Shown here one piece after another: positions 1-64,000 of a DNA stretch of 64,000 nucleotides (positions within the stretch are counted from its first letter, which is position 1; each line of letters starts with the position of its first letter). Under the pieces are notes generated by a model. That model saw only the letters and a program-made list of their open reading frames with translations. It made no database searches and had not been told where the DNA came from. The DNA lies in assembly GCA_963971425.1 (NCBI GenBank), contig OZ020517.1:15347297-15411296 (forward strand), read 5' to 3'. This DNA comes from Bryoerythrophyllum caledonicum. Its lineage: Eukaryota; Streptophyta; Bryopsida; Pottiales; Pottiaceae. Made by a program: the position numbers and the translations under genes.

Positions 1-439
1 TTTAACACCTTCAACCCCCAAGTTTTTGAGACGTTTTAAAAAACGTGGGCTTGTTTTTTGAGATTTTGGCATGTTTTTCGCATGTCAATTATAACGGATT
101 TTTTTGGACGTCAACGTTGACGTGCCGGATGCTGCACAAAACATAATTGCATGTTAGTTGCCCTGTCACAAAAAACACGGGTTTCTTATAGTGTCTACTT
201 GTGTCCTGTAGTGTCAGTTGAACAACACTGCACTAAAAGTTTCATTTAGTGTAGTGCACACTAAATACGAACCCATACACTAATTGTCAACTACGCAATT
301 AGTGTAGTGACAAAATAGTACACTAAATGTGAACTACTACACTATTTGTGAACTTTTGTAAACTTGATTGGAATATTAACTATTTTACTCGTGCACGTTT
401 AGTGTATTGAAAGTAGAAGAGAATTATGTGTTCTCAAAG

Positions 440-1210
440 GTGAAGAAGAGAAAAAATAAAACTCATTAACAAAAAATTGGAAAAACAACAATTGCGAAAA
501 AATAATAATTAGGAGAAAACAACAATTTGGGAAAACAACTAATAGGTAAAAACATCATTTTTGCGAAAACAACAATTAGAAAAAAACATTTAGGAAAAAA
601 CAACATTTTTGAAAAAAACAAGAACTATGAAAAAACATCAATTCGGGGAAAAAAGACAACTTACCATTTGAAAAGGTAAACTTTTGTAAAAATAAGCTTT
701 TCCAAATGTGAACATTTGAAAAAGTAAAGATTTGATAAAGTAAACGTTTGAAAAAGTGAACTTTTGAAATAATTTACTTTTGAAAAAGTGAACTTTTGAA
801 ATAATTTTCTTTTGAAAAAGTGAACTTTTGAAAACGTGAACTATTTCAAAAGTTCACTATTTCAAAGTAAACTTGGAAGAAAGTAAATTTTTGAAAAAGT
901 TAAGTTTTGAAAAAGTAAGGTTTTGAAGAAGTAAAGTTTTGAAAACGTTATTGTATGGTAAAGTAAATTTTTGAAAAAGTAAATGTTTGGAAAAAGTAAT
1001 TGTATGGTAATATAAAGTTTTGAAAAAGTAAATGTTTGGTAAAAGTAATTGTATGGTAAAGTAAAGTTTTGAAAAAATAAATGTTTGGTAAAAGTAAATG
1101 TATGGTAAAGTAAAGTTTTGAAAAAGTTGATGTTTGGAAAAGTAAATTTTGTAAAAGTTAACTTTTTAAGAAGTAAAACGTGAATAAGTAATATCTTGTA
1201 AAAGTAAGCT
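440..1210. repeat. AT-rich minisatellite (GAAAAAGTAAA-type)
   Basis: Degenerate 12-20 bp units of the form TTTGAAAAAGTAAA run almost without a break. The same kind of array follows the left end of the related element at 16.3-17.2 kb, so it belongs to this transposon family. No gene is seen in it. Confidence 0.8.
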
Positions 1211-1295
1211 TAAAAAAAAAAATTCCATGGAGTGTACTCCGGTAAAGTTATCATTGATAAAGTAATTTTTGATCGAATTAACTATTTAGAATGTA

Positions 1296-3337
1296 CAGTA
1301 CCCACCAACAAGTTTACGTTCAAATTTTCGAACTCCAAGTTCCAGTGAAAAAAAACTGTAACTTTGAAAAATAAAATCTCCCAATTAACAACTCCAAACT
1401 TCACGAAACTGCCACATGTTTGTTTAAAAACAAGCTAACTACATTCCACATGTCATTAACATACAAATTTCAGCCATGTGTATGAGAAAAATCAGATTGC
1501 ATTAATTGCTCTCCAAGTTGTGTATGTGGCTCCTAAAATGTGAAGACAACATCCACTCTTCTTGAGACAACACAGTTTAGATTTTTGTGAGTTTGAGCTT
1601 CATATATGGATCTTCAAGAACCTTTCAACACAAAACATGCTTCATTCAAGCAATGGGGGAACTTGTGGATACATTCTGTGAGTGTTTTTGGTGAGTAGTT
1701 ACAATTCTAGTGGTGTTATTTCTTGAGCTTGCAACTTTGCACCAGTAGTAGAATTTGAAGGATTCATTACTCCTTGAGGATTTTGGTGGGTACAACATCA
1801 AGTGGGAGTGCTGAGCATCATTCGGAGTGCTCAACATCAACTGGATCAGCTCAACATCAACTGGGAGTGCTCAACTGGGAGAAAGTAATTCACTCAGATT
1901 GGTAAGTGTTCATGCTTGCATTCTCAACTCAAATGGTCTTTCATAGCTTTATGTGATATGATCTACTGGCCATGATGAGCAAAATAGTGAATTGAGATGG
2001 TATATGGTGACGTTGTCTTCATTAATTCAAAGGATATGGTCATGAAATAAGAGGTGTTTTGTTGCTGACTTTATTGATGTTGTTGGTGGGATTTAGAGCT
2101 ATGAAGACTAGAATGCTAAGTGAGGGTGAGAGGGGGATGATCATTGGTATGCGTACTGTTGGCATGTCAACACATCGTATTGCAACAGAATTAGGAATGA
2201 CACAGTCCACAGTGTTTACTATTTGGAAGAATTTTCAAGAGCGTGGAACTACACAACCATTAAAGTCAAGCGGTAGGCCTCCAAAGCTCAATGTGCGTGA
2301 CAAGAGGGTGTTTGGCCGTATTTTATCTAAGAATCGACGCTTACCACTTGCTGCAATCAGAGAGAAGATGCATGTGAAGGTTTCCCCCACCACATTAAGG
2401 AAGGCGATGAACAATATCGGATTTTCTAACCGGGTTGCTGCAAAGAAGTCGTTTCTTAGTAAAGAGCACATGGCAAGGAGATTGGCATTTGCCAAAGAAC
2501 ACCGACATTGGACAATATCTGATTGGAAGAACGTAATATGGACAGATGAATCTTCATTTGAAACTGGGAAAAGGTCGAGCGCCGTGAAGGTATGGCGAAA
2601 GTCACATGAACGTTTTTCTTTGGATTGTTTAGCCCCATCTTTCAAATCCGGTCGTTCATCAGTGATGGTTTGGGGTGCATTCACCGGTTATGACAAGTGC
2701 CCACTTGTTATAATTCCACCGGATAGACGGAAAGGTAGGGACTTTGTTGATGTAGTTTATGAAAGTCGCTTGAGTGGCTTCTATTTTCTCCACGATCACC
2801 CTCAGACACTTATACTCATGGAAGATGGTGCCCTAGTGCATCGTAGCAAAGAATCAAGTGATTGGAGGCAAGCGCATGGCATAAGAAAGCTTTTATGGCC
2901 CGCAAACTCTCCCGACTTAAGCCCCATTGAAAACCTATGGAAGATTGTGAAAGATATTATCCAAAAGGAAGAGCTACCGCAAAATAAAGAAGAATTAGTC
3001 AACACAATTGAAAGGACATGGGAAGAGGTGTCTTTAGAGACAATTGAAGTTCTCCTTGCAACCATGCCTCATCGTATGAAGGCTGTAATCAAAGCTAATG
3101 GTGGTAGCACTAGATGGTAGATAGTTTGTCAAAAAATACTATATTTACATATAATTCTATAATTTTTTGTGTAAATTCCGAATATATTCATAAAGTAGAT
3201 TTCATTATCTCTCCGATGCACTTTGCGGTTTGTAATTTGGATCATTTTTGAGCAAATGGTGGCAATTTGAAATTGGAGACCAGTGTCTTGTTTCTGCAAA
3301 ATGAGTGCTGTGAACGTAAACTTGTTGGTGGGTACTG
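1296..3337 (+). mobile_element. Tc1-like transposon, copy 1 (2042 bp)
   Basis: Terminal inverted repeats start CAGTACCCACCAACAAGTTT and extend about 26 bp. TA lies on both sides (1294-1295 and 3338-3339), the Tc1/mariner target duplication. One transposase gene lies inside. A second copy of exactly the same length sits at 36172-38213 in the opposite orientation. The element is inserted in the P1 element, close to its right end. Confidence 0.95.
2059..3120 (+). CDS. Tc1-like DD34E transposase
   Basis: The gene encodes a cut-and-paste transposase of the IS630/Tc1/mariner superfamily that acts on its own inverted ends. The 353-residue frame is unbroken. Residues 15-60 form a helix-turn-helix (MSTHRIATELGMTQSTV), followed by a GRPPKL motif like the GRPR box at 72-77 and a second DNA-binding region around 85-125. 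The catalytic triad is visible as D163 (WTDES), D256 (MEDGA) and E291 (PIENLW); 34 residues separate the last two, so the class is DD34E. The length is normal for Tc1. The first 14 residues are hydrophobic and unlike the family, so translation may really begin at the Met at 2101. The protein is identical to that of the copy at 36389-37450, which suggests recent activity. Confidence 0.93.
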   Translation: MLLTLLMLLVGFRAMKTRMLSEGERGMIIGMRTVGMSTHRIATELGMTQSTVFTIWKNFQERGTTQPLKSSGRPPKLNVRDKRVFGRILSKNRRLPLAAIREKMHVKVSPTTLRKAMNNIGFSNRVAAKKSFLSKEHMARRLAFAKEHRHWTISDWKNVIWTDESSFETGKRSSAVKVWRKSHERFSLDCLAPSFKSGRSSVMVWGAFTGYDKCPLVIIPPDRRKGRDFVDVVYESRLSGFYFLHDHPQTLILMEDGALVHRSKESSDWRQAHGIRKLLWPANSPDLSPIENLWKIVKDIIQKEELPQNKEELVNTIERTWEEVSLETIEVLLATMPHRMKAVIKANGGSTRW

Positions 3338-3442
3338 TACACTTGTTTGCAATTAGTACACTATTTGTCAAGTTGTTTGCAATTAAAGTACAAAGGTAAG
3401 TACACTATTCGTGCCATTACACAAAATAAAACTTTTAGTGTA

Positions 3443-4288
3443 GTGGGCAGCAGTGGGCCGACTGTTATCCATGCGTAGGGTATAATTTCATTCACAATGG
3501 TGAGTACAAGAAGAATAATACGATTACATTATACTTAGTCCATGATGTGATACGGCCCTTGTAATCACAAAGACACACCATGGGGTATACTTCATCTTCC
3601 GTTTTCTAATTTGCAGCACTCTGGGAACTAGATGGTTTCCTTACAATACGGTCATCCCACGACTACGAGCCTTTCATTTATCATGAGTGGAATGTGGCCT
3701 CGGTCGTGGGCACGTCGAAGAATGCGCACTATCATGATGGTGTACTGCAGTTACTATGATAGAGTATGCATGCCCAAGATTCATTTCAAATTTGAGCGCC
3801 TGAATTTTCCCACCATGAGGTGATGAGGAGGTTGATAAGAGTATCCTTCAACTCAGCTCTCATCCTTTTTTGCTCTAGACGTTTGGGACACTGTGGGAGC
3901 TGAGCTAGTTAGTGAGAGTGTTTGAGTGCGCGACATCGTGCTAGAATTCTGCAGGGAAACAATTAGACAGTAGGTATTCCAGTAGTGTTAGGATTGTATC
4001 CTCGTATAATTTCAAATCGGCATTCAATTTGATAGGATTGGTGTAGATTGTGTTTCTCTTCGCCCTCAAAGTCGACCGGAAGCTGTCGTGTAGTGATTCA
4101 GTAACTAAATCGTCTCCTAATTAAGAGATAGATCCGGAGCGCCTAATATATTTTGACTCAAGAAGTAGGATGACGTGACTGATCGGGGTGTGAATCCGAA
4201 CAATTCTCATTGATTGGCGACTGAATCTTTCTGCTACACCCTCGAATATTCCGTACGGCCGATATTTCGATAACGACATAGATGCGAA
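3443..4288. other. Intergenic stretch, no feature recognised
   Basis: The stretch lies between the P1 element and the first palindromic repeat of the DUF7869 element. Open frames are short, with no recognisable family. It may contain the left terminus of the DUF7869 element, but I could not find a convincing inverted repeat or target duplication. Confidence 0.4.
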
Positions 4289-4699
4289 CCGGAGATCTCC
4301 GGCTGTTCTAGCCGTGACATTCTAGATTCTGCCATGCTCACTTGCAGGCCACGGCAACTATCCCAAAATCATCTAGCTGTCCCATTTTACGAGCCCAAGG
4401 GTTCCGGAGATCTCCGGCTATTTAAGGGCGAGATGATAGTTGAAAGATATCACGGCAGCGTGGTTAGGATGAACCGGAGATCTCTGGTAAGATTCGAATA
4501 GAACTTCTAGCTTCACCCTTCACATCCTCATTTACACGAGGAATCGACGTTGCTGATCAATATTGAGTCATCCGGGGATCTCCGGCTAGACACACCCTAC
4601 GATTTTGACCATGGTTTTTCAGTTCTAATCCACGTCCACTTATTCATGTACTAAGGCCATCGGCCACCAGCCGAACATCGACCGACGGAGGCCGGAAGA

Positions 4700-7600
4700 A
4701 TGTCTGACTCAGATTGATGGGAGAGTGACTCGGACGATCTTGCCATGGTCGCAGCTCAGTGCCCTAATTTCGGTCGAGCGGATTCTATGGAAGAAGATGA
4801 TCCATCCGAGGAGTCTACTGGAAGGTCGGAGGTTTTGTGGTCAGGATTGTCCGTGAACCTCTTGAGGCCAGGCTCAGGCGAAATTGGAGAAGCATCAATT
4901 GTCAAGGTTCACCCAGTTGGTCAATGGCTTGGAGTTGACATACCAGTCGGTTCCAGTGAGTTCGTATTACTCAGACCAACGGCCATAACGTCTTTGGCGG
5001 AAGAATTTCCACAGATTCCATTGCAACGCGGATATTGTTCACTTGTTCAAACACTTCGGCGGACGGTCCTGTGGAGAAGGGCGGATGTGAAGATTCCAAC
5101 CGGAGATCTCCGGTCCGACGAGTCCCCTTTCGTTCCACGTGAGCGATGGGTTGGACTTGAAGTGCAGCGATTGGACGGGAATCTGTTAGTACTCTGCTCT
5201 GGTAGAATCATGGCGTCGTTAGCAGGGGATCACTTTCGAAGTGGATGCTTGGGAGAAGATAACATTGGTGTAACTGTCCTCGACGTTTTTGTTGGGGACA
5301 CGGAGAGAATTATGAGTCATGAATCGTGGCCCATTCTTGAATGTTGTTTTCCTTCCGGGAGGTCTTTAAAAAGCACAATAGATCATTTCGCATCCCTGCC
5401 TTTACAACCTGATTCTGGTGCTTATTTGGGGGGTCGTGCAAAGGAGCCTTACCGCTTTATTTTCCGACAGCAAGACCTTAACAAGAAAGAATCCTTGTAC
5501 ACCAAGAGGACTATGGATGACGAAATTCGCAAAGTCAGCTCGGAAAGGTGCTGTCCCAGACGATGCTGCCAATATTTTCAACAATCCCAGACTCTTTCTG
5601 TTAGACAGAAATTCTATGACAAATCCTTTGAAGACCGAAAGGAGTATGCGATCTCGGTAGGCGGGCAGTTCACTCAATTGACGGGGACCGGAAGAGAAAG
5701 TACGTCACTCTATTAGGAACGGAGGTCTGCTCCGTTGCATGGTACACGATCCATGGAATTCGGAAGTCCACGTTTCACTCTTACATCGCACATTTCAGTA
5801 GAGGAATCATCAATGCAACTCACGGTAACAAGGGCATCAAGTGCCCACGGTTTGCCACTATTCAAGCAATGGGGTCAATGACGTCGATTATTAATGACAA
5901 CGCGGATCAGATGCCTCACCAAATGCGTAGTGTCGGGAATGGTCGGATTGACACTCTCAAGTATCTTCCTGCGGGAAACAACTGGAAGCAAATTCGAGCA
6001 AGCGTCAATGCTGTAAGTTACTTGTCCCTGCACAATGATATGGATTAGATCTCTCTTTCTTCAGTCGACCAAAGTCCTAGTTAGTGAACCGGAGATCTCC
6101 GGCTGTGTCAATGTTGAAATGAAATTTCCTTTCTTTGCAATACTTTGTTCTTCGCCCTGTCTGCTGGATTGTCCTTCTGATATACTCTTCTCAGTTGGTA
6201 ATTATTTCATCTTGCAGACAAACGACTTCTACGGTCTTCCTCCTGTAAGTCAGTCCACAGTTAGTAGGGTTAGAAAGGAATTTTTCGGGAATGTTGCTAT
6301 TAAGCCATCTGGAAGCACCTTCGCAAAATGCAGTACTTGCGATGAATTCAATCAGTTCTTACTGACGACTCCAAAGGGAACGCCCGCTTACGAGCTATTC
6401 TATAGCAACAGGCAGACTCACTTGAATCACCAACAATCTTGCCGGAAGCTCTACGCGACATGGAGAGAGGAATCGAAGGCGAAGCCGCTGACCTTTCATT
6501 GTGTCATTCACGACAAGATGGACACTGCGAAGACTGCCCTTCCTCGCATGTGGAAGACTACGAAGGCGACATCTGGTCTTGGACAGCTTCCCATGAATGT
6601 CACTGGAATGGTGGCTCACGGTCATGTCGACGGAGCGAATGCTCACTATGCTCCTGCTTTATGGCCTGGAGATTCGAACGCCACCATCTCCTCCCTAGCA
6701 AAACTTTTTTGGCGGCTTGAGGGAGCACCTTTACATGAGATGCGCGCGCTCTTCGAGCACCCACCTCCAAACTCGATGTTCGCGGCGCTCATGAGGGGAA
6801 AGAGCAGGTGCATGGACGCTTTAGAGCCCGTGGAGCCGAGTGCTTTTAAGAGACCGAAACCTTTGCCACCGAAATTGTTCCTACAGCTTGACAACTCAGC
6901 GAAGGATAACAAGAACCAATACTTGATGGCATTCTTATCACTGCTAACTGCTCGAGGTGTTTTCAAGGAGATACAGGTTGGCTTCTTCGTAGTCGGACAT
7001 ACGCATGAAGATATTGATGCTTACTTTAGTCATCTTTCGAAAGAATTGAAGAAAAGCAGTACATGTATTCTAGCGGATTTGATGAAGGCATTCATGAAGT
7101 CACAGAAACTAGCCTTCATGCCGGAAGTTATCCAAGAGGTCGCCGACTTCAAATCGTATGTCGATGGCTATCTATGCAGCGGGTCAGGACGTCTGGTAGG
7201 ACTTAGTGATATGCATCTTTTCAAGTTCTTCGTTGACAATGACGGTGTTCCGGTCATGAAGTTCAAGAAATCTGCCGTTGACGCAGAGTGGTTACCCATG
7301 AACAGAGAGCCGATAAAACTTTGGAAGGTAGATGACTTCGGACGTCCTATGCTTCCAACAGGATCTCCCAAGCCCGTTCCATTCAAGCCTATATGGGGTA
7401 ATGAGGAGCAGAGCCCTGTTGGAAACCAAGATGTTGTGAGAGACAAGGCCAGGAAAGCGACGGAGAACAAAAACTTTATAAAGACGGGGCTTCGGAAGTA
7501 CGTTGACTACTAGGCGTCCGGAATGACTAAGTGCGCAGGGTACGCGGACTCCATTCGCCCATACCTGCAGTACTGGAAGGATGTCATCGACGAGCTTGAC

Positions 7601-8155
7601 AAGCCACTTCCCCAGACGCCTTCCGAACTCGAAGAGGGATTCTAGCCTGCCCATGATTGGAGAGGCCCTCATGAGGGAGGTGAAAATCTTCTAGGACTGC
7701 TTCCACAACCAGAGGATGTCACTCCCGAGGATGAGGTTCTTGAGCCTTAGTGCGGACCCGCTAATGAAGCCCCCAAGTCCACATTTAATCCTTGGCGTGA
7801 CATTCGTCATGGCTCTTGGGTTTTAGTAAGACCTAGTGATCCTGACATCTATCCTGTCTGGTAGGGAAGAGCAGTTTCGGAGGTTGTCAGGGAAGATGGT
7901 AATGTCAACTACGGGAAATTCCTCGTTAAGTATTGGGAGCCTGATAACAAGCAGAAGAATCTGAAGAGGAAGTACCAGGACTGTTGGGAAGCCACTTGGG
8001 TTGCGGACCAAGAGAAGCCTGTTTGGTGTCATGTGAGTTCCGTGTTGTTTGCGACCTGGTCAAGCAAAGTTAACCAACTTACGAGGTCCATTCCACGGAA
8101 AATAAAAGAAGCAGCGCTTGTGAATTTAGAGAAAGCCAATGCCGCTAATCCCTGA
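4700..8155 (+). pseudogene. DUF7869-domain transposon protein, decayed
   Basis: The best start is ATG 4700 (MSDSD, then a TGA, then WESDSDD), which runs in frame into Met 4745. Exon 1 passes a frame change near 5.70 kb into RKYVTLLGTEVCSVAWYTIH and ends near 6012. An intron with GTAAGT and TTGCAG borders follows to 6219. Exon 2 opens TNDFYGLPP and holds CSTCDEF, a likely zinc-binding pair, then the DUF7869 core FLQLDNSAKDNKNQYL and GFFVVGHTHEDIDAYFSHL, whose D, D and E/H residues suggest an RNase-H-like nuclease fold. After 7510 the frame continues for another 214 codons to a TGA at 8153, interrupted by four TAG codons (7511, 7643, 7748, 7862). Its tail (WVLVRPSDPDIYPVW, KFLVKYWEP) is typical of this family. 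Each TAG could be a former CAG. It is probably the mobilising protein of element V; the mechanism is unknown to me. Confidence 0.75.
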
Positions 8156-9140
8156 TACGTTTATCAGTCCCTCTACCTATAATTCAGTTCTGTGAAATTC
8201 TCTTCGTTTAAAATCTTGAAGAGTTGCTACGTTCACACCGAAGAGCACCGGAGATCTCCGGCTGTGGGCGCTTTTATTTATCTGGGCCCGAGTTCGGCAT
8301 CATTTCTTTCAGCTCTTGCCAGTCATCGTGAAGAGGACCGAAATTGTGCTCTTCCATTCAATGAAATTTGGGTACATTGAGGAGTGACAGAGTTACTGTT
8401 GACTCAATTCTGCCAACGGTATATTTTTGGACCCTCACGTCTTTCTGAAAGCTTATCGGAGATCTCCGGCTATGAAAGTAATATTTTGTGGACCTAAGCA
8501 TGTTCGTATATTGCCATGTTTCAGTCGGTGAGATCTAGCCGGAGATCTCCGGATAGGAGATTCACATCCCCCATTCTCGTCAATGGGGTTCCAATTTTGA
8601 GCTTCCAAATTTTGAGCTTACCTAGGTGTTCTGAATAGTATTGAATCACATCCGGAGATCTTCTGTGGCTTCGATAATGCATTTCAATTTACGATGGATG
8701 TTTCAACAATGTATCAGAGACCTTTTGGTTATTCCCGTGGCTGTTTCCTTCTTAGATTTTTGACATGCCACAAGTAAAATGATAATACGCGGTCAATTAT
8801 ACACTTCATATCAGTTGTACGAGGACCTTCTTATCATTGATGTGATGCTAATGGTTGGCGGCGGAGATTGTACTTCGCACATCACGTTACGACAGCACGC
8901 TTGACGCGTCGCCTCCCATGTTGGTCATTCGTGTCTGTGGAAGCTGCCTTTATTTTTATCAGTCTCGGTGTTATGGCGACTTCTATCAATGACTCATCCT
9001 TTACCTATGCTCGAGACCTGTAATTAATGGGTTGGTAGGGAGGATAGTATAAGAAAGGGTTCGGATCTGCACCAATTCATATGTTTTGTCTTTCAACTTG
9101 TTAGTTTTGTTAGTCGATAGCCAGGGTTGAGAGAGAGAAG
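8156..9140. other. Non-coding spacer of element V with palindromes
   Basis: The spacer between the two genes of the element holds four copies of the CCGGAGATCTCCGG repeat (8248, 8456, 8539, 8652). No supported gene is seen. Confidence 0.5.
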
Positions 9141-9605
9141 ATGGCTTTTGCAAGTAGGAAGAGGGAGAGGGAAGAGTCTGATTCGGTAGACCGTAGAGTT
9201 TCTCGAAGGATCGTGAGCGACGCTCAGGGTTCGGAGAAAGGACGACTGCTACGCTTTCAAGTCGGGTACACAGGGGCGATAGGTTCCATTCGGCGTGCTC
9301 GGGACGAATTGGAGGAGGACGCTCAGAGCAAGTATGTTCCAGAGGAGGAGGACGGCAGCGACTATGAAGCGAAGGACGAGAACGAGGTCGACTGTGATGA
9401 AGATGAGTCGGTCTTTGGAGGTCGTTTGGTTGAAGATGAGGAGGAGGACGACCTCTAGTATGTTGACGAGGAGGAATCTTCTTCGAAGGGCGGCTGCAGC
9501 CCATTTCAAACTGGTTGTGACATAGGGTCTGATGTTGATTCGGACATGTACGCGCCGGCGCACTGGAAAGATCTTTAGAAGTCTTCAGAGGTAGTGCCAG
9601 GATAG
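9141..9605 (+). pseudogene. Short acidic protein of element V, interrupted by TAG codons
   Basis: The frame opens with a basic patch (ASRKREREE, RRVSRRIV) and turns strongly acidic (VPEEEDGSDYEAKDE, EDEEEDD). After a TAG at 9456 the same frame stays acidic and serine-rich (YVDEEESSSKG, SDVDSDMYAPAHW) through further TAGs at 9576 and 9603. A single conserved composition across the stops argues for one former protein of about 150-170 residues. I do not recognise the family. Being on the same strand and inside the palindrome-bearing element, it is likely an accessory protein of that element. A nuclear-localised acidic partner is a guess. Confidence 0.5.
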
Positions 9606-9659
9606 GTTTTGCTCTTTCATGCACGAGTTTTACTGAGACTAGTCATTGCTATCTCGTAG

Positions 9660-10178
9660 AGTTGATCAAGTATGTGATGGTCTTGTAAACGGACTCCCTT
9701 CCGAAAAAACAATTTTGTTTTTGAAAACTGACCAACTGTTTTCTGCTTTCCCTGCTTTCGACCGGATATCTCCGGCTCTTTTAACGGCATCCATGAAATG
9801 TCAATGCCTTCTGCTCTAAGTTCATTTTCTCTAAATTCTTCCCCTAAGTACTCCCTGGGAAGAAAATCGAGTCAGTACAATTTCTGTCGATAATACTGTA
9901 CCTCGCCTTGAGCAAGGTTCTATCACTGTAATCGATTCGTATCGTCTAACTGAAATCATCCAGAGATATCGGGCTGAATGACTAAGTTTATTTTTATTTG
10001 TATCCCTCTCAATCTATTGGGTGCCACAATTCTACTACACTGAAATCCTTCTTTCTTATTTCTGGACTTTGCAAAGTCCAGAAATAGTTAAATATGGCAT
10101 AAATGTTTTACCACTATTGTACTCATTCTCATGGTTTTATACCCCCTTTCACTAAAGTATTTATTTCCTCATGTTTTA
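9660..10178. other. Right flank of element V, no gene seen
   Basis: AT-rich sequence with two degenerate copies of the V palindrome (9762, 9960) and a separate 28-bp perfect palindrome at 10058-10085. The right end of element V must lie in or near here, but it was not identified. Confidence 0.4.
10058..10085. repeat. Perfect 28-bp palindrome
   Basis: The sequence ATTTCTGGACTTTG is followed at once by its exact complement, CAAAGTCCAGAAAT, giving a hairpin-capable palindrome with no spacer. It lies just outside the last palindromic repeat of element V and is unrelated to that repeat. Confidence 0.85.
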
Positions 10179-10533
10179 CCCCTTGATTTGATCCCAAATT
10201 TTGCACACAATTAGCTATTATCATATGGATCATATTGGTAATGGTTTCAAACACACTTTAGTGAAAATGTTACAAGATATTCTAAGTCAAAGTGGGCTGA
10301 CCTTGTTGGGCAAGGGGGAAAAAAACTATTTCATGCATTTCAAACGCTATAATCTTCATATCCGTTTGGTGGATTGCTACCAAAAACATAAGATATATTT
10401 TCATATGAGTCCATTTTTAGATCTTACGGTTAAAAGTCTAAAATATCACTCAAAAATGTAATTTTTGTGCCTCTATTTCACAGTGGCAATTTTGGACTAG
10501 TTTTTGAGGGAAATTGTCAAGGAACTTTAGGGG
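10179..10533. mobile_element. Short TTAA-type MITE (relative of the element at 17248-18646)
   Basis: The right end reads AACTTTAGGGG followed by TTAA (10534-10537). The left end, ACCCCTTGATTTGATCC, is less clean. The interior segment ATCCGTTTGGTGGATTGC near 10.37 kb matches, in the opposite orientation, an interior segment of the larger element at about 17.88 kb, which supports common family membership. No gene inside is credible. Confidence 0.5.
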
Positions 10534-10537
10534 TTAA

Positions 10538-11184
10538 AGAAAAAACAAGGTAATGTAGAAAATCACTGGAGTTTAAACATCTAAACTACTAGAGTCTCAT
10601 TTAATAACTACAAGAGTCTAAATTAACTCATCAAAAGGAGAAAAGTGAAGATATAAAAGTGAAGGTAGTATAAGAAGTAATATAGCAATGAGAGGAGGAG
10701 TGAGATTTAGATCCACACATGTGGCCTTATATATTGCCACGTGGACTCCCTATGTAACAATTTTTTTCTTTACCTGATAAATTTTAATTAAAAATTTAGA
10801 TATAAACCTAATAGTTTTCATGATTTTAGGGAAAGAATAGGCAATGACTTTGATGGTAACTAAGCTAAAGAGTAGGGTGTTGACTTTGATGATTGTTTAT
10901 TAGTCTCTTCTTAGATCTTCAAAAATTGTAATATCCTCATCCATTTTTTACTATCAGTTATGGTGATTCTCTATTCTAATTTTTCCATCGAAAGTTGAAC
11001 GAACAAATAGATTAGGCCATTGTATTTAGAATGTCCATGTAAGTCTTCAGATTGTTCAACTTATTATCTACAAGTTTTGTCATCATTGGATGGTTGGTGT
11101 TCTTGCATCGCTTGTGTGCACATTCAACTCATTTTTAGCATCCTTTAATAAAGTGACTTTCATCAATAACTTTAAAATGTCTAG
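10538..11184. other. AT-rich spacer, nothing recognised
   Basis: Short open frames only. No family resemblance, RNA gene or clear repeat was seen. Confidence 0.5.
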
Positions 11185-11390
11185 AAGAAGAAGAAGCACT
11201 CCGGTCCCTCAAGGAGGCCAAAGTGAATAAAATGTCTGTTCGTTCCACCACTAAACCAATGTTCACCAAACATAGGTTTAGCAGTATGGAACTACTTCCC
11301 CTTCTCGAAGGTAGACACTATGTATTAGTAATCAGTACCCGTAACCGGTAACCAAGGGCCAAGGACGAATGAGAGCCATAAGGCTCAATT
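11185..11390 (-). mobile_element. LINE 3'-end fragment (minus strand)
   Basis: Read on the minus strand this matches the LINE 3' untranslated segments at 15.55-15.78 kb and 59.9-60.1 kb: an AATTGAGCC stretch, GGGGAAGTAGTTCCATA, a TTTATTCAC stretch and a terminal (TTC)n tail. It abuts a second 3' end at 11391-11470, so two LINE 3' ends lie in tandem. Either a 5'-truncated copy landed at the tail of the larger LINE or the tail was duplicated. Confidence 0.75.
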
Positions 11391-12446
11391 CGAAATAGAA
11401 GAAATAGAACTCCAGTTCTCAAAGAAGGGGGCTGGAGTGAATAAAGTGTTTGTTCGTTTCACTACTAAACCAATTCAAAGAGATAATATGTAAAGGTTAA
11501 ATGTGTGCTTTTTAGAGGTTTATGGGGTAACATTTGATTCTGAGAGAGGTTAGTGATTTTCAATTTTTTGTTTGTGTAGGACTATGGACATTGCATGTTG
11601 GATAGCAATGGTGTTGATATTTGTGAATGTCTTTTTAATTGGATTAATGGGAATATTGAATGTTTTTTCTAGACTTTTCATAAGAGGAATAAAGGTAATA
11701 GCTCTAGTTCCAACGCTGATGACAATAAGGGGTCAGTTTTCTATCCTAGAGTTGCAATGTCATTAATAAGTGGTTGGTATTTATTGATTTTGTTTTCAAT
11801 TGCTTGTGGAAAAAATCTATCATTACAATGTTTGAATTCAATAAACTGGATAGTAAGGTTTGTGTTTATGTGGTCCGGTGGGGGGTCCTTATATGGTAGT
11901 CCTTTGACGCATAGTATATCTGGTTTAAATCTAGCATTACAATGACATCAATGGATTCCACATGTGCATGGAAGTAGCTATGAGGGGACCTTGTTTTCCT
12001 GTGGATTATTGTTGAAGGTTTCGGCGTTCATAAGTATAAAGCAACGGGGTTTGTTTGAGGATACAATTAGTTTTTGGATTTTCAATACCGCTTTATTCGT
12101 ATCTTTTGACGATAAGGGAATTTTTATGATGGTTTTGGCATTTGAGGAGTACGTGTAACCATGTATCCTAGTCCGTGGAGGTGTACATTGGGCATGTTAT
12201 GGATGGAAATCGTTCTATTCCAAAGAAGAGTTGTTTGCAGAAATTTTCCCATATATTCTCCAATACGGGATATGATAAGGCATGTTTTTTGTGAGTCCGT
12301 AATTGTGGGATTTTTCCAAAAGTTTGTAGAGAGTTTGTTGTCAATGTTATTGTTACCGATCCATTAGTCTATGGTGAGGAAATTTTCCGAGATTAAATCG
12401 AGGTTGTAAATTAGATCTTGTTTTTTGAGATATTTGTCCAGAAATC

Positions 12447-13619
12447 TTATGGGGCCTTTGTCCGGGGTGTCTTCCATAGAAGACCAATTATCTCTTTGGA
12501 AGTAGTATGGGATAGCGTGGCGTATTCATACGGGTGTTTGGCATTTCTATGGGATTTGTTTAGTCCTTCCATCGCTAGTTTATCCGCTTGTTCGTTTCTC
12601 TCTATATTGACATGTGCTCTAACTTTATGAAGGGTTGTAATTTTTGTTTGACTGTGAAGCATTTGAACCATAAATGTTAACATTGTTTGGTCGGGGTGAC
12701 TATAATGTAGGGTAGGATGTGTTATATGTTTGTTTAATAAATATATATACATTTATGCAATCTATAAATATATGTGTGGGTTCATTAGTGTATTGTGAAG
12801 TGATAATTTGGAGAGTTTTATGTAGGGCCATCATTTTTGCTCCGAGGATATTTTGAAGTCCATGTAGTCTTTTGGATATCCTTCTTTCTTTGGTTGCATT
12901 GAATATTCCATATCCTGCTTTTTCTTTATGCCGATGTTCGGGGCTAGCTTCTGTTGGTTTTTTGAAGGAACCACCTATGTAGTAGCTACATGCAGGGTCA
13001 AATTTTAATGGAATATGATCTAAGTGTGTAGAGAGGGGAGGCAATGGGGTGAGGTGATTTCTATTGTACTAGCATATTTGAGTTTTGACCATTTTTTGTT
13101 GTTGTTTATTGGGGTTAGGGAGGGTGTAGGCGGGGCTATTTTTGTATATAGTTGATGTAAATTCAGGTTGTTTGTTACAGAAGTGAGTGTGGCAAGTTGT
13201 TTTGTGGTGCCAATATTATTATTTTGGTGGTGTATGCATAGTATTTGTATGGTGGATGGCTCTAATCTTTGATTATTTTTTACTTCAGGTGGTAACGTGG
13301 GTTCTTCGTATGGTACTGAATCTGCTTCAAGTAATGCGATGATGTGAGAATTAGGGAATGGGCATGAATGTGGGTTAAAGTTTTGGTACCATTTATTGTC
13401 TGGTGTGATAATAAGAGTAGAAGTATATTTTGGATCATTTTTGGCCGCAAGTCTAGCCCAATGTATTGCTTGTTGTGTTTCTTCTGTAATATCAGGATGT
13501 GCAATACCATTTCCAATCCATTTGTAGTCAAAGGCGTTTCCTAGTGAAACAAAGATCTTGTCTATTTTGAAAGGTGAATAAAACTTAGTGAGTTGGATGG
13601 AGCATGTAATGGGGGACAA
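12447..13619 (-). pseudogene. LINE RNase H domain and upstream linker
   Basis: Minus-strand frames at 13020-13619 and 12700-13044 read through a linker (FDYKWIGNGIAHPD, TQQAIHWARLAA) into an RNase H fold: YYIGGSFKKP with Gly where the catalytic Asp is expected, GLQNILGAKMMALHKTL with Lys in the place of the usual Glu, HIFIDCINV with Asp, and then KVRAHVNIERNEQADKLA, where the last Asp sits in the family's conserved H..N..AD motif. The domain follows RT, as in LINEs of the I/R1/Tad-like groups and some plant and algal L1 relatives. The altered active-site residues and frame breaks show decay. Confidence 0.75.
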
Positions 13620-15258
13620 GAAGTATGAGTGTTGGGTGTTGAAGGATAAGATTAGTGAGTCTAAGATGGGCGTGGATAATGTGTATTGTGCGAGTTCGAG
13701 GGGATTATTTTTTGGAATGCAGTATTTATATCTTTGGTATAGCCAGACTATTTTAGCTTCAAATGATTGGATTATTGGCTCTATGTTTGTAGAAGTTTGT
13801 AATTTGTTGTGGTATTGGTTCCATAGCCATTGGAGCCTAGTGATGGGGATGGAGATGACATGTCTCCCATTATCTTCATATATGTGTGCCTGATCATCAA
13901 TAGTTCTAATTATATTGTTTGATGTGAAAATGTCTTTTTGGGGGTTGCATTTGGTTGTCTGGATATTCAGGAGGGAGATGATTATGGGTGGGATGATGAA
14001 TCTTGGGTCATGAGATTGCTCTTGGGGGGTGTGCTTGAATGATTTCTAGGTAGAATCTATTTTAGGTGTTCTGATAATATTGTGTTAATTGTATGGAGCT
14101 ATGGGTGGAGGTGTTTTGGTCATGCCATGGAAAGAGGTTCCTTTGGGGTAACCATTTGTTGTAGGTATTGTTATTACATTGCCATTGGCATAGATATTTG
14201 GTAGCATTTCTTCTAATTTTGTTTAAGCCAATATATCTTCTATGTTTATGGTCAATAATGAGGTTTATGGGATATGTGGACGGGTTTTTAAGGATGTGTG
14301 TTGGCCGAGGAGGAAGGGATGGGTGCAGTGGGTTGGGGGGATGAATTGGTGAGTGGTTGTTTCTGGGATGGGTGTTAGTGATGGTGGTGACGTATGTGTC
14401 CCTCAGTCTGTAGGGATTTAGGTGTATAGAGCATGGAAATGCACATGTACAAGGGCATAGGGGGTAGCAAAATAGTTGTTGGGCAATATTAAGAGCGTTC
14501 TTTACTAGTTTGAATGGTGTAGCATGAAATGTTTTGAAGTCATTATGGTTCATAATATGTGTTCCATTTGATAGTGTAATTTGTTTTAAGTTGTTAATAT
14601 TTACCGAGAATAGTTTTTGTAATAGTTTTTGAGAGAGCTATTGGTTAATTCTTGTGTCATTCCGGGTTTCCTATAGCCATATTTTCTCCAAAGGTAAAGG
14701 TTCTAATAGAAAATCCATCAGTGTGCTTCAAAGGTAAATTTGTACTTTGTTTTTTAGTAGAAAAAATGTTTGGGTGATTGGTGATTTAATGATATCGACT
14801 TTGTTTATTCTGGGAATGTTTTTAGCACCACCATATTTGGCAAGAATAGAGTGTGTATCCTTTTTATATCTCTCCAAGTCTACCTTTGTCGTTGAGTGCG
14901 TTTTGAAGTTCTTCGCCTATACATTGAAGGTAAGCATTTTTAGGGGAGCAAGCTTTTAATCCAAATTTTTTTTTGGAAGTTGGGTTATGACATTTGACAT
15001 ACATTTGGGTAGGCCACAAATTGATTTTTCTACAGTTGTGATTTTTTTGTCTAGTTCTTTTATGGTGGGCATGGAGTATGGTACTGCATAGAAATTCTAC
15101 GCTACTCCGGGTTTGATTATTGTGTCTAACATTGTTATTTTTTGTTTCATTGTCGCCGGACATGTTATTAGCTCTTTGTTTTGTTTAGTGAATTTTGTAG
15201 TAGTGGTGTGAATAGTATCTTCCATTTTAATGAGGGGACAAGATGTGTGCCTAGATAC

Positions 15259-15782
15259 CATTGCAAACAAAATACATAAATACCAACCACTTCTCAATGA
15301 TATCCTAGCGCTTGGATGGAAAGTTGACCCCCTTATTGAAATTACCGCGGGTGCTAGAGCCACCACCTTTATACCCTCAATGACAATCCTCGAAGAAACA
15401 TTCAAAATCCCCGTGAACTCAATCAAAACCACATTTACAAATATTAACACCATTGCAATCCAACATGCTATGTCCATTCTCCTACACAAAAGGAAACTCG
15501 AAAACAACCAACCTCTCCCGGACACATTAGCCCCCCCTTGAAAACATTACCACACACTTCACCATGTCAACCTCTTTTAATGCCATTGTTTCCTTGCTTT
15601 TGGTTACTTGTTACTTGTTCTTGGTCACTTGTTCGTGGTTACTTGTTACATAGTGTCTACCCTCGAAAGGGGAAGTAGTTCCATACCTCTAACCCATGTC
15701 CGGTGGACATGGACTTAGAGGTGGTACAAATAGACACTTTATTCACGCCGGCCCCCGCTTGGGACCGGAGTTCTTCTTCTTC
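15259..15782 (+). mobile_element. 5'-truncated LINE copy with 13-bp target duplication
   Basis: The plus-strand sequence encodes the LINE C-terminal tail (HKYQPLLNDILALGWKVDP, FTNINTIAIQHAMSILLHK) and ends in TTCTTCTTCTTC. TGTGCCTAGATAC flanks it at 15246-15258 and 15783-15795, the target-site duplication expected of target-primed reverse transcription. It sits inside the larger minus-strand LINE, in the opposite orientation, so it is younger than that copy. Confidence 0.9.
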
Positions 15783-16329
15783 TGTGCCTAGATACACATA
15801 TGGTTCGTTTTGATGTAGTATGGGAATCAATTGGTTACGGTATTCTATGTTGGCGGTTTGCATGAGTGCTTTGAATGTCGTAGGGTTCATTTTGAATTTG
15901 TTTGGACATCCTGTGGAGGCACTCTTTTTGGGTACCAACATCCCTACCGGACCATTCGCAAAATCTATTGATTTTATTAACTTGGATTTGCATTGGTCAT
16001 AGTTTTCATGTTATAGCGGCAAGGTCGTCTACTTAAGGTGTTGTGTTTGTGATGACTTGTGCTGTTCCAAAGGTGTAGCCGTTATTACCTCTTTGCATCC
16101 ATCTTAGTACACTAAATATCACTTTTAGTGTAGTGGACACTAAAAGCAAACCCGTACACTAATTGTGAACTGGGCAATTAGTGTAGTGACAAATCATTAC
16201 ACTAAATGCCAACTATTACACTATTTGTGAATTCCACTTAAGATTACAGTGTAAATTTTTTCACTTGTGCACATTTAGTGTATCAGGATAAAAGAAGATT
16301 ATGTGTACATTTTGAGTATAAGAAGCGAC

Positions 16330-17240
16330 AAAGATTTTAGTACATTTAGGAAAAAAACAACATTTGGATAAAATAGAATTTAGAATGGAATAAACACCAA
16401 AAATTGATTTGGAAAATAAAAGATTGAGAGAAGAACCTAAATATGGAAGAAAAGTGGAATTGAAAAAATAGGAAACATTTGAAAATATAAGATTGGAAAA
16501 TTTTGAAAATGGAAACAATTAATGAAATAAACATTTGAATAAATACACATTTGAAAAGGAGACATTTGAAAAATGTTCATTTCAAAAAATAAACAATAGA
16601 ACTACGAAACTTTTTAGAAGTATATGATTGAAAAATGGAGCTTTTGAAATATGACCACATCGAAAGAGTAAACTTTTTCAAAAGTATTCTTTTAATTAAA
16701 TTGCTTAAAAGATAAAGGACTACAAAAGTAAAAGATTAAGAAAGAAAACATTTGAGATAGAAGACAATCAAAAAACAAAATATTTGAAAAAAATAAGGAT
16801 TTGAAAAAGTAAGGGATTGAAAAATTAAGGGCTAGGAAAAGTAAGGGGTTGAAAAAATAAGGGTTTGAAAAAGTAAAGGTTACAAAAAGGAAGGGTTTAA
16901 AAAAGTAAGAAATTGAAAAAGTAAGGATTTTAAAAAGCAAGGGGTTGAAAAAGTAAGGATTTCTAAAAGTAAGGAGTTGAAAAAGTAAGTGGTTGAAAAA
17001 ATAAAGGGTTGAAAAAGTAAAGGTACAAAAAGTAAAGGTACAAAAAGTAAGGATTTGAGAAAGTAAGGGTTAGAAAAAGTAAGGGGTTGAAAAAGTAAGG
17101 GTTAGAAAAAGTAAGGATTTCTAAAAGTAAGGGGTTGAAAAAATAGAGGTTTGGAAAGTAGGGTATAAAAAGTAAGGATTTGAGAAAGTAAGGGTTAGAA
17201 AAAGTAAGGGGTAGAAAAAGTAAGGGGTTGATGATATATG
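16330..17240. repeat. AT-rich minisatellite (GAAAAAGTAAGG-type)
   Basis: Degenerate units of the form TTGAAAAAGTAAGGG fill the stretch behind the left end of the pogo-like element, matching the array in P1 at 440-1210. Open frames here are repeat artefacts. Confidence 0.85.
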
Positions 17241-17247
17241 ATATTAA

Positions 17248-18646
17248 CCCCTAAGAGCATCTCCACTGGGGCACCGGGCCCCGACAAATTGCCCCGTTTC
17301 GCTGAGTTGCCGTGATCAAAGCCCACACTACATATTGAAAACCAAGGAAACAATCGGCCGGGCCCGGTTCTTTCTGCCCTTGAACAGGAAATTCAGCTCA
17401 TATGCCGGGACTTCTTCAAATTTCCTCGTTTTGCCCGGCCACTATCCTTTCAATATGTGTCTGTGGATAACTGGCTCTGCTCTCGACCAATTATTATCTG
17501 GAAAAACTAGCCAAAAAGTGACGTTGCAATTTGGAAAGTGGCGTTCTTAGACACAATCTCACGTTCTCAGATACAATCTGATGTTCTCATTGAAATTTCC
17601 AGTTTTGCGGTTCTCACTCAGCCTGGTAGCGGTGCATGAGCGGCACAAATATAGTGTAAGCGTGCACGGGTTTTTCGGGTCTTTTCCGTTCTGGCGGGGA
17701 AAATTCCCCGTCAGGGGTGGAGATGCTCTAATGGACCACGACCACTTTCGCTCTAAAACCAGTCCAAAACTGCCACTGCCAAAAAGAGACATGAAAATCA
17801 CATATTGAATTGAAATTTGAATTTTCAACCATAAGATCTTAAAATAGACTTTTATATAAACATGCCATAAAATTTTGGTTGCAATCCACCACACGGATTG
17901 ATAGATTTTAGTGTTTAAAGTCAAAACAAAGGTTCATTTTCTTCCCTGTGTTGAGTAGATCAACAGGCTTTGACTTCACTTTTTATCAAAAAATTTCATT
18001 GTACAAGGTCTTAATCTTTTACCATTGTCTTAAGAATGATGTTGTTTCCCGACACACCAATTTTTAGAGGTAAAAAAGGGGTGTAGCATATTCAAAACAA
18101 GTGTGCAAGGAGTGGAGGTTCAAAAATTGCCATTTAATGTTTTATTTTTTTGTGAACTACGTATGTATTTGAATGATAATCCAACGGTCAAAAAGAAGGT
18201 TTCCACCACATATTGTTGTTGAAAAAATAAAAAGTGAAAAATATGAAGATCTCTAGGTTTTATGTAGAAAAGATGAATTTTTTCCCCCGTTGCCCAACAA
18301 TGTGTGAAAATGTTTGACTTGGAATAAAATGCCTTTTTACACTAAAGACAAGATTTTTTTTTGAAAATTTCAAAAAAATAAAATATTATTTATATGTGTG
18401 AAAAATCTCAATGTCAATAGAAACTATTGTGAAATTTTTTGGAGGTGCCCGGAGTCCCCATTTTTTACTATGAGTGGTAGTAACGTTCAAACCACAAATC
18501 CAAAAAATAAAATAAAAATATCTCCACAAAGCTCTCATCAAAGGCTATCTTGTACAAAATTTTCAATTAAAAGGGGTTTTTTTCCGAATCGTAGGTACAT
18601 GCCCAAAATCCAATTTGACTCCGGGGGACGTTTGGTCCTTTAGGGG
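17248..18646. mobile_element. TTAA-flanked, piggyBac-like non-autonomous element
   Basis: TTAA lies on both sides (17244-17247, 18647-18650). The ends are CCCCTAATGGACCA (left, read without the nested MITE) and, in complement, CCCCTAAAGGACCA. TTAA targets and a C-run at the tip fit the piggyBac pattern. There is no transposase. Its target TTAA contains the stop codon of the pogo-like transposase, so the insertion left that protein's C-terminus unchanged. The net size is about 0.92 kb. Confidence 0.72.
17255..17728. mobile_element. PIF/Harbinger-type MITE
   Basis: The ends are GAGCATCTCCACTGGGGC and, in complement, GAGCATCTCCACCCCTGAC, flanked by TAA on both sides (17252-17254, 17729-17731). 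A TAA duplication with GAGCATCTCCA-type ends is common for plant Harbinger MITEs. The 474-bp body has no gene. It landed within ten bases of the left tip of the TTAA element. Confidence 0.8.
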
Positions 18647-18647
18647 T

Positions 18648-19933
18648 TAAGTTGCCGTAGGCATATGAGGTACTTCTAATCCTTCAAAATATTGACGATA
18701 TTTTGCATTAATCTCTTGAAGGTGTGGAAATAATTGATTAGTATTCCACGTGCCATCTAGCCCTAAAGCTAAACCACATCTAATCATAGATTTATGAGCA
18801 TAAGACATATTATCACAATCTAATAACTTATTAACTTCTTCAATGGAATTAGCCGCCAATTGGAGAATAAATCTTTTACGGGGATTAAGAAATTTACCGG
18901 ACCATTGATTGTCACCGCGTGGAATATTTTGCCATGCATCTCTTTGAATGAGCTCCGATTTCTTCATTTTCCATGGCCTTGTCCACGCATATTTAATCTT
19001 TGAAATAATAAAAGTATCCGTGGGTTGACATAGGTGAGTGGCACTTGGAGGTAAATATCTTAAAACGGTTCTTTTTTGGGCTAATACCTCTGCTAATCTA
19101 GGGATTAGATCATGGCCCAAACAATTATCAACCCACACTATTTTTGTATGGTTCTAAATGTTGGGTTGAAATGCTCGTGGTTCCTCAAAGTATTGAAGAA
19201 AGTTGGATTGGTCCATCCATCCTTTTGGGCCCGTACGGTAACACACACCGGGGATAGAATCTTCTAATCCTCCAATGAGGTAATTTCTATTTTCATTGCT
19301 AAATATAATCATGGAGGATTCTATCATTGCCCTACGTCCGCCCGAAATCCTTACAACCATTGTCATTGATTCTCCTCCCGCAACTACATCGGCATATTTT
19401 ACCGAACAATCTCCACGAAACCCCAATGTTCTACCGTTGTCCATATTTATGGTGAAATGTGTCTCATCTAAATTTTCAACGAGATTCTCATCAAATTCAC
19501 CGGATTCAAAACCTCGTTGCAAAAGTCCTAAACGATGAGCAACATTCATTTATATTTGAGCTTCTTTTTCCAGGCTCCATGTTAACCGACTACGTTGTGG
19601 AAGTAAAACTATAATATTTGCATCCATAAAATGCTGAATCCATGAGTGTGTGATTTTATCTTTTATAAGTCTATCATCTTTGGGGTCCCGAGAGTGTGTG
19701 GTATAAGAAGACTTCAACGCGAAAAGTATTGAGAGGGCGAGTTCAATTAGGAGGGTAGGAGAGAATTTTACCCCCGAACGCTTATATTCCTCGAAAGATT
19801 GTAGCAGCAATAGGTAAAGCCAAAGGACCCATGCTGACCTCCTTGGTCCTCGTCCGGTTCTGGCTTTGTTGAAAAAACGCTTCATTTTGCGCAAATTGCT
19901 GCGGGTGAATGAAATGGCTTGGTTTGTTGCGGG
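18648..19933 (-). pseudogene. Pogo-like DDD transposase, catalytic part
   Basis: One minus-strand frame runs from the edge of MULE W to the TAA that is part of the TTAA target at 18647-18650. It enters from the MULE junction as PATNQAISFTRSNLRKMK and then has the DDE_1-type core: ENLDETHFTI (first Asp), VWVDNCLGHDLIP (second Asp) and LPPSATHLCQPTDTFIISK (third Asp, 36 residues after the second), giving DD36D. Two in-frame stops break it (about 19550 and 19154). The N-terminal part is at 31808-32135, on the other side of the MULE, and the frame agrees across the target duplication. Function: moves TA-flanked elements such as its host element and probably P1. Confidence 0.82.
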
Positions 19934-20349
19934 CTCGTCTGTTGAGCGAAGCTAGTATGTGAGCGGGGAGAAAGGAGCAGGGAGCAGGGAGCAGGGAAAA
20001 TGGGAGCAGAGAGCAGGAACTTGCAAAAATCTTTCTTGAGAATTTAAAAATTTGGTTGTTAAAATATAAAAATCATGTAACTTATGCAAAATTAGCAAAA
20101 AGATGCCTATGACCGTGTACCACAGGGGGTCCTAAACCGCGAATAAAATATGGATTTGCACATTTAGAGACATTGAATCTGGTTTGGAAAAATTCAAAAT
20201 TTCAAAAGTTTGAGGGGATTAGAATTTATTATTCACTACCTTATTTTTTTAATCAATTGGTAAAAAGATAAAATTGTAAACTTGAAAAATAAGCTACGGA
20301 AGATTTCAAAAACTTGGTAGTAGCCCTAAACTACAAATTACTTTCTACA

Positions 20350-23300
20350 TCATGGTGATACGTGGCATAAAACCCTAGTTTCTAGAACACGCTTCACTTC
20401 ATTGAAGCTAAAGCTCGGGGCATGCATAAACACATCTACTGCGGAATCCAAACTACAGATAATAGTAAAGATGTAGTAAAGATGCTTGCATTGGGCCCAT
20501 TGTCCTCGTTTCCCTAAGGACTTTGTCAACATCTCTTTGAAGTATGGACATGAACAATCTGGAAATGAACCTATAGTGATCAGGTACTGTTGAGAATTGG
20601 GAACTATACCAGATTCTAGAGTAACGATACATCCAAATCCTGGATGAGGTACCATGGTCACTTGATGAATGCGACATCTGAGGGTGACAGCTGATGCACA
20701 ATTGTTGAGATGTTTTGTTGTAGGAGCCTTCATATTCCTGCGAATACTCTTCCCAGATCTGATCTTAGGATATTCATGAGGGGAATCCATAGTGGGATGA
20801 AAATTCATATCAAGGGTAGGACCTTGACTACCAAAATGTCGTCTTGGAGACATCGCCACACGTTGAGGTAGTTAAAAACCTACATTCTCGAGTGCCAAAA
20901 TTTCTTTCTTTGAAAGATTAGTTCCAATTTTAACTGGCCAGACACTTGGAACATTAGGTTTCGAGAGGACCCACTTGCGTTTGGTGCCCTTCATACAACG
21001 CTCGATGTCGTCATTGCAGAAGAAGAATTGCATGCGCTCCACCTTGTTCTTCTTATAATTGTCCATCATTCCAACATAGGTAGGAGCAGCAATGCTTTTG
21101 TTGTCTTGCACAATTCTAGTAATACACTTCCTCTTGGTAACTGCTTATAATGCAAAGCATGCTTTTGTAGAAGTCTTTGGCAATCTTGCAATGTGCCATT
21201 GCGACTCATTGCATACATTCTCCTGAACGGCAGTAATATGGCTTGAAAGAGATCTTAATGGAGATTGAATCACCTCTGTTGCCATGGGAATGGTTTCTTC
21301 TTCAGGTACGGTAGAAAGAAACTCCTCCTAAACATTACTCATACTAGGTGCGTCCATACGAGCTCTGGATGTTCTGGTATTGATTCTTGGATAGGAATAG
21401 TTTACCTTGTCAGGCCGATGGGACTCATGCTCGTCACCTAAAGACATGTCGGGCTTGCCTTTCTAACTACCAATCACTTCTTCTCCTTCCATGTGGGGAT
21501 GGCGAGTGCAAAATTCACCAGCTCCAGGCATTTTTGCTATAGCCTCGTTGAGAACCTTGGGGTTTCCAGAGCGAGAGACAGAGCGTTGGGCAACCCGTAA
21601 TAGCAACTCCTCCTTTCCAGGCCCATTGCCTCCACGTTCCCCTTTAAGAAACTGATAATACTTCACCACTTGCATAAATGCCCTAACAAAGTCATCTACA
21701 GTGGCCACATACAAGTCATTACCTCGATTTCCGGACTGCTGGAGCCATTTGTTGTGGGCTGTCTCTGCAAGATTGCATGAGGGCATCTCGGCAAGCTCAG
21801 CCTCATTAAGATTCTACACACATGCCATGGAATGAAGGAACAAAGGTGTTATTCAACCAATAACATGAAAATTGATTAATACAAATATTTGGGCACAAAA
21901 ATGAATGGTTTCATAAAACATGTTTACGGCTTTCGCTTACCAATTGCATAAAGCCACCCCACTGCCGGTATCGAAAATGCCAAAATGCTAGCCACAGCTC
22001 CAAACGACTCAAACTCTCCCCCGTTGCGGCACCTGAAGAATGCCACCATCCTACGATGGCGTGGTAGCGAGTTTCGGCCTCATTAAATGTTGTTGCATTC
22101 TTATATTGCTTGCAAAGCTGTCGATGTTGATCTTGGAGGTCAGCCCTGATGTCGGCCTTCGTATGCTTCTCAAAAGATTGGATCCAATGGAGGAGGCATG
22201 TTCGTTCTTGATTGGCCATTGGGATGGATGCATCCCCACTTCCATAGATGACCCGCACTGCATTCCAATTTGCTTACGCGCTATCAGCCAAGAATCCTTT
22301 GAACTTAGGATCCGCTATGTCATGTCTAGCTGCTACTGCATTTAGATTCTTCCAAAAAATGCATTGAGCTGCGGCATCCTCAGACTGCATATCACAAATC
22401 GCCACAGTCATAACCCTACAAAAAGTTGAGTCGTACACATGGCAAGCCATCGTGGTCCACTGCTTTACACGCTTGACATGGTCCAACATCAACCATGCGT
22501 CTTCGAGGTCGCCGGTGGGCTGCATTCGTCTTATTAAGTCAACTCCACTTCCTGGCCCCACTTCAGACATCTTGAAGACAAACACCTTATGTGAATCGGA
22601 TCCTTGGCCCGGAAATTTATTTTCCTGAATGAAAGCCCAATTGCTGCAACCCCTCAATTATGTGATACTATCTATGATGCCATACCGCCGAAGGTACTTG
22701 AAACTTGTGACCTGATTTCGAATACTAGGTGAACTGATGGACTTGCACATATCCAAAACAGGTACTAACTCCTCCAGGTTTAAGGTCTTCGACGGAACAT
22801 TTTCAGGCCGTAGAAGAAGCTCTCCAAGAATATCTTTACTTGCCTCCAAAACAATTGCAGAGGTAGTAGCATTTGGGGTCCTTTCAACATGCTCCCCAAG
22901 AAGGGCATTGGTCCTCTCGGTTAACTCCCGATAGTCACCAACTTTGACAGGATGTCTATGAACCCCTAAATGCACACATGCGCGAGTCATAATTGAACTG
23001 CCAAATACATAGTATATTCTAGAATCGCAGCTAGTAAGGCAAGAAGGGGGTGTCTTACAAATCTTACAAACTAGTGATGAACCGTTCGGTGGAAGACAAC
23101 CAACCCCAAACTTAGCCGATGTCGAGCCCTCCCACTCCGTACTGTTGATGGAAGATGTTCGATGGACACGAGTCAAGTAGGCACAGTTGCGGTTATTGCA
23201 TTGGAGATGGCCCACGCAACTAGATTTGCGAAATGTCAGTCCCGCGTCATTCTTGATATGCGAGGTAATTGTCTTTGTCCAAGCGTGGCCGTCGTATCGC

Positions 23301-23887
23301 TTGTCCATTCCTGTCATCAACTTCGCTTGCGAGAGCATTCGAGAGGCTTGGACGGGAGGTAATTCAAAAATGACATCCTCATTGAAAACAGGGGGTAGAC
23401 TATGTATTCTTTGAATACAAACAATACTATAGTCAAGCTTCTTGAGCATGTTTCTAGATCCTTTTCCATCACGTAACTGCTTTAGTGAGTCAATAATACT
23501 AACAGAGTCACTAAAGCTTGCAGGAGAAGATCCACTTCTACCCGAGATGCGATCAACCGATGAATCTGGCCTTGAGCAATCAACGGTGGTACGCGACGAA
23601 GGACTCTTACGAGCAGGAGAGTCAACATCGGAGTCATCACTTATGATAGTGACAAAGTTAGAATCAAGCTCAACCTTCACTTCAGAGAGTCTGGGAGTAT
23701 TTGAACAATGAGGAGTACCATCCTCTGCTGATGGGTTTAGGGTAATGTAACTTACGCCATAGACTCTGAATCTTCCTGGCTTAAGCAACCACTGCTTCTC
23801 ATTATCAATATATGTATGATGCTGACCTAGCGTATGAGTAATACGTCCAGAGGAACCATCAAACATTTCTTCGTCGAGATATTTCAT
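20350..23887 (-). pseudogene. MULE transposase (zinc finger - MULE - SWIM), decayed by stops
   Basis: A single minus-strand frame of about 1,130 codons, apparently with one intron (donor near 21.94 kb, acceptor near 21.83 kb). The N-terminal third is low-complexity, then a FLYWCH/GCM-like zinc finger (SSCVGHLQCNNRNCAYL, around residues 215-245 of the first frame). The MULE catalytic region follows: SEVGPGSGVDLIRRM, LEDAWLMLDHVKRVKQW, YDSTFCRVMTVAICD (first Asp) and KGFLADSA (second Asp). NLAETAHNKWLQQ lies after the intron. The C-terminal SWIM finger is CSCPYF...QCKHLYYIF. At least six in-frame stops (for example at 22658, near 22274 and 21463) but no clear frameshift interrupt it; most could be former CAG or CAA. 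A sister copy lies at 48.4-50.1 kb. Role: transposition of W. Confidence 0.85.
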
Positions 23888-23889
23888 TG

Positions 23890-24890
23890 TTTAATGCGAA
23901 TTATACTGTACAAATCTAATGATTTGCATTGGTGCACCATTTTGCTATTGACTTCAATTTAGAGAATTGAAGAAGTAACAACACTATAAACATTGATAAG
24001 AAGCTGAATATGTTCATTCCATTTTGCAACTACATTACAAGAAATAATTCTTTTAGACTAGAGTATTCTTTCAACTAGATTAAAAGAATTTATTGCCAGC
24101 CTCCATATTCAGTAAGGCAGTAAGATTAAAAGAATACTCTTGTAATAATACAGGATCTAAAAGAACACTCTTCGTTGTTAATGCGGGTTAAAGAGGATCC
24201 ATTTCAGTTTGCCATGCAATCTTCAAAATGAAAGGTAACATAATTGGACAGCACTTAAGGGCCAATGAAATCTGTTACATTCGTACCTGCTGAAAATAGT
24301 ACGAAAACAAAACTGAAATGCTTTCATCATTTTGAGCCGGAAACCCTTGGCCAGGCTAAATGCTCTAACCCTTACTCAACTCGAGCGACGGAACCACAAA
24401 TTTCGAGCGTGAAAATCCCAGAGGTTGCAAGCAGCTCCATCCTTTCTTCTGTTCTTGGATCAAGTGGTCTTATGATTAGGTGGATCAGGTAGCTTTGCTG
24501 ACGAAATGAATTGTGATCTATGTGATTCTCAACAGATTGAGGCTAATGCACGATTGTATTGGTGGAGATGCAAGAGTGTGGTCAAAGTAAACGCGGCGAC
24601 TAGGAAGCAGCGCGTATTGACAACCGCCAGGACTTTGCAATCAGGAGCGGCGGTTTCCGCAAGGTACATATCTTACAAACATTGAACAGCATGTTGTATT
24701 CAAGCTTCAAAATTTTGATGTTAGGGTTTGATCGGGCGAAGTTCATTTGATAACTAAATGTCGCTTTAGGGCATGTTGTATTACTTGGGAGCCGCCCGGC
24801 GTGAATGGGTTGTCGATAAGGTTTAATTCTTGAGTGCGTCGGTGCCAACGTTGTTCGATCCTGAAGTCTCGTGAGTGTGGAATCGTGAAT
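23890..24890. other. 5' flank of MULE transposase, no gene seen
   Basis: AT-rich to mixed sequence upstream of the minus-strand transposase. It should hold its promoter. No supported gene or strong motif was found. Confidence 0.4.
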
Positions 24891-24892
24891 TC

Positions 24893-25250
24893 GGATTCGT
24901 GAGTGTGCACAGTTGGAGTTCGGATTTGTGAGCGACGTTGTACGTGAAGTTGGATTCGTGAGTGTCGACTGAATGTGCACAATTGGAGTTCGGATTCGTG
25001 AGCGACGTTGTTCGTGAAGTTGGATTCGTGTGTGCCGAGTGAATGTGCACAGTTGGAGTTTGGATTCGTAAGCGATGTTGTTCGTGAAGTTGGATTCGTG
25101 TGTGCCGACTGATTGTGCGCAGTCAGAGTTCAGATTCGTGAGTGTGGATTCGTGAAGTCGGATTCTTGAGAGCCGACTGAATGTCAGCAGTAGGAGTTCA
25201 GATTTGTGAATGTAGATTCGTACGTCGTGAAGTCTCGTGAGTGTTGATTC
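24893..25250. repeat. About 70-bp minisatellite
   Basis: Four to five tandem units share the parts GTGCACAGTTGGAGTTCGGA, TTCGTGAGCGACGTTG and TCGTGAAGTTGGATTCGTG. Open frames across it on the minus strand are repeat artefacts. Confidence 0.8.
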
Positions 25251-25531
25251 GTGGGTGTCGACGACTTCACGAAAACTGGTTGCGCACAACTGGTTGACCG
25301 GGAGAGTGAGTGTTTTTTGTGGGTGACTGTGGGGACGGTTTACTGTCGCTGGAACATGATGAATTGCACCACGTGGTGGGACATGAGTCCTCGGATTGGG
25401 TGTGTTGGATCGGGTTGGCCTAAGTTACGATGACAGTGGGTGGTGGGGGACCACATGACAGTGGTCAGCACCCGAAGCAACGATCGATTGAAATGGGACT
25501 ACATCATGATGCTCTGCTACCAAACGCATGC

Positions 25532-25837
25532 TACCTGGTTGATCCTGCCAGTAGTCACATGCTTGTGTCAATGATAAAGCCGTGCATGTGTATGAATTAA
25601 CTCTTTTGTACTCCTAAACTGCGAATGGCTCAATAAATCAGTTATAGATGCTTTGATGGTACCTTGCTACTCGGATAATCGTAGTAATTCTAGAGCTAAT
25701 AGGTGCACAAACTCCCGACTCGGCTCGCCACGAAGGAACGTAGTTATTAGCTAAAAGGCCGATGCGGGCTTGCCTGGTATTGCGGTGAATCATTATTGGT
25801 TGTCAAATCGCAAGGCCTCTTGATCTGGCGATGTTTC
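25532..25837 (+). pseudogene. 18S rRNA 5'-end fragment (about 300 nt)
   Basis: It starts at the true 18S 5' end (TACCTGGTTGATCCTGCCAG), keeps CTGCGAATGGCTCA, AATCAGTTATAG and CGTAGTAATTCTAGAGCTAA in order, and ends near GATCTGGCGATG. Many substitutions and small indels compared with plant 18S show it is not functional. It lies inside MULE W, just upstream of the palindrome array and cargo gene, so it was probably captured by the transposon. No rest of an rDNA unit is present. Confidence 0.9.
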
Positions 25838-25855
25838 ATATATATTTCTTGATCT

Positions 25856-26582
25856 AGCGTCGGTACCGACGCTGCTGAATGTATTCCACCATTCGGCAGC
25901 ACTATGTACCAATATGAATTCAAGACTTCAGTTCACAGTTAATGGTTGTTATATGAGTTGAGTAGAAATCGTTGCGTCAGCACCGACGCACCTGCACTTC
26001 CGATTCATTTCAGTGAGGAACTCAATAGATATTTTGCAATAGATACATTTGCCGTTTTATTGAATGAGTAGTTCTCTTTCAAAATATGATCATCTCGTTA
26101 GTTAGTTTTCTTTCTCATGATCATTAATCAGCCTCATATGGACTCGTCGGTACCGACGATCTTCTTTAGCAGATCAGAAATGCCCAAGAAATGACTCCGG
26201 ATTATTGAAAATGCTTTAGAGGGTCCAAGTTCACATTAATGTTCCGTCAAGATGTTGATTCTGCTTTCGATGTATGAATATTTTGTTCAATTGAAATGGT
26301 TTTAAGAAGCACCACCATGATTGTCGATGCCGACGTAGTCATTTCGACTCATCTACGGGATGCCATCCTCTCCGATGTGCGGTGGCTGCTAGTTCCAGTG
26401 TGGCGACCGAAGTCGTCGCAGGCAGTGAGAATTAGTCTGAGCTTCCGCCGCTGCTAGCAACCGTGTTGGTGCCAGGGCTCCCACCGTGCCAAGGAAGCCC
26501 AATCTTTGAGGAGGCGCTAGAGTTCGTGAAAAATGAATAAAGAGTATATGGCCGCTCCCGAAGTAGCGTCGGTGCCGACGCT
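25856..26582. repeat. Palindrome array AGCGTCGGTACCGACGCT in MULE W
   Basis: Copies start at 25856 (18-bp perfect), 25974 (GCGTCAGCACCGACGC), 26145 (CGTCGGTACCGACG), 26322 (degenerate) and 26565 (18 bp, one change). Spacing is about 100-250 bp, ending 200 bp before the cargo gene's ATG. The position suggests regulator or transposase binding sites in its promoter region. Confidence 0.85.
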
Positions 26583-26780
26583 ATTTTTTGGCAACCCATG
26601 CATACCCATTTGAACTGTGTATGGATTGCCTGAGAAATTTTGGAATAATTTTGATAGAGTTCTTAGGTTGAGGTTGATTCCTGTTTGGTATTTGCCATTG
26701 CACTCGTCTCATTATATTGTCAACCTTTGTCGAATTGTGTTGCTTAGAAACTAATTTTGATATGATGCAAAATTCAGGTC

Positions 26781-29700
26781 ATGGACCCGTCATCATCTCA
26801 ACGGTCTACCCGATCACCCGAATTCTCTGGTGGCACAAGTTCACATCCGGACGCGGATGTTTCGGTGGCCGATGAGGTGGAATGTCACCTACATCTTAAC
26901 AAAGATGAGCTTCGTCAACACCAAAGGGTAAATTGTATCTTTGCCATAGACAGCCTACGCATTGCACCCAAGGCTTCCTCTCGCTTTGATGTGCCGTTGT
27001 GCAGGCTTGTGTACATGCCACTTGTCCGACCCACACTGGAGTCGGATATTAAGCGGTTGGAGGCTGAATTTACCCATGGATATCATCCTGGATCTACCGT
27101 GTTTTACGTTTCTCTTTCCAATGACCTCGGAGAGGAGTCCTTTGTCACCGAGGAGGATAAAGAAAAATGGGGCCCTCTGTGGAACGCTGCCAATGATCGC
27201 TTTGAGTCAAATCTTTTGGCTACTCCCCTGTTGAGCTTCTTGAAGAATCGTAAATTCTTCACATGTGATGGAAATCATCGGTTCAAGGCATGGATGGGAT
27301 ATATTGAGAGAATGCACAATGCTGATGTAAACTGGCACATCTCCGTGGATTGCATTTGTTTGGATATCAAAGGCAGTGTCGGATTGGCTCTTCATGCTAT
27401 GCACGATATTAACAGGTGAGCATCACTAAGCCCTTGCAATATTCATTCGATACTTGCATCTTGGATTCATTGATTGGTTTTTGATTCTATTGTCCTGGTG
27501 TAGAGCCACAAAAAACTCACACGTCAAGACCAACTTCGTGCACATTCTCCATCGAATTAAGGCGATTGGAAGTCAAGTCCTTGAATCATTCAAGGACTTG
27601 TTGACTGCAAAGGATTATCACAAGTGCTTGGCTAATCCTGGGAGAGGGAAGTCATGGTATCCATTAACAGTCGATGTCTTCGTCTCTCTACTCTTTCGGG
27701 TAAGTATTTTCACTTTCAAGTTTTTTGGTTGTAAATGTATGCATTTACTGGTAATTTCTAATATTCTTACTTATTAATTATGTTTGATATGGAGTTATAC
27801 CATTTCTCACCTCTTTAGCAATTGTTGTTGGACCTCAGCAAGAGATTGTTATTGCATCAGATGAGGCTGCCAGAGTGTACCACGAAAATACTCCTGAGGA
27901 ACTTCGGATTGACTCTGAGATTACCACTTCTATGCGAGCTGCAGCAAAGGCAAAAATTTAGATGTACAAGGGTCAATGGTCCAAATATTCGGCCGTTGCA
28001 AATCCAAAGCTTGGTAACCAGTTCCTTGAAGAGGTAAAAATGATTCTTGAGTATATTTGATATTTCATTTGAAGTGATACACCTAGATAGAGTGAATATT
28101 CAAAATAATTTCTCTCCTAATAAATTCACATTACAAAGCATTGGAGTTCGAATTCAAAGCCAGAGATGACTTTGGATAAGTTACAGTTGATTGCAACTTC
28201 CAATGTCCCTCCCCATTTCAAAGTTCGATGGCTTCAGTGGTGGAATTCAAGCAATGCCACTAGGGAAGCTCTCCACTTTCCTCCAAAAGGATTCAGCGAT
28301 AAGGAGTTAGACTCGTGGTTAAACAAGGCATCTTTTTGGGTTGGAGTAAGTTCTGTTTAGCAAATTTCTTTAGTTCTGTGAATTTAGTTCATCATATTTT
28401 GGAATCAATTCGTTCATAAAATGCTTTCAACCCAGTTGAGTAAGTTAATGTTGCAAAATTTGATCGTTGTAGCTTGAAGTCGCCATATCTGAGGAGTTTG
28501 AGAGTACTTAAAGCCGACAAGCTGCCGCTGAAGTTGGACCTACCAGAGAGACCTCGATCTCCACAAGAGTATGTGGAAGCATCAAGGGTTAAACTTTGGG
28601 TGCATGCCTTTCCAACACTGTTAAGAAGCAAGACCACATTCTCAAGGTCAAAGGAATTTAAGAACCACAAGAATATTGACTTGGCTGTGAAGCGAGTTGT
28701 TTGGAGGTGAGTGGGTTGTTTTAGTGATATCAATTACAAATCATTGCCTTTAATTTATTTATCTTAATGTGTTATTGCAACTTACAGGTATTATATGAAA
28801 GAGCTCTTTGTTAAAGGTGCCCTTGAGAGACATCAGCTTCTATTATTTCTTCAAACATGGATTGATAAAAATTCATCGCATTGTATGTTCACTCCTACTC
28901 AGCTTCAATCGTGGTCTACTTTGCATTTAAATGATGGATGTTGGTACCTCGATTGCACGAAGTCTTTTTGTCCATCTGAGGAGGAAGCGGCAAAGGCTTC
29001 GCATGACAAATCCGAGGTATCTGGAGTGGTTGGTGCCACCACTCAAACCACTGTTGACCTCAGTGATGAGGATATGGACACCGCTGGCGGGAGTACATTA
29101 TCTGGGAAGGAGCAATTGAAGGTCCTTTCTAAGCGTGCCAAGGAGGCTGAGAGAGAAGATCATAGGAAAAAGAAAGAAGCAAGGCGGGCTGTGGAGAAAG
29201 CTCAAAGGGTTGCCGAATTGGCTTCTGCGAAGGCAAAGGAGGCAAAGGCAAAGGCGGTAGCACTTGGCTCAGCAAGGTCTGGCACTCTAGAAGATAGCCC
29301 CTCAACTGTTGGTGTGAGTCCAACCTCCTCAGATTCTTTATCTCGTCTGCATTTGGAGCGAGATGCTACATTTGGAGGCCTATCAATGTCACGGTTGGTT
29401 CAAGGTACTTCCCATGCACTTAAAGACATTGTGCAAGATACACAATTTGTCGATGAGTGCATTATTAATGCCTCGCTGCTATCCATTGATGCACACCTTT
29501 CAAAGTTCAAGTCTTTTCCATCGGCCTGGACAAACTTGCAGGACTTCATTGATAAGGTACTTTATTTTCAATATTTCTGTTATATTTTTGTCCATTCATT
29601 AATTGATAGTTGATCTAATTACTATTTTTATTCCAGCACAAGCTTGATCGCCCTCGACATTTCTCAGGTCCTCCAGAGAAGACTTCTGGTGTTGATTTGA

Positions 29701-31120
29701 TGGTTGTGGATATTCCGGAGAACTTGCCAGTTCCAAATATTTCAACGTCTATTCCGGCGTGGAATGTTTAGAATGAGAGTTTTGTGGATTTGATTTTTGA
29801 CTTTGCCAACAATCACATTCATGACGATGGCGGCTTACTTCTCTTTCATGCTGATGATTAAAGTCTGAACTCCAAGTTGAAGGGCTTTATGAGAGCTTAT
29901 CATTTCAAGATTTTGAAGGAGTGGATGGGTGTCAATCGGTTGCGTTTGACAAGTGCCAAGGATCCATCAAAAACTGTAAGTACCCTATATTATATAGACA
30001 TTCTAATCCTTCTATTTGGATTTTAAATGTTATTAGTCAGTTCGTTTTTTAATGTTTTTTTCTTTGCAGACACTTTGATTTTGCATCAAGTTGTTAGTTC
30101 AAAATATCCCGAACTCCGCACCGTCTTTGTTTTCTTTGAAACCAGGCAACGAGTTGGAGGCTGTTGGAATCGACATTGTGGCTGATGATGTGCTGCACAA
30201 TTTCGTTACAAAAGACTCACAACTTATTCGGGACATTATTCCATGGAGAGGAGCACGGGAGAAGGACCCCATTCTTCTTTAGATGCTTATTGAAGCGAGT
30301 ACTCATCTTGGAGACATTGTGCTGGATTGTACTGCTTCAACTGGTATGTTGTCATTTCGTTACTTATTCTGATATAAACTCTCACGTGTAGTTGGGATGT
30401 TTTTCCTAATTCATCTAACTGGCATTTTTATTTACAGGTGCTTCCATTCATGCTTGTCGTAAGGCCGGTCGCCATGTTGCGGCGTTGGAGGATGATGGAG
30501 AGATTTTTAACTCTATTTTGCAGCCGCTTGTTGTCCAAAGGGTGAGCGACGGCTTGAAGAAGCAACGCATTCATGCAGGGCAGACAAGTGCTCATGATGA
30601 TGAGGAGCTGATAGAGGTAGACGAGCCTATGATCGATATTGTTCCACGAAACCGATTCTGTACGTAAGTCTTGCATCTTGAATTTTTGTTATTAGACTAA
30701 CCATTTTTCATGTACTTTTTGTATATTTTTCTGATCTTCATTTGGTTTTGTGAATTTTGTCTCAACAGCTCACGTGTGAGGACACCTAGAGATCGACAAC
30801 GCATCCTTTCTGATCGTTTGTTTTTGACTCCGGAGAAGTCGTTTCACTTACCAGTATATGCAGAGGCGTTGGCTCAAGCATCTTTATTCACCTCGCAAAC
30901 TTTTATCGCTCCTTCTCGCTTCACTAGAGATCCTAGAGTACTAGAATTTATGGATGTGTCAGCTCTAGAAGATGTTCCGGTTCTACAGCCTTCTATTGTG
31001 AGTGGAGATGTGAGTTGTGATTACTTTTCGCAGTCTTCTACCAGTAATAGTTCATTATCTCCTCATGAATCTATTATTGCTTTCGACGACGGCACTTCAA
31101 CTTCATCTTCTTCTAGGTAG
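26781..31120 (+). pseudogene. MULE cargo gene: ParB-like domain plus degenerate DNA methyltransferase-like domain
   Basis: About ten exons with GT-AG introns: 26781-27415, 27504-27699, about 27822-28031, about 28139-28347, about 28460-28706, 28790-29556, 29637-29975, 30070-30343, 30438-30663 and 30769-31120. The join between exons 2 and 3 needs a frame change or another splice site. Exon 1 has FFTCDGNHRFKAW, resembling the D-G-x-H/N-R motif of ParB/sulfiredoxin folds. Exon 6 ends in a charged coiled coil (KRAKEAEREDHRKKKEARR). The C-terminal part reads VDLMVVDIPENLP, GGLLLFHADD and GDIVLDCTASTGASIHAC...RHVAALEDD, in the order DPPY-like, then SAM-binding motif I, as in N4/N6 methyltransferases (PF01555), but DIPE replaces DPPY. 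Five in-frame stops (27959, 29769, 29859, 30076, 30280) each fit a C-to-T change. Domain calls are by eye. Confidence 0.6.
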
Positions 31121-31714
31121 TAATATCAATACACTATTTTGTGCTTGTCTAGTGACTTGACTTTCACCAGTACTTTACGGTGATGTACGTCATATATATA
31201 TATATTCATAATGTAGTAGTGAGACTACAAGGACCACTACTTTGGTTTTACAGTTTCTTGTTGTCATCCTTCCATTCTATATAATAGAATTGCAATAGTT
31301 CAAATTTACTGAGTACTACACAAGTTTTTTTGCATATACTTTGACAATTTGCATGATTTAAGATCAACCGTGAACACACATCATTTAGTTTACTATTTAA
31401 AATAATTTAATTGTATAGACTATATAGATACATAATTAGAACAAAATTTAGTAAAGTTTAAGCTGAATTGATGGTAGAAGATGGAATTAGAATATCTGAC
31501 TTTATCGATGTGTTTAATTGCATTTATTTATTCTGCCAGAAATATGCATTCAAATACTAGAAATTGCACCGTAACTTCATTTTATTTTTACAATATTCTT
31601 TTGTTATTTTCAAAAAACTCGCTCTAAATCCTAAACCCACTCTCACGGTGATAGGACCTTTATTTTCCATTTGGTGTTTACTTCCACCTATTAGAGTTCT
31701 TTGGGTTAAAAAAA
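31121..31714. other. 3' flank of cargo gene inside MULE W, no gene seen
   Basis: AT-rich sequence between the cargo stop codon and the right inverted end of the MULE. It should hold the polyadenylation region. Nothing else was recognised. Confidence 0.45.
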
Positions 31715-31807
31715 TATGAATCCACGCTCCCTGCTCTTCTTTTCCGTGCTCCCCGCTCCTTGCTCTCTGCTCTAGGCTCATGCGACAGCTTTCCCCCTCG
31801 TCTGTTG

Positions 31808-32135
31808 GCGTAAGAGAATGTCGTTGGGCCCACCAACGGCTTACACGGACTAGGTTGGTAGAGTGTTTGCCCCCGAAGTGCTCAGGGAACGTGCGTATTG
31901 TGCGGCCGTACAACCCGGGGCTTCCACGCAACGATTCGTCTTTGATCATCCACGCGACAATGTTTTGGCGGGTTTGTATTGTTGAAACCTGTTGCAAGGC
32001 TCGCGGCTGTGATGCGCAAACATCGGGCTCCATCCCTAAAAGATGAAAAACGGAATTCATGTTCATGATTCCTACTAGGCGTTTCGACAGAGCATGCCTA
32101 CCAGTATGTGTAGACGGCCTAGGTGGCGTTTTCAA
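31808..32135 (-). pseudogene. Pogo-like transposase, N-terminal part
   Basis: The minus-strand frame from ATG 32135 reads TRQNIVAWMIKDESL, YGRTIRTFPEHFGG and LVRVSRWWAQR, a helix-turn-helix DNA-binding domain, and reaches the MULE target duplication as PTDE. The frame continues on the far side of MULE W at 19933 as PATNQAISF, with no frame change across the 11-bp duplication. It is therefore the 5' part of the DDD transposase at 18648-19933. The C-terminal residues past 31808 in the open frame are MULE sequence. Confidence 0.75.
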
Positions 32136-32139
32136 ATGG

Positions 32140-32907
32140 TACTGTGGTCACTGCGCCACTGATTGCAACAGTGACAACGTTTGCAAATGGTATGATGATG
32201 GTATGATGATTGATGGTGTTGATGGCGCTGGAACTGGTACAGTTGGCTCCCACTGGCTCGTCAGTGTTGGCACTGCATCACTGTTGTTGGCTCTGACTTT
32301 TCTCTCCCTGCCCGCATGCGCTTGCCCGTAAATGGTTTTATCCCATAACTATTGCCTGCAAAATCGCCCCACCCCAAAGCTTGGAAGTATAAGCCCCTAA
32401 CCCCCCGCCCCGTCCAGTAGACCAACGACCATAAATAATTTTGTTGTTAAGAAATCCCCCACTGGAAATTAAAAATCGGGCATCAGAAAAATAAATTGGG
32501 CATTAGAAAATATGGGCAAAAAATATGGAGTAGTAAATACCTGCGCACGGAAGAGCTCTAGAAGCATGGAAGCATGGGACTAGCATGGGACCCTGAAAAT
32601 CTTGCCTAACTCGAAGAGTAGATAACCCCAAGACCAGGCTCACCTCACACATGTAAATTGAAAGATGCAAAGTTTCTTGAATGCAACATCAAAGTCCAAG
32701 ACTGATGAAATCTGCAAATGAAAAAAGGGATAATATGGGATTGAAAATGAGGGTAGGTGGTCAATTAAGGCATGGCGGCTGGGTAGGTGGTTGATTGGGG
32801 TATCATTGATGATTTTGGTGGCTAACACTATTTGTAAACTTATTCACAAATAGTGTATAAAGGTAAGTACACTATTCGTGATACTACACTAAAAGTGATA
32901 TTTAGTG
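32140..32907. other. Right arm of pogo-like element (5' flank of its transposase)
   Basis: The non-coding stretch between the transposase ATG and the right inverted end contains TGATGATGG repeats near 32.2 kb and ACACTATTTGT-type subterminal repeats after 32.82 kb, matching those of P1 at 3.35-3.44 kb. Confidence 0.6.
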
Positions 32908-32909
32908 TA

Positions 32910-33641
32910 GTGGTTCTAAGAAGATAATGAATAGATATGGGCTTAAGGTATCACCTTGTATAGTTTCTCGTTGTAAGGAGATGGGTCAGATTGTTCCAAA
33001 ATATTCTCCAACGTATGACGTGAAGAAGTCGGAGTATATGTTTTCAATTAGTGCGACAATGTCTATATGGTATCCTATGTTAGACGTAATTGCAAGTAAT
33101 TTGGCATGGTCAATGGAGCCAAATGTATTTTTGAAATCAATGTATAAAATATTTATGTCCTGGTTTGTAGGTTGTGCTTCTTCGAGTGCAGCTATTATGG
33201 TTTGAAGTTGTCCAACAATACTCCTTTTAGCACGGAAGCCTTCTTGACTATCGTGTAAGATTTGGTGTTTTTCTCCATATGAAGATAATATGTATGTGAA
33301 TGTGCTTGTGAAGAGTTTATGGATTGTATTGGCTGAAGCAATTGGTCTATGATTGGAAAGCATTGAAGGGTCACCTTTTTTATATAGTAATATTATATAA
33401 TTAGTTTTTCATGAGGCGGGTATTTATTTTTGTTTGTGGCAGTGGGAGAAGAATAGGGAGAGAAGTTCATGGAACCTAAGGGGCATTAGTTTCAATATGG
33501 TGTTTGGTATGTGGTCTGGCCCAAGGACTTTTTTATTGCCTAGGTTTTTGAGGTACATATCAAATGTGTCTCGTTTAAAGTAGGTATGTAGTGGGATATG
33601 TGGTTGACAAAATTATCTATAGTGAAGCTCTCGTACTACGA
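32910..33641 (-). pseudogene. LINE segment 2: reverse transcriptase core
   Basis: Minus-strand reading gives LLYKKGDPSMLSNHRPIA, TIHKLFTSTFTYIL, QEGFRAKRSIVGQLQ, NILYIDFKNTFGSIDH (RT motif A with its Asp) and ETIQGDTLSPYLFIIFLEP, where the pogo-like element cuts in. The upstream end stops at a 10-bp duplication, CGTACTACGA (33632-33641), that marks the insertion at 33642-38326. Several stops are present. It encoded the polymerase that reverse-transcribes the LINE RNA at its target. Confidence 0.88.
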
Positions 33642-34079
33642 ATTTTCAAAAAAATTTAGTTAGTTAGATAGGACAAGTTAAAATATAGAAAATAGTTAGG
33701 GGGGAAGGTTAGGGCAAATCTAAGTGTTAATTATTAGTTAGTATTAGGATAAGGAAAATAGAGAGTGCTTACAAAACGTGAGGGGGATAAATACTGACCC
33801 GAGCTCGCATCTTAACCCGACCCATACTGACCCGAGCCCAAGCTCAAGGACCCAAGCCCGAGGACTCGAGTTCAAGGGCCGAGCCTAAGGGTACAAGCCA
33901 ACGAACCAGGCAATAGGCCAACACCTTCGAAGACGGAGCACGAGTAAAGTCCAGAGAAGGAACCTGCGAGCCAAAAGTCCACGGAGGGAAGGGGGACCAT
34001 CTAGAAATTCGGAGAGTGATCGTGAGGGGAGGAAACTCTGCCAGCCCGTGCATCGCTTCTCAAAACAGCTGAGGTGGAA

Positions 34080-34560
34080 ACCAACGAGACGCGAGACGGA
34101 AGCCCGAGATAGAACCCGAGACTCGAACCCAAGACAGAAACCTGGGACAGAAATCCGAGACGCGAGACGAGAATCCGAGACACGAGATGGAGACACGAGG
34201 CAAAAACCCAAGACGCGAGACGGAGACGCAAGACGGCAACGCGAGACTGGAACCCGAGACAGAAATCCGAGACATGAACTCGAGACAAAAATCCGAGACG
34301 CGAGACAAAGACACGAGACAGAAATCCGACAGAGACGCGAGACGGAGACGCGAGACGAAGACGCGAGACGGGAACCCGAGACGCGAGACGGAGACACGAG
34401 ACGGAGACGCGAGAGGGAGACGCGAGATGGAAACCCGAGATGCGAGACGGAGACGCGAGAGGGGAATCCGAGATAGAAACCCAAGACGCAAGACGGAAAC
34501 CCGAGATAGAAATTCGAGACGCGAGACGGAAGCCCGAGATGGAAACGCAAGACAAGAGAA
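34080..34560. repeat. GAGACGCGAGACG-type minisatellite
   Basis: Units close to GACGCGAGACGGAGA or AACCCGAGACAGAAA repeat across about 480 bp. The long Arg/Glu- and Ser-rich frames on both strands are products of this repeat and should not be called genes. Confidence 0.85.
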
Positions 34561-35429
34561 CCAAGCTAGTTGAGCAGAGGTGCGAGACGAGAGGTGCGAG
34601 CTGAGCGAGGTCCGAGCAACAAAGACCAGCGAGTTCCGAGCCAGAGAAGAGAAGACTTGAGGAGTTGGTTTGGAAGTAGGCCTGGAATCTTGTTTCGTAG
34701 ATCACTGTTCATTCGCGGATTAGGCCCCAATTTGAACTTGGATTTGACTTGATTTGCCTTGGGATTTGTGTTTAGATGCCTTTTGACTTAGTGCGTTGAG
34801 TAGATAGGACGGTGGCCGCCAAGGGTAATTAATGCCGTCGTTTTTAGTTAGAAGGCATCTTGTGCTTTTGGCGTTTGTGTGTGTTCTGGGCAGTATAAGT
34901 GAGGAGTCTCTTGGCACCTCTCTTGACTGCTTGATGTGTGTATTTGCTTTCAGTATTAATTCTAAACCTACGATCTCAAAGCCTTCAATGGTTGGAGAGC
35001 TCGGATTCTATACATGACTGTGAGTGCCATTTCAAGTAGTCCGCTCCTCAGTTCATTCCAACCTTCTTATTGTTGTTTCCTTGCTCCATCATTTAGAGTA
35101 GTTAAATATGGTGGGAATAACAGGTGAGACAACGGGAGGGTTAGGGAGGTGTGAATCTCAAATTAAACGTTTGTTGTTGTTTCCTTGTGCCATCATATAG
35201 AACTAGTTAAGGTAGGATGGGAATAACAGGTGAGACAATAAATGTTTAATGAATGACGAGGGGGGAGTGACGGGTGAGGAAAGAGTCAGGGTATGCCTTG
35301 TGTGACCTGTTGGTGGCAGTATGTAGCCGGTTGTGAAGGCGTAGTTCAGATTTCAAATGCACTAACCTTTGGTCAGATGGTTGATTCATAGGAGCACTAC
35401 ATTACCTTAGCATTGAGTCTAGTTTCAGT

Positions 35430-35690
35430 CCTTTCTTTTGTGCAAATGTCTATTGGGGATGACTGAACCCAAATCTATGTGTTATGAACTGAGTAGGACC
35501 TAGTTTGATCCCTTGTGCGAATGTCTATGCGGTTATAACTAGGAATTACTCTAACAGCTCGGATCGCCTTGAGCGAAGGAAGGAGATCCAACTCACCCCT
35601 TTGTGCGAATGTCTATTGGGTGGAGGAAAGACTTTGTTCTCTAACGGAAAGGAATAAAGTCGGTGGTCCCTTGTGAAAATGTCTATGTGG
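35430..35690. repeat. Four spaced TTGTGCGAATGTCTATGGG repeats
   Basis: Copies near 35440, 35515, 35602 and 35672 share TTGTGCGAATGTCTAT(T/G)GGG with small changes and are spaced about 70-90 bp apart. They look like an internal array of the host insertion. Function unknown. Confidence 0.7.
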
Positions 35691-36171
35691 ATCAGTTAGA
35701 TAATACTCTTTTTAGCCATCCCGAGGTAAAGGAAGGACTTATTAGTTCGGATGGTAGGTAGGTAGGCCACTTACTTACCACAAGGAGCGCGCTAGTCCTA
35801 AGGACCTAAGTCCTTATCTCCTTTACGGGGGAACCACAGTGAAACCACCAACATCCAAGTGAGTGAGTAGTAGTAGTAGGAGGAGAGAATGTGAGGAAGA
35901 GTAGTCGTCACCCATGCAAACACTAAAAAGCTCTTTGAGTCCATGGACAATCGTTTGTGGTGATAAACCCTCCGGATACTAAGGTATCTCAGATGTCTAT
36001 ATTGTGCATAGGTCCAAAGTCTACCCCGTCCGGGCCAAGGAGGATCCGCGAAGGAGAATCCTATGAACGAAGGGCCTTGTAACGGTGAACGGAGTGGTTG
36101 GTGTAGATAAACCTAGCCCTTGTGGTCTAACCTTTATTTTCTCTCTTATTATGTATTTATTGTGGTATGTA

Positions 36172-38213
36172 CAGTACCCACCAACAAGTTTACGTTCACA
36201 GCACTCATTTTGCAGAAACAAGACACTGCTCTCCAATTTCAAATTGCCACCATTTGCTCAAAAATGATCCAAATTACAAACCGCAAAGTGCATCGGAGAG
36301 ATAATAAAATCTACTTTATTAATATATTAGGAATTCACACAAAAAATTATAGATTTATATGTAAATATAGCATTTTTTGACAAACTATCTACCATCTAGT
36401 GCTACCACCATTAGCTTTGATTACAGCCTTCATACGATGAGGCATGGTTGCAAGGAGAACTTCAATTGTCTCTAAAGACACCTCTTCCCATGTCCTTTCA
36501 ATTGTGTTGACTAATTCTTCTTTATTTTGCGGTAGCTCTTCCTTTTGGATAATATCTTTCACAATCTTCCATAGGTTTTCAATGGGGCTTAAGTCGGGAG
36601 AGTTTGCGGGCCATAAAAGCTTTCTTATGCCATGCGCTTGCCTCCAATCACTTGATTCTTTGCTACGATGCACTAGGGCACCATCTTCCATGAGTATAAG
36701 TGTCTGAGGGTGATCGTGGAGAAAATAGAAGCCACTCAAGCGACTTTCATAAACTACATCAACAAAGTCCCTACCTTTCCGTCTATCCGGTGGAATTATA
36801 ACAAGTGGGCACTTGTCATAACCGGTGAATGCACCCCAAACCATCACTGATGAACGACCGGATTTGAAAGATGGGGCTAAACAATCCAAAGAAAAACGTT
36901 CATGTGACTTTCGCCATACCTTCACGGCGCTCGACCTTTTCCCAGTTTCAAATGAAGATTCATCTGTCCATATTACGTTCTTCCAATCAGATATTGTCCA
37001 ATGTCGGTGTTCTTTGGCAAATGCCAATCTCCTTGCCATGTGCTCTTTACTAAGAAACGACTTCTTTGCAGCAACCCGGTTAGAAAATCCGATATTGTTC
37101 ATCGCCTTCCTTAATGTGGTGGGGGAAACCTTCACATGCATCTTCTCTCTGATTGCAGCAAGTGGTAAGCGTCGATTCTTAGATAAAATACGGCCAAACA
37201 CCCTCTTGTCACGCACATTGAGCTTTGGAGGCCTACCGCTTGACTTTAATGGTTGTGTAGTTCCACGCTCTTGAAAATTCTTCCAAATAGTAAACACTGT
37301 GGACTGTGTCATTCCTAATTCTGTTGCAATACGATGTGTTGACATGCCAACAGTACGCATACCAATGATCATCCCCCTCTCACCCTCACTTAGCATTCTA
37401 GTCTTCATAGCTCTAAATCCCACCAACAACATCAATAAAGTCAGCAACAAAACACCTCTTATTTCATGACCATATCCTTTGAATTAATGAAGACAACGTC
37501 ACCATATACCATCTCAATTCACTATTTTGCTCATCATGGCCAGTAGATCATATCACATAAAGCTATGAAAGACCATTTGAGTTGAGAATGCAAGCATGAA
37601 CACTTACCAATCTGAGTGAATTACTTTCTCCCAGTTGAGCACTCCCAGTTGATGTTGAGCTGATCCAGTTGATGTTGAGCACTCCGAATGATGCTCAGCA
37701 CTCCCACTTGATGTTGTACCCACCAAAATCCTCAAGGAGTAATGAATCCTTCAAATTCTACTACTGGTGCAAAGTTGCAAGCTCAAGAAATAACACCACT
37801 AGAATTGTAACTACTCACCAAAAACACTCACAGAATGTATCCACAAGTTCCCCCATTGCTTGAATGAAGCATGTTTTGTGTTGAAAGGTTCTTGAAGATC
37901 CATATATGAAGCTCAAACTCACAAAAATCTAAACTGTGTTGTCTCAAGAAGAGTGGATGTTGTCTTCACATTTTAGGAGCCACAAACACAACTTGGAGAG
38001 CAATTAATGCAATCTGATTTTTCTCATACACATGGCTGAAATTTGTATGTTAATGACATGTGGAATGTAGTTAGCTTGTTTTTAAACAAACATGTGGCAG
38101 TTTCGTGAAGTTTGGACTTGTTAATTGGGAGATTTTATTTTTCAAAGTTACAGTTTTTTTTCACTGGAACTTGGAGTTCAAAAATTTGAACGTAAACTTG
38201 TTGGTGGGTACTG
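36172..38213 (-). mobile_element. Tc1-like transposon, copy 2 (2042 bp)
   Basis: Same length, ends and gene as the copy at 1296-3337 but in the opposite orientation, with TA duplications at 36170-36171 and 38214-38215. By eye, the 3' non-coding part differs from copy 1 at about seven positions in 220 bp and the other end at about three, while the encoded protein is identical. It is inserted in the unclassified element that interrupts the LINE. Confidence 0.95.
36389..37450 (-). CDS. Tc1-like DD34E transposase (copy 2)
   Basis: The 353-residue frame is open throughout and identical in protein sequence to the frame at 2059-3120: helix-turn-helix at 15-60, GRPPKL at 72-77, and catalytic D163, D256 and E291. 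As in copy 1, the Met corresponding to residue 15 may be the real start. With both ends and the gene whole, this copy could be active. Whether it is expressed cannot be seen from sequence. Confidence 0.93.
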   Translation of the reverse strand: MLLTLLMLLVGFRAMKTRMLSEGERGMIIGMRTVGMSTHRIATELGMTQSTVFTIWKNFQERGTTQPLKSSGRPPKLNVRDKRVFGRILSKNRRLPLAAIREKMHVKVSPTTLRKAMNNIGFSNRVAAKKSFLSKEHMARRLAFAKEHRHWTISDWKNVIWTDESSFETGKRSSAVKVWRKSHERFSLDCLAPSFKSGRSSVMVWGAFTGYDKCPLVIIPPDRRKGRDFVDVVYESRLSGFYFLHDHPQTLILMEDGALVHRSKESSDWRQAHGIRKLLWPANSPDLSPIENLWKIVKDIIQKEELPQNKEELVNTIERTWEEVSLETIEVLLATMPHRMKAVIKANGGSTRW

Positions 38214-38976
38214 TATAGTATTGCATAGAGATAAACATATTGTTAGTTTTGTGGTTCTCGAGGATTCTCTGTGGGAACGAATACCTTAGGGTATCTTTTG
38301 TGTTAAGATGTGAAAACTTGCCAACGCGTACTACGACAGAAGCCGTCAAGGTCGTACCATGGATATTGTCTTACCACACATGTACATGTAGATGGGTGGT
38401 CTCGTGAGTAATTGCATGTGGGTACGGTAGGTTTTTTTTTTTTTGTTGGTTATAAATCTCATTTGCAATGTCTTCAAAGCTAGTTAGGATATTATTATAG
38501 TGGTTGGTGATACAATCTAGTCATGGAGACTCATTGTGTTTGAAGACTCTTCTATTAATTTTCTTTGGGCTAGTTTCATTTAATTGTTTGTATTTGAAAA
38601 TGGTTTTTCTGATGTTTTCTTTGATGTACTTGGTAGTTATTTTTCTTGCTTGTTTGTTGGCCTGTTTTGCAATTAATGCAATATTGTGTAGCCATTTATT
38701 TGGTGATGTGTGGAGCGGTGGTGGGGGCGGGATTTGTGTATGTTGGAGGTTTTGTATTTCTTGGCAGATGGGGTGAGTAAACCGTTGTGGATTACTTTTA
38801 CCATAGCAGATTATTTTTTTAATGGTATAATAGGTGGTTAAATGTTGTTTCCACTTCTTTGCAAGTTTTTTTGGTAGATAGCCTCTTTGATTGGACGTTC
38901 TGGTAGTTAGTATTGGGTATGGATGGGGCTTTACAGGTTTTTTCTAATGTCTTGGAGATGTTATTTATTAGTGTAT

Positions 38977-39777
38977 CTAGGGTGTTGCAAGCTTCAAACC
39001 ATTGATTTTGAGAGAGTTGGTCATTGTGTTAATAAGGGAGTCAATATGTATGGAGTTTTCTTCAAAAAACATTGTGTTGAAATCTTGGATATTAGATTTG
39101 GGGATGTGATTTAGTACTCTAACATTTACGTTGTTTGATGTTGTGTCATATCCACCCTGTCTAGAGTATCGTGTGTTTATAGAAATGTATGTAAGGTTGA
39201 GGCTGTCGGTGAAGTTACACCATTCTTGATCAATGTGTTGTGGTGGGAAGAATTGATCTCTGTGTTGTCTGCCTACTAGTCCAACGTCTCTGCTAAAATC
39301 CCCGCATAGTAAATATGTATGGTTTGGGTGATTGTTAATTTGAGTGGTAATGGTATTCTCGATGTTTGCAATGAGTCTAATGTCTTCTAGGTGGGATGGC
39401 ATGTAAATGTGAAGTATTAGCCATGGTTGAAGGGGTTGGCTATTAATTCTTAGTATCTACAGGTATGGAGAAATATGCATTGGTGTGGGCATTTTAACAA
39501 TGATGTCAGGGAATGCATATGATTAGTGTACTAGTGTGAGAAGACCACCGTGGTGTGGCATATATGGACAACATTGTTGGATGCAACGTGTGAGTGCATG
39601 GGTATTATTAAAGATGAGTTCATAGTTAGGAAAATTTTGTTGTATGTATTTAGTGGATTTTGTGGTTGTGAGTTTAGTTTTGCAATCATGGTCGGGAGAG
39701 TATTGTTGTATGTGGTGAGATTTTGGATGGATGGGAGGGCAATGTTGAGGGATGAGGCGTTCTATATTAGAATACAT
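38977..39777 (-). pseudogene. LINE APE-like endonuclease
   Basis: Minus-strand frames read GGLLTLVH, then MPSHLEDIRLIANIE, LLCGDFSRDVGLVG (the conserved GDFN-type metal-binding motif, here GDFS) and TDSLNLTYISINTRYSRQGG (the substrate-binding part before the missing SDH motif). This is the exonuclease-endonuclease-phosphatase fold that nicks target DNA for LINE integration. The frame is broken between 39.40 and 39.52 kb and again after 38.98 kb. Confidence 0.78.
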
Positions 39778-40439
39778 GTGATGTTGTTTGTTATGTTTGT
39801 GTTCTAATTTAGAGGGGGATGTATGGAGGCAATGGAGGTGGATGTGAGTATTCTGGTATAGGTTTGAAGCATCTCAATGATTCTTTAATTAGTTTACTTG
39901 GATATATTGGGCAATATGCGGAAATGCAACATTATGCGTATTGTGTAGTGTGTGTGTGCTATTTACGAGCGGTGCAAATGTTTTAGAGATATGTTGATAT
40001 TTGGTATGAATTTTTATAGTGCTTGGAATAAAGTACATTTTGGCTCTTTTTTTTGTGTGTCAAGGGATGTATTTTTACAAAGTTTGGCATGGAGCCGAGG
40101 TTGGTTTTGATTTCTCCACCAAGTAGTAGTATAAGTTTGTTATGGATCATTGTGGTTGAGTATAGGATTTTTGTTTTATATCTATGTTTGTTATTTTTGT
40201 GTTATATATGGTGTTTCTGTATTCGAGTTGTATTGTTTAGCAAGATGTGTATTGTATCTCGTGACCGATTAATGTTCTTTTCATTATCTTTGTCATTTTT
40301 GAATCTAAGTATGTTGTGTTTATTTGGCCATTTTTTTTTGAGTGAGTTTGTAATAGTTATGGTAATGATATGTATGGTGTGGGTTGGGATTCTTTTAGTA
40401 GTGTGTGTCCCTAGTTTAGTGTTTGTATATGTATTTGGT

Positions 40440-40440
<1 letters not shown>

Positions 40441-40486
<46 letters not shown>
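40441..40486. repeat. (TTG)n microsatellite
   Basis: About fifteen TTG units in a row. Leu-rich and Asn-rich open frames across it are artefacts. Confidence 0.95.
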
Positions 40487-40489
<3 letters not shown>

Positions 40490-40579
40490 AAAATGTCTAA
40501 ATGCACTAGAACTATTGTCTCTCTTCTTTGATTCAACTTTGTGATAATTCAAAACTGATTTCAAAATCTTCAGCATTAA

Positions 40580-42079
40580 GATAGTATAAAACTAATCGAT
40601 CTACCTATAATTATTTTAAAAATTTACATTTAAGACAATATTATTTTATTGCATTCATTCTTTAAAACAATTTTTTTAGAATATATCTCAATTTTCTATT
40701 ATATTTTGAGCTTCACTTTGATTGCAAAAAACTATTTTTCACACCAAATTGGATTTCAAATGCTTTATGCGTATTTTTATAAGGCTTTGAGACTTTTTCT
40801 TATATATTATTTTTCTTAACAAAGGTATTTGTTTAATTGAATACTATTTGAAATTTGTACTCTCTATTACAATAACATTTGTCAGTTACTTGTGCAAGCA
40901 CACATTCTCACTTTAGTATTATCCTTGTTTGTACAACATTCAATGTTCATGCTACTTAATTATACTCGCCATTTTTTTTCTTATTACAAAAAACCATTAT
41001 ATTCAACTTACAAGATTCTTTTTATTAGGTTTTTTTTAAAAACTCTATATTGGTATTATAGTTATAGATTTATATCAAAATTGAATTTTAAGTTTTTTAT
41101 TACTTTATAATCTTTTAATATACATAATTTACCACTGATGACATCTTTAATCGCCGGATGCAGACTAGGAGCTTACATATTCCTTGTAATATTTCTGCCG
41201 ACTTTGCATCTAAGTTCAATTACGCCTATTTTTTCTTCAAGAAAACATGTTGCAAATAAATCTTCTCAAAACGCGATCTTGATAAAAAGACATTTTAAAA
41301 CATTCATTCACAATTTCAAGATCATTATCATCGATAAAAAATAGGACTTGGTTTATAAAAAAATCTTATTGTAAGAAATATTATTTGGATAGCGTTCAAA
41401 GAAAAACAAATTTAATGAATTAAAAAAGAATAGCTAATGCAGAAGAAATAATTTTCATTCAAGAATAATAATTATTCAATTTTAATAACGGAGCTATTTT
41501 CAAAATTTGCTATAATGGTTTTTGGATAATCTGAAAATTATTTATTGAAGTGTTTTTTTCCTTTTGAATCGGCAAACCACTTTATCATTGGCTAAATCCA
41601 AATTTCTTACGTTGCTTTATTTCGTACGGAGAACTAAAAACAACATTAAAACCCTCGAGCTATAACTAGAGCACTATCAAACTCTATGATCTTGATCTCG
41701 TATTTGGTTCTTCGTACGGAATCAACAACCTGATAGAATCAGAATAAAACTATTATTTAATTTTCTTCTTGTGTGAAATAATATGGAAGCGATAGATAAG
41801 GAGTGTTTTCAAGTCATACACATTTGAATGCCTAATCATATTATCTCAAATGGCCTCATATTTTTTGATGTCCAAATAGATGTTAAACTTTTTAGTAGTG
41901 ACAATTTTTTTGTCGTCAACCAAATTTTAGTTTTTGCCAAGTATTAAACATCTCTCCTATATTTGTTCTATAATTTTTGGTCATGTTCTCCAGCCATTCT
42001 TAGGTTTCTTTTCATACTCCCAAAACAAATTATTATCGTGCTACATATCCCTCAACAATATCATTGAACAAATCTATTT
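40580..42079. other. AT-rich stretch, nothing recognised
   Basis: Very AT-rich, with short frames lacking family resemblance. It may include further remains of the retroelement at 42.08-42.63 kb. Confidence 0.4.
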
Positions 42080-42628
42080 AACTCAAGTTGTTTTTGCCAC
42101 CATTACTCATTAAAGTGTTTTTTTCTTCACCAATAGGCAAAACGTCTTTTTCAATACTAAGGTCCAACGTTAATTCAACAAATATCAACGGCTCAAATTT
42201 TAAAGCCATATAGAATGACAAAAGCTTAATTGCAAAATGTTTATCTTTATTATGATGAAATTTAATAAAAGCCAATCATTCATCTTAATTATTTTGATCT
42301 ATCTTAATATAATTGGGTAAATATATCTTCATCACTTGGTTGACACGTTTTGTGGACCGTTTGTTTTCGAGTTGAATATCTTGTTCATCTTCAACTTTAT
42401 TTAAAATGTTTTATTGAACATTCTTCTAAATTTAATATCTTTATCATTGATTATATTTTGCATCCATCTATTTATCACTACCCGACGGTTTAGGATTATA
42501 TTGTCGACGTCTTTTGCCTTGACATCAGCATGCGTTGGCATAAATATAACTACTTTGCTGAACCAATTGTTAATCACCCTGTAGCGGGGCGTGGCATCGA
42601 GGGCCTCTCCGTATCGTAGTTTTAGCAT
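42080..42628 (-). mobile_element. Ty3/gypsy retrotransposon fossil, integrase part
   Basis: The minus strand resembles the integrase core and following region of plant Ty3/gypsy polyproteins (NWFSKVVIFMPTHADVKAKD). It is an old, broken remnant. An RT-like piece of the same family and strand lies at 52750-52866; both may come from one fossil later split by MULE Z. Confidence 0.65.
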
Positions 42629-42639
42629 AGATTAGTTTG

Positions 42640-43416
42640 TCACTTATCTACGTGTGTTTAAGGACAAACGGCGGCGCACCGCATTCATCCATGGATGATT
42701 TTCATCCACTTAAGATTATATGCGTGTGCGTATAGCGCCGCACACGTCCTTGACTTGACGTCTTTGTTAAGTTAAACTTTATGAGTGTGTTTAGAAAGTG
42801 ATTAATGAGTGCTTGCTTATAAATAATAGTTAGTCATTAGTAAAGGCTTCACATTCTCTAGTTCCGCTGGCACTCGTTAATTCTCCCCTTGTAGAATGCG
42901 AGACGCTTGACTACGTGTGATTTTCATCTCTTTCACTTGACAAAGACCTCTTTCATTTCTTCTTAGTTTTTCACCATTTTTATATTAAGGTGTTTTGTGC
43001 AAAATGAGAAGATTAGAAAAAGAGTGTGTAATAAACATTAAAGTGTGAGTTGCAATAATTAGTGAATGTTAGCTAAGATTTAGAGTCTTAGGGTAGAAGC
43101 ACTTATGTGAAGCTTTGCTATAGAGTTGGGCTGCTGGAGCTAAATTTGCGAGGGCTTGTAAAGCCCCGATTTATCATCCATCAGGGTCAAGTATCATTTT
43201 AATCGTAGTCACCAAATGACGATGTTTGTCCTGAGCGAACATGGGCTGCGGGACGTGGTTAAAAGAGGCTCCATGGAATTAAGGCTTGACATTTATAGTT
43301 GCCAAAAACTGGGACAACAAGGCAGTCGGGGATCTACGAGCAAAATTGGGCTCCACAGTAATGGAGCTCGGGGCTTAAGCGAAAGGAGGCACGTGGGCGA
43401 GAAGGAGCAAGGGGCG
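42640..43416. other. Stretch between gypsy fossil and MULE Z, nothing recognised
   Basis: Mixed sequence with no supported gene. It is expected to be remains of the retroelement that Z entered. Confidence 0.35.
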
Positions 43417-44378
43417 GGGTCCATGTGGGGATTGCTATTTTGCGTGCCCAACTTTGCGAGCCGCGAGCTGTGAGCCTAGAATTGCGAGCCTAGAAATAAA
43501 AAATTTGTGTATTATTAAGAAAAGTGAAAGTGAAAATGAAGTATAAAGTCAGGAAAAATATAATTTTTAAAAAAAGGTTAGGAAAAAAATGAAGTTGAAA
43601 GTAAAAGTTCAAGAGAAGGGGTCCTATAGCCGTGGAAATTGATGAACCGTTGGCGTTTATATTAGTGTCGTCCTTTCTTATTGAGGCTTCAGGCTTCGGG
43701 CTTCGGCGGTGATCTTGAGTGCTAAAATGGTTTAGGCATCCTATAACCGTGGATGTCCGAACCTTGATTCAAAATAAATTGGTAAATATTTGGATACACC
43801 ACAGGTTTATAATCATTATACAAGGCTCCACATAAACTATTATTTGAGAGTAATTTAACATTAAGATTTCCTCATACACATATTATAAATAGCCTTTGGT
43901 AGATTTTTCCCCACACGTTTGTCATAGATAGACTTGGGCAACAGGATGGACTCTTATGTAGAATGGTGGGCATTTTTATTCAAAGCTACCTTGTATTGAA
44001 CTTTGTAGAGCAATTCTTGAGAGGCTTGACAATTCAAGTTATGTTTTGGTTTACGATCATTTTGTTGGATCTAAAAATTGTAGCCTTTAAATTGATGCAA
44101 TTGGAAGTAATGAGTTTATAAGGGTGGAGAGAGCAGTAGGTATTTATGACATTTATTCCGAAAGTTCTTAGAGTTAGGCAAGTAGTTCACCGAGTCTTAG
44201 AAGTTTTGTTTAACTGATATGGATATGCTTGAGTGATAGAATCATTTTGATTTGCTAGAAATCAAGTAGAGGTAACAAAGATGGAGTAGAAAATATTGGA
44301 ATGTAGACATGACAAAGCTAATTTGCTTGGAAATGGTGAAAACTCAAAGCTACCTTTTTTACTACACTATGACTTTGA

Positions 44379-44789
44379 ATGCAACTAGAAGTGGGTGATA
44401 ACATTGACATCCCCTTCAATGCGGTTGGTAATTTGATGACAATATACAACTGTGTCATTTTGATGTACTGTCAAGTATTTGAAACAATATTCAAGAATAG
44501 TACGAGGAAAACAATCTCTTCAGAGGTTGATGTGATGAACATTACAATTAAAGAATTGAAGTTGTTCATGGTGATCTTGTATATTCTTGGAGGGATTTAC
44601 TTTGATGGACCCGTTGAGTTGTTGATTACGCCGCCAAAGTTTTGGGAAGCCGTTGACATGCTATTTGATGAGCTATTTGTTGGATGCATAAAGTATATAG
44701 CACGGGCACTGGAGGCCACAGTCATTGCCGGATTGAATGACCATTTGACGCATGCAACTGCAATGTGTATTGATGCTAAAGTACGATGA
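44379..44789 (+). pseudogene. Unrecognised coding remnant in MULE Z, module 1
   Basis: An open frame of 136 residues with LEVGDNIDIPF near the start, ELKLFMVILYILGGIYFDG in the middle and HATAMCIDAKV at the end. A diverged copy of the same module lies 1.5 kb downstream, so the similarity is not chance. I do not recognise the family. It occupies the place in Z that the cargo gene occupies in W, but I see no clear similarity to that gene. Confidence 0.4.
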
Positions 44790-45867
44790 TGACCCTCAAC
44801 TTGAATGGAATGCGGATTTTCAAGACCTACATGAAGCATTACGTTCAACACCACTTGTGAAGGTTGACAAAGGGAATGAATACTGGTAGTGGTTTTACAC
44901 CCACGTTTTTAAACAAAGTCCGAGAGGATATGGATTTTGTTTAAAAACACGGGCAATTGATATCATATGCAATTGCAACATTCCACGGTGCCATGGCAAA
45001 GTCTCAATCAGGAGAGATATGCTTCCTCATTAGCCCAATGAAGTCATCCAAATATTTGTCAAATAAAGAAACAAAGAATGATGTTTGAGGAAGTAATAAG
45101 AACTCCAACTAACTTACTCAATCTAGTTTTCTTTGTAACTTTGCGGATTATTTGATTATGAAGAAGATGCCAGGTAGACCATAAATATAAAAGAATCAAC
45201 AAAATACATAAACTTGACAAAATACATAAATATGAAAGAATCAACAAGTGGAGTGATTGTTCAATCTTAAAGAAGACGTCAAAGAAGACGTCAAATCTAA
45301 ATGAAACAAAGCCTCTCAAGGGCGTTCATCAAATAAAGCAAATGCAGAAAATCAATAATTATTAATGATCGACTCAAAAAGCACCTCAATAGAGCCGGTG
45401 ATAAGGGCGTTCCAATTGATGAGATTTGTGAATTGCAAATGTTAGGTTGATCTACTGGAAATTGAGAAATAAACACTAAAATGAATTGCAAACTGTTGTC
45501 CTATTCTTATAGAGTTGGAGGGCTTTGTTAAAAAAAGGGAGAACTGAAGGAGACTAGATCATACGGTTAGAATGAGGTTTCTTAGTCCATTCCAATAGAT
45601 CTTTGTCTTTTTGAATTTTATAGTCTTAAGATTGACTGTGGATCAATGCCAGAGATGAGAGTGTTGAGGAGGCTCTGAGAGTTGTGGTTTCAATATCATA
45701 TAGCCACTGTAATTATTGGCACTTGAGATTTGAATATAGTTATACAATAGAATTGAAGATGAAAGAGACATGATAGAAAACTCCGCGCTAAATTTGGAGA
45801 TCTCAGAGCAAGTAAGCATGGTGAGGAAGAATATTTGAAAGCTTTTATTTTGGTGAAATTACAAGGT

Positions 45868-46330
45868 ACTTATGAGATTGGAGGTTGGAGATAATATAGG
45901 TGTATCATTTCATATAATTGTAGAATCAGTAAAGGCACAAAAGTAAGTTCTCTTAATGTATTTGCTGGTATATAGAGCAATGGTGAAGCACAAGATGGAG
46001 GAAAGAATTGCTTCCATGGACGGTCTAAAGTTGTTCATTGTGTTGTTGTATGTTCTTGATGGAATATACTTTGATTGGACTAGACGAGTTGCAGAAAATG
46101 CCAATAGAGTTTTCAAGAAGATATTGATGACTATTTTGATGAACTCTTTGATGTTTACATTAAGTATGGAGTGAGGTTGCTGAAGCCCACGATAATCTCC
46201 GTCATTAAGGATCATTTGAAATTAGAGAATTGCCATGTGAATTGGCGTTGATCAATGACCATGATTTTCAATATTAGTGGAAAAGATGACTACAAGCAAT
46301 ACTTTGTCAATCACAAGCACGTGCACCTTT
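45868..46330 (+). pseudogene. Unrecognised coding remnant in MULE Z, module 2
   Basis: It repeats the order of module 1: LEVGDNIGVSF, then GLKLFIVLLYVLDGIYFDW, then a decayed VIKDHLK...CHVNW stretch. The open frame covers only 45956-46174. Together with module 1 this points to an old tandem duplication of about 1.5 kb within Z. Confidence 0.4.
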
Positions 46331-46499
46331 GATTTTGGACAAAGGAAATAGACACAAGTAAAGCATTTGCAAGCGCATATTTGAATCAAATTTGAGTTCA
46401 TAAGGATTTGGATTTAAATATATTGCGTAATTGATTGATAAGATTTCATAAGATTCAATACAATATCATGCAATATTCTCCATCATCATCATATCTGTA

Positions 46500-48790
46500 A
46501 AAAGAGTACTGACATCGGCACTACTAAGGACGCTCTTCATTTATTGTCTGAGAGAATCTCTAAAGGAGGGACACATTGACACTCATCTAAATGGTCCTTC
46601 CTATCTGTAAAAAAGAAATCTCTAACAGGAGTGCCAATATTGGCAATCCACATGAAAGCCTTTTTTATGTTTAAAAAGAGATCTACTAAAGGGGATGCCA
46701 ACATCAGCAACCCTCTAGATTTCATATTCACAATTCAGAATTTTTTTAAAGAATTCCAAAATGGTATCACACATCATCATCCAACACTCTAAGAATAAGT
46801 TATCTATGGATGAAGTAATGGATTCTAAGACTTCATCCAAAGATAACTTATTCTTGGAGCGTAAGTTGACAAAGTGTGATATCATTTTGAAGTTCTCTTA
46901 AAAAAATTTAGAGCGTGAATGTAAATTCTAGGGGGCACTAACATCGGCACTTTACAAATAAGCCTATCCAATCTTTTCAAATGGAACTACTAAATAGGAG
47001 TGCCGATATCGGCACCCTCTAAAATTTACATTCATGCTCTAAGATTTTTTGAGAGAACTCCAAAATGGTATCACACTGTATTATCCAACAATCTACGAAA
47101 AAGTTATCAATGGATGAAGTAGTGAATTTCAAGACTTCATCCGTTGATAACTTACTCTTAGAGTGTTGGATGATGAAGTGTGATACCATTTTGGAATTCT
47201 CTCAAAAATTTCTAGAATGTGGATGTAAATATTTGAGGGTGCCGATGTCGGCCCTTCTTTTTAGAAGTTCCATTTTTAAAGATTATATAGGTCTTCTTGT
47301 AGAGTGCCAATGTCGGCACTCCCTTTAGAGGTTCTCATTATAAACAAAGGAAGAGTGCCTAGTAGAGTGCCGATGTCGGCACTCCCTTTAGAAGTTCTCA
47401 TTGTAAACAAAGGAAGAGTGCCTAGTGGAGTGCCGATGTCGGCACCACGTTTAGACGTTCTCTATTCAACAATAGAAAAGGTCGTTTTGAGGGATGATAA
47501 TGTCAAAATTCTTTTTGGAGGTATTTTTGTTAAAAATGTAAGGGCGTCCTAGGGGTGCCGACGTCGGCACCTCCCTTAGAGGTCTCAAATTTCCTTTTCA
47601 AAGATATAAAGGACCCTCTAGAGGAATGTCGTTGTCAACAGCCCTCTAAAGATTGATTTTTTAAAATGAAAGGTTCCTTTAGAGGAGTGCTGATGTCGGC
47701 ATTACCTTCGGGGGTCTTTTTTCAAAATATAGGAGGGGCTATTTAAAAGAATGTCAATAATGAGGTTGACTTTGGAGGTTCCGTTTTTAAACATAGAAAG
47801 GATCCTCAAAAGGAGTGCCGATGTCGGCAACCCCATTGGAGGTTATTTTTTTTAAATAGGAAGGGCCTTCTAGTGGACTGCCAATGTTCGTACCTTCTCT
47901 AAAGGATCTTCTTTTAAAACATAGAAAAGGTGTTTCAGAGGGTGTTGATGGCAACATTCCATATTAAGGTGTATTTTTCTAGAGATACAAACAACCTTCT
48001 AGTTTGATGCCGATGTCGGCATCCTCTTTAAAAGGTTTTTTATATATATAAAATGGATTATCTTGTAGAGAGCAGATGTCCGCAACCCCTTGGAAGGTTT
48101 CTTTCTAAATATAGGAGAGATTAAGTAAAAGGGTGCCGATGTCGGCACCTCCATAGTTGTTGGAGCGTGCAAGGATTACCTTGGAAATTATTGTTATGAC
48201 CAAAAAGTATTCCTCACAAGACCCTTGCATATGAGGATCTTGTCTTTGTCTTGGTCAAGTTCAAGCAAATATTTTACCCTAGTATTTAAAATGAGATAAC
48301 CGCTTTTAGATATATGCGTTGTTTAAAAGTAATGGGTAGCATTACTAAACTAACAAGCTTTAATAATTGGGCCTTTTTTTAGAAGAAGCGTTTCCCATGA
48401 CAAGCCATAGAAGTCGACTTGGAGATGAGTTAGAGGATGCGCGGATGATGTTTTACCATGTCAAAAGTGTTTAGTCTTAGACCACTATGGTTGCCTATGT
48501 GTACAACTCTATTTACTGCCTCGTAATGACAATTGCGACTTTTGATATATACTCTAAAATGTGGTATTTCAACAAGTGTATTGGAAATGATGCAATGAAC
48601 TCTAAATTAGGCATGACAATTTAAATCCAAATCTCAAAGAATTAATGCTCAACATTAAAATTAAGCAACAAGATGCAAAAATCAATATTACTTTAGAATA
48701 GAGCGGGTTTGGGCATCCAACCGTTAGTACAATATTATTCATTGCTAGAGGTCACTGTCGAAAGAGTGCCGACATCAGCACTTTCTTTTG
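46500..48790. repeat. Long array of palindrome TGCCGATGTCGGCA in MULE Z
   Basis: About fifteen copies occur, the clearest near 46998, 47238, 47300, 47365, 47427, 47552, 47684, 47812, 48003, 48133 and 48763. Most read GAGTGCCGATGTCGGCACTC or close to it. The intervening 50-180 bp often share TTTAGAGGTTCT and AAACAAAGGAAGAG parts, so longer tandem units are involved. The array lies on the 5' side of the MULE transposase remnant, as the array in W does. Confidence 0.9.
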
Positions 48791-50130
48791 GCGGTTGTCA
48801 TACTTATGTACTATACTACCTTATGCTGCTACTAGTGATATTTTGTATGCTAAGTTCTTCTATCACTTTGTCATGCCAAACGTTGTAGTAACCATAATTA
48901 GTCATCGAATAATCTATTAGAAGTTGTTCAAACATGTTAAGATGTCATCATATATTTTGACGGAATTGGTGGACATCAAGTCGTTTCAGTACTTAAACAA
49001 AAAATTATGATATGCATGTTGCGGCTGTGGATGATATGGTCTAGGTATGCTTGTGGATTGTTGTCTATTACCAATATCTAAAAAGAAAAAAAACTAGGTA
49101 ACGATCATGGGAAGGATTAACTCACTTTTTGTATTGCCTATCGCATCATTCAATGCTATGGAAAACATGCCACACTCGCCAACATGCCCGATGCAGACAA
49201 GTTTTGTACTCGCAATCTTAACCTACAAGGTGAGGAAGTTTTTGTATCTCTGAAAAAAAAAGTTGTTTCTTCTCCAAGATTAGAATTAGACTAGCATCAC
49301 CTCGACAAAATAAGGGCCTCACGCTTAAAGATAAAGGTTTTTTGTATTGATTCAATGATTGTTATCCTTACAATTGTAGAGAGGCCACGACACTGCACTG
49401 CACTTGGTCTCCTGAAGCAACTGAAGTACTTCCATCGATATCAACTACGGCTTATTTTGGGAATAAGCACCTCAAAGTTGTTCATGAGACTATTTGTGAT
49501 GAGATGCAGTAGCATAGTGGAAGCCTTCCAAAGACAACCAATAAAGCATGCTTTGCTCTAAAGGTCGGTACAAGGAAGTAGTATGTGGACATGATTCTGC
49601 AGCATGGAAGAAGTACATCTGCCTCAACATACACGGGGCTAATGGAGAATTTCAAGAAATTGAGAATGGAAAGAATATAATTCTTCTTTTGCAACAACGA
49701 CATTCATAGTTGTATTATAGGCACATTACAAAGGTAATTTCAATCTAAGCTACATATCCCAGACTTATGGCCAGTTAAGATGAGATTCGAGAACAAAGTA
49801 GAGCAAGATGGAGATATTCGCCCCCAAAAATTTTGAGTTCCGTCAGATTGAGTGTGAGCGTTGTCCCCTCATAGGTTTTTTGGAGAAGGCATACTCGTGA
49901 ATATCAACGATTATCTTGCCCTTTCCAACCCTATAGAGCACCCAACAAAGAGATTCGGATTCACATGTTTGATGACGACCAACAAGTTTCTAAACTTCAA
50001 CTATCCAACGTTTACAAAGATGTTTAAGAAATCACTTGGCAAAAGGAGTGCATAGACTTACTATTACTACCTCTGTTACATCTTCAAAATTGTCTGAAGT
50101 TTAGGTGTTGATGTATATGTGTTCATTTAC
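48380..50130 (+). pseudogene. MULE transposase fossil of Z
   Basis: Scattered plus-strand matches follow the order of the W transposase. Near 48.43-48.58 kb: LEDARMMFYHVKSV, TTMVAYVYNSIYCLVMTIA (compare LEDAWLMLDHVKRV, TTMACHVYDSTFCRVMTVA). Near 49.63-49.79 kb: TYTGLMENFKKLRMER, FFFCNNDIHSC, LWPVKM (compare TYVGMMDNYKKNKVER, FFFCNDDIERC, VWPVKI). At 49.98-50.1 kb: the SWIM region remnant TFTKMFKKSLGKRS (compare YFKEMLTKSLGKRG). Many frameshifts and stops; the zinc finger and most of the catalytic core are not visible. Much older than the copy in W. Confidence 0.78.
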
Positions 50131-51250
50131 ACATCTAATTTTTGCAAAAAATGATTAAGAAAAATTTATAGATTTTTTTATTTAAACACTATAGTGCATA
50201 ACTACCATTTATAGTACTTTGACCTTGTATTGTGTCACTCTAAATTCTATATAGAAGGCGGTGAGACTAAAAGGGCCACTTCCACCGTTTGTACTAGTTC
50301 TTGTCTATCACTCGCGAGTCTATGCTTCGTAACTATAACGAGACAGAGGGAGACTGAGATTGGAGATTTTAACTTCTCTTGCAAGTATATAGAAGTTGAA
50401 TTTAATATCTCACTCTTCCAATATCTCCCTCCAAGACTCTTTCTAATTTTCGTGGTTCCAAAAACTACATTGTCGGGTTGTCAATTGTCCACAAACTATC
50501 CTTCATATCTCCCAATTTTTCTCCCTTATCTTTGGTTCTAAACACTTACTATTTCTCCTTTAACAATAGTTCCATACTCTAAATCATTTGCTCTTTGTCC
50601 CACTAGCTTTATCGCGCATACACATTTTAAATCTCCCAGATTTACCATGTTTTGAGTCATCATCCACCAAGTTGAATCGTCTATCTTCAAATCGTGCCTC
50701 TTGCTATTAGACTCTCCCAAGCCCTCTAGGCCGCTAATCCTAACTCTAAATCTTTTGTTCTACTGTACCCTAAATTCAACCAATATTTTTGAATGTGTCA
50801 CTCTCACTGTCTCCAACGCTCCCTCTCTAAAACCTTAAAACCTTATAAACTATACTTGACATCTCTTTAATTTGCACTAATCCCACTTCCTTCGATCTCT
50901 GGATTCCTAAAACCACTACCACTCTCCAAATTCTAAAACCTTCCTCTCCACCAATTCCTCATCTTTGACTCCTCTCTCCCTCTCTTATTGTCCGTTTTTA
51001 TATCCTAAATCATGCTCTAAAGCTTTATAACCTTAAATCTTCCCTTCAATATAGAACCCTAGATTCCACAGTCATAAGTCCTTTTTTTCAAAAGAAAATC
51101 AACAATATTGTCATTTTTAGATCCTTCGTGCATAAAATTTCTCCACCTTCCTCCACGGTAATAGGTCCATTAATTTTATGCATTTAACCAATGTCATTCT
51201 AAAAAAACCTCAATACTTTTACTTTTTAATGCCTTTTCCAAATAAGGAAC
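50131..51250. other. 3' part of MULE Z, no gene seen
   Basis: CT-rich and AT-rich sequence between the transposase fossil and the right inverted end. No supported feature. Confidence 0.4.
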
Positions 51251-51342
51251 TCAATTTTTTCCACCAAGGCTCGCGATCCTAGGCTCGCAGCTCGCGGCTC
51301 GCAAAATTAGGCACGCAAAATAGCTTGGTCCGGGTCCATGTG

Positions 51343-52749
51343 TGGTAGAAATATGACAACGTTGACTTGAAATATGCGATTTTGAGAAGACGTGGAGTCT
51401 GCAAGCTCGGATGGGAACGCAAAGCGGCGCGCGAGCTACGACGCGGCTCAATAATGACGCGTGTTTGGGTGACACTTTTTTTTGACGGGGACCCAAATAT
51501 GGCATCAAAACCTACAGGTATCCCGATTCCGTGCCAAAATCTCCCGAAAGCGTCACTTTTGTTTAAAATTTCATAACATCCTTGGAGTGGAAACTTGAAA
51601 AATTTAACTTTTGCACAAACACTTATTTTTTGATTCTGTTTGCGGATTTGAATTTGCGGTGAAATTCTTAGAGTAGGGGCAAAAAAGATTTCTAGTTTGC
51701 AAAAAAATTAATTTGTATGTGACCTTAAAAAAAATTAGTGCTAAACTTTGGGAATAGATTACAAAAGCATTGTAACTTGGATGAGAGTGACATTTGCACT
51801 TATAGTTTGAGATTCCGCCATTTAATCGACAATTTGAGCTTTTTTTTAAAAAAAATCTTTTTCTTGAGGGTGTATTTTGTGTACTTGTTTTAGTGTATGT
51901 TTTTCGTTTATTTGATTTTGATTAGGACTCTCGATCTGTTGTGGTTATCAATCTTTCTTTACACGACATGCCGTAATATGCCTTCAAATCAATTTTTTTT
52001 TATTAAGTAATGCTTACTACGAACTTGCTTTCTTTAAGCTGCTAAAATTGCAAGTCGAATTTTTTTTTACATCGTCTAGCATACATCTTCACTTTGTACT
52101 TTTACTTAAATCATTCTAAATAATTCCGTCGAAATAATTCTAAGAGTCTATCGTAAGATTTCTAATGGAACCGTTGGTATTTAGATAAAACTTCAAAAGA
52201 TATGGTTTGAATGGTTGAATTTTAATCCACTTGAATTGATCTCAATAGTAACAAAAAATGATTTTAATTTTTTAACAATTTTGTTATATGATTTAAGAAA
52301 AGGAGTGTAAATTATTACGGAAAATTAACGAATGTCAGGTTGATATATGTACGTACTTGGATGGAGACATAGTAAGATTTCATCTTTTCATTATAAATGT
52401 ACGAAAAAGCGTGAGCAAGAGAATAGTTTTAATGATGGTGATACCACTAGCATCAATATATCTTCCAACTTGACTATATTTTAAGAGGCATCTATTTTTA
52501 AATGAAATGAAAAATTAATAATGTGATGAATAGGTGTCTTTTACAACTCAGAAAACTAGTTAAGTAGCCAATGCCATTGTCGTAATAAACAAACATATAA
52601 TCACTAACTTGACAAATACGTACATAATTTAATATTCCTTCATTTTAATTGCATTTTGAAAAAGAATATGATAGCATTTTTAGTCTTCTGATAAAGCAAA
52701 AACTTGAGCATTTGAATATGTAGTGATTTGTGCTTTGACAATGCAAATT
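51343..52749. other. AT-rich stretch, no gene recognised
   Basis: Flank of MULE Z leading to the gypsy RT-like remnant. Short frames only. Confidence 0.35.
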
Positions 52750-52866
52750 TAATTTGTAGGATGGGCAATTGTTTTTAATTGTCATGTAATTGGAACCTTT
52801 ATAATTCAAATACATTCTTAATATTTCATCATTTATCCTCACTAACAATATTGGCGCGTTCCACAA
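52750..52866 (-). mobile_element. Ty3/gypsy retrotransposon fossil, RT-like piece
   Basis: The minus strand resembles the start of a gypsy reverse transcriptase (WNAPILLVRINDEILRM). It is a short, broken and old remnant. Strand and order agree with the integrase piece at 42.1-42.6 kb, so MULE Z may have entered one gypsy copy. Confidence 0.55.
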
Positions 52867-52869
52867 AGA

Positions 52870-54339
52870 CTTACTTTGTCAGATGTATCATTTTGATAAT
52901 AACTCAGTTATCTGGGTTTTCAAATTTTCAACTATTTTTAAATTTTCTCTGTAATTCCTGAAGAACCTTCAGTTCTTTAAATTCTTTTTTACTTGATCTA
53001 TAAGCATATTAATAACATTATTATTTTTTAAAATTTTAAATAAATTTAAGATCATTATCATCATAAAAATATTTGATTTAAAATTTAAAACACCTTATTA
53101 TAAGAAAAAAAATCTCTTGAACACGTAGAAAAATATAATTGACTAGAATTGGAGCAACTCTATCCGTATCAAAAAAATTACGCTTGGTGATATATTAAAA
53201 AAATGTTGGTCTTGTATGATTTTATTTGTTTTATTAAAATGAATTTATTACCTTTACATTTGATATTAAATCCACATCAAAACACATTATATTATAGTTT
53301 ATTATAAAATATTTTACCTAAATGTTGTGATAGAAATGCCACTTACAAAAGCTAAGTAAACATCGTAGGCCATGCAAATATGAAATTTGACGACTTTTAT
53401 CTACTGTGAAGGAGTTAAAAATATATTCATCCTAAGCAATTGTGATGGAGGTAAGAGAAGGGCTTTGATAGTCAACATATACTCGTCATGAATTTTTTTT
53501 CAAGCTGTTCAAAAACACTTGTGTCAGCAAAAAAATCACGTAAAAGTCCACTATAAAAAATCAAGTGAAAGTCCACAGTAAAAAATCACGGTATAAGTCA
53601 TCTGTGATTTTGAAGATCTAAAAAATGGAGATTAATTGGAGAGAAAAATGATTTTATTTTAAGTTTCACAGCTACGTAACCAAAGTGGTTTCTCCGACCT
53701 ATTAGTTAAAGTAATACGGATAAAAGGCCGGACCCGAAAATAAAAGTGTAAGGCTTAAAAATAAAAAACATAGCAATTTATTTATTTTAAAAATAAAAAT
53801 AAAAATAAAAATATCTATTAGCATTTTTTTCTTTCATTATATAGCACAAAGCATCAAAAAGGTAGGTCTTGATGCGCCCTGCGCAACATGGATGGGTGTA
53901 GTTTCAAGTAAGTCAGTAATAATGATGGCTCTAAAATTATGAGTTTTTATGTGCTTGCAGTGGTTGCCGCAAAGAATGACGTTATAGCCCCTACGAAAGT
54001 AATCACAATAAAAGCCGTGGGTGAATATTCAAATAAAGGGGAGCATCTTGCTATCATAAAAACGCCTCTTGTTACCATAGTAGCTACATGAATCAAAGCA
54101 GATACTAGAGTGGACTACTCTTTAAAAACCTCTTACGCTTCCAGAAGGCAAATAAATAATATTTGAGAGCATCAGGTGATAAGCCGATAAGCCTAGCTAG
54201 AGTAAGGACTGTATCTTTGACTTATGAAATAGAGACTCTCCAATGAAAGAATCTTATGGATGCTACGTTCTTAACAACTAAGATGTTTTTTTTCTTTCAT
54301 ATATGAAACACCGTCTTAGCCCTATCCCAACGCTTCTTG

Positions 54340-54341
<2 letters not shown>
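52870..54341. other. AT-rich stretch, nothing recognised
   Basis: No gene, RNA or clear repeat is seen up to the TA microsatellite. Confidence 0.4.

Positions 54342-54406
<65 letters not shown>
54342..54406. repeat. (TA)n microsatellite
   Basis: About 32 uninterrupted AT units. Confidence 0.97.
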
Positions 54407-54409
<3 letters not shown>

Positions 54410-54744
54410 CGAAGCAACAGAAAATACTTGAGCTTTTTTGAACTACGTTCTGGTAATCCAGTACGCAATGCTTTGGTAAGGAAAATAAATTCAATAGGTG
54501 TTTTTGTTTTATTCATATTTTAAAAAATATAATTGTCATTATATCAATAAAATCTAATAATTATAATTCTATAATTATTATCTTTCTTATTTGATCACTA
54601 GATTAAGTCTTATGAAGTCATAAGCCCTATGATATACCAATCTTATATTTGTTTGGATGTTCCTACAGAACTCAAAATTTATAAGCTTTAAAAATCCTAA
54701 TATTCAAGGAGTCATATATTTTTTTTTACCCTAAAAATCCAAGA

Positions 54745-55195
54745 GTCCCTTTAACACCATATTCATTTAATTGAGAGATAAACCATCTCCCAAAATAAAA
54801 CACATATTACAGCTATAGTGCACATTCAAATTGTGTACATCCAAATTGTACATTATAGAGGGATATGGTTTTCACATAAAAAAGCTTATATTAGATCAAG
54901 AGGCAATGGACAACCTTAGAACAATAGGTACTACATATGATATTACATTATGAATCATACTATGATATGTAAAAAAAATACATCCTAGAGGACATTTCTT
55001 TTGAACCACATATTTAGATGTTTGTTAGTAGCTTAATTTTCAAATAGGAGCCTCCTAGGTCTGAATTTCACTACCAGCTATAGAATTGAATTGACACAAT
55101 GATCACAATATAAATTAATACAATGGTCACAGTATAGAACTGAATTAACACAATGTTCACATTAAAGCTCAAAATAAGCTAAACTGTGAACAACT
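54745..55195. repeat. Dispersed repeat X, copy 1 (empty of Helitron)
   Basis: It begins AACACCATATTCATTTAATT, contains GAGGGATATGG and GGTACTACATATGATATTAC, and runs on to ACATTTCTTTTGAACCACAT. The same order of blocks occurs in copy 2, where a Helitron splits it. The element type is unknown; the two copies lie in direct orientation about 0.77 kb apart. Confidence 0.65.
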
Positions 55196-55199
55196 CACC

Positions 55200-55960
55200 T
55201 CCTTTCTTGCCCCATTAACCTCCAATTGACAAACATGAATAGATTTTTTAGAGCTGCCTCAGCCCCATTGCCTCTCCGTGAATGACCCACAACCATTCTC
55301 TCTAATGCATGCTACCGCAGCCTCCAGCTGCTGCCACTAATCTTTGTAGCTCTAATGAACTCACAACAATACAACGATAGATAAACACCAAGAATAAGCA
55401 ATGCGGCTTTCTACGGTCGTTAATTGCAACACCTTGGACCACTCTCATGGTATTGGTTACCTCACGTTTGCAAACCGGTGAGGCCGGTTCTAGTTATCCA
55501 AAAGAGCGCACAAACTCACACTCGTGCCTCACACATACCGAAAACCTGACACAGATAAGTTGCCAGCTTCGGCCTTCTTCTTCCTCTTCCTCATGGCTTC
55601 ATAGCCTTCACAATCACCCATCTCACCATAGAATAGCGGCCCTTCCACAGCGCCGTTTTTTTCATGTCTCCACCTACAACTGATAGCGGTGCCGTGCCAT
55701 CCGCTGCCACTGCTCAATTGCTTCTACAGCCACAGAACATGCAGGCGAAATTTCATAGCGTGCGCAATCTCGCTTACATTTCTTGTGCTCCTGCTTGAGC
55801 AAAACCCTAATCTCTTCTTCTTCATGACAGCACCTCCGATATCGAAATTCTCTTTAAAATCACCTATAGTTGACAGACAAAGAGGATGGATACTTGTGTG
55901 TCAAGGTTACTGCATCCTTCTCTTGCAGCAATTTCAACACGCAACACCCATCTTGTCAAC
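55200..55960. other. Segment between the two X repeats, no gene accepted
   Basis: It has higher GC than its surroundings and some Ser-rich open frames (for example 55447-55683), but no recognisable protein family or splice structure. It could be the interior of an element whose ends are the X repeats. Confidence 0.35.
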
Positions 55961-56339
55961 ATAACACCATATTCGTTATATTGGGAGATTTAGCGACTCC
56001 CAAATTAACAGATGTAGAAAATAAGAGCTAAAATGCACATCTAAATTCTACACTATGGAGGGATATGAGTTTCCATTAAATTGGGAGGTAATGTTCACTA
56101 CAAATACCCTTAGAAAAATTAGTACTACGGTTTAGGGTTACATTACAAATCTCTTATTATAAAAGAATTCAGGATGACGAACACGTCTGATGGATGAACG
56201 ATCCTTTTGGATGAACGCGCTGATAAAAAAATCAGCTTTTGGATGAAGTGCAAGTGAGGGTTTGCGGTCGCAGTTAGGGACACCACCGCCGAGAACGCCA
56301 TGGCCAACTGGATCTTTGTTGTGTGCATGAGCCTCGGTG

Positions 56340-56660
56340 TTCACGCGTATCAAAGGGGTTCCAGCTCAGGGTGAAGCTCAAGCGGGCCGCGATGTGAAAT
56401 TCAATGGGTTTCGCGAGGCGGACATGGCAAGCCTCGGGTCATTCTTCCTAGCGAATATGGGAATGAGCACGAAGGAGAAGCCGATGGCGATTAACAGACG
56501 CAACTGGGGCGAGGCGGCTCTGGACGGGAGCTCCGCGGCGTTCACCGTGAAACAAATGTTTGACGTCTCTATTTCGGATGTGTCGCAGACGCAGATGCAG
56601 GGGAAGAATAAGGTGATGCTGGAGTTTTATGCTACGGGATTTGCAGTGTTTGAACACTGA
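56340..56660 (+). pseudogene. SSRP1: SSRP1 (FACT complex subunit) fragment captured by Helitron
   Basis: SSRP1 is the HMG-containing subunit of the FACT histone chaperone. The fragment matches the N-terminal PH-like region of plant SSRP1: KFNGFREADMASLGSFF, then RRNWGEAALDG, then DVSQTQMQGKNKVMLEF. A further stretch (QLRVKLKRAAM) lies just upstream in another frame, so a frame change sits near 56.39 kb. The frame closes soon after LEF. No introns remain within the matched piece. It is a partial, non-functional copy; the parent gene is not in the window. Confidence 0.85.
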
Positions 56661-57204
56661 AAAGCTCGACCTAAATCAAGAGCACATTGTCTTTTTCATT
56701 GTTCGAGAGTAGAGTCAGGAAATGAACTTGATGATCGTCTAATTTTCAGCTTGAGTAATTCCTTAGGTGTGGCAGATTGTTGCGAAGCCGCAGGCGTAAA
56801 GTCAAAGTTGTCCACAGCGAGAACCGGTAAGCATCCTTTGACCTCACAATAATACACTTTTGTTGAAGGGCTGCAATCATAATTTGTATCGCGTCTCTAA
56901 TGCATGCGACATGATTATACTCTGCGAGCCAATAGATGCAGATATGCAGAAGGCAATGATGGCGCACTATTACAAGCAGGCCAACGCTTCCTTGCAGAAC
57001 ATGACATAAATTCGGGCCATAAAAATTTGTGAACAAAGCGACGAATGTAGCATCCAAACACCTCAAACCCAGATTAAAGAATATTGGTTTCTGAGCCTCC
57101 CCGCGGAGCATTGTGTTTTGGGCGATTTAGGTGTTTAGGTGTTTAAAGTAGAGCTGGATGTTTCCGCAATGCCAATCCAAGAATCGTGCACAACTGCGCC
57201 GGGG

Positions 57205-57575
57205 AGCACCGTCAAAACGCAGCCGACTTCGAAAACCTCTAGCAGCTACAGCCTAAAGAAGCTGAGAGTGTACATAGGATTTGACTCGCGGGAGGAGCTC
57301 GCGTACGAGGTTTGCCGGTACTCGCTGCTGAAGCGCGCCACTCTCCCGCTGGAGATCGTGCCCCTAAAGGTGCGCGCCCTGACGGCGCAGGGGATTTATA
57401 CGCGCGCGTGGGGAGCACATAGAGCACGGAGTTTTTATTCACGCGCTTCTTGACGCCGTTCCTGGCGGGCTTCCTCGGCTGGGCGCTCTTCATGGACTGC
57501 GACTTCCCGTACACGGCGGACGTGCGGGAGCTCACGGACCTCATCGACGACCGCAGCCTCAAGGTGTGTGCAATT
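57205..57575 (+). pseudogene. Plant glycosyltransferase N-terminal fragment captured by Helitron
   Basis: The fragment reads LRVYIGFDSREELAYEVC, LLKRATLPLEIVPLKVR, QGIYTR and, after a frame change near 57.41 kb, STEFLFTRFLTPFLAGF, ALFMDCDFPYTADVREL and TDLIDD. This is the start of the nucleotide-diphospho-sugar transferase family found in plants (hallmarks YIGFD, STEF, DCDF with the DxD). It stops at LIDD, before the rest of the catalytic domain. GTGTGTGCA follows and could be a splice donor, so an exon with its flanking intron may have been captured. Confidence 0.75.
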
Positions 57576-57645
57576 GAGAGTTCTCCATACTGTGTTCAGG
57601 GCTTAGGGTTTTGGTTGGTGTGATGAGATGAATTTTTCTTTTGGC

Positions 57646-58015
57646 AGGCTCTGGAAGTGGAGTTTGATGACGGAGAGAGGTTTTTCATACTTGGCGGAGT
57701 TTCTTCGTGTGAAGAGCCCTGCCGCTGACAGCCATGGGAGAGTACTGAGAGGAGGGGAAACAAGGGTGATGCTCCAACTCCCGAGGTTGATCTTTTCATT
57801 GGTGGTGAATGAATTGTTTGATGTTGTGTTTTCGGAGCTTCATGATTTTGTAGAGTTAGTTTGGCAGCACTAGGGTCAAGGTTTTGAAGCATTAGGAGTG
57901 GCAATGTGCATGAGTTGTTGGAAGGAAACATGTGGCTATCATATCAGTTGAGCCTATTGGAAACTATGCCATCACGTAAACGATGATTTCTCTACACTTG
58001 ACGTTCATTTATATC
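57646..58015 (+). pseudogene. DUF971 (GBBH-like N-terminal) domain fragment captured by Helitron
   Basis: After an acceptor-like TTTTGGCAG at about 57.64 kb the sequence reads LEVEFDDGERFF, then in another frame LAEFLRVKSPAADS, and further on GRKHVAIISVEPIGNYAIT. These are consecutive hallmarks of the DUF971 fold (FDDG, AEFLRV.SPSAE, V.I..IEPVGNYA). At least two frame changes and one stop break it, and an extra stretch separates the second and third motifs. Such proteins in plants are small metabolic or chloroplast factors, but the exact parent cannot be told. Confidence 0.75.
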
Positions 58016-58624
58016 GTGGCCAATCGTGGTGTTTTCGTGTACAATCAATCTATTGGTGTAAATGCTTTTTTTGGTCTTTGTGGCACATTCTGAGTTCTTC
58101 ACATTACAGACCTCCTTATGACATATGAGAATGACCTGCTGGCCAAGAATCCAGACATGCGCAAGTGTTCACTGTTGCGCAACACCTAATTTTGCGTCAC
58201 GTGTTGTATCCACATGAAGGCTGTGTTTCATGAAGCAATCGTGTGATCGTTCTTAGGTGACAAAGGGCACAAAATCATCATACAATGTCAAAACCTAAAC
58301 CACACAAACTGAGAAACGGACACAACAAAAGAATTCCAAATCTACTACAAACTCACAATCAGAAAGGTGTCCTCTTGAATATCAAGGCCAACGAGTTGCG
58401 TAAGCTCCAACACCTTCTGCTGCTTTGTAAATGCAATCACATCTCACCCATCAACAATATGATAACCCGAAATCCCCAAAAACTCAACCTCAAATCTCCA
58501 ACTAGAGCATCGACCCCCTGAAATTCTAATCTCAAACCTTGGAGATCAGTAATTCCTAACCTGGGTTAGATTGGAAAAAAGAAATATTGTCAGGTCTGCA
58601 TGACAAGAAAAACCACCAAAAAAA

Positions 58625-58870
58625 AAGGACGGGGCGGGGATGGGGACGGGGATGGAGACGGAGACGGGGACGGGGGACGATGGATTGGAGTGAAAGGGCT
58701 TGGGGACGCGGAGGGGATGGGGACGAGGACGGGGAGGGGATGGGGACGAGGACGGGGATGGGGGACGGGAGACGGGGGACGGGGGACGGGAGACGGGGGA
58801 CGGGGGACGGGAGACGGGGGACGGGGGACGGGGGACGGGGGATGGGGGACAGGGGACATGGGATGATGGA
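58625..58870. repeat. GGGGAC-type minisatellite inside Helitron
   Basis: GGGGACGGGGGACGGGAGAC units repeat up to 85 bp before the Helitron 3' end. Gly/Arg-rich and Pro-rich open frames on both strands here are repeat artefacts. Confidence 0.9.
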
Positions 58871-59189
58871 TTGGAGGGAAAGGGCTAGGGGAGGGGGAGG
58901 TGGGGACTCAACACAAAAAAATGTTGTGTCCGGAGGACACGGGTACTCCACTAGTCTAACTATATTATTGAAAAGAAGAATACATTAGTCGACACTTCTT
59001 TTATACCACATGTGTTCATTGAATATGAATAGCTAAATATTCACACTGAAGCCTTAGAAGTTACAAAAAATCTCTCAAACCTACTAATCCGGATTAACAC
59101 CATGCTCCAAGTTAGCTAAAAGTGAGCTAAATGACGAACAAATAGCCACTTGTAAGAGAATTAGCTAAACACATTCTGATGAGCCTTTT

Positions 59190-60140
59190 ATTAATTCAAA
59201 AGAATTTTAGTCCATCCATAACATGCCCAATATGCACCTCCGCGGATCGGGACACATACACTTCAAATGCCAAAACCATCACATACACTCCCTGATCGTT
59301 AAAAGGCACAATAAAGCGGTATGGAAAATCCAAAAACTAATTGTATCCTCAAACAAATCCAGATGCTTTATACTTATGCACGCCGGAACCTTCAACAACA
59401 ACCCACAAGAAAACATGGTCCCCCATGGCTACTTCCATGCACATGTGGAATCGAAAGATGTCATTAGAATGCTAGGTTTAAACTAGACATACTATGCATA
59501 AAAGGACTACAATAGAGAGACCCCCCACCAGACCACATAAATACAAACCTTACTATCCAGTTTATCAAATTCAAATATTGTAATGATAGATTTTCCCAAG
59601 AAACAATCAAAAACAAAATCAATAAATATCAACCACATATTAATGACATTATAGCTCTTGGATGGAAAGTTGATCCTCTTACTGTCATTGTTGCTAGTGC
59701 TAGAGCTACTACATTCATCCCATCAATGAATAACCTTAAAAGAATATTTAATATTTCCATTAAACCAGTCTGGAAGACATTCACAATAATCAACACCATC
59801 CCTATCCAACATGCAATGTCCATACTTCTACACAAACAAAAACTTGAAAATAACCAACCTCTCATAATATAATATGACACCCCTTAAAACCCTCCTTTAA
59901 ACACGGGCTAATCCTTATTAGTTTAAGTCTTGGAATTGAGCCTTCTGGCTCTAGTTCGCCCTTGGCTAATGATTACTAGTTACTAGTCACATAGTATCTA
60001 CCGTCAAAAGGGGGGAGTAGTTCTACACTACTAAACCTATGTCCGGTGGACATGGTCTTAGTGGTGGAATGAACAAACACTTTATTCACTCGGGTCTCCA
60101 TTAAAGACCGGAGTTCTTCTTCTACAGAAGAAAATATCCT
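59190..60140 (+). mobile_element. 5'-truncated LINE copy, C-terminal region and 3' end
   Basis: Homologous, in the opposite orientation, to 11.2-12.2 kb. The coding-like start (MPNMHLRGSGHIHF) is followed by the LINE C-terminal tail (MTLxALGWKVDP, TFTIINTIPIQHAMSILLHK, read with frame changes), then the 3' untranslated segment with AATTGAGCC, ATGTCCGGTGGACAT and a TTCTTCTTC tail near 60120-60127. The left border near 59190 is where similarity to the larger copy fades. Confidence 0.78.
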
Positions 60141-60179
60141 ATTGTTCCATTTTCAAACATTTCATCTTCTCAGTTTTAA

Positions 60180-60955
60180 ATCAATGGACTAGAGATTCCT
60201 CCCAAATGCCTTGGTCCTCTAATCCTTTAAGGTCGGGTGGGCTATGGTTGATGGTCGAGTCTATCAACGTAATAGATTCTACAAAATATCATCTACTACA
60301 TTCGTAGATTTTCCATCAACCATAGCAAGTCCGGTCTTAAAGGGTTAAGGGTTAAAGCACTCATTCTACAATGAGCTTGGTCAATGCATCTAATTCCTAA
60401 AGTACCAAGTGTTTAATTGGAGAACAATTTTTTTTTCTTTGACAATAATTATCTTTTAATTCTGTATGGTCAAAATTCAATTTTTTTTTATTACATCATC
60501 TATAATAAGTTTTGAAGAAGATTCTTCAGTGTCCTTCTCAAAAAGCTCATACTCATAGTACTCAACCCCTAAGGATCAATTATTCGTTTTGGGGACAACT
60601 TTTTAAAACTTCGATTGAAATTATCTTTCAATCCATATAGCCAAAATTCACAATTTTCCTTACCACATGATCTCATACAAGTTAAAAAAAAAAGATCCTA
60701 CGGACATTTTTCAAAAAGCTCATACTAGTAGTTTTTAACCCCTAAAGGATCAAGTGTCCGTTCAGGGGACACATTTTTCACTTTAACTGCAATTATCCTT
60801 CAATCTAAATAGTCAAAATTCACAATTTTTTTACCACACCTTCTCATTTATGTTGAGAAGAAGATCCTAGAGTTACACCCTGATAAAGTTCATCTTAGCA
60901 GTTGGAGTAGAGATTCCTCTAAAATGCCTTGGTCCTTTAGAGGCTAAACATGCCT
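60180..60955. repeat. Tandem repeats of about 175 bp with TTAACCCCTAAAGGA ends
   Basis: Three diverged units share CAATTATCTTTCAATC-type, CAAAATTCACAATTTT-type, AAAAGCTCATACT and AACCCCTAAAGGATCAA parts (near 60.40, 60.57 and 60.74 kb). The stretch is bounded by TGCCTTGGTCCTCTAA (60.21 kb) and TGCCTTGGTCCTTTAGAGG (60.93 kb). CCCCTAAAGGA matches the tips of the TTAA-type element at 17.2-18.6 kb, so these may be nested or tandem MITE remnants. Confidence 0.6.
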
Positions 60956-61757
60956 TCTCTCCCTCTCCCAAAATTGCGGAGGAGGTGCAGCAATCAAGGA
61001 AGTCAAAACCACTTCTCCATCAATGAACAGGACGCACTTCCCTTGCACGTCCAAATATTCACCCTCAAGTCAAGCTCAAGTTCACCCTCAAGTCAAGCTC
61101 AAGTTCACCTTCAAGTCATGCTCGCGCCTCTCACTCTTCCTACTTCAACGTTAGGGTTTCCTCCACAGCAATTGCACTCTTGTGCTCAAAGATCCAACAT
61201 ACTACTCATCACACAAATCTGTCTCTCAAACTTCCCCATCTCCAATTCGACAACCACTGGACAAAACGCGCACCGAAACTCGTTTGCTTTGCATCCTCGG
61301 AGCAGATTAAGCGGCAACTGCTCCTCAGTTTTCTTCTCGAGGTGGAATTCTCATCTGGGATCTTGGAGTGTGTAGGGATTGCTTTTTGAGGGATCAGTTC
61401 TTGGAGAATCTGGATTAGGGTTTGGGATTATCTTGGCTCACGATTTGTGAGCTTCGGCTCTTGATGGTGTGAGGTCGGAGTAGATCTATTGTTTTTTCAA
61501 TCGAGGAGTGGGTCAAACTCTGAGAACGCGAGTTGTGAGGAGAATTTCAGCTGATGTTGGGGTCATTGGATGTGGTTTGCTTGCAGGTTGTTGCTCTTCG
61601 GATGAGTTTTAACGGGAGGGAGGGGGGTGGGGGGGGGGGGTTAGAGTCGGGATGTGGGCAAGATTGAGGATGTTTTGCATGGTCGCCGAGAATGCTGCGG
61701 CGGTTTGAGTGAAGGTTTGGTTCGGTTTGGTTCGGTTTGGTTTGGTTTGGGGGAGCG
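60956..61757 (+). promoter_or_regulatory. Upstream region and probable 5' leader of the glycosyltransferase gene
   Basis: The stretch changes from CT-rich (about 61.0-61.3 kb, with short CTCAAGTCAAGCTCAAGTTC repeats) to G-rich near the gene (a G run at 61626-61640 and TTCGGTTTGG repeats at 61720-61748). A 141-residue open frame at 60950-61375 is Ser/Leu-rich with no known family and is not called. No clear TATA box was identified. Confidence 0.4.
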
Positions 61758-64000
61758 ATGCCAATGCCAGGGTCGCGGTTTGCGCCTGCGCCGTCAACCT
61801 CTCAGAGGATTCTCTTTGTGTCGACCACGCTCACTCTGCTTCTGGCCCTGTTCGCCTTTGGGCTGCAATGGAAGGGCGGAGATCTGGTGGACTCTGCGCG
61901 CCTTGGGAAGCTCGCTGGCGATAATTCTCGTCTCCCAGGCGTGCAGCAAGATTCTCTGAATTCGCCTCTCAGTGGTCGCTTTGGCACCAACTCTGGATGT
62001 GCCAAATTCCAGCCTCCTCACATTGGAATGTTCCCGCATCACATCGGATGGCAATACGCAATCCAGAAACATACATCTAAGGTGAAAATTCTTTGCACAA
62101 AATCTGTTTCGGGAAATCTGCTCGAGTTGATAGCTTTGGATTCTGAAAGTTGCTTTCTGATCAGGAGGTATTGACTCTGAGCTTTGAACAGATCGCTATC
62201 ACTTCGAGTACGTCGGCTGGCCTGGAGCAGATTCTGCCATGGCTATATTATCACCGGACAATCGGTGTCACACATTTCTTCCTGTTCGTTGAGGGGAAGG
62301 CGGCATCGTTAAACTCGACGTCCGTTTTGGAAGCTATTCCTGTACGTATTGTTTGCCATAATAGCCCTGTCTTCGTGTATGTTCTTGGCAGCGTCTCTCT
62401 AGCTGCTTGTCACGTCTGATGGATAGGGTTTTTTTTATCCGACCCGTGGAAAAGGTCGAAGGCAGAGGATTGATTCTTAGCCATCTATGGTACACTGTCA
62501 CCATCTTCTACTAGGATTTTCATCTTTTGAGATTGTGAGGAAATTATCTCAAGCGTTCTTATTCTTGGGTGCAGGGAGTGAAGATCATCCATCGTACTAA
62601 AGAACTGGAAGAGAAGCAAGCGAAAAGGTAGGTGATCTTATAACTTAACCGTAATTGTTTGAATTTAATCCACAAATTGCCAATAACAACTAATTCAATG
62701 CAAGATTAAGTCATTTCTTTTGACGTTCGTTAGAAGAAGCGTAGACATGTCAGTACCATCCATTTAGTTTGTGTGGAATTTACGAATGAGTAATGCGAGT
62801 CCTCTTGTTATAATGTGCAGTCGGATATGGAATGAGACTTGGCTGTCCGGCTTTTTCTTCAAGCCTTGCAACTATGAGCTTTTTGTGAAACAATCTCTCA
62901 ACATGGAGATGGCCATTGTGTTTGCAAGGGTAAGCTAAGAATCGAGCACTTTAAATTTGGTGTGCCAAAATATCAAAATACAACATTTGTTTTTATGTTC
63001 AGCTCCAACAATATTATGTTGACGAAACGCCTGGCAGATCTTTGAGGCTCACTTGTTTGGAATTGGTATTTTAAACAGGAAGTTGGAATCGATTGGATTA
63101 TTCATCTCGATACTGATGAATTGATGCATCCAGCTGGAGCTCCTGAATACTCCCTACAACGCTTACTTAACGATGTCGCTCCAGATGTGGATATGGTGGT
63201 CTTTCCCAACTATGTGAGTTTCCTTGCCACACCATCTCAATCTGTAGCTATAGGACTGAGTGCACTTTTATACTCAAAAGGTCCTCATTCTCACCAACAG
63301 TTTTCTGGTTGTCTTAGGAGACTGCAATTGAGCGCGATGACATTGAAGAGCCATTCAGTGAGGTAACCATGTTCAAGAAGAATTACGACCATGTCACCAA
63401 GGAGACTTACTTTGGGCTGTACCGGGAAGCAACTCGGGGCAACCCCAACTATTTTTTGACGTACGGTAATGGAAAAGCTGCTGCTCGCATGCAAGACAAC
63501 TTGCGACCTAATGGTGCCCATAGGTGGCACAACTATGCAAAAACACCAAAGTGAGTTCACTGCTGCTTGCGCTCTTTCGAACTTAGGTAATGGTATTTGT
63601 TGAGATGCAGTAATTTTTTTCATGGCATCAATTCCTGTATTGATTGAGGGCGTCATAGAAAGTTCCTGGAACTTTAACTGGCTTGGAGATAGTTGGCCTG
63701 ACTACCGAAAAACTATTTCTTTTCTACCATTTGAACAGTGAGATCAAGCTTGACGAGGCGGCAGTGTTGCATTACACATACACCAAGTTTTCAGATTTGA
63801 CATCGCGACGTGATCGATGTCACTGCAAGCCTACCAAGGAGGATGTGAAACGGTGCTTCATGCTCGATTTTGATCGGGCGGTGAGTTCGCACCCCGACCT
63901 ACCTACATTTGTAATTCCTGAACAGTGCCAGTTATTGCCACAATGAGGCTTATTCTAAGTTCTGTTGCTAAGAATATATCTCCTGTTTTTTGGACCTCGT
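61758..64000 (+). CDS. KOBITO1/ELD1-type glycosyltransferase-like protein (3' end cut by window)
   Basis: Exons are 61758-62081, 62165-62341, 62575-62627, 62821-62929, 63079-63213, 63318-63550 and 63739-63880. All introns are GT-AG and all phases agree, giving 391 codons. The start ATG gives [13 protein letters not shown], then one membrane segment ([19 protein letters not shown]), a type II Golgi/plasma-membrane anchor. The lumenal domain is GT-A/GT92-like: [55 protein letters not shown] (metal-binding DxD), [24 protein letters not shown], and a cysteine cluster [17 protein letters not shown]. These match plant KOB1/ELD1/ABI8 and its paralogues, which affect cellulose deposition and cell elongation; enzymatic substrate is unknown. 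GTGAGT follows at 63881, so the last exon(s) lie outside. No damage seen. Confidence 0.85.

Follow-up and report, generated by a model that had tools for sequence, protein, structure and literature searches.

What does a gene resembling a phage DNA-modification gene do in a plant transposon? The question is raised by an element at 19945-31796 of a 64,000-nt window (the whole stretch of DNA that was analysed) from Bryoerythrophyllum caledonicum, where a gene with a ParB-like and a DNA methyltransferase-like part stands opposite the transposase gene. The combination is known mainly from bacterial viruses, in which ParB-N6_N4 methyltransferase fusions occur (PMC12704722), and a bacterial ParB-methylase fusion, Bce_0392, has a ParB domain reported to nick (cited in PMC5512222). 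Like the protein here, these fusions unite in a single protein a ParB-type domain and an N6/N4 or adenine methyltransferase domain; they are prokaryotic, whereas here there are ten exons, a long middle region and an altered catalytic motif, in a eukaryotic transposon. The open-licence PMC literature, covered mostly through titles and abstract openings, yielded no description of a ParB-methyltransferase gene in a plant or a Mutator element. The features of the element are as follows.

19934-19944, no strand: left copy of the target-site duplication (TSD), CTCGTCTGTTG, exact match to 31797-31807
19945-20017, + strand: left end, a terminal box of about 16 bp, then GAGC at offsets 16, 30, 37, 44, 59 and 66
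20353-23890, - strand: transposase, with a C-x-C...C-x-H towards the C terminus that looks SWIM-like by eye
24900-25209, no strand: tandem repeats between the genes, 4.5 copies of a 70-bp unit
26781-27415, + strand: exon 1, ParB/Srx-like domain (VPLCRL...RPTL...DGNHR)
27504-27699, + strand: exon 2
27839-28033, + strand: exon 3, TAG in the window
28139-28345, + strand: exon 4
about 28473-28706, + strand: exon 5, frameshifted in the window copy; start placed by comparison with relatives
28788-29556, + strand: exon 6, includes a charged stretch
29637-29975, + strand: exon 7, methyltransferase-like, VVDIPE at the motif IV position, then GGLLLFHADD; TAG and TAA in the window
30070-30343, + strand: exon 8, EKDPILL...GDIVLDCTAST, motif I; TGA and TAG in the window
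30438-30663, + strand: exon 9, GASIHACRKAGRHVAALEDDGEIF, motif II region
30769-31120, + strand: exon 10, Ser-rich C-terminal end with the stop codon
31723-31796, - strand: right end, inverted, a terminal box, then GAGC at offsets 17, 24, 31, 38, 45, 60 and 67
31797-31807, no strand: right copy of the TSD, CTCGTCTGTTG, exact match to 19934-19944

A preliminary description of the locus had proposed an exact 11-bp duplication around the element and a ten-exon gene opposite its transposase, and both proposals stand. The TSD is exact at both flanks, and the head-to-head ten-exon model is backed by conservation of frame between families and by AG/GT splice sites. The DGNHRF, DIPE, GGLLLFHADD and LDCTASTGAS that had been picked out by eye are all in place; relatives retain DGNHR, D-x-P-E and the strand of motif I and vary in the GGLLLFHADD stretch. 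The window copy itself is a pseudogene: its second gene has five in-frame stops and one frameshift (in exon 5, from comparison of window DNA with the exon peptides), and its transposase is broken by stops. A relative, L018, is free of stops.

The gene had been called a cargo of the transposon, and this is right as far as it ties the gene to transposon ends and transposase. A single capture does not fit, the window gene being one of at least 356 distinct places with the ParB exon. A head-to-head ParB exon lies within 15 kb of 66 of the 150 transposase places, against 0-2 in eight shifted controls; the other 84 have no ParB exon among those found, where loss and divergence of the exon are inseparable because 150 candidates were scored per search. 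Likewise, of 30 single-ORF methyltransferase places tested against 220 ParB places, 23 are preceded on the same strand by a ParB exon. For a comparison of trees each locus was paired with itself; the gene models of L016 and L017, being incomplete, entered with their first 290 residues. The transposase tree and the second-gene tree both recovered groups A, B, A+B, C and D+E (group A just below the starred level in the latter), and these shared main groups indicate common descent of the two genes. Between families A and B the second gene evolves under purifying selection: dN/dS is 0.08-0.09 in the middle part and, at a dS of 0.78-0.91, 0.10-0.13 in the methyltransferase part. Mutator-like elements can acquire further open reading frames and pieces of host genes (PMC6446971), as a chance-captured passenger of the Pack-MULE type would require; such a capture is disfavoured by the linkage to the transposase, the shared descent of the two genes, the hundreds of copies and the purifying selection, and we consider it extremely improbable. 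The gene would better be called a co-inherited second gene.

For the exon-1 domain, sequence searches alone did not find ParB: there was no match to Pfam ParB, phrog_1033 ParB reached a best E of 0.03 in one of five members and DUF1015 a best E of 0.08 in three of five, and a PDB profile search gave no match to the ParB/sulfiredoxin superfamily. An AlphaFold2 model of the domain (pLDDT 81.6, pTM 0.76) was compared with the PDB by Foldseek, where ranks 1-42 are all ParB, Noc, Srx, SbnI, KorB or PadC; the best E is 3.3e-3 (prob 1.00) and the worst 0.29, none being at 0.001 or below, and the TM-scores by query length are moderate (0.21-0.41). The domain is thus predicted to have a ParB/sulfiredoxin-type fold, in agreement with the earlier reading of the DGNHRF region. 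In 31 aligned exons DGNH is invariant and R is present in at least 90%, which gives G-x-[HR]-R, presumably the phosphate-binding P-motif of the superfamily. A sulfiredoxin enzyme was considered and rejected for want of the catalytic Cys, which we take to be located in the GCHR of sulfiredoxin; Asn occupies its place in 31/31 exons.

The C-terminal part matches the PF01555 profile in family D (33.8 bits against a cut-off of 26.7, E 4.2e-8); scores are below the cut-off in families B (22.1 bits), F (14.5) and H (12.2), and family G gave no match. An hhalign comparison aligned 197 columns in order, motif IV before motif I as in the beta class, with E 3.5e-13. Both results agree with the preliminary assignment to N6/N4 methyltransferases by motif order, and this part is homologous to the beta-class N6/N4 DNA methyltransferases. 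A structural model of it was uninformative (pLDDT 36.5; the query included translated intron). With tblastn, 333 phage records gave matches when E values up to 1 were allowed; the 20 phage matches listed cover parts of the query within 673-919. Scans of viral contigs with two queries (A1 and A3) gave no close relatives. Bacterial genome contigs gave 90 relatives, of which most among the best 80 match the motif I region only, and in 15 bacterial relative ORFs no clear N-terminal ParB domain was seen by eye. The two-domain logic is shared with Bce_0392, whose ParB domain is reported to nick (PMC5512222), and a ParB-type nickase or NTPase effector could be imagined on that pattern; against it, a long middle region lies between the domains here, and we think such an effector very unlikely.

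Whether the methyltransferase part is an active enzyme turns on its motifs. We scanned 30 exon-bearing stretches (L009-L028, L055, L057-L064 and the window); another seven (L029-L034 and L056) were without a methyltransferase motif exon. The catalytic motif reads DIPE in 10, DVPE in nine, DLPE in four, QVPD in three, and DIPD, DVPK, DILE and DVLE in one each. None has [DNS]-P-P-[YFW], the aromatic residue being replaced by Glu (25), Asp (4) or Lys (1). The regular expression, made from aligned sequences, could not by itself detect an aromatic fourth residue, and the loss holds because all 30 exon-bearing stretches matched the non-aromatic pattern. Motif I reads DCTASTG, DVSVGTG, DITAATG or similar, and departs from the DCF[AG]GSG that prevails in the 15 bacterial relatives read. 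The degeneracy noted before in DPPY and motif I is thus borne out, and the suggestion that the gene marks or protects element DNA is weakened by the replaced aromatic residue. We take the phage fusions and Bce_0392 to keep DPPY. An active adenine-N6 or cytosine-N4 methyltransferase in which D-[ILV]-P-E replaces D-P-P-Y, so that element DNA is marked or shielded, has several points in its favour: the catalytic Asp is kept in 27/30 and the second Pro in 28/30; of the five phage relatives read, three carry DLP[YF]-G, which differs from the DLPE-G of family D by a single aromatic residue; family D exceeds the PF01555 cut-off; and the gene is under purifying selection. Against these stand the uniform loss of the aromatic residue, the altered motif I and the Gln for Asp in the remaining 3/30 (family G), and we judge active methylation unlikely.

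DNA that the protein might bind is found at the ends and between the genes. GAGC heptads show 7-bp spacing in 9/9 ends examined (both ends of three elements and single ends of three more, from families A, B, D, E and F), a spacing matched by 0/2000 shuffles at every one of them; their offsets are near-fixed and their orientation is inverted between the two ends. The intergenic tandem arrays differ between families in 4/9 stretches, and in 5/9 such repeats are absent, short or two-copy only. The near-fixed, inverted heptads would suit a transposition co-factor that pairs the two ends through the arrays, in the manner of mudrB or iterons, and plays no part in silencing; they may, however, be mere sites for the transposase, there being no tie between heptads and second protein, and we rate this co-factor as somewhat unlikely.

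We prefer, with about even confidence, to regard the gene as a second gene long established in a lineage of two-gene cut-and-paste transposons. Its protein would regulate the elements that encode it by binding DNA, most likely in the manner of mudrB or VANC, active methylation being less likely. The protein would bind nucleotide through the DGNHR pocket and element DNA at the end heptads, the fast-changing intergenic repeats or both; the methyltransferase fold would serve to bind DNA or SAM and not to transfer methyl groups in the normal way. The protein might thereby help its elements to transpose or to avoid silencing, in the way known from VANC and the VANDAL elements. VANC is not, to our knowledge, a ParB-methyltransferase protein, and we know of no domain relation between mudrB and the gene here. 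The likeness to VANC is that it acts on its own plant transposons, the VANDAL elements of Arabidopsis, and that noncoding tandem repeats change fast in its targets (PMC10398659), and that to mudrB is the second open reading frame of MuDR beside its transposase (PMC6446971). A bolder version, which we hold to be unlikely, has the lineage domesticating a phage-type fusion as a DNA clamp that is switched by nucleotide, has a catalytically retooled methyltransferase fold and loads at the heptads of the element's own ends; if true, transposition or silencing would be controlled by a ParB-like mechanism undescribed in eukaryotes as far as we searched. The results show that a DNA-modification module like those of phages is stably kept, under selection, by an abundant lineage of plant transposons, opening to test the control of a transposon over its own silencing, ParB-type switches in eukaryotes beyond sulfiredoxin, and the role of conserved amino-methyltransferase folds with altered active sites.

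To which transposons does the lineage belong? The label of Mutator-like element (MULE) is retained in part. The TSDs, 11 bp long around the window copy, 10 bp in L018 and 8 bp in L014, lie within the 8-11 bp of Mutator-like elements (PMC6446971), and the SWIM-like motif and motif spacing agree by eye; against it, hmmscan of transposases from families A, D, E and F found no match to PF10551, the MULE transposase domain. By-eye comparison of PF10551 places (150 scored of 384 candidates) with the 150 transposase places found none that coincide, and a solved-structure search with the transposase profile gave no useful match. KDZ transposons are eukaryotic DNA transposons that carry TET/JBP genes of DNA-modification type; KDZ identity was rejected here since Pfam KDZ was unmatched, and TET/JBP is a dioxygenase, in contrast to the methyltransferase-like gene here. 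Bdelloid rotifers reportedly have 4mC, a bacterial-type base mark, as an epigenetic mark in host DNA, a system that unlike ours is not the second gene of a transposon. Among individual relatives, L010 has no transposase coding homology within the 5 kb read, and the transposase of L014 is encoded in a 715-aa and a 487-aa open reading frame.

The probable Mutator-like element in the window carries, head-to-head with its transposase gene, a second gene in which exon 1 is ParB/sulfiredoxin-like (the ParB exon) and exons 7-9 are N6/N4 methyltransferase-like, with motif IV, the catalytic motif (typically DPPY), preceding motif I.

19945-31796: the element, with an exact 11-bp duplication on both sides
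20353-23890 (-): transposase gene
24900-25209: 70-bp tandem repeats between the two genes, rich in TTCGTGA
26781-31120 (+): second gene, ten exons

We searched the genome (437 Mb, 894 contigs; the window is C4:15347297-15411296 in its numbering) and grouped the copies into families by similarity. With 18 SBP-box matches and 58 to chlorophyll a/b-binding proteins, the genome is taken to be that of a green plant.

Families of copies
A: the window copy, L009-L014
B: L015-L020
C: L021-L023
D: L024-L027
E: L028
F: L055 with L056, L061-L064
G: L057, L058, L060
H: L059

Two other elements were read end to end. L018, inserted within a LINE-type ORF (by eye), has a 10-bp duplication, and L014 one of 8 bp, or by eye 10 bp with one mismatch. 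These duplications fit the Mutator-like class, for which a Mutator survey (PMC6446971) gives 8-11 bp. GAGC heptads occur at all nine ends examined (families A, B, D, E and F), and the first lies 17 bp from the terminus in all five right ends (window, L014, L018, and families D and E, whose termini were placed by likeness rather than by duplication). The complete series 17, 24, 31, 38, 45, 60, 67 is present at the right ends of the window element and L014, and offset by 5 at the left end of family F, whose terminus is approximate; the remaining ends have portions of it or one-base shifts. At every end, both the heptad count and the count of period-7 pairs were beyond the reach of all 2000 shuffles. 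Offsets of the arrays from the terminus are near-fixed, and the arrays are inverted between the two ends wherever both were read. Pfam finds no MULE domain in the family A, D, E or F transposases, and by eye no PF10551 match among those listed coincides with any of the 150 listed transposase places. The element is likely a MULE.

The ten exons, with frame kept across introns, are conserved by tblastx through L012, L018, L022 and L028 (families of falling similarity), weakly for exons 3 and 10 in L022 versus L028. The gene model has about 1,140 residues; the L018 copy is without stops, and the window copy has five stops and a frameshift.

Sequence searches with the ParB part were silent or weak. 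An AlphaFold2 model (alignment A3, 31 exons; pLDDT 81.6, pTM 0.76) gave no Foldseek match in PDB at E <=0.001, and places 1-42 were exclusively ParB, Noc, sulfiredoxin, SbnI, KorB and PadC (E 3.3e-3 to 0.29), with moderate TM-scores by query length (0.21-0.41); place 43 had probability 0.02. Across the 31 aligned exons the residues DGNH never vary and the R seldom does; the sulfiredoxin Cys is absent.

For the methyltransferase part, Pfam N6_N4_Mtase scores family D at 33.8 bits, above its cut-off of 26.7, and family B at 22.1, under it; families F and H match more weakly still, and family G not at all. All five members of alignment A1 match PHROG DNA methyltransferases (best 1.3e-10) and NCBIfam CcrM (best 6.7e-7, far under the NCBIfam cut-off), and a PDB profile search returned DpnA (9e-6), MboIIA (0.007) and CcrM (0.036). 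With tblastn, 333 phage records were found at E up to 1 (best 2e-5), and the 20 listed all carry DNA methylase or methyltransferase annotations. An hhalign comparison with five of these enzymes covered 197 columns (E 3.5e-13) and set plant VDxPE opposite phage DLPF, DLPY or DPPY.

Copies of the gene are numerous and linked to the transposase. The first query alone gave at least 150 matches, and two added queries brought the distinct ParB-exon places to at least 356. A ParB exon lies head-to-head within 15 kb of 66 of the 150 listed transposase places (0 to 2 pairs in each of eight coordinate-shift controls) and in another orientation only at 2 more. The rest have no ParB exon among those found, which may reflect ParB matches beyond those listed, because transposase groups seemingly without the exon had it under closer queries. 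The methyltransferase domain falls in a single ORF at 30 places; in a comparison made against 220 ParB places, not the later 356, 23 of them are preceded on the same strand by a ParB exon, and the other 7 are not. Among 20 second-gene loci, picked for diversity from the at least 150 matches, 14 have transposase homology within 5 kb upstream. At L010 the homology lies outside the coding part only (5 kb read), and L024-L028 have no transposase homology within 5 kb; extending L024 and L028 revealed it farther out in both.

Trees of the two genes (15 copies) contain the same groups A, B, A+B, C and D+E and the same pairs L014+L012, L009+L011 and L015+L017. Three of these have support under the starred level: L014+L012 on the transposase side, and A and L015+L017 on that of the second gene. 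Family F is a long branch in either tree; the transposase tree does not resolve the position of C, which the second-gene tree places with A+B. Over 21 non-independent pairs, identity in one gene correlates with identity in the other (Pearson 0.85, Spearman 0.72). Between families A and B, omitting L013 (exon 6 model out of frame), the methyltransferase part has a dN/dS of 0.10-0.13 and the middle part one of 0.08-0.09; dS is saturated in the ParB part. Within families dN/dS is 0.23-0.50, as expected of decaying copies. Family F has 35 further ParB exons (e.g. C3:754525-754968), 87-97% identical to that of L055; seven share an identical E-value (1.8e-91) and have open frames, which suggests recent activity.

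The aromatic residue of the catalytic motif is absent in all 30 exon-bearing stretches, and in the three of family G Gln also replaces the Asp (AQVPD). An active DNA methylase is possible, because some related phage enzymes have DLPY, one residue away from plant DLPE. In L057, of family G, a long open frame spans the domain despite the Gln, as though catalysis were unnecessary. By analogy we favour the reading that the product may be a self-directed DNA-binding regulator, because of parallels with phage and bacterial ParB fusions, with the VANC proteins of VANDAL transposons, and in intergenic arrays. CTP, ATP or GTP are reported as possible ligands of ParB-type folds, and ParB-N6_N4 methyltransferase fusions as commoner in phages than in bacteria (PMC12704722); a ParB-methylase with a DNA-nicking ParB part is cited (PMC5512222); and VANC proteins are described as acting on particular VANDAL copies, at noncoding tandem repeats that diverge fast (PMC10398659). 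Arrays of family-specific sequence lie between the two genes in four of nine stretches (window, L018, L024 and family F), and are absent, short or two-copy in the other five.

Plant-transposon accessory genes and phage ParB-methyltransferase fusions are each already known. No ParB-methyltransferase gene in a plant transposon was found in the open-licence PMC literature, judged mainly on titles and abstract starts, and the word "methyltransferase" is absent from the main text of PMC6446971.

Elsewhere in the window, LINE-like ORFs at 13023-14637 (-) resemble, by eye, the ORF broken by the L018 element. Two 364-aa ORFs in opposite orientation (2026-3117 (+) and 36392-37483 (-)), identical in their first 90 residues, are by eye of Tc1/mariner transposase type. 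At 33888-34708 long ORFs overlap on both strands, with a repetitive translation that looks minisatellite-like by eye.
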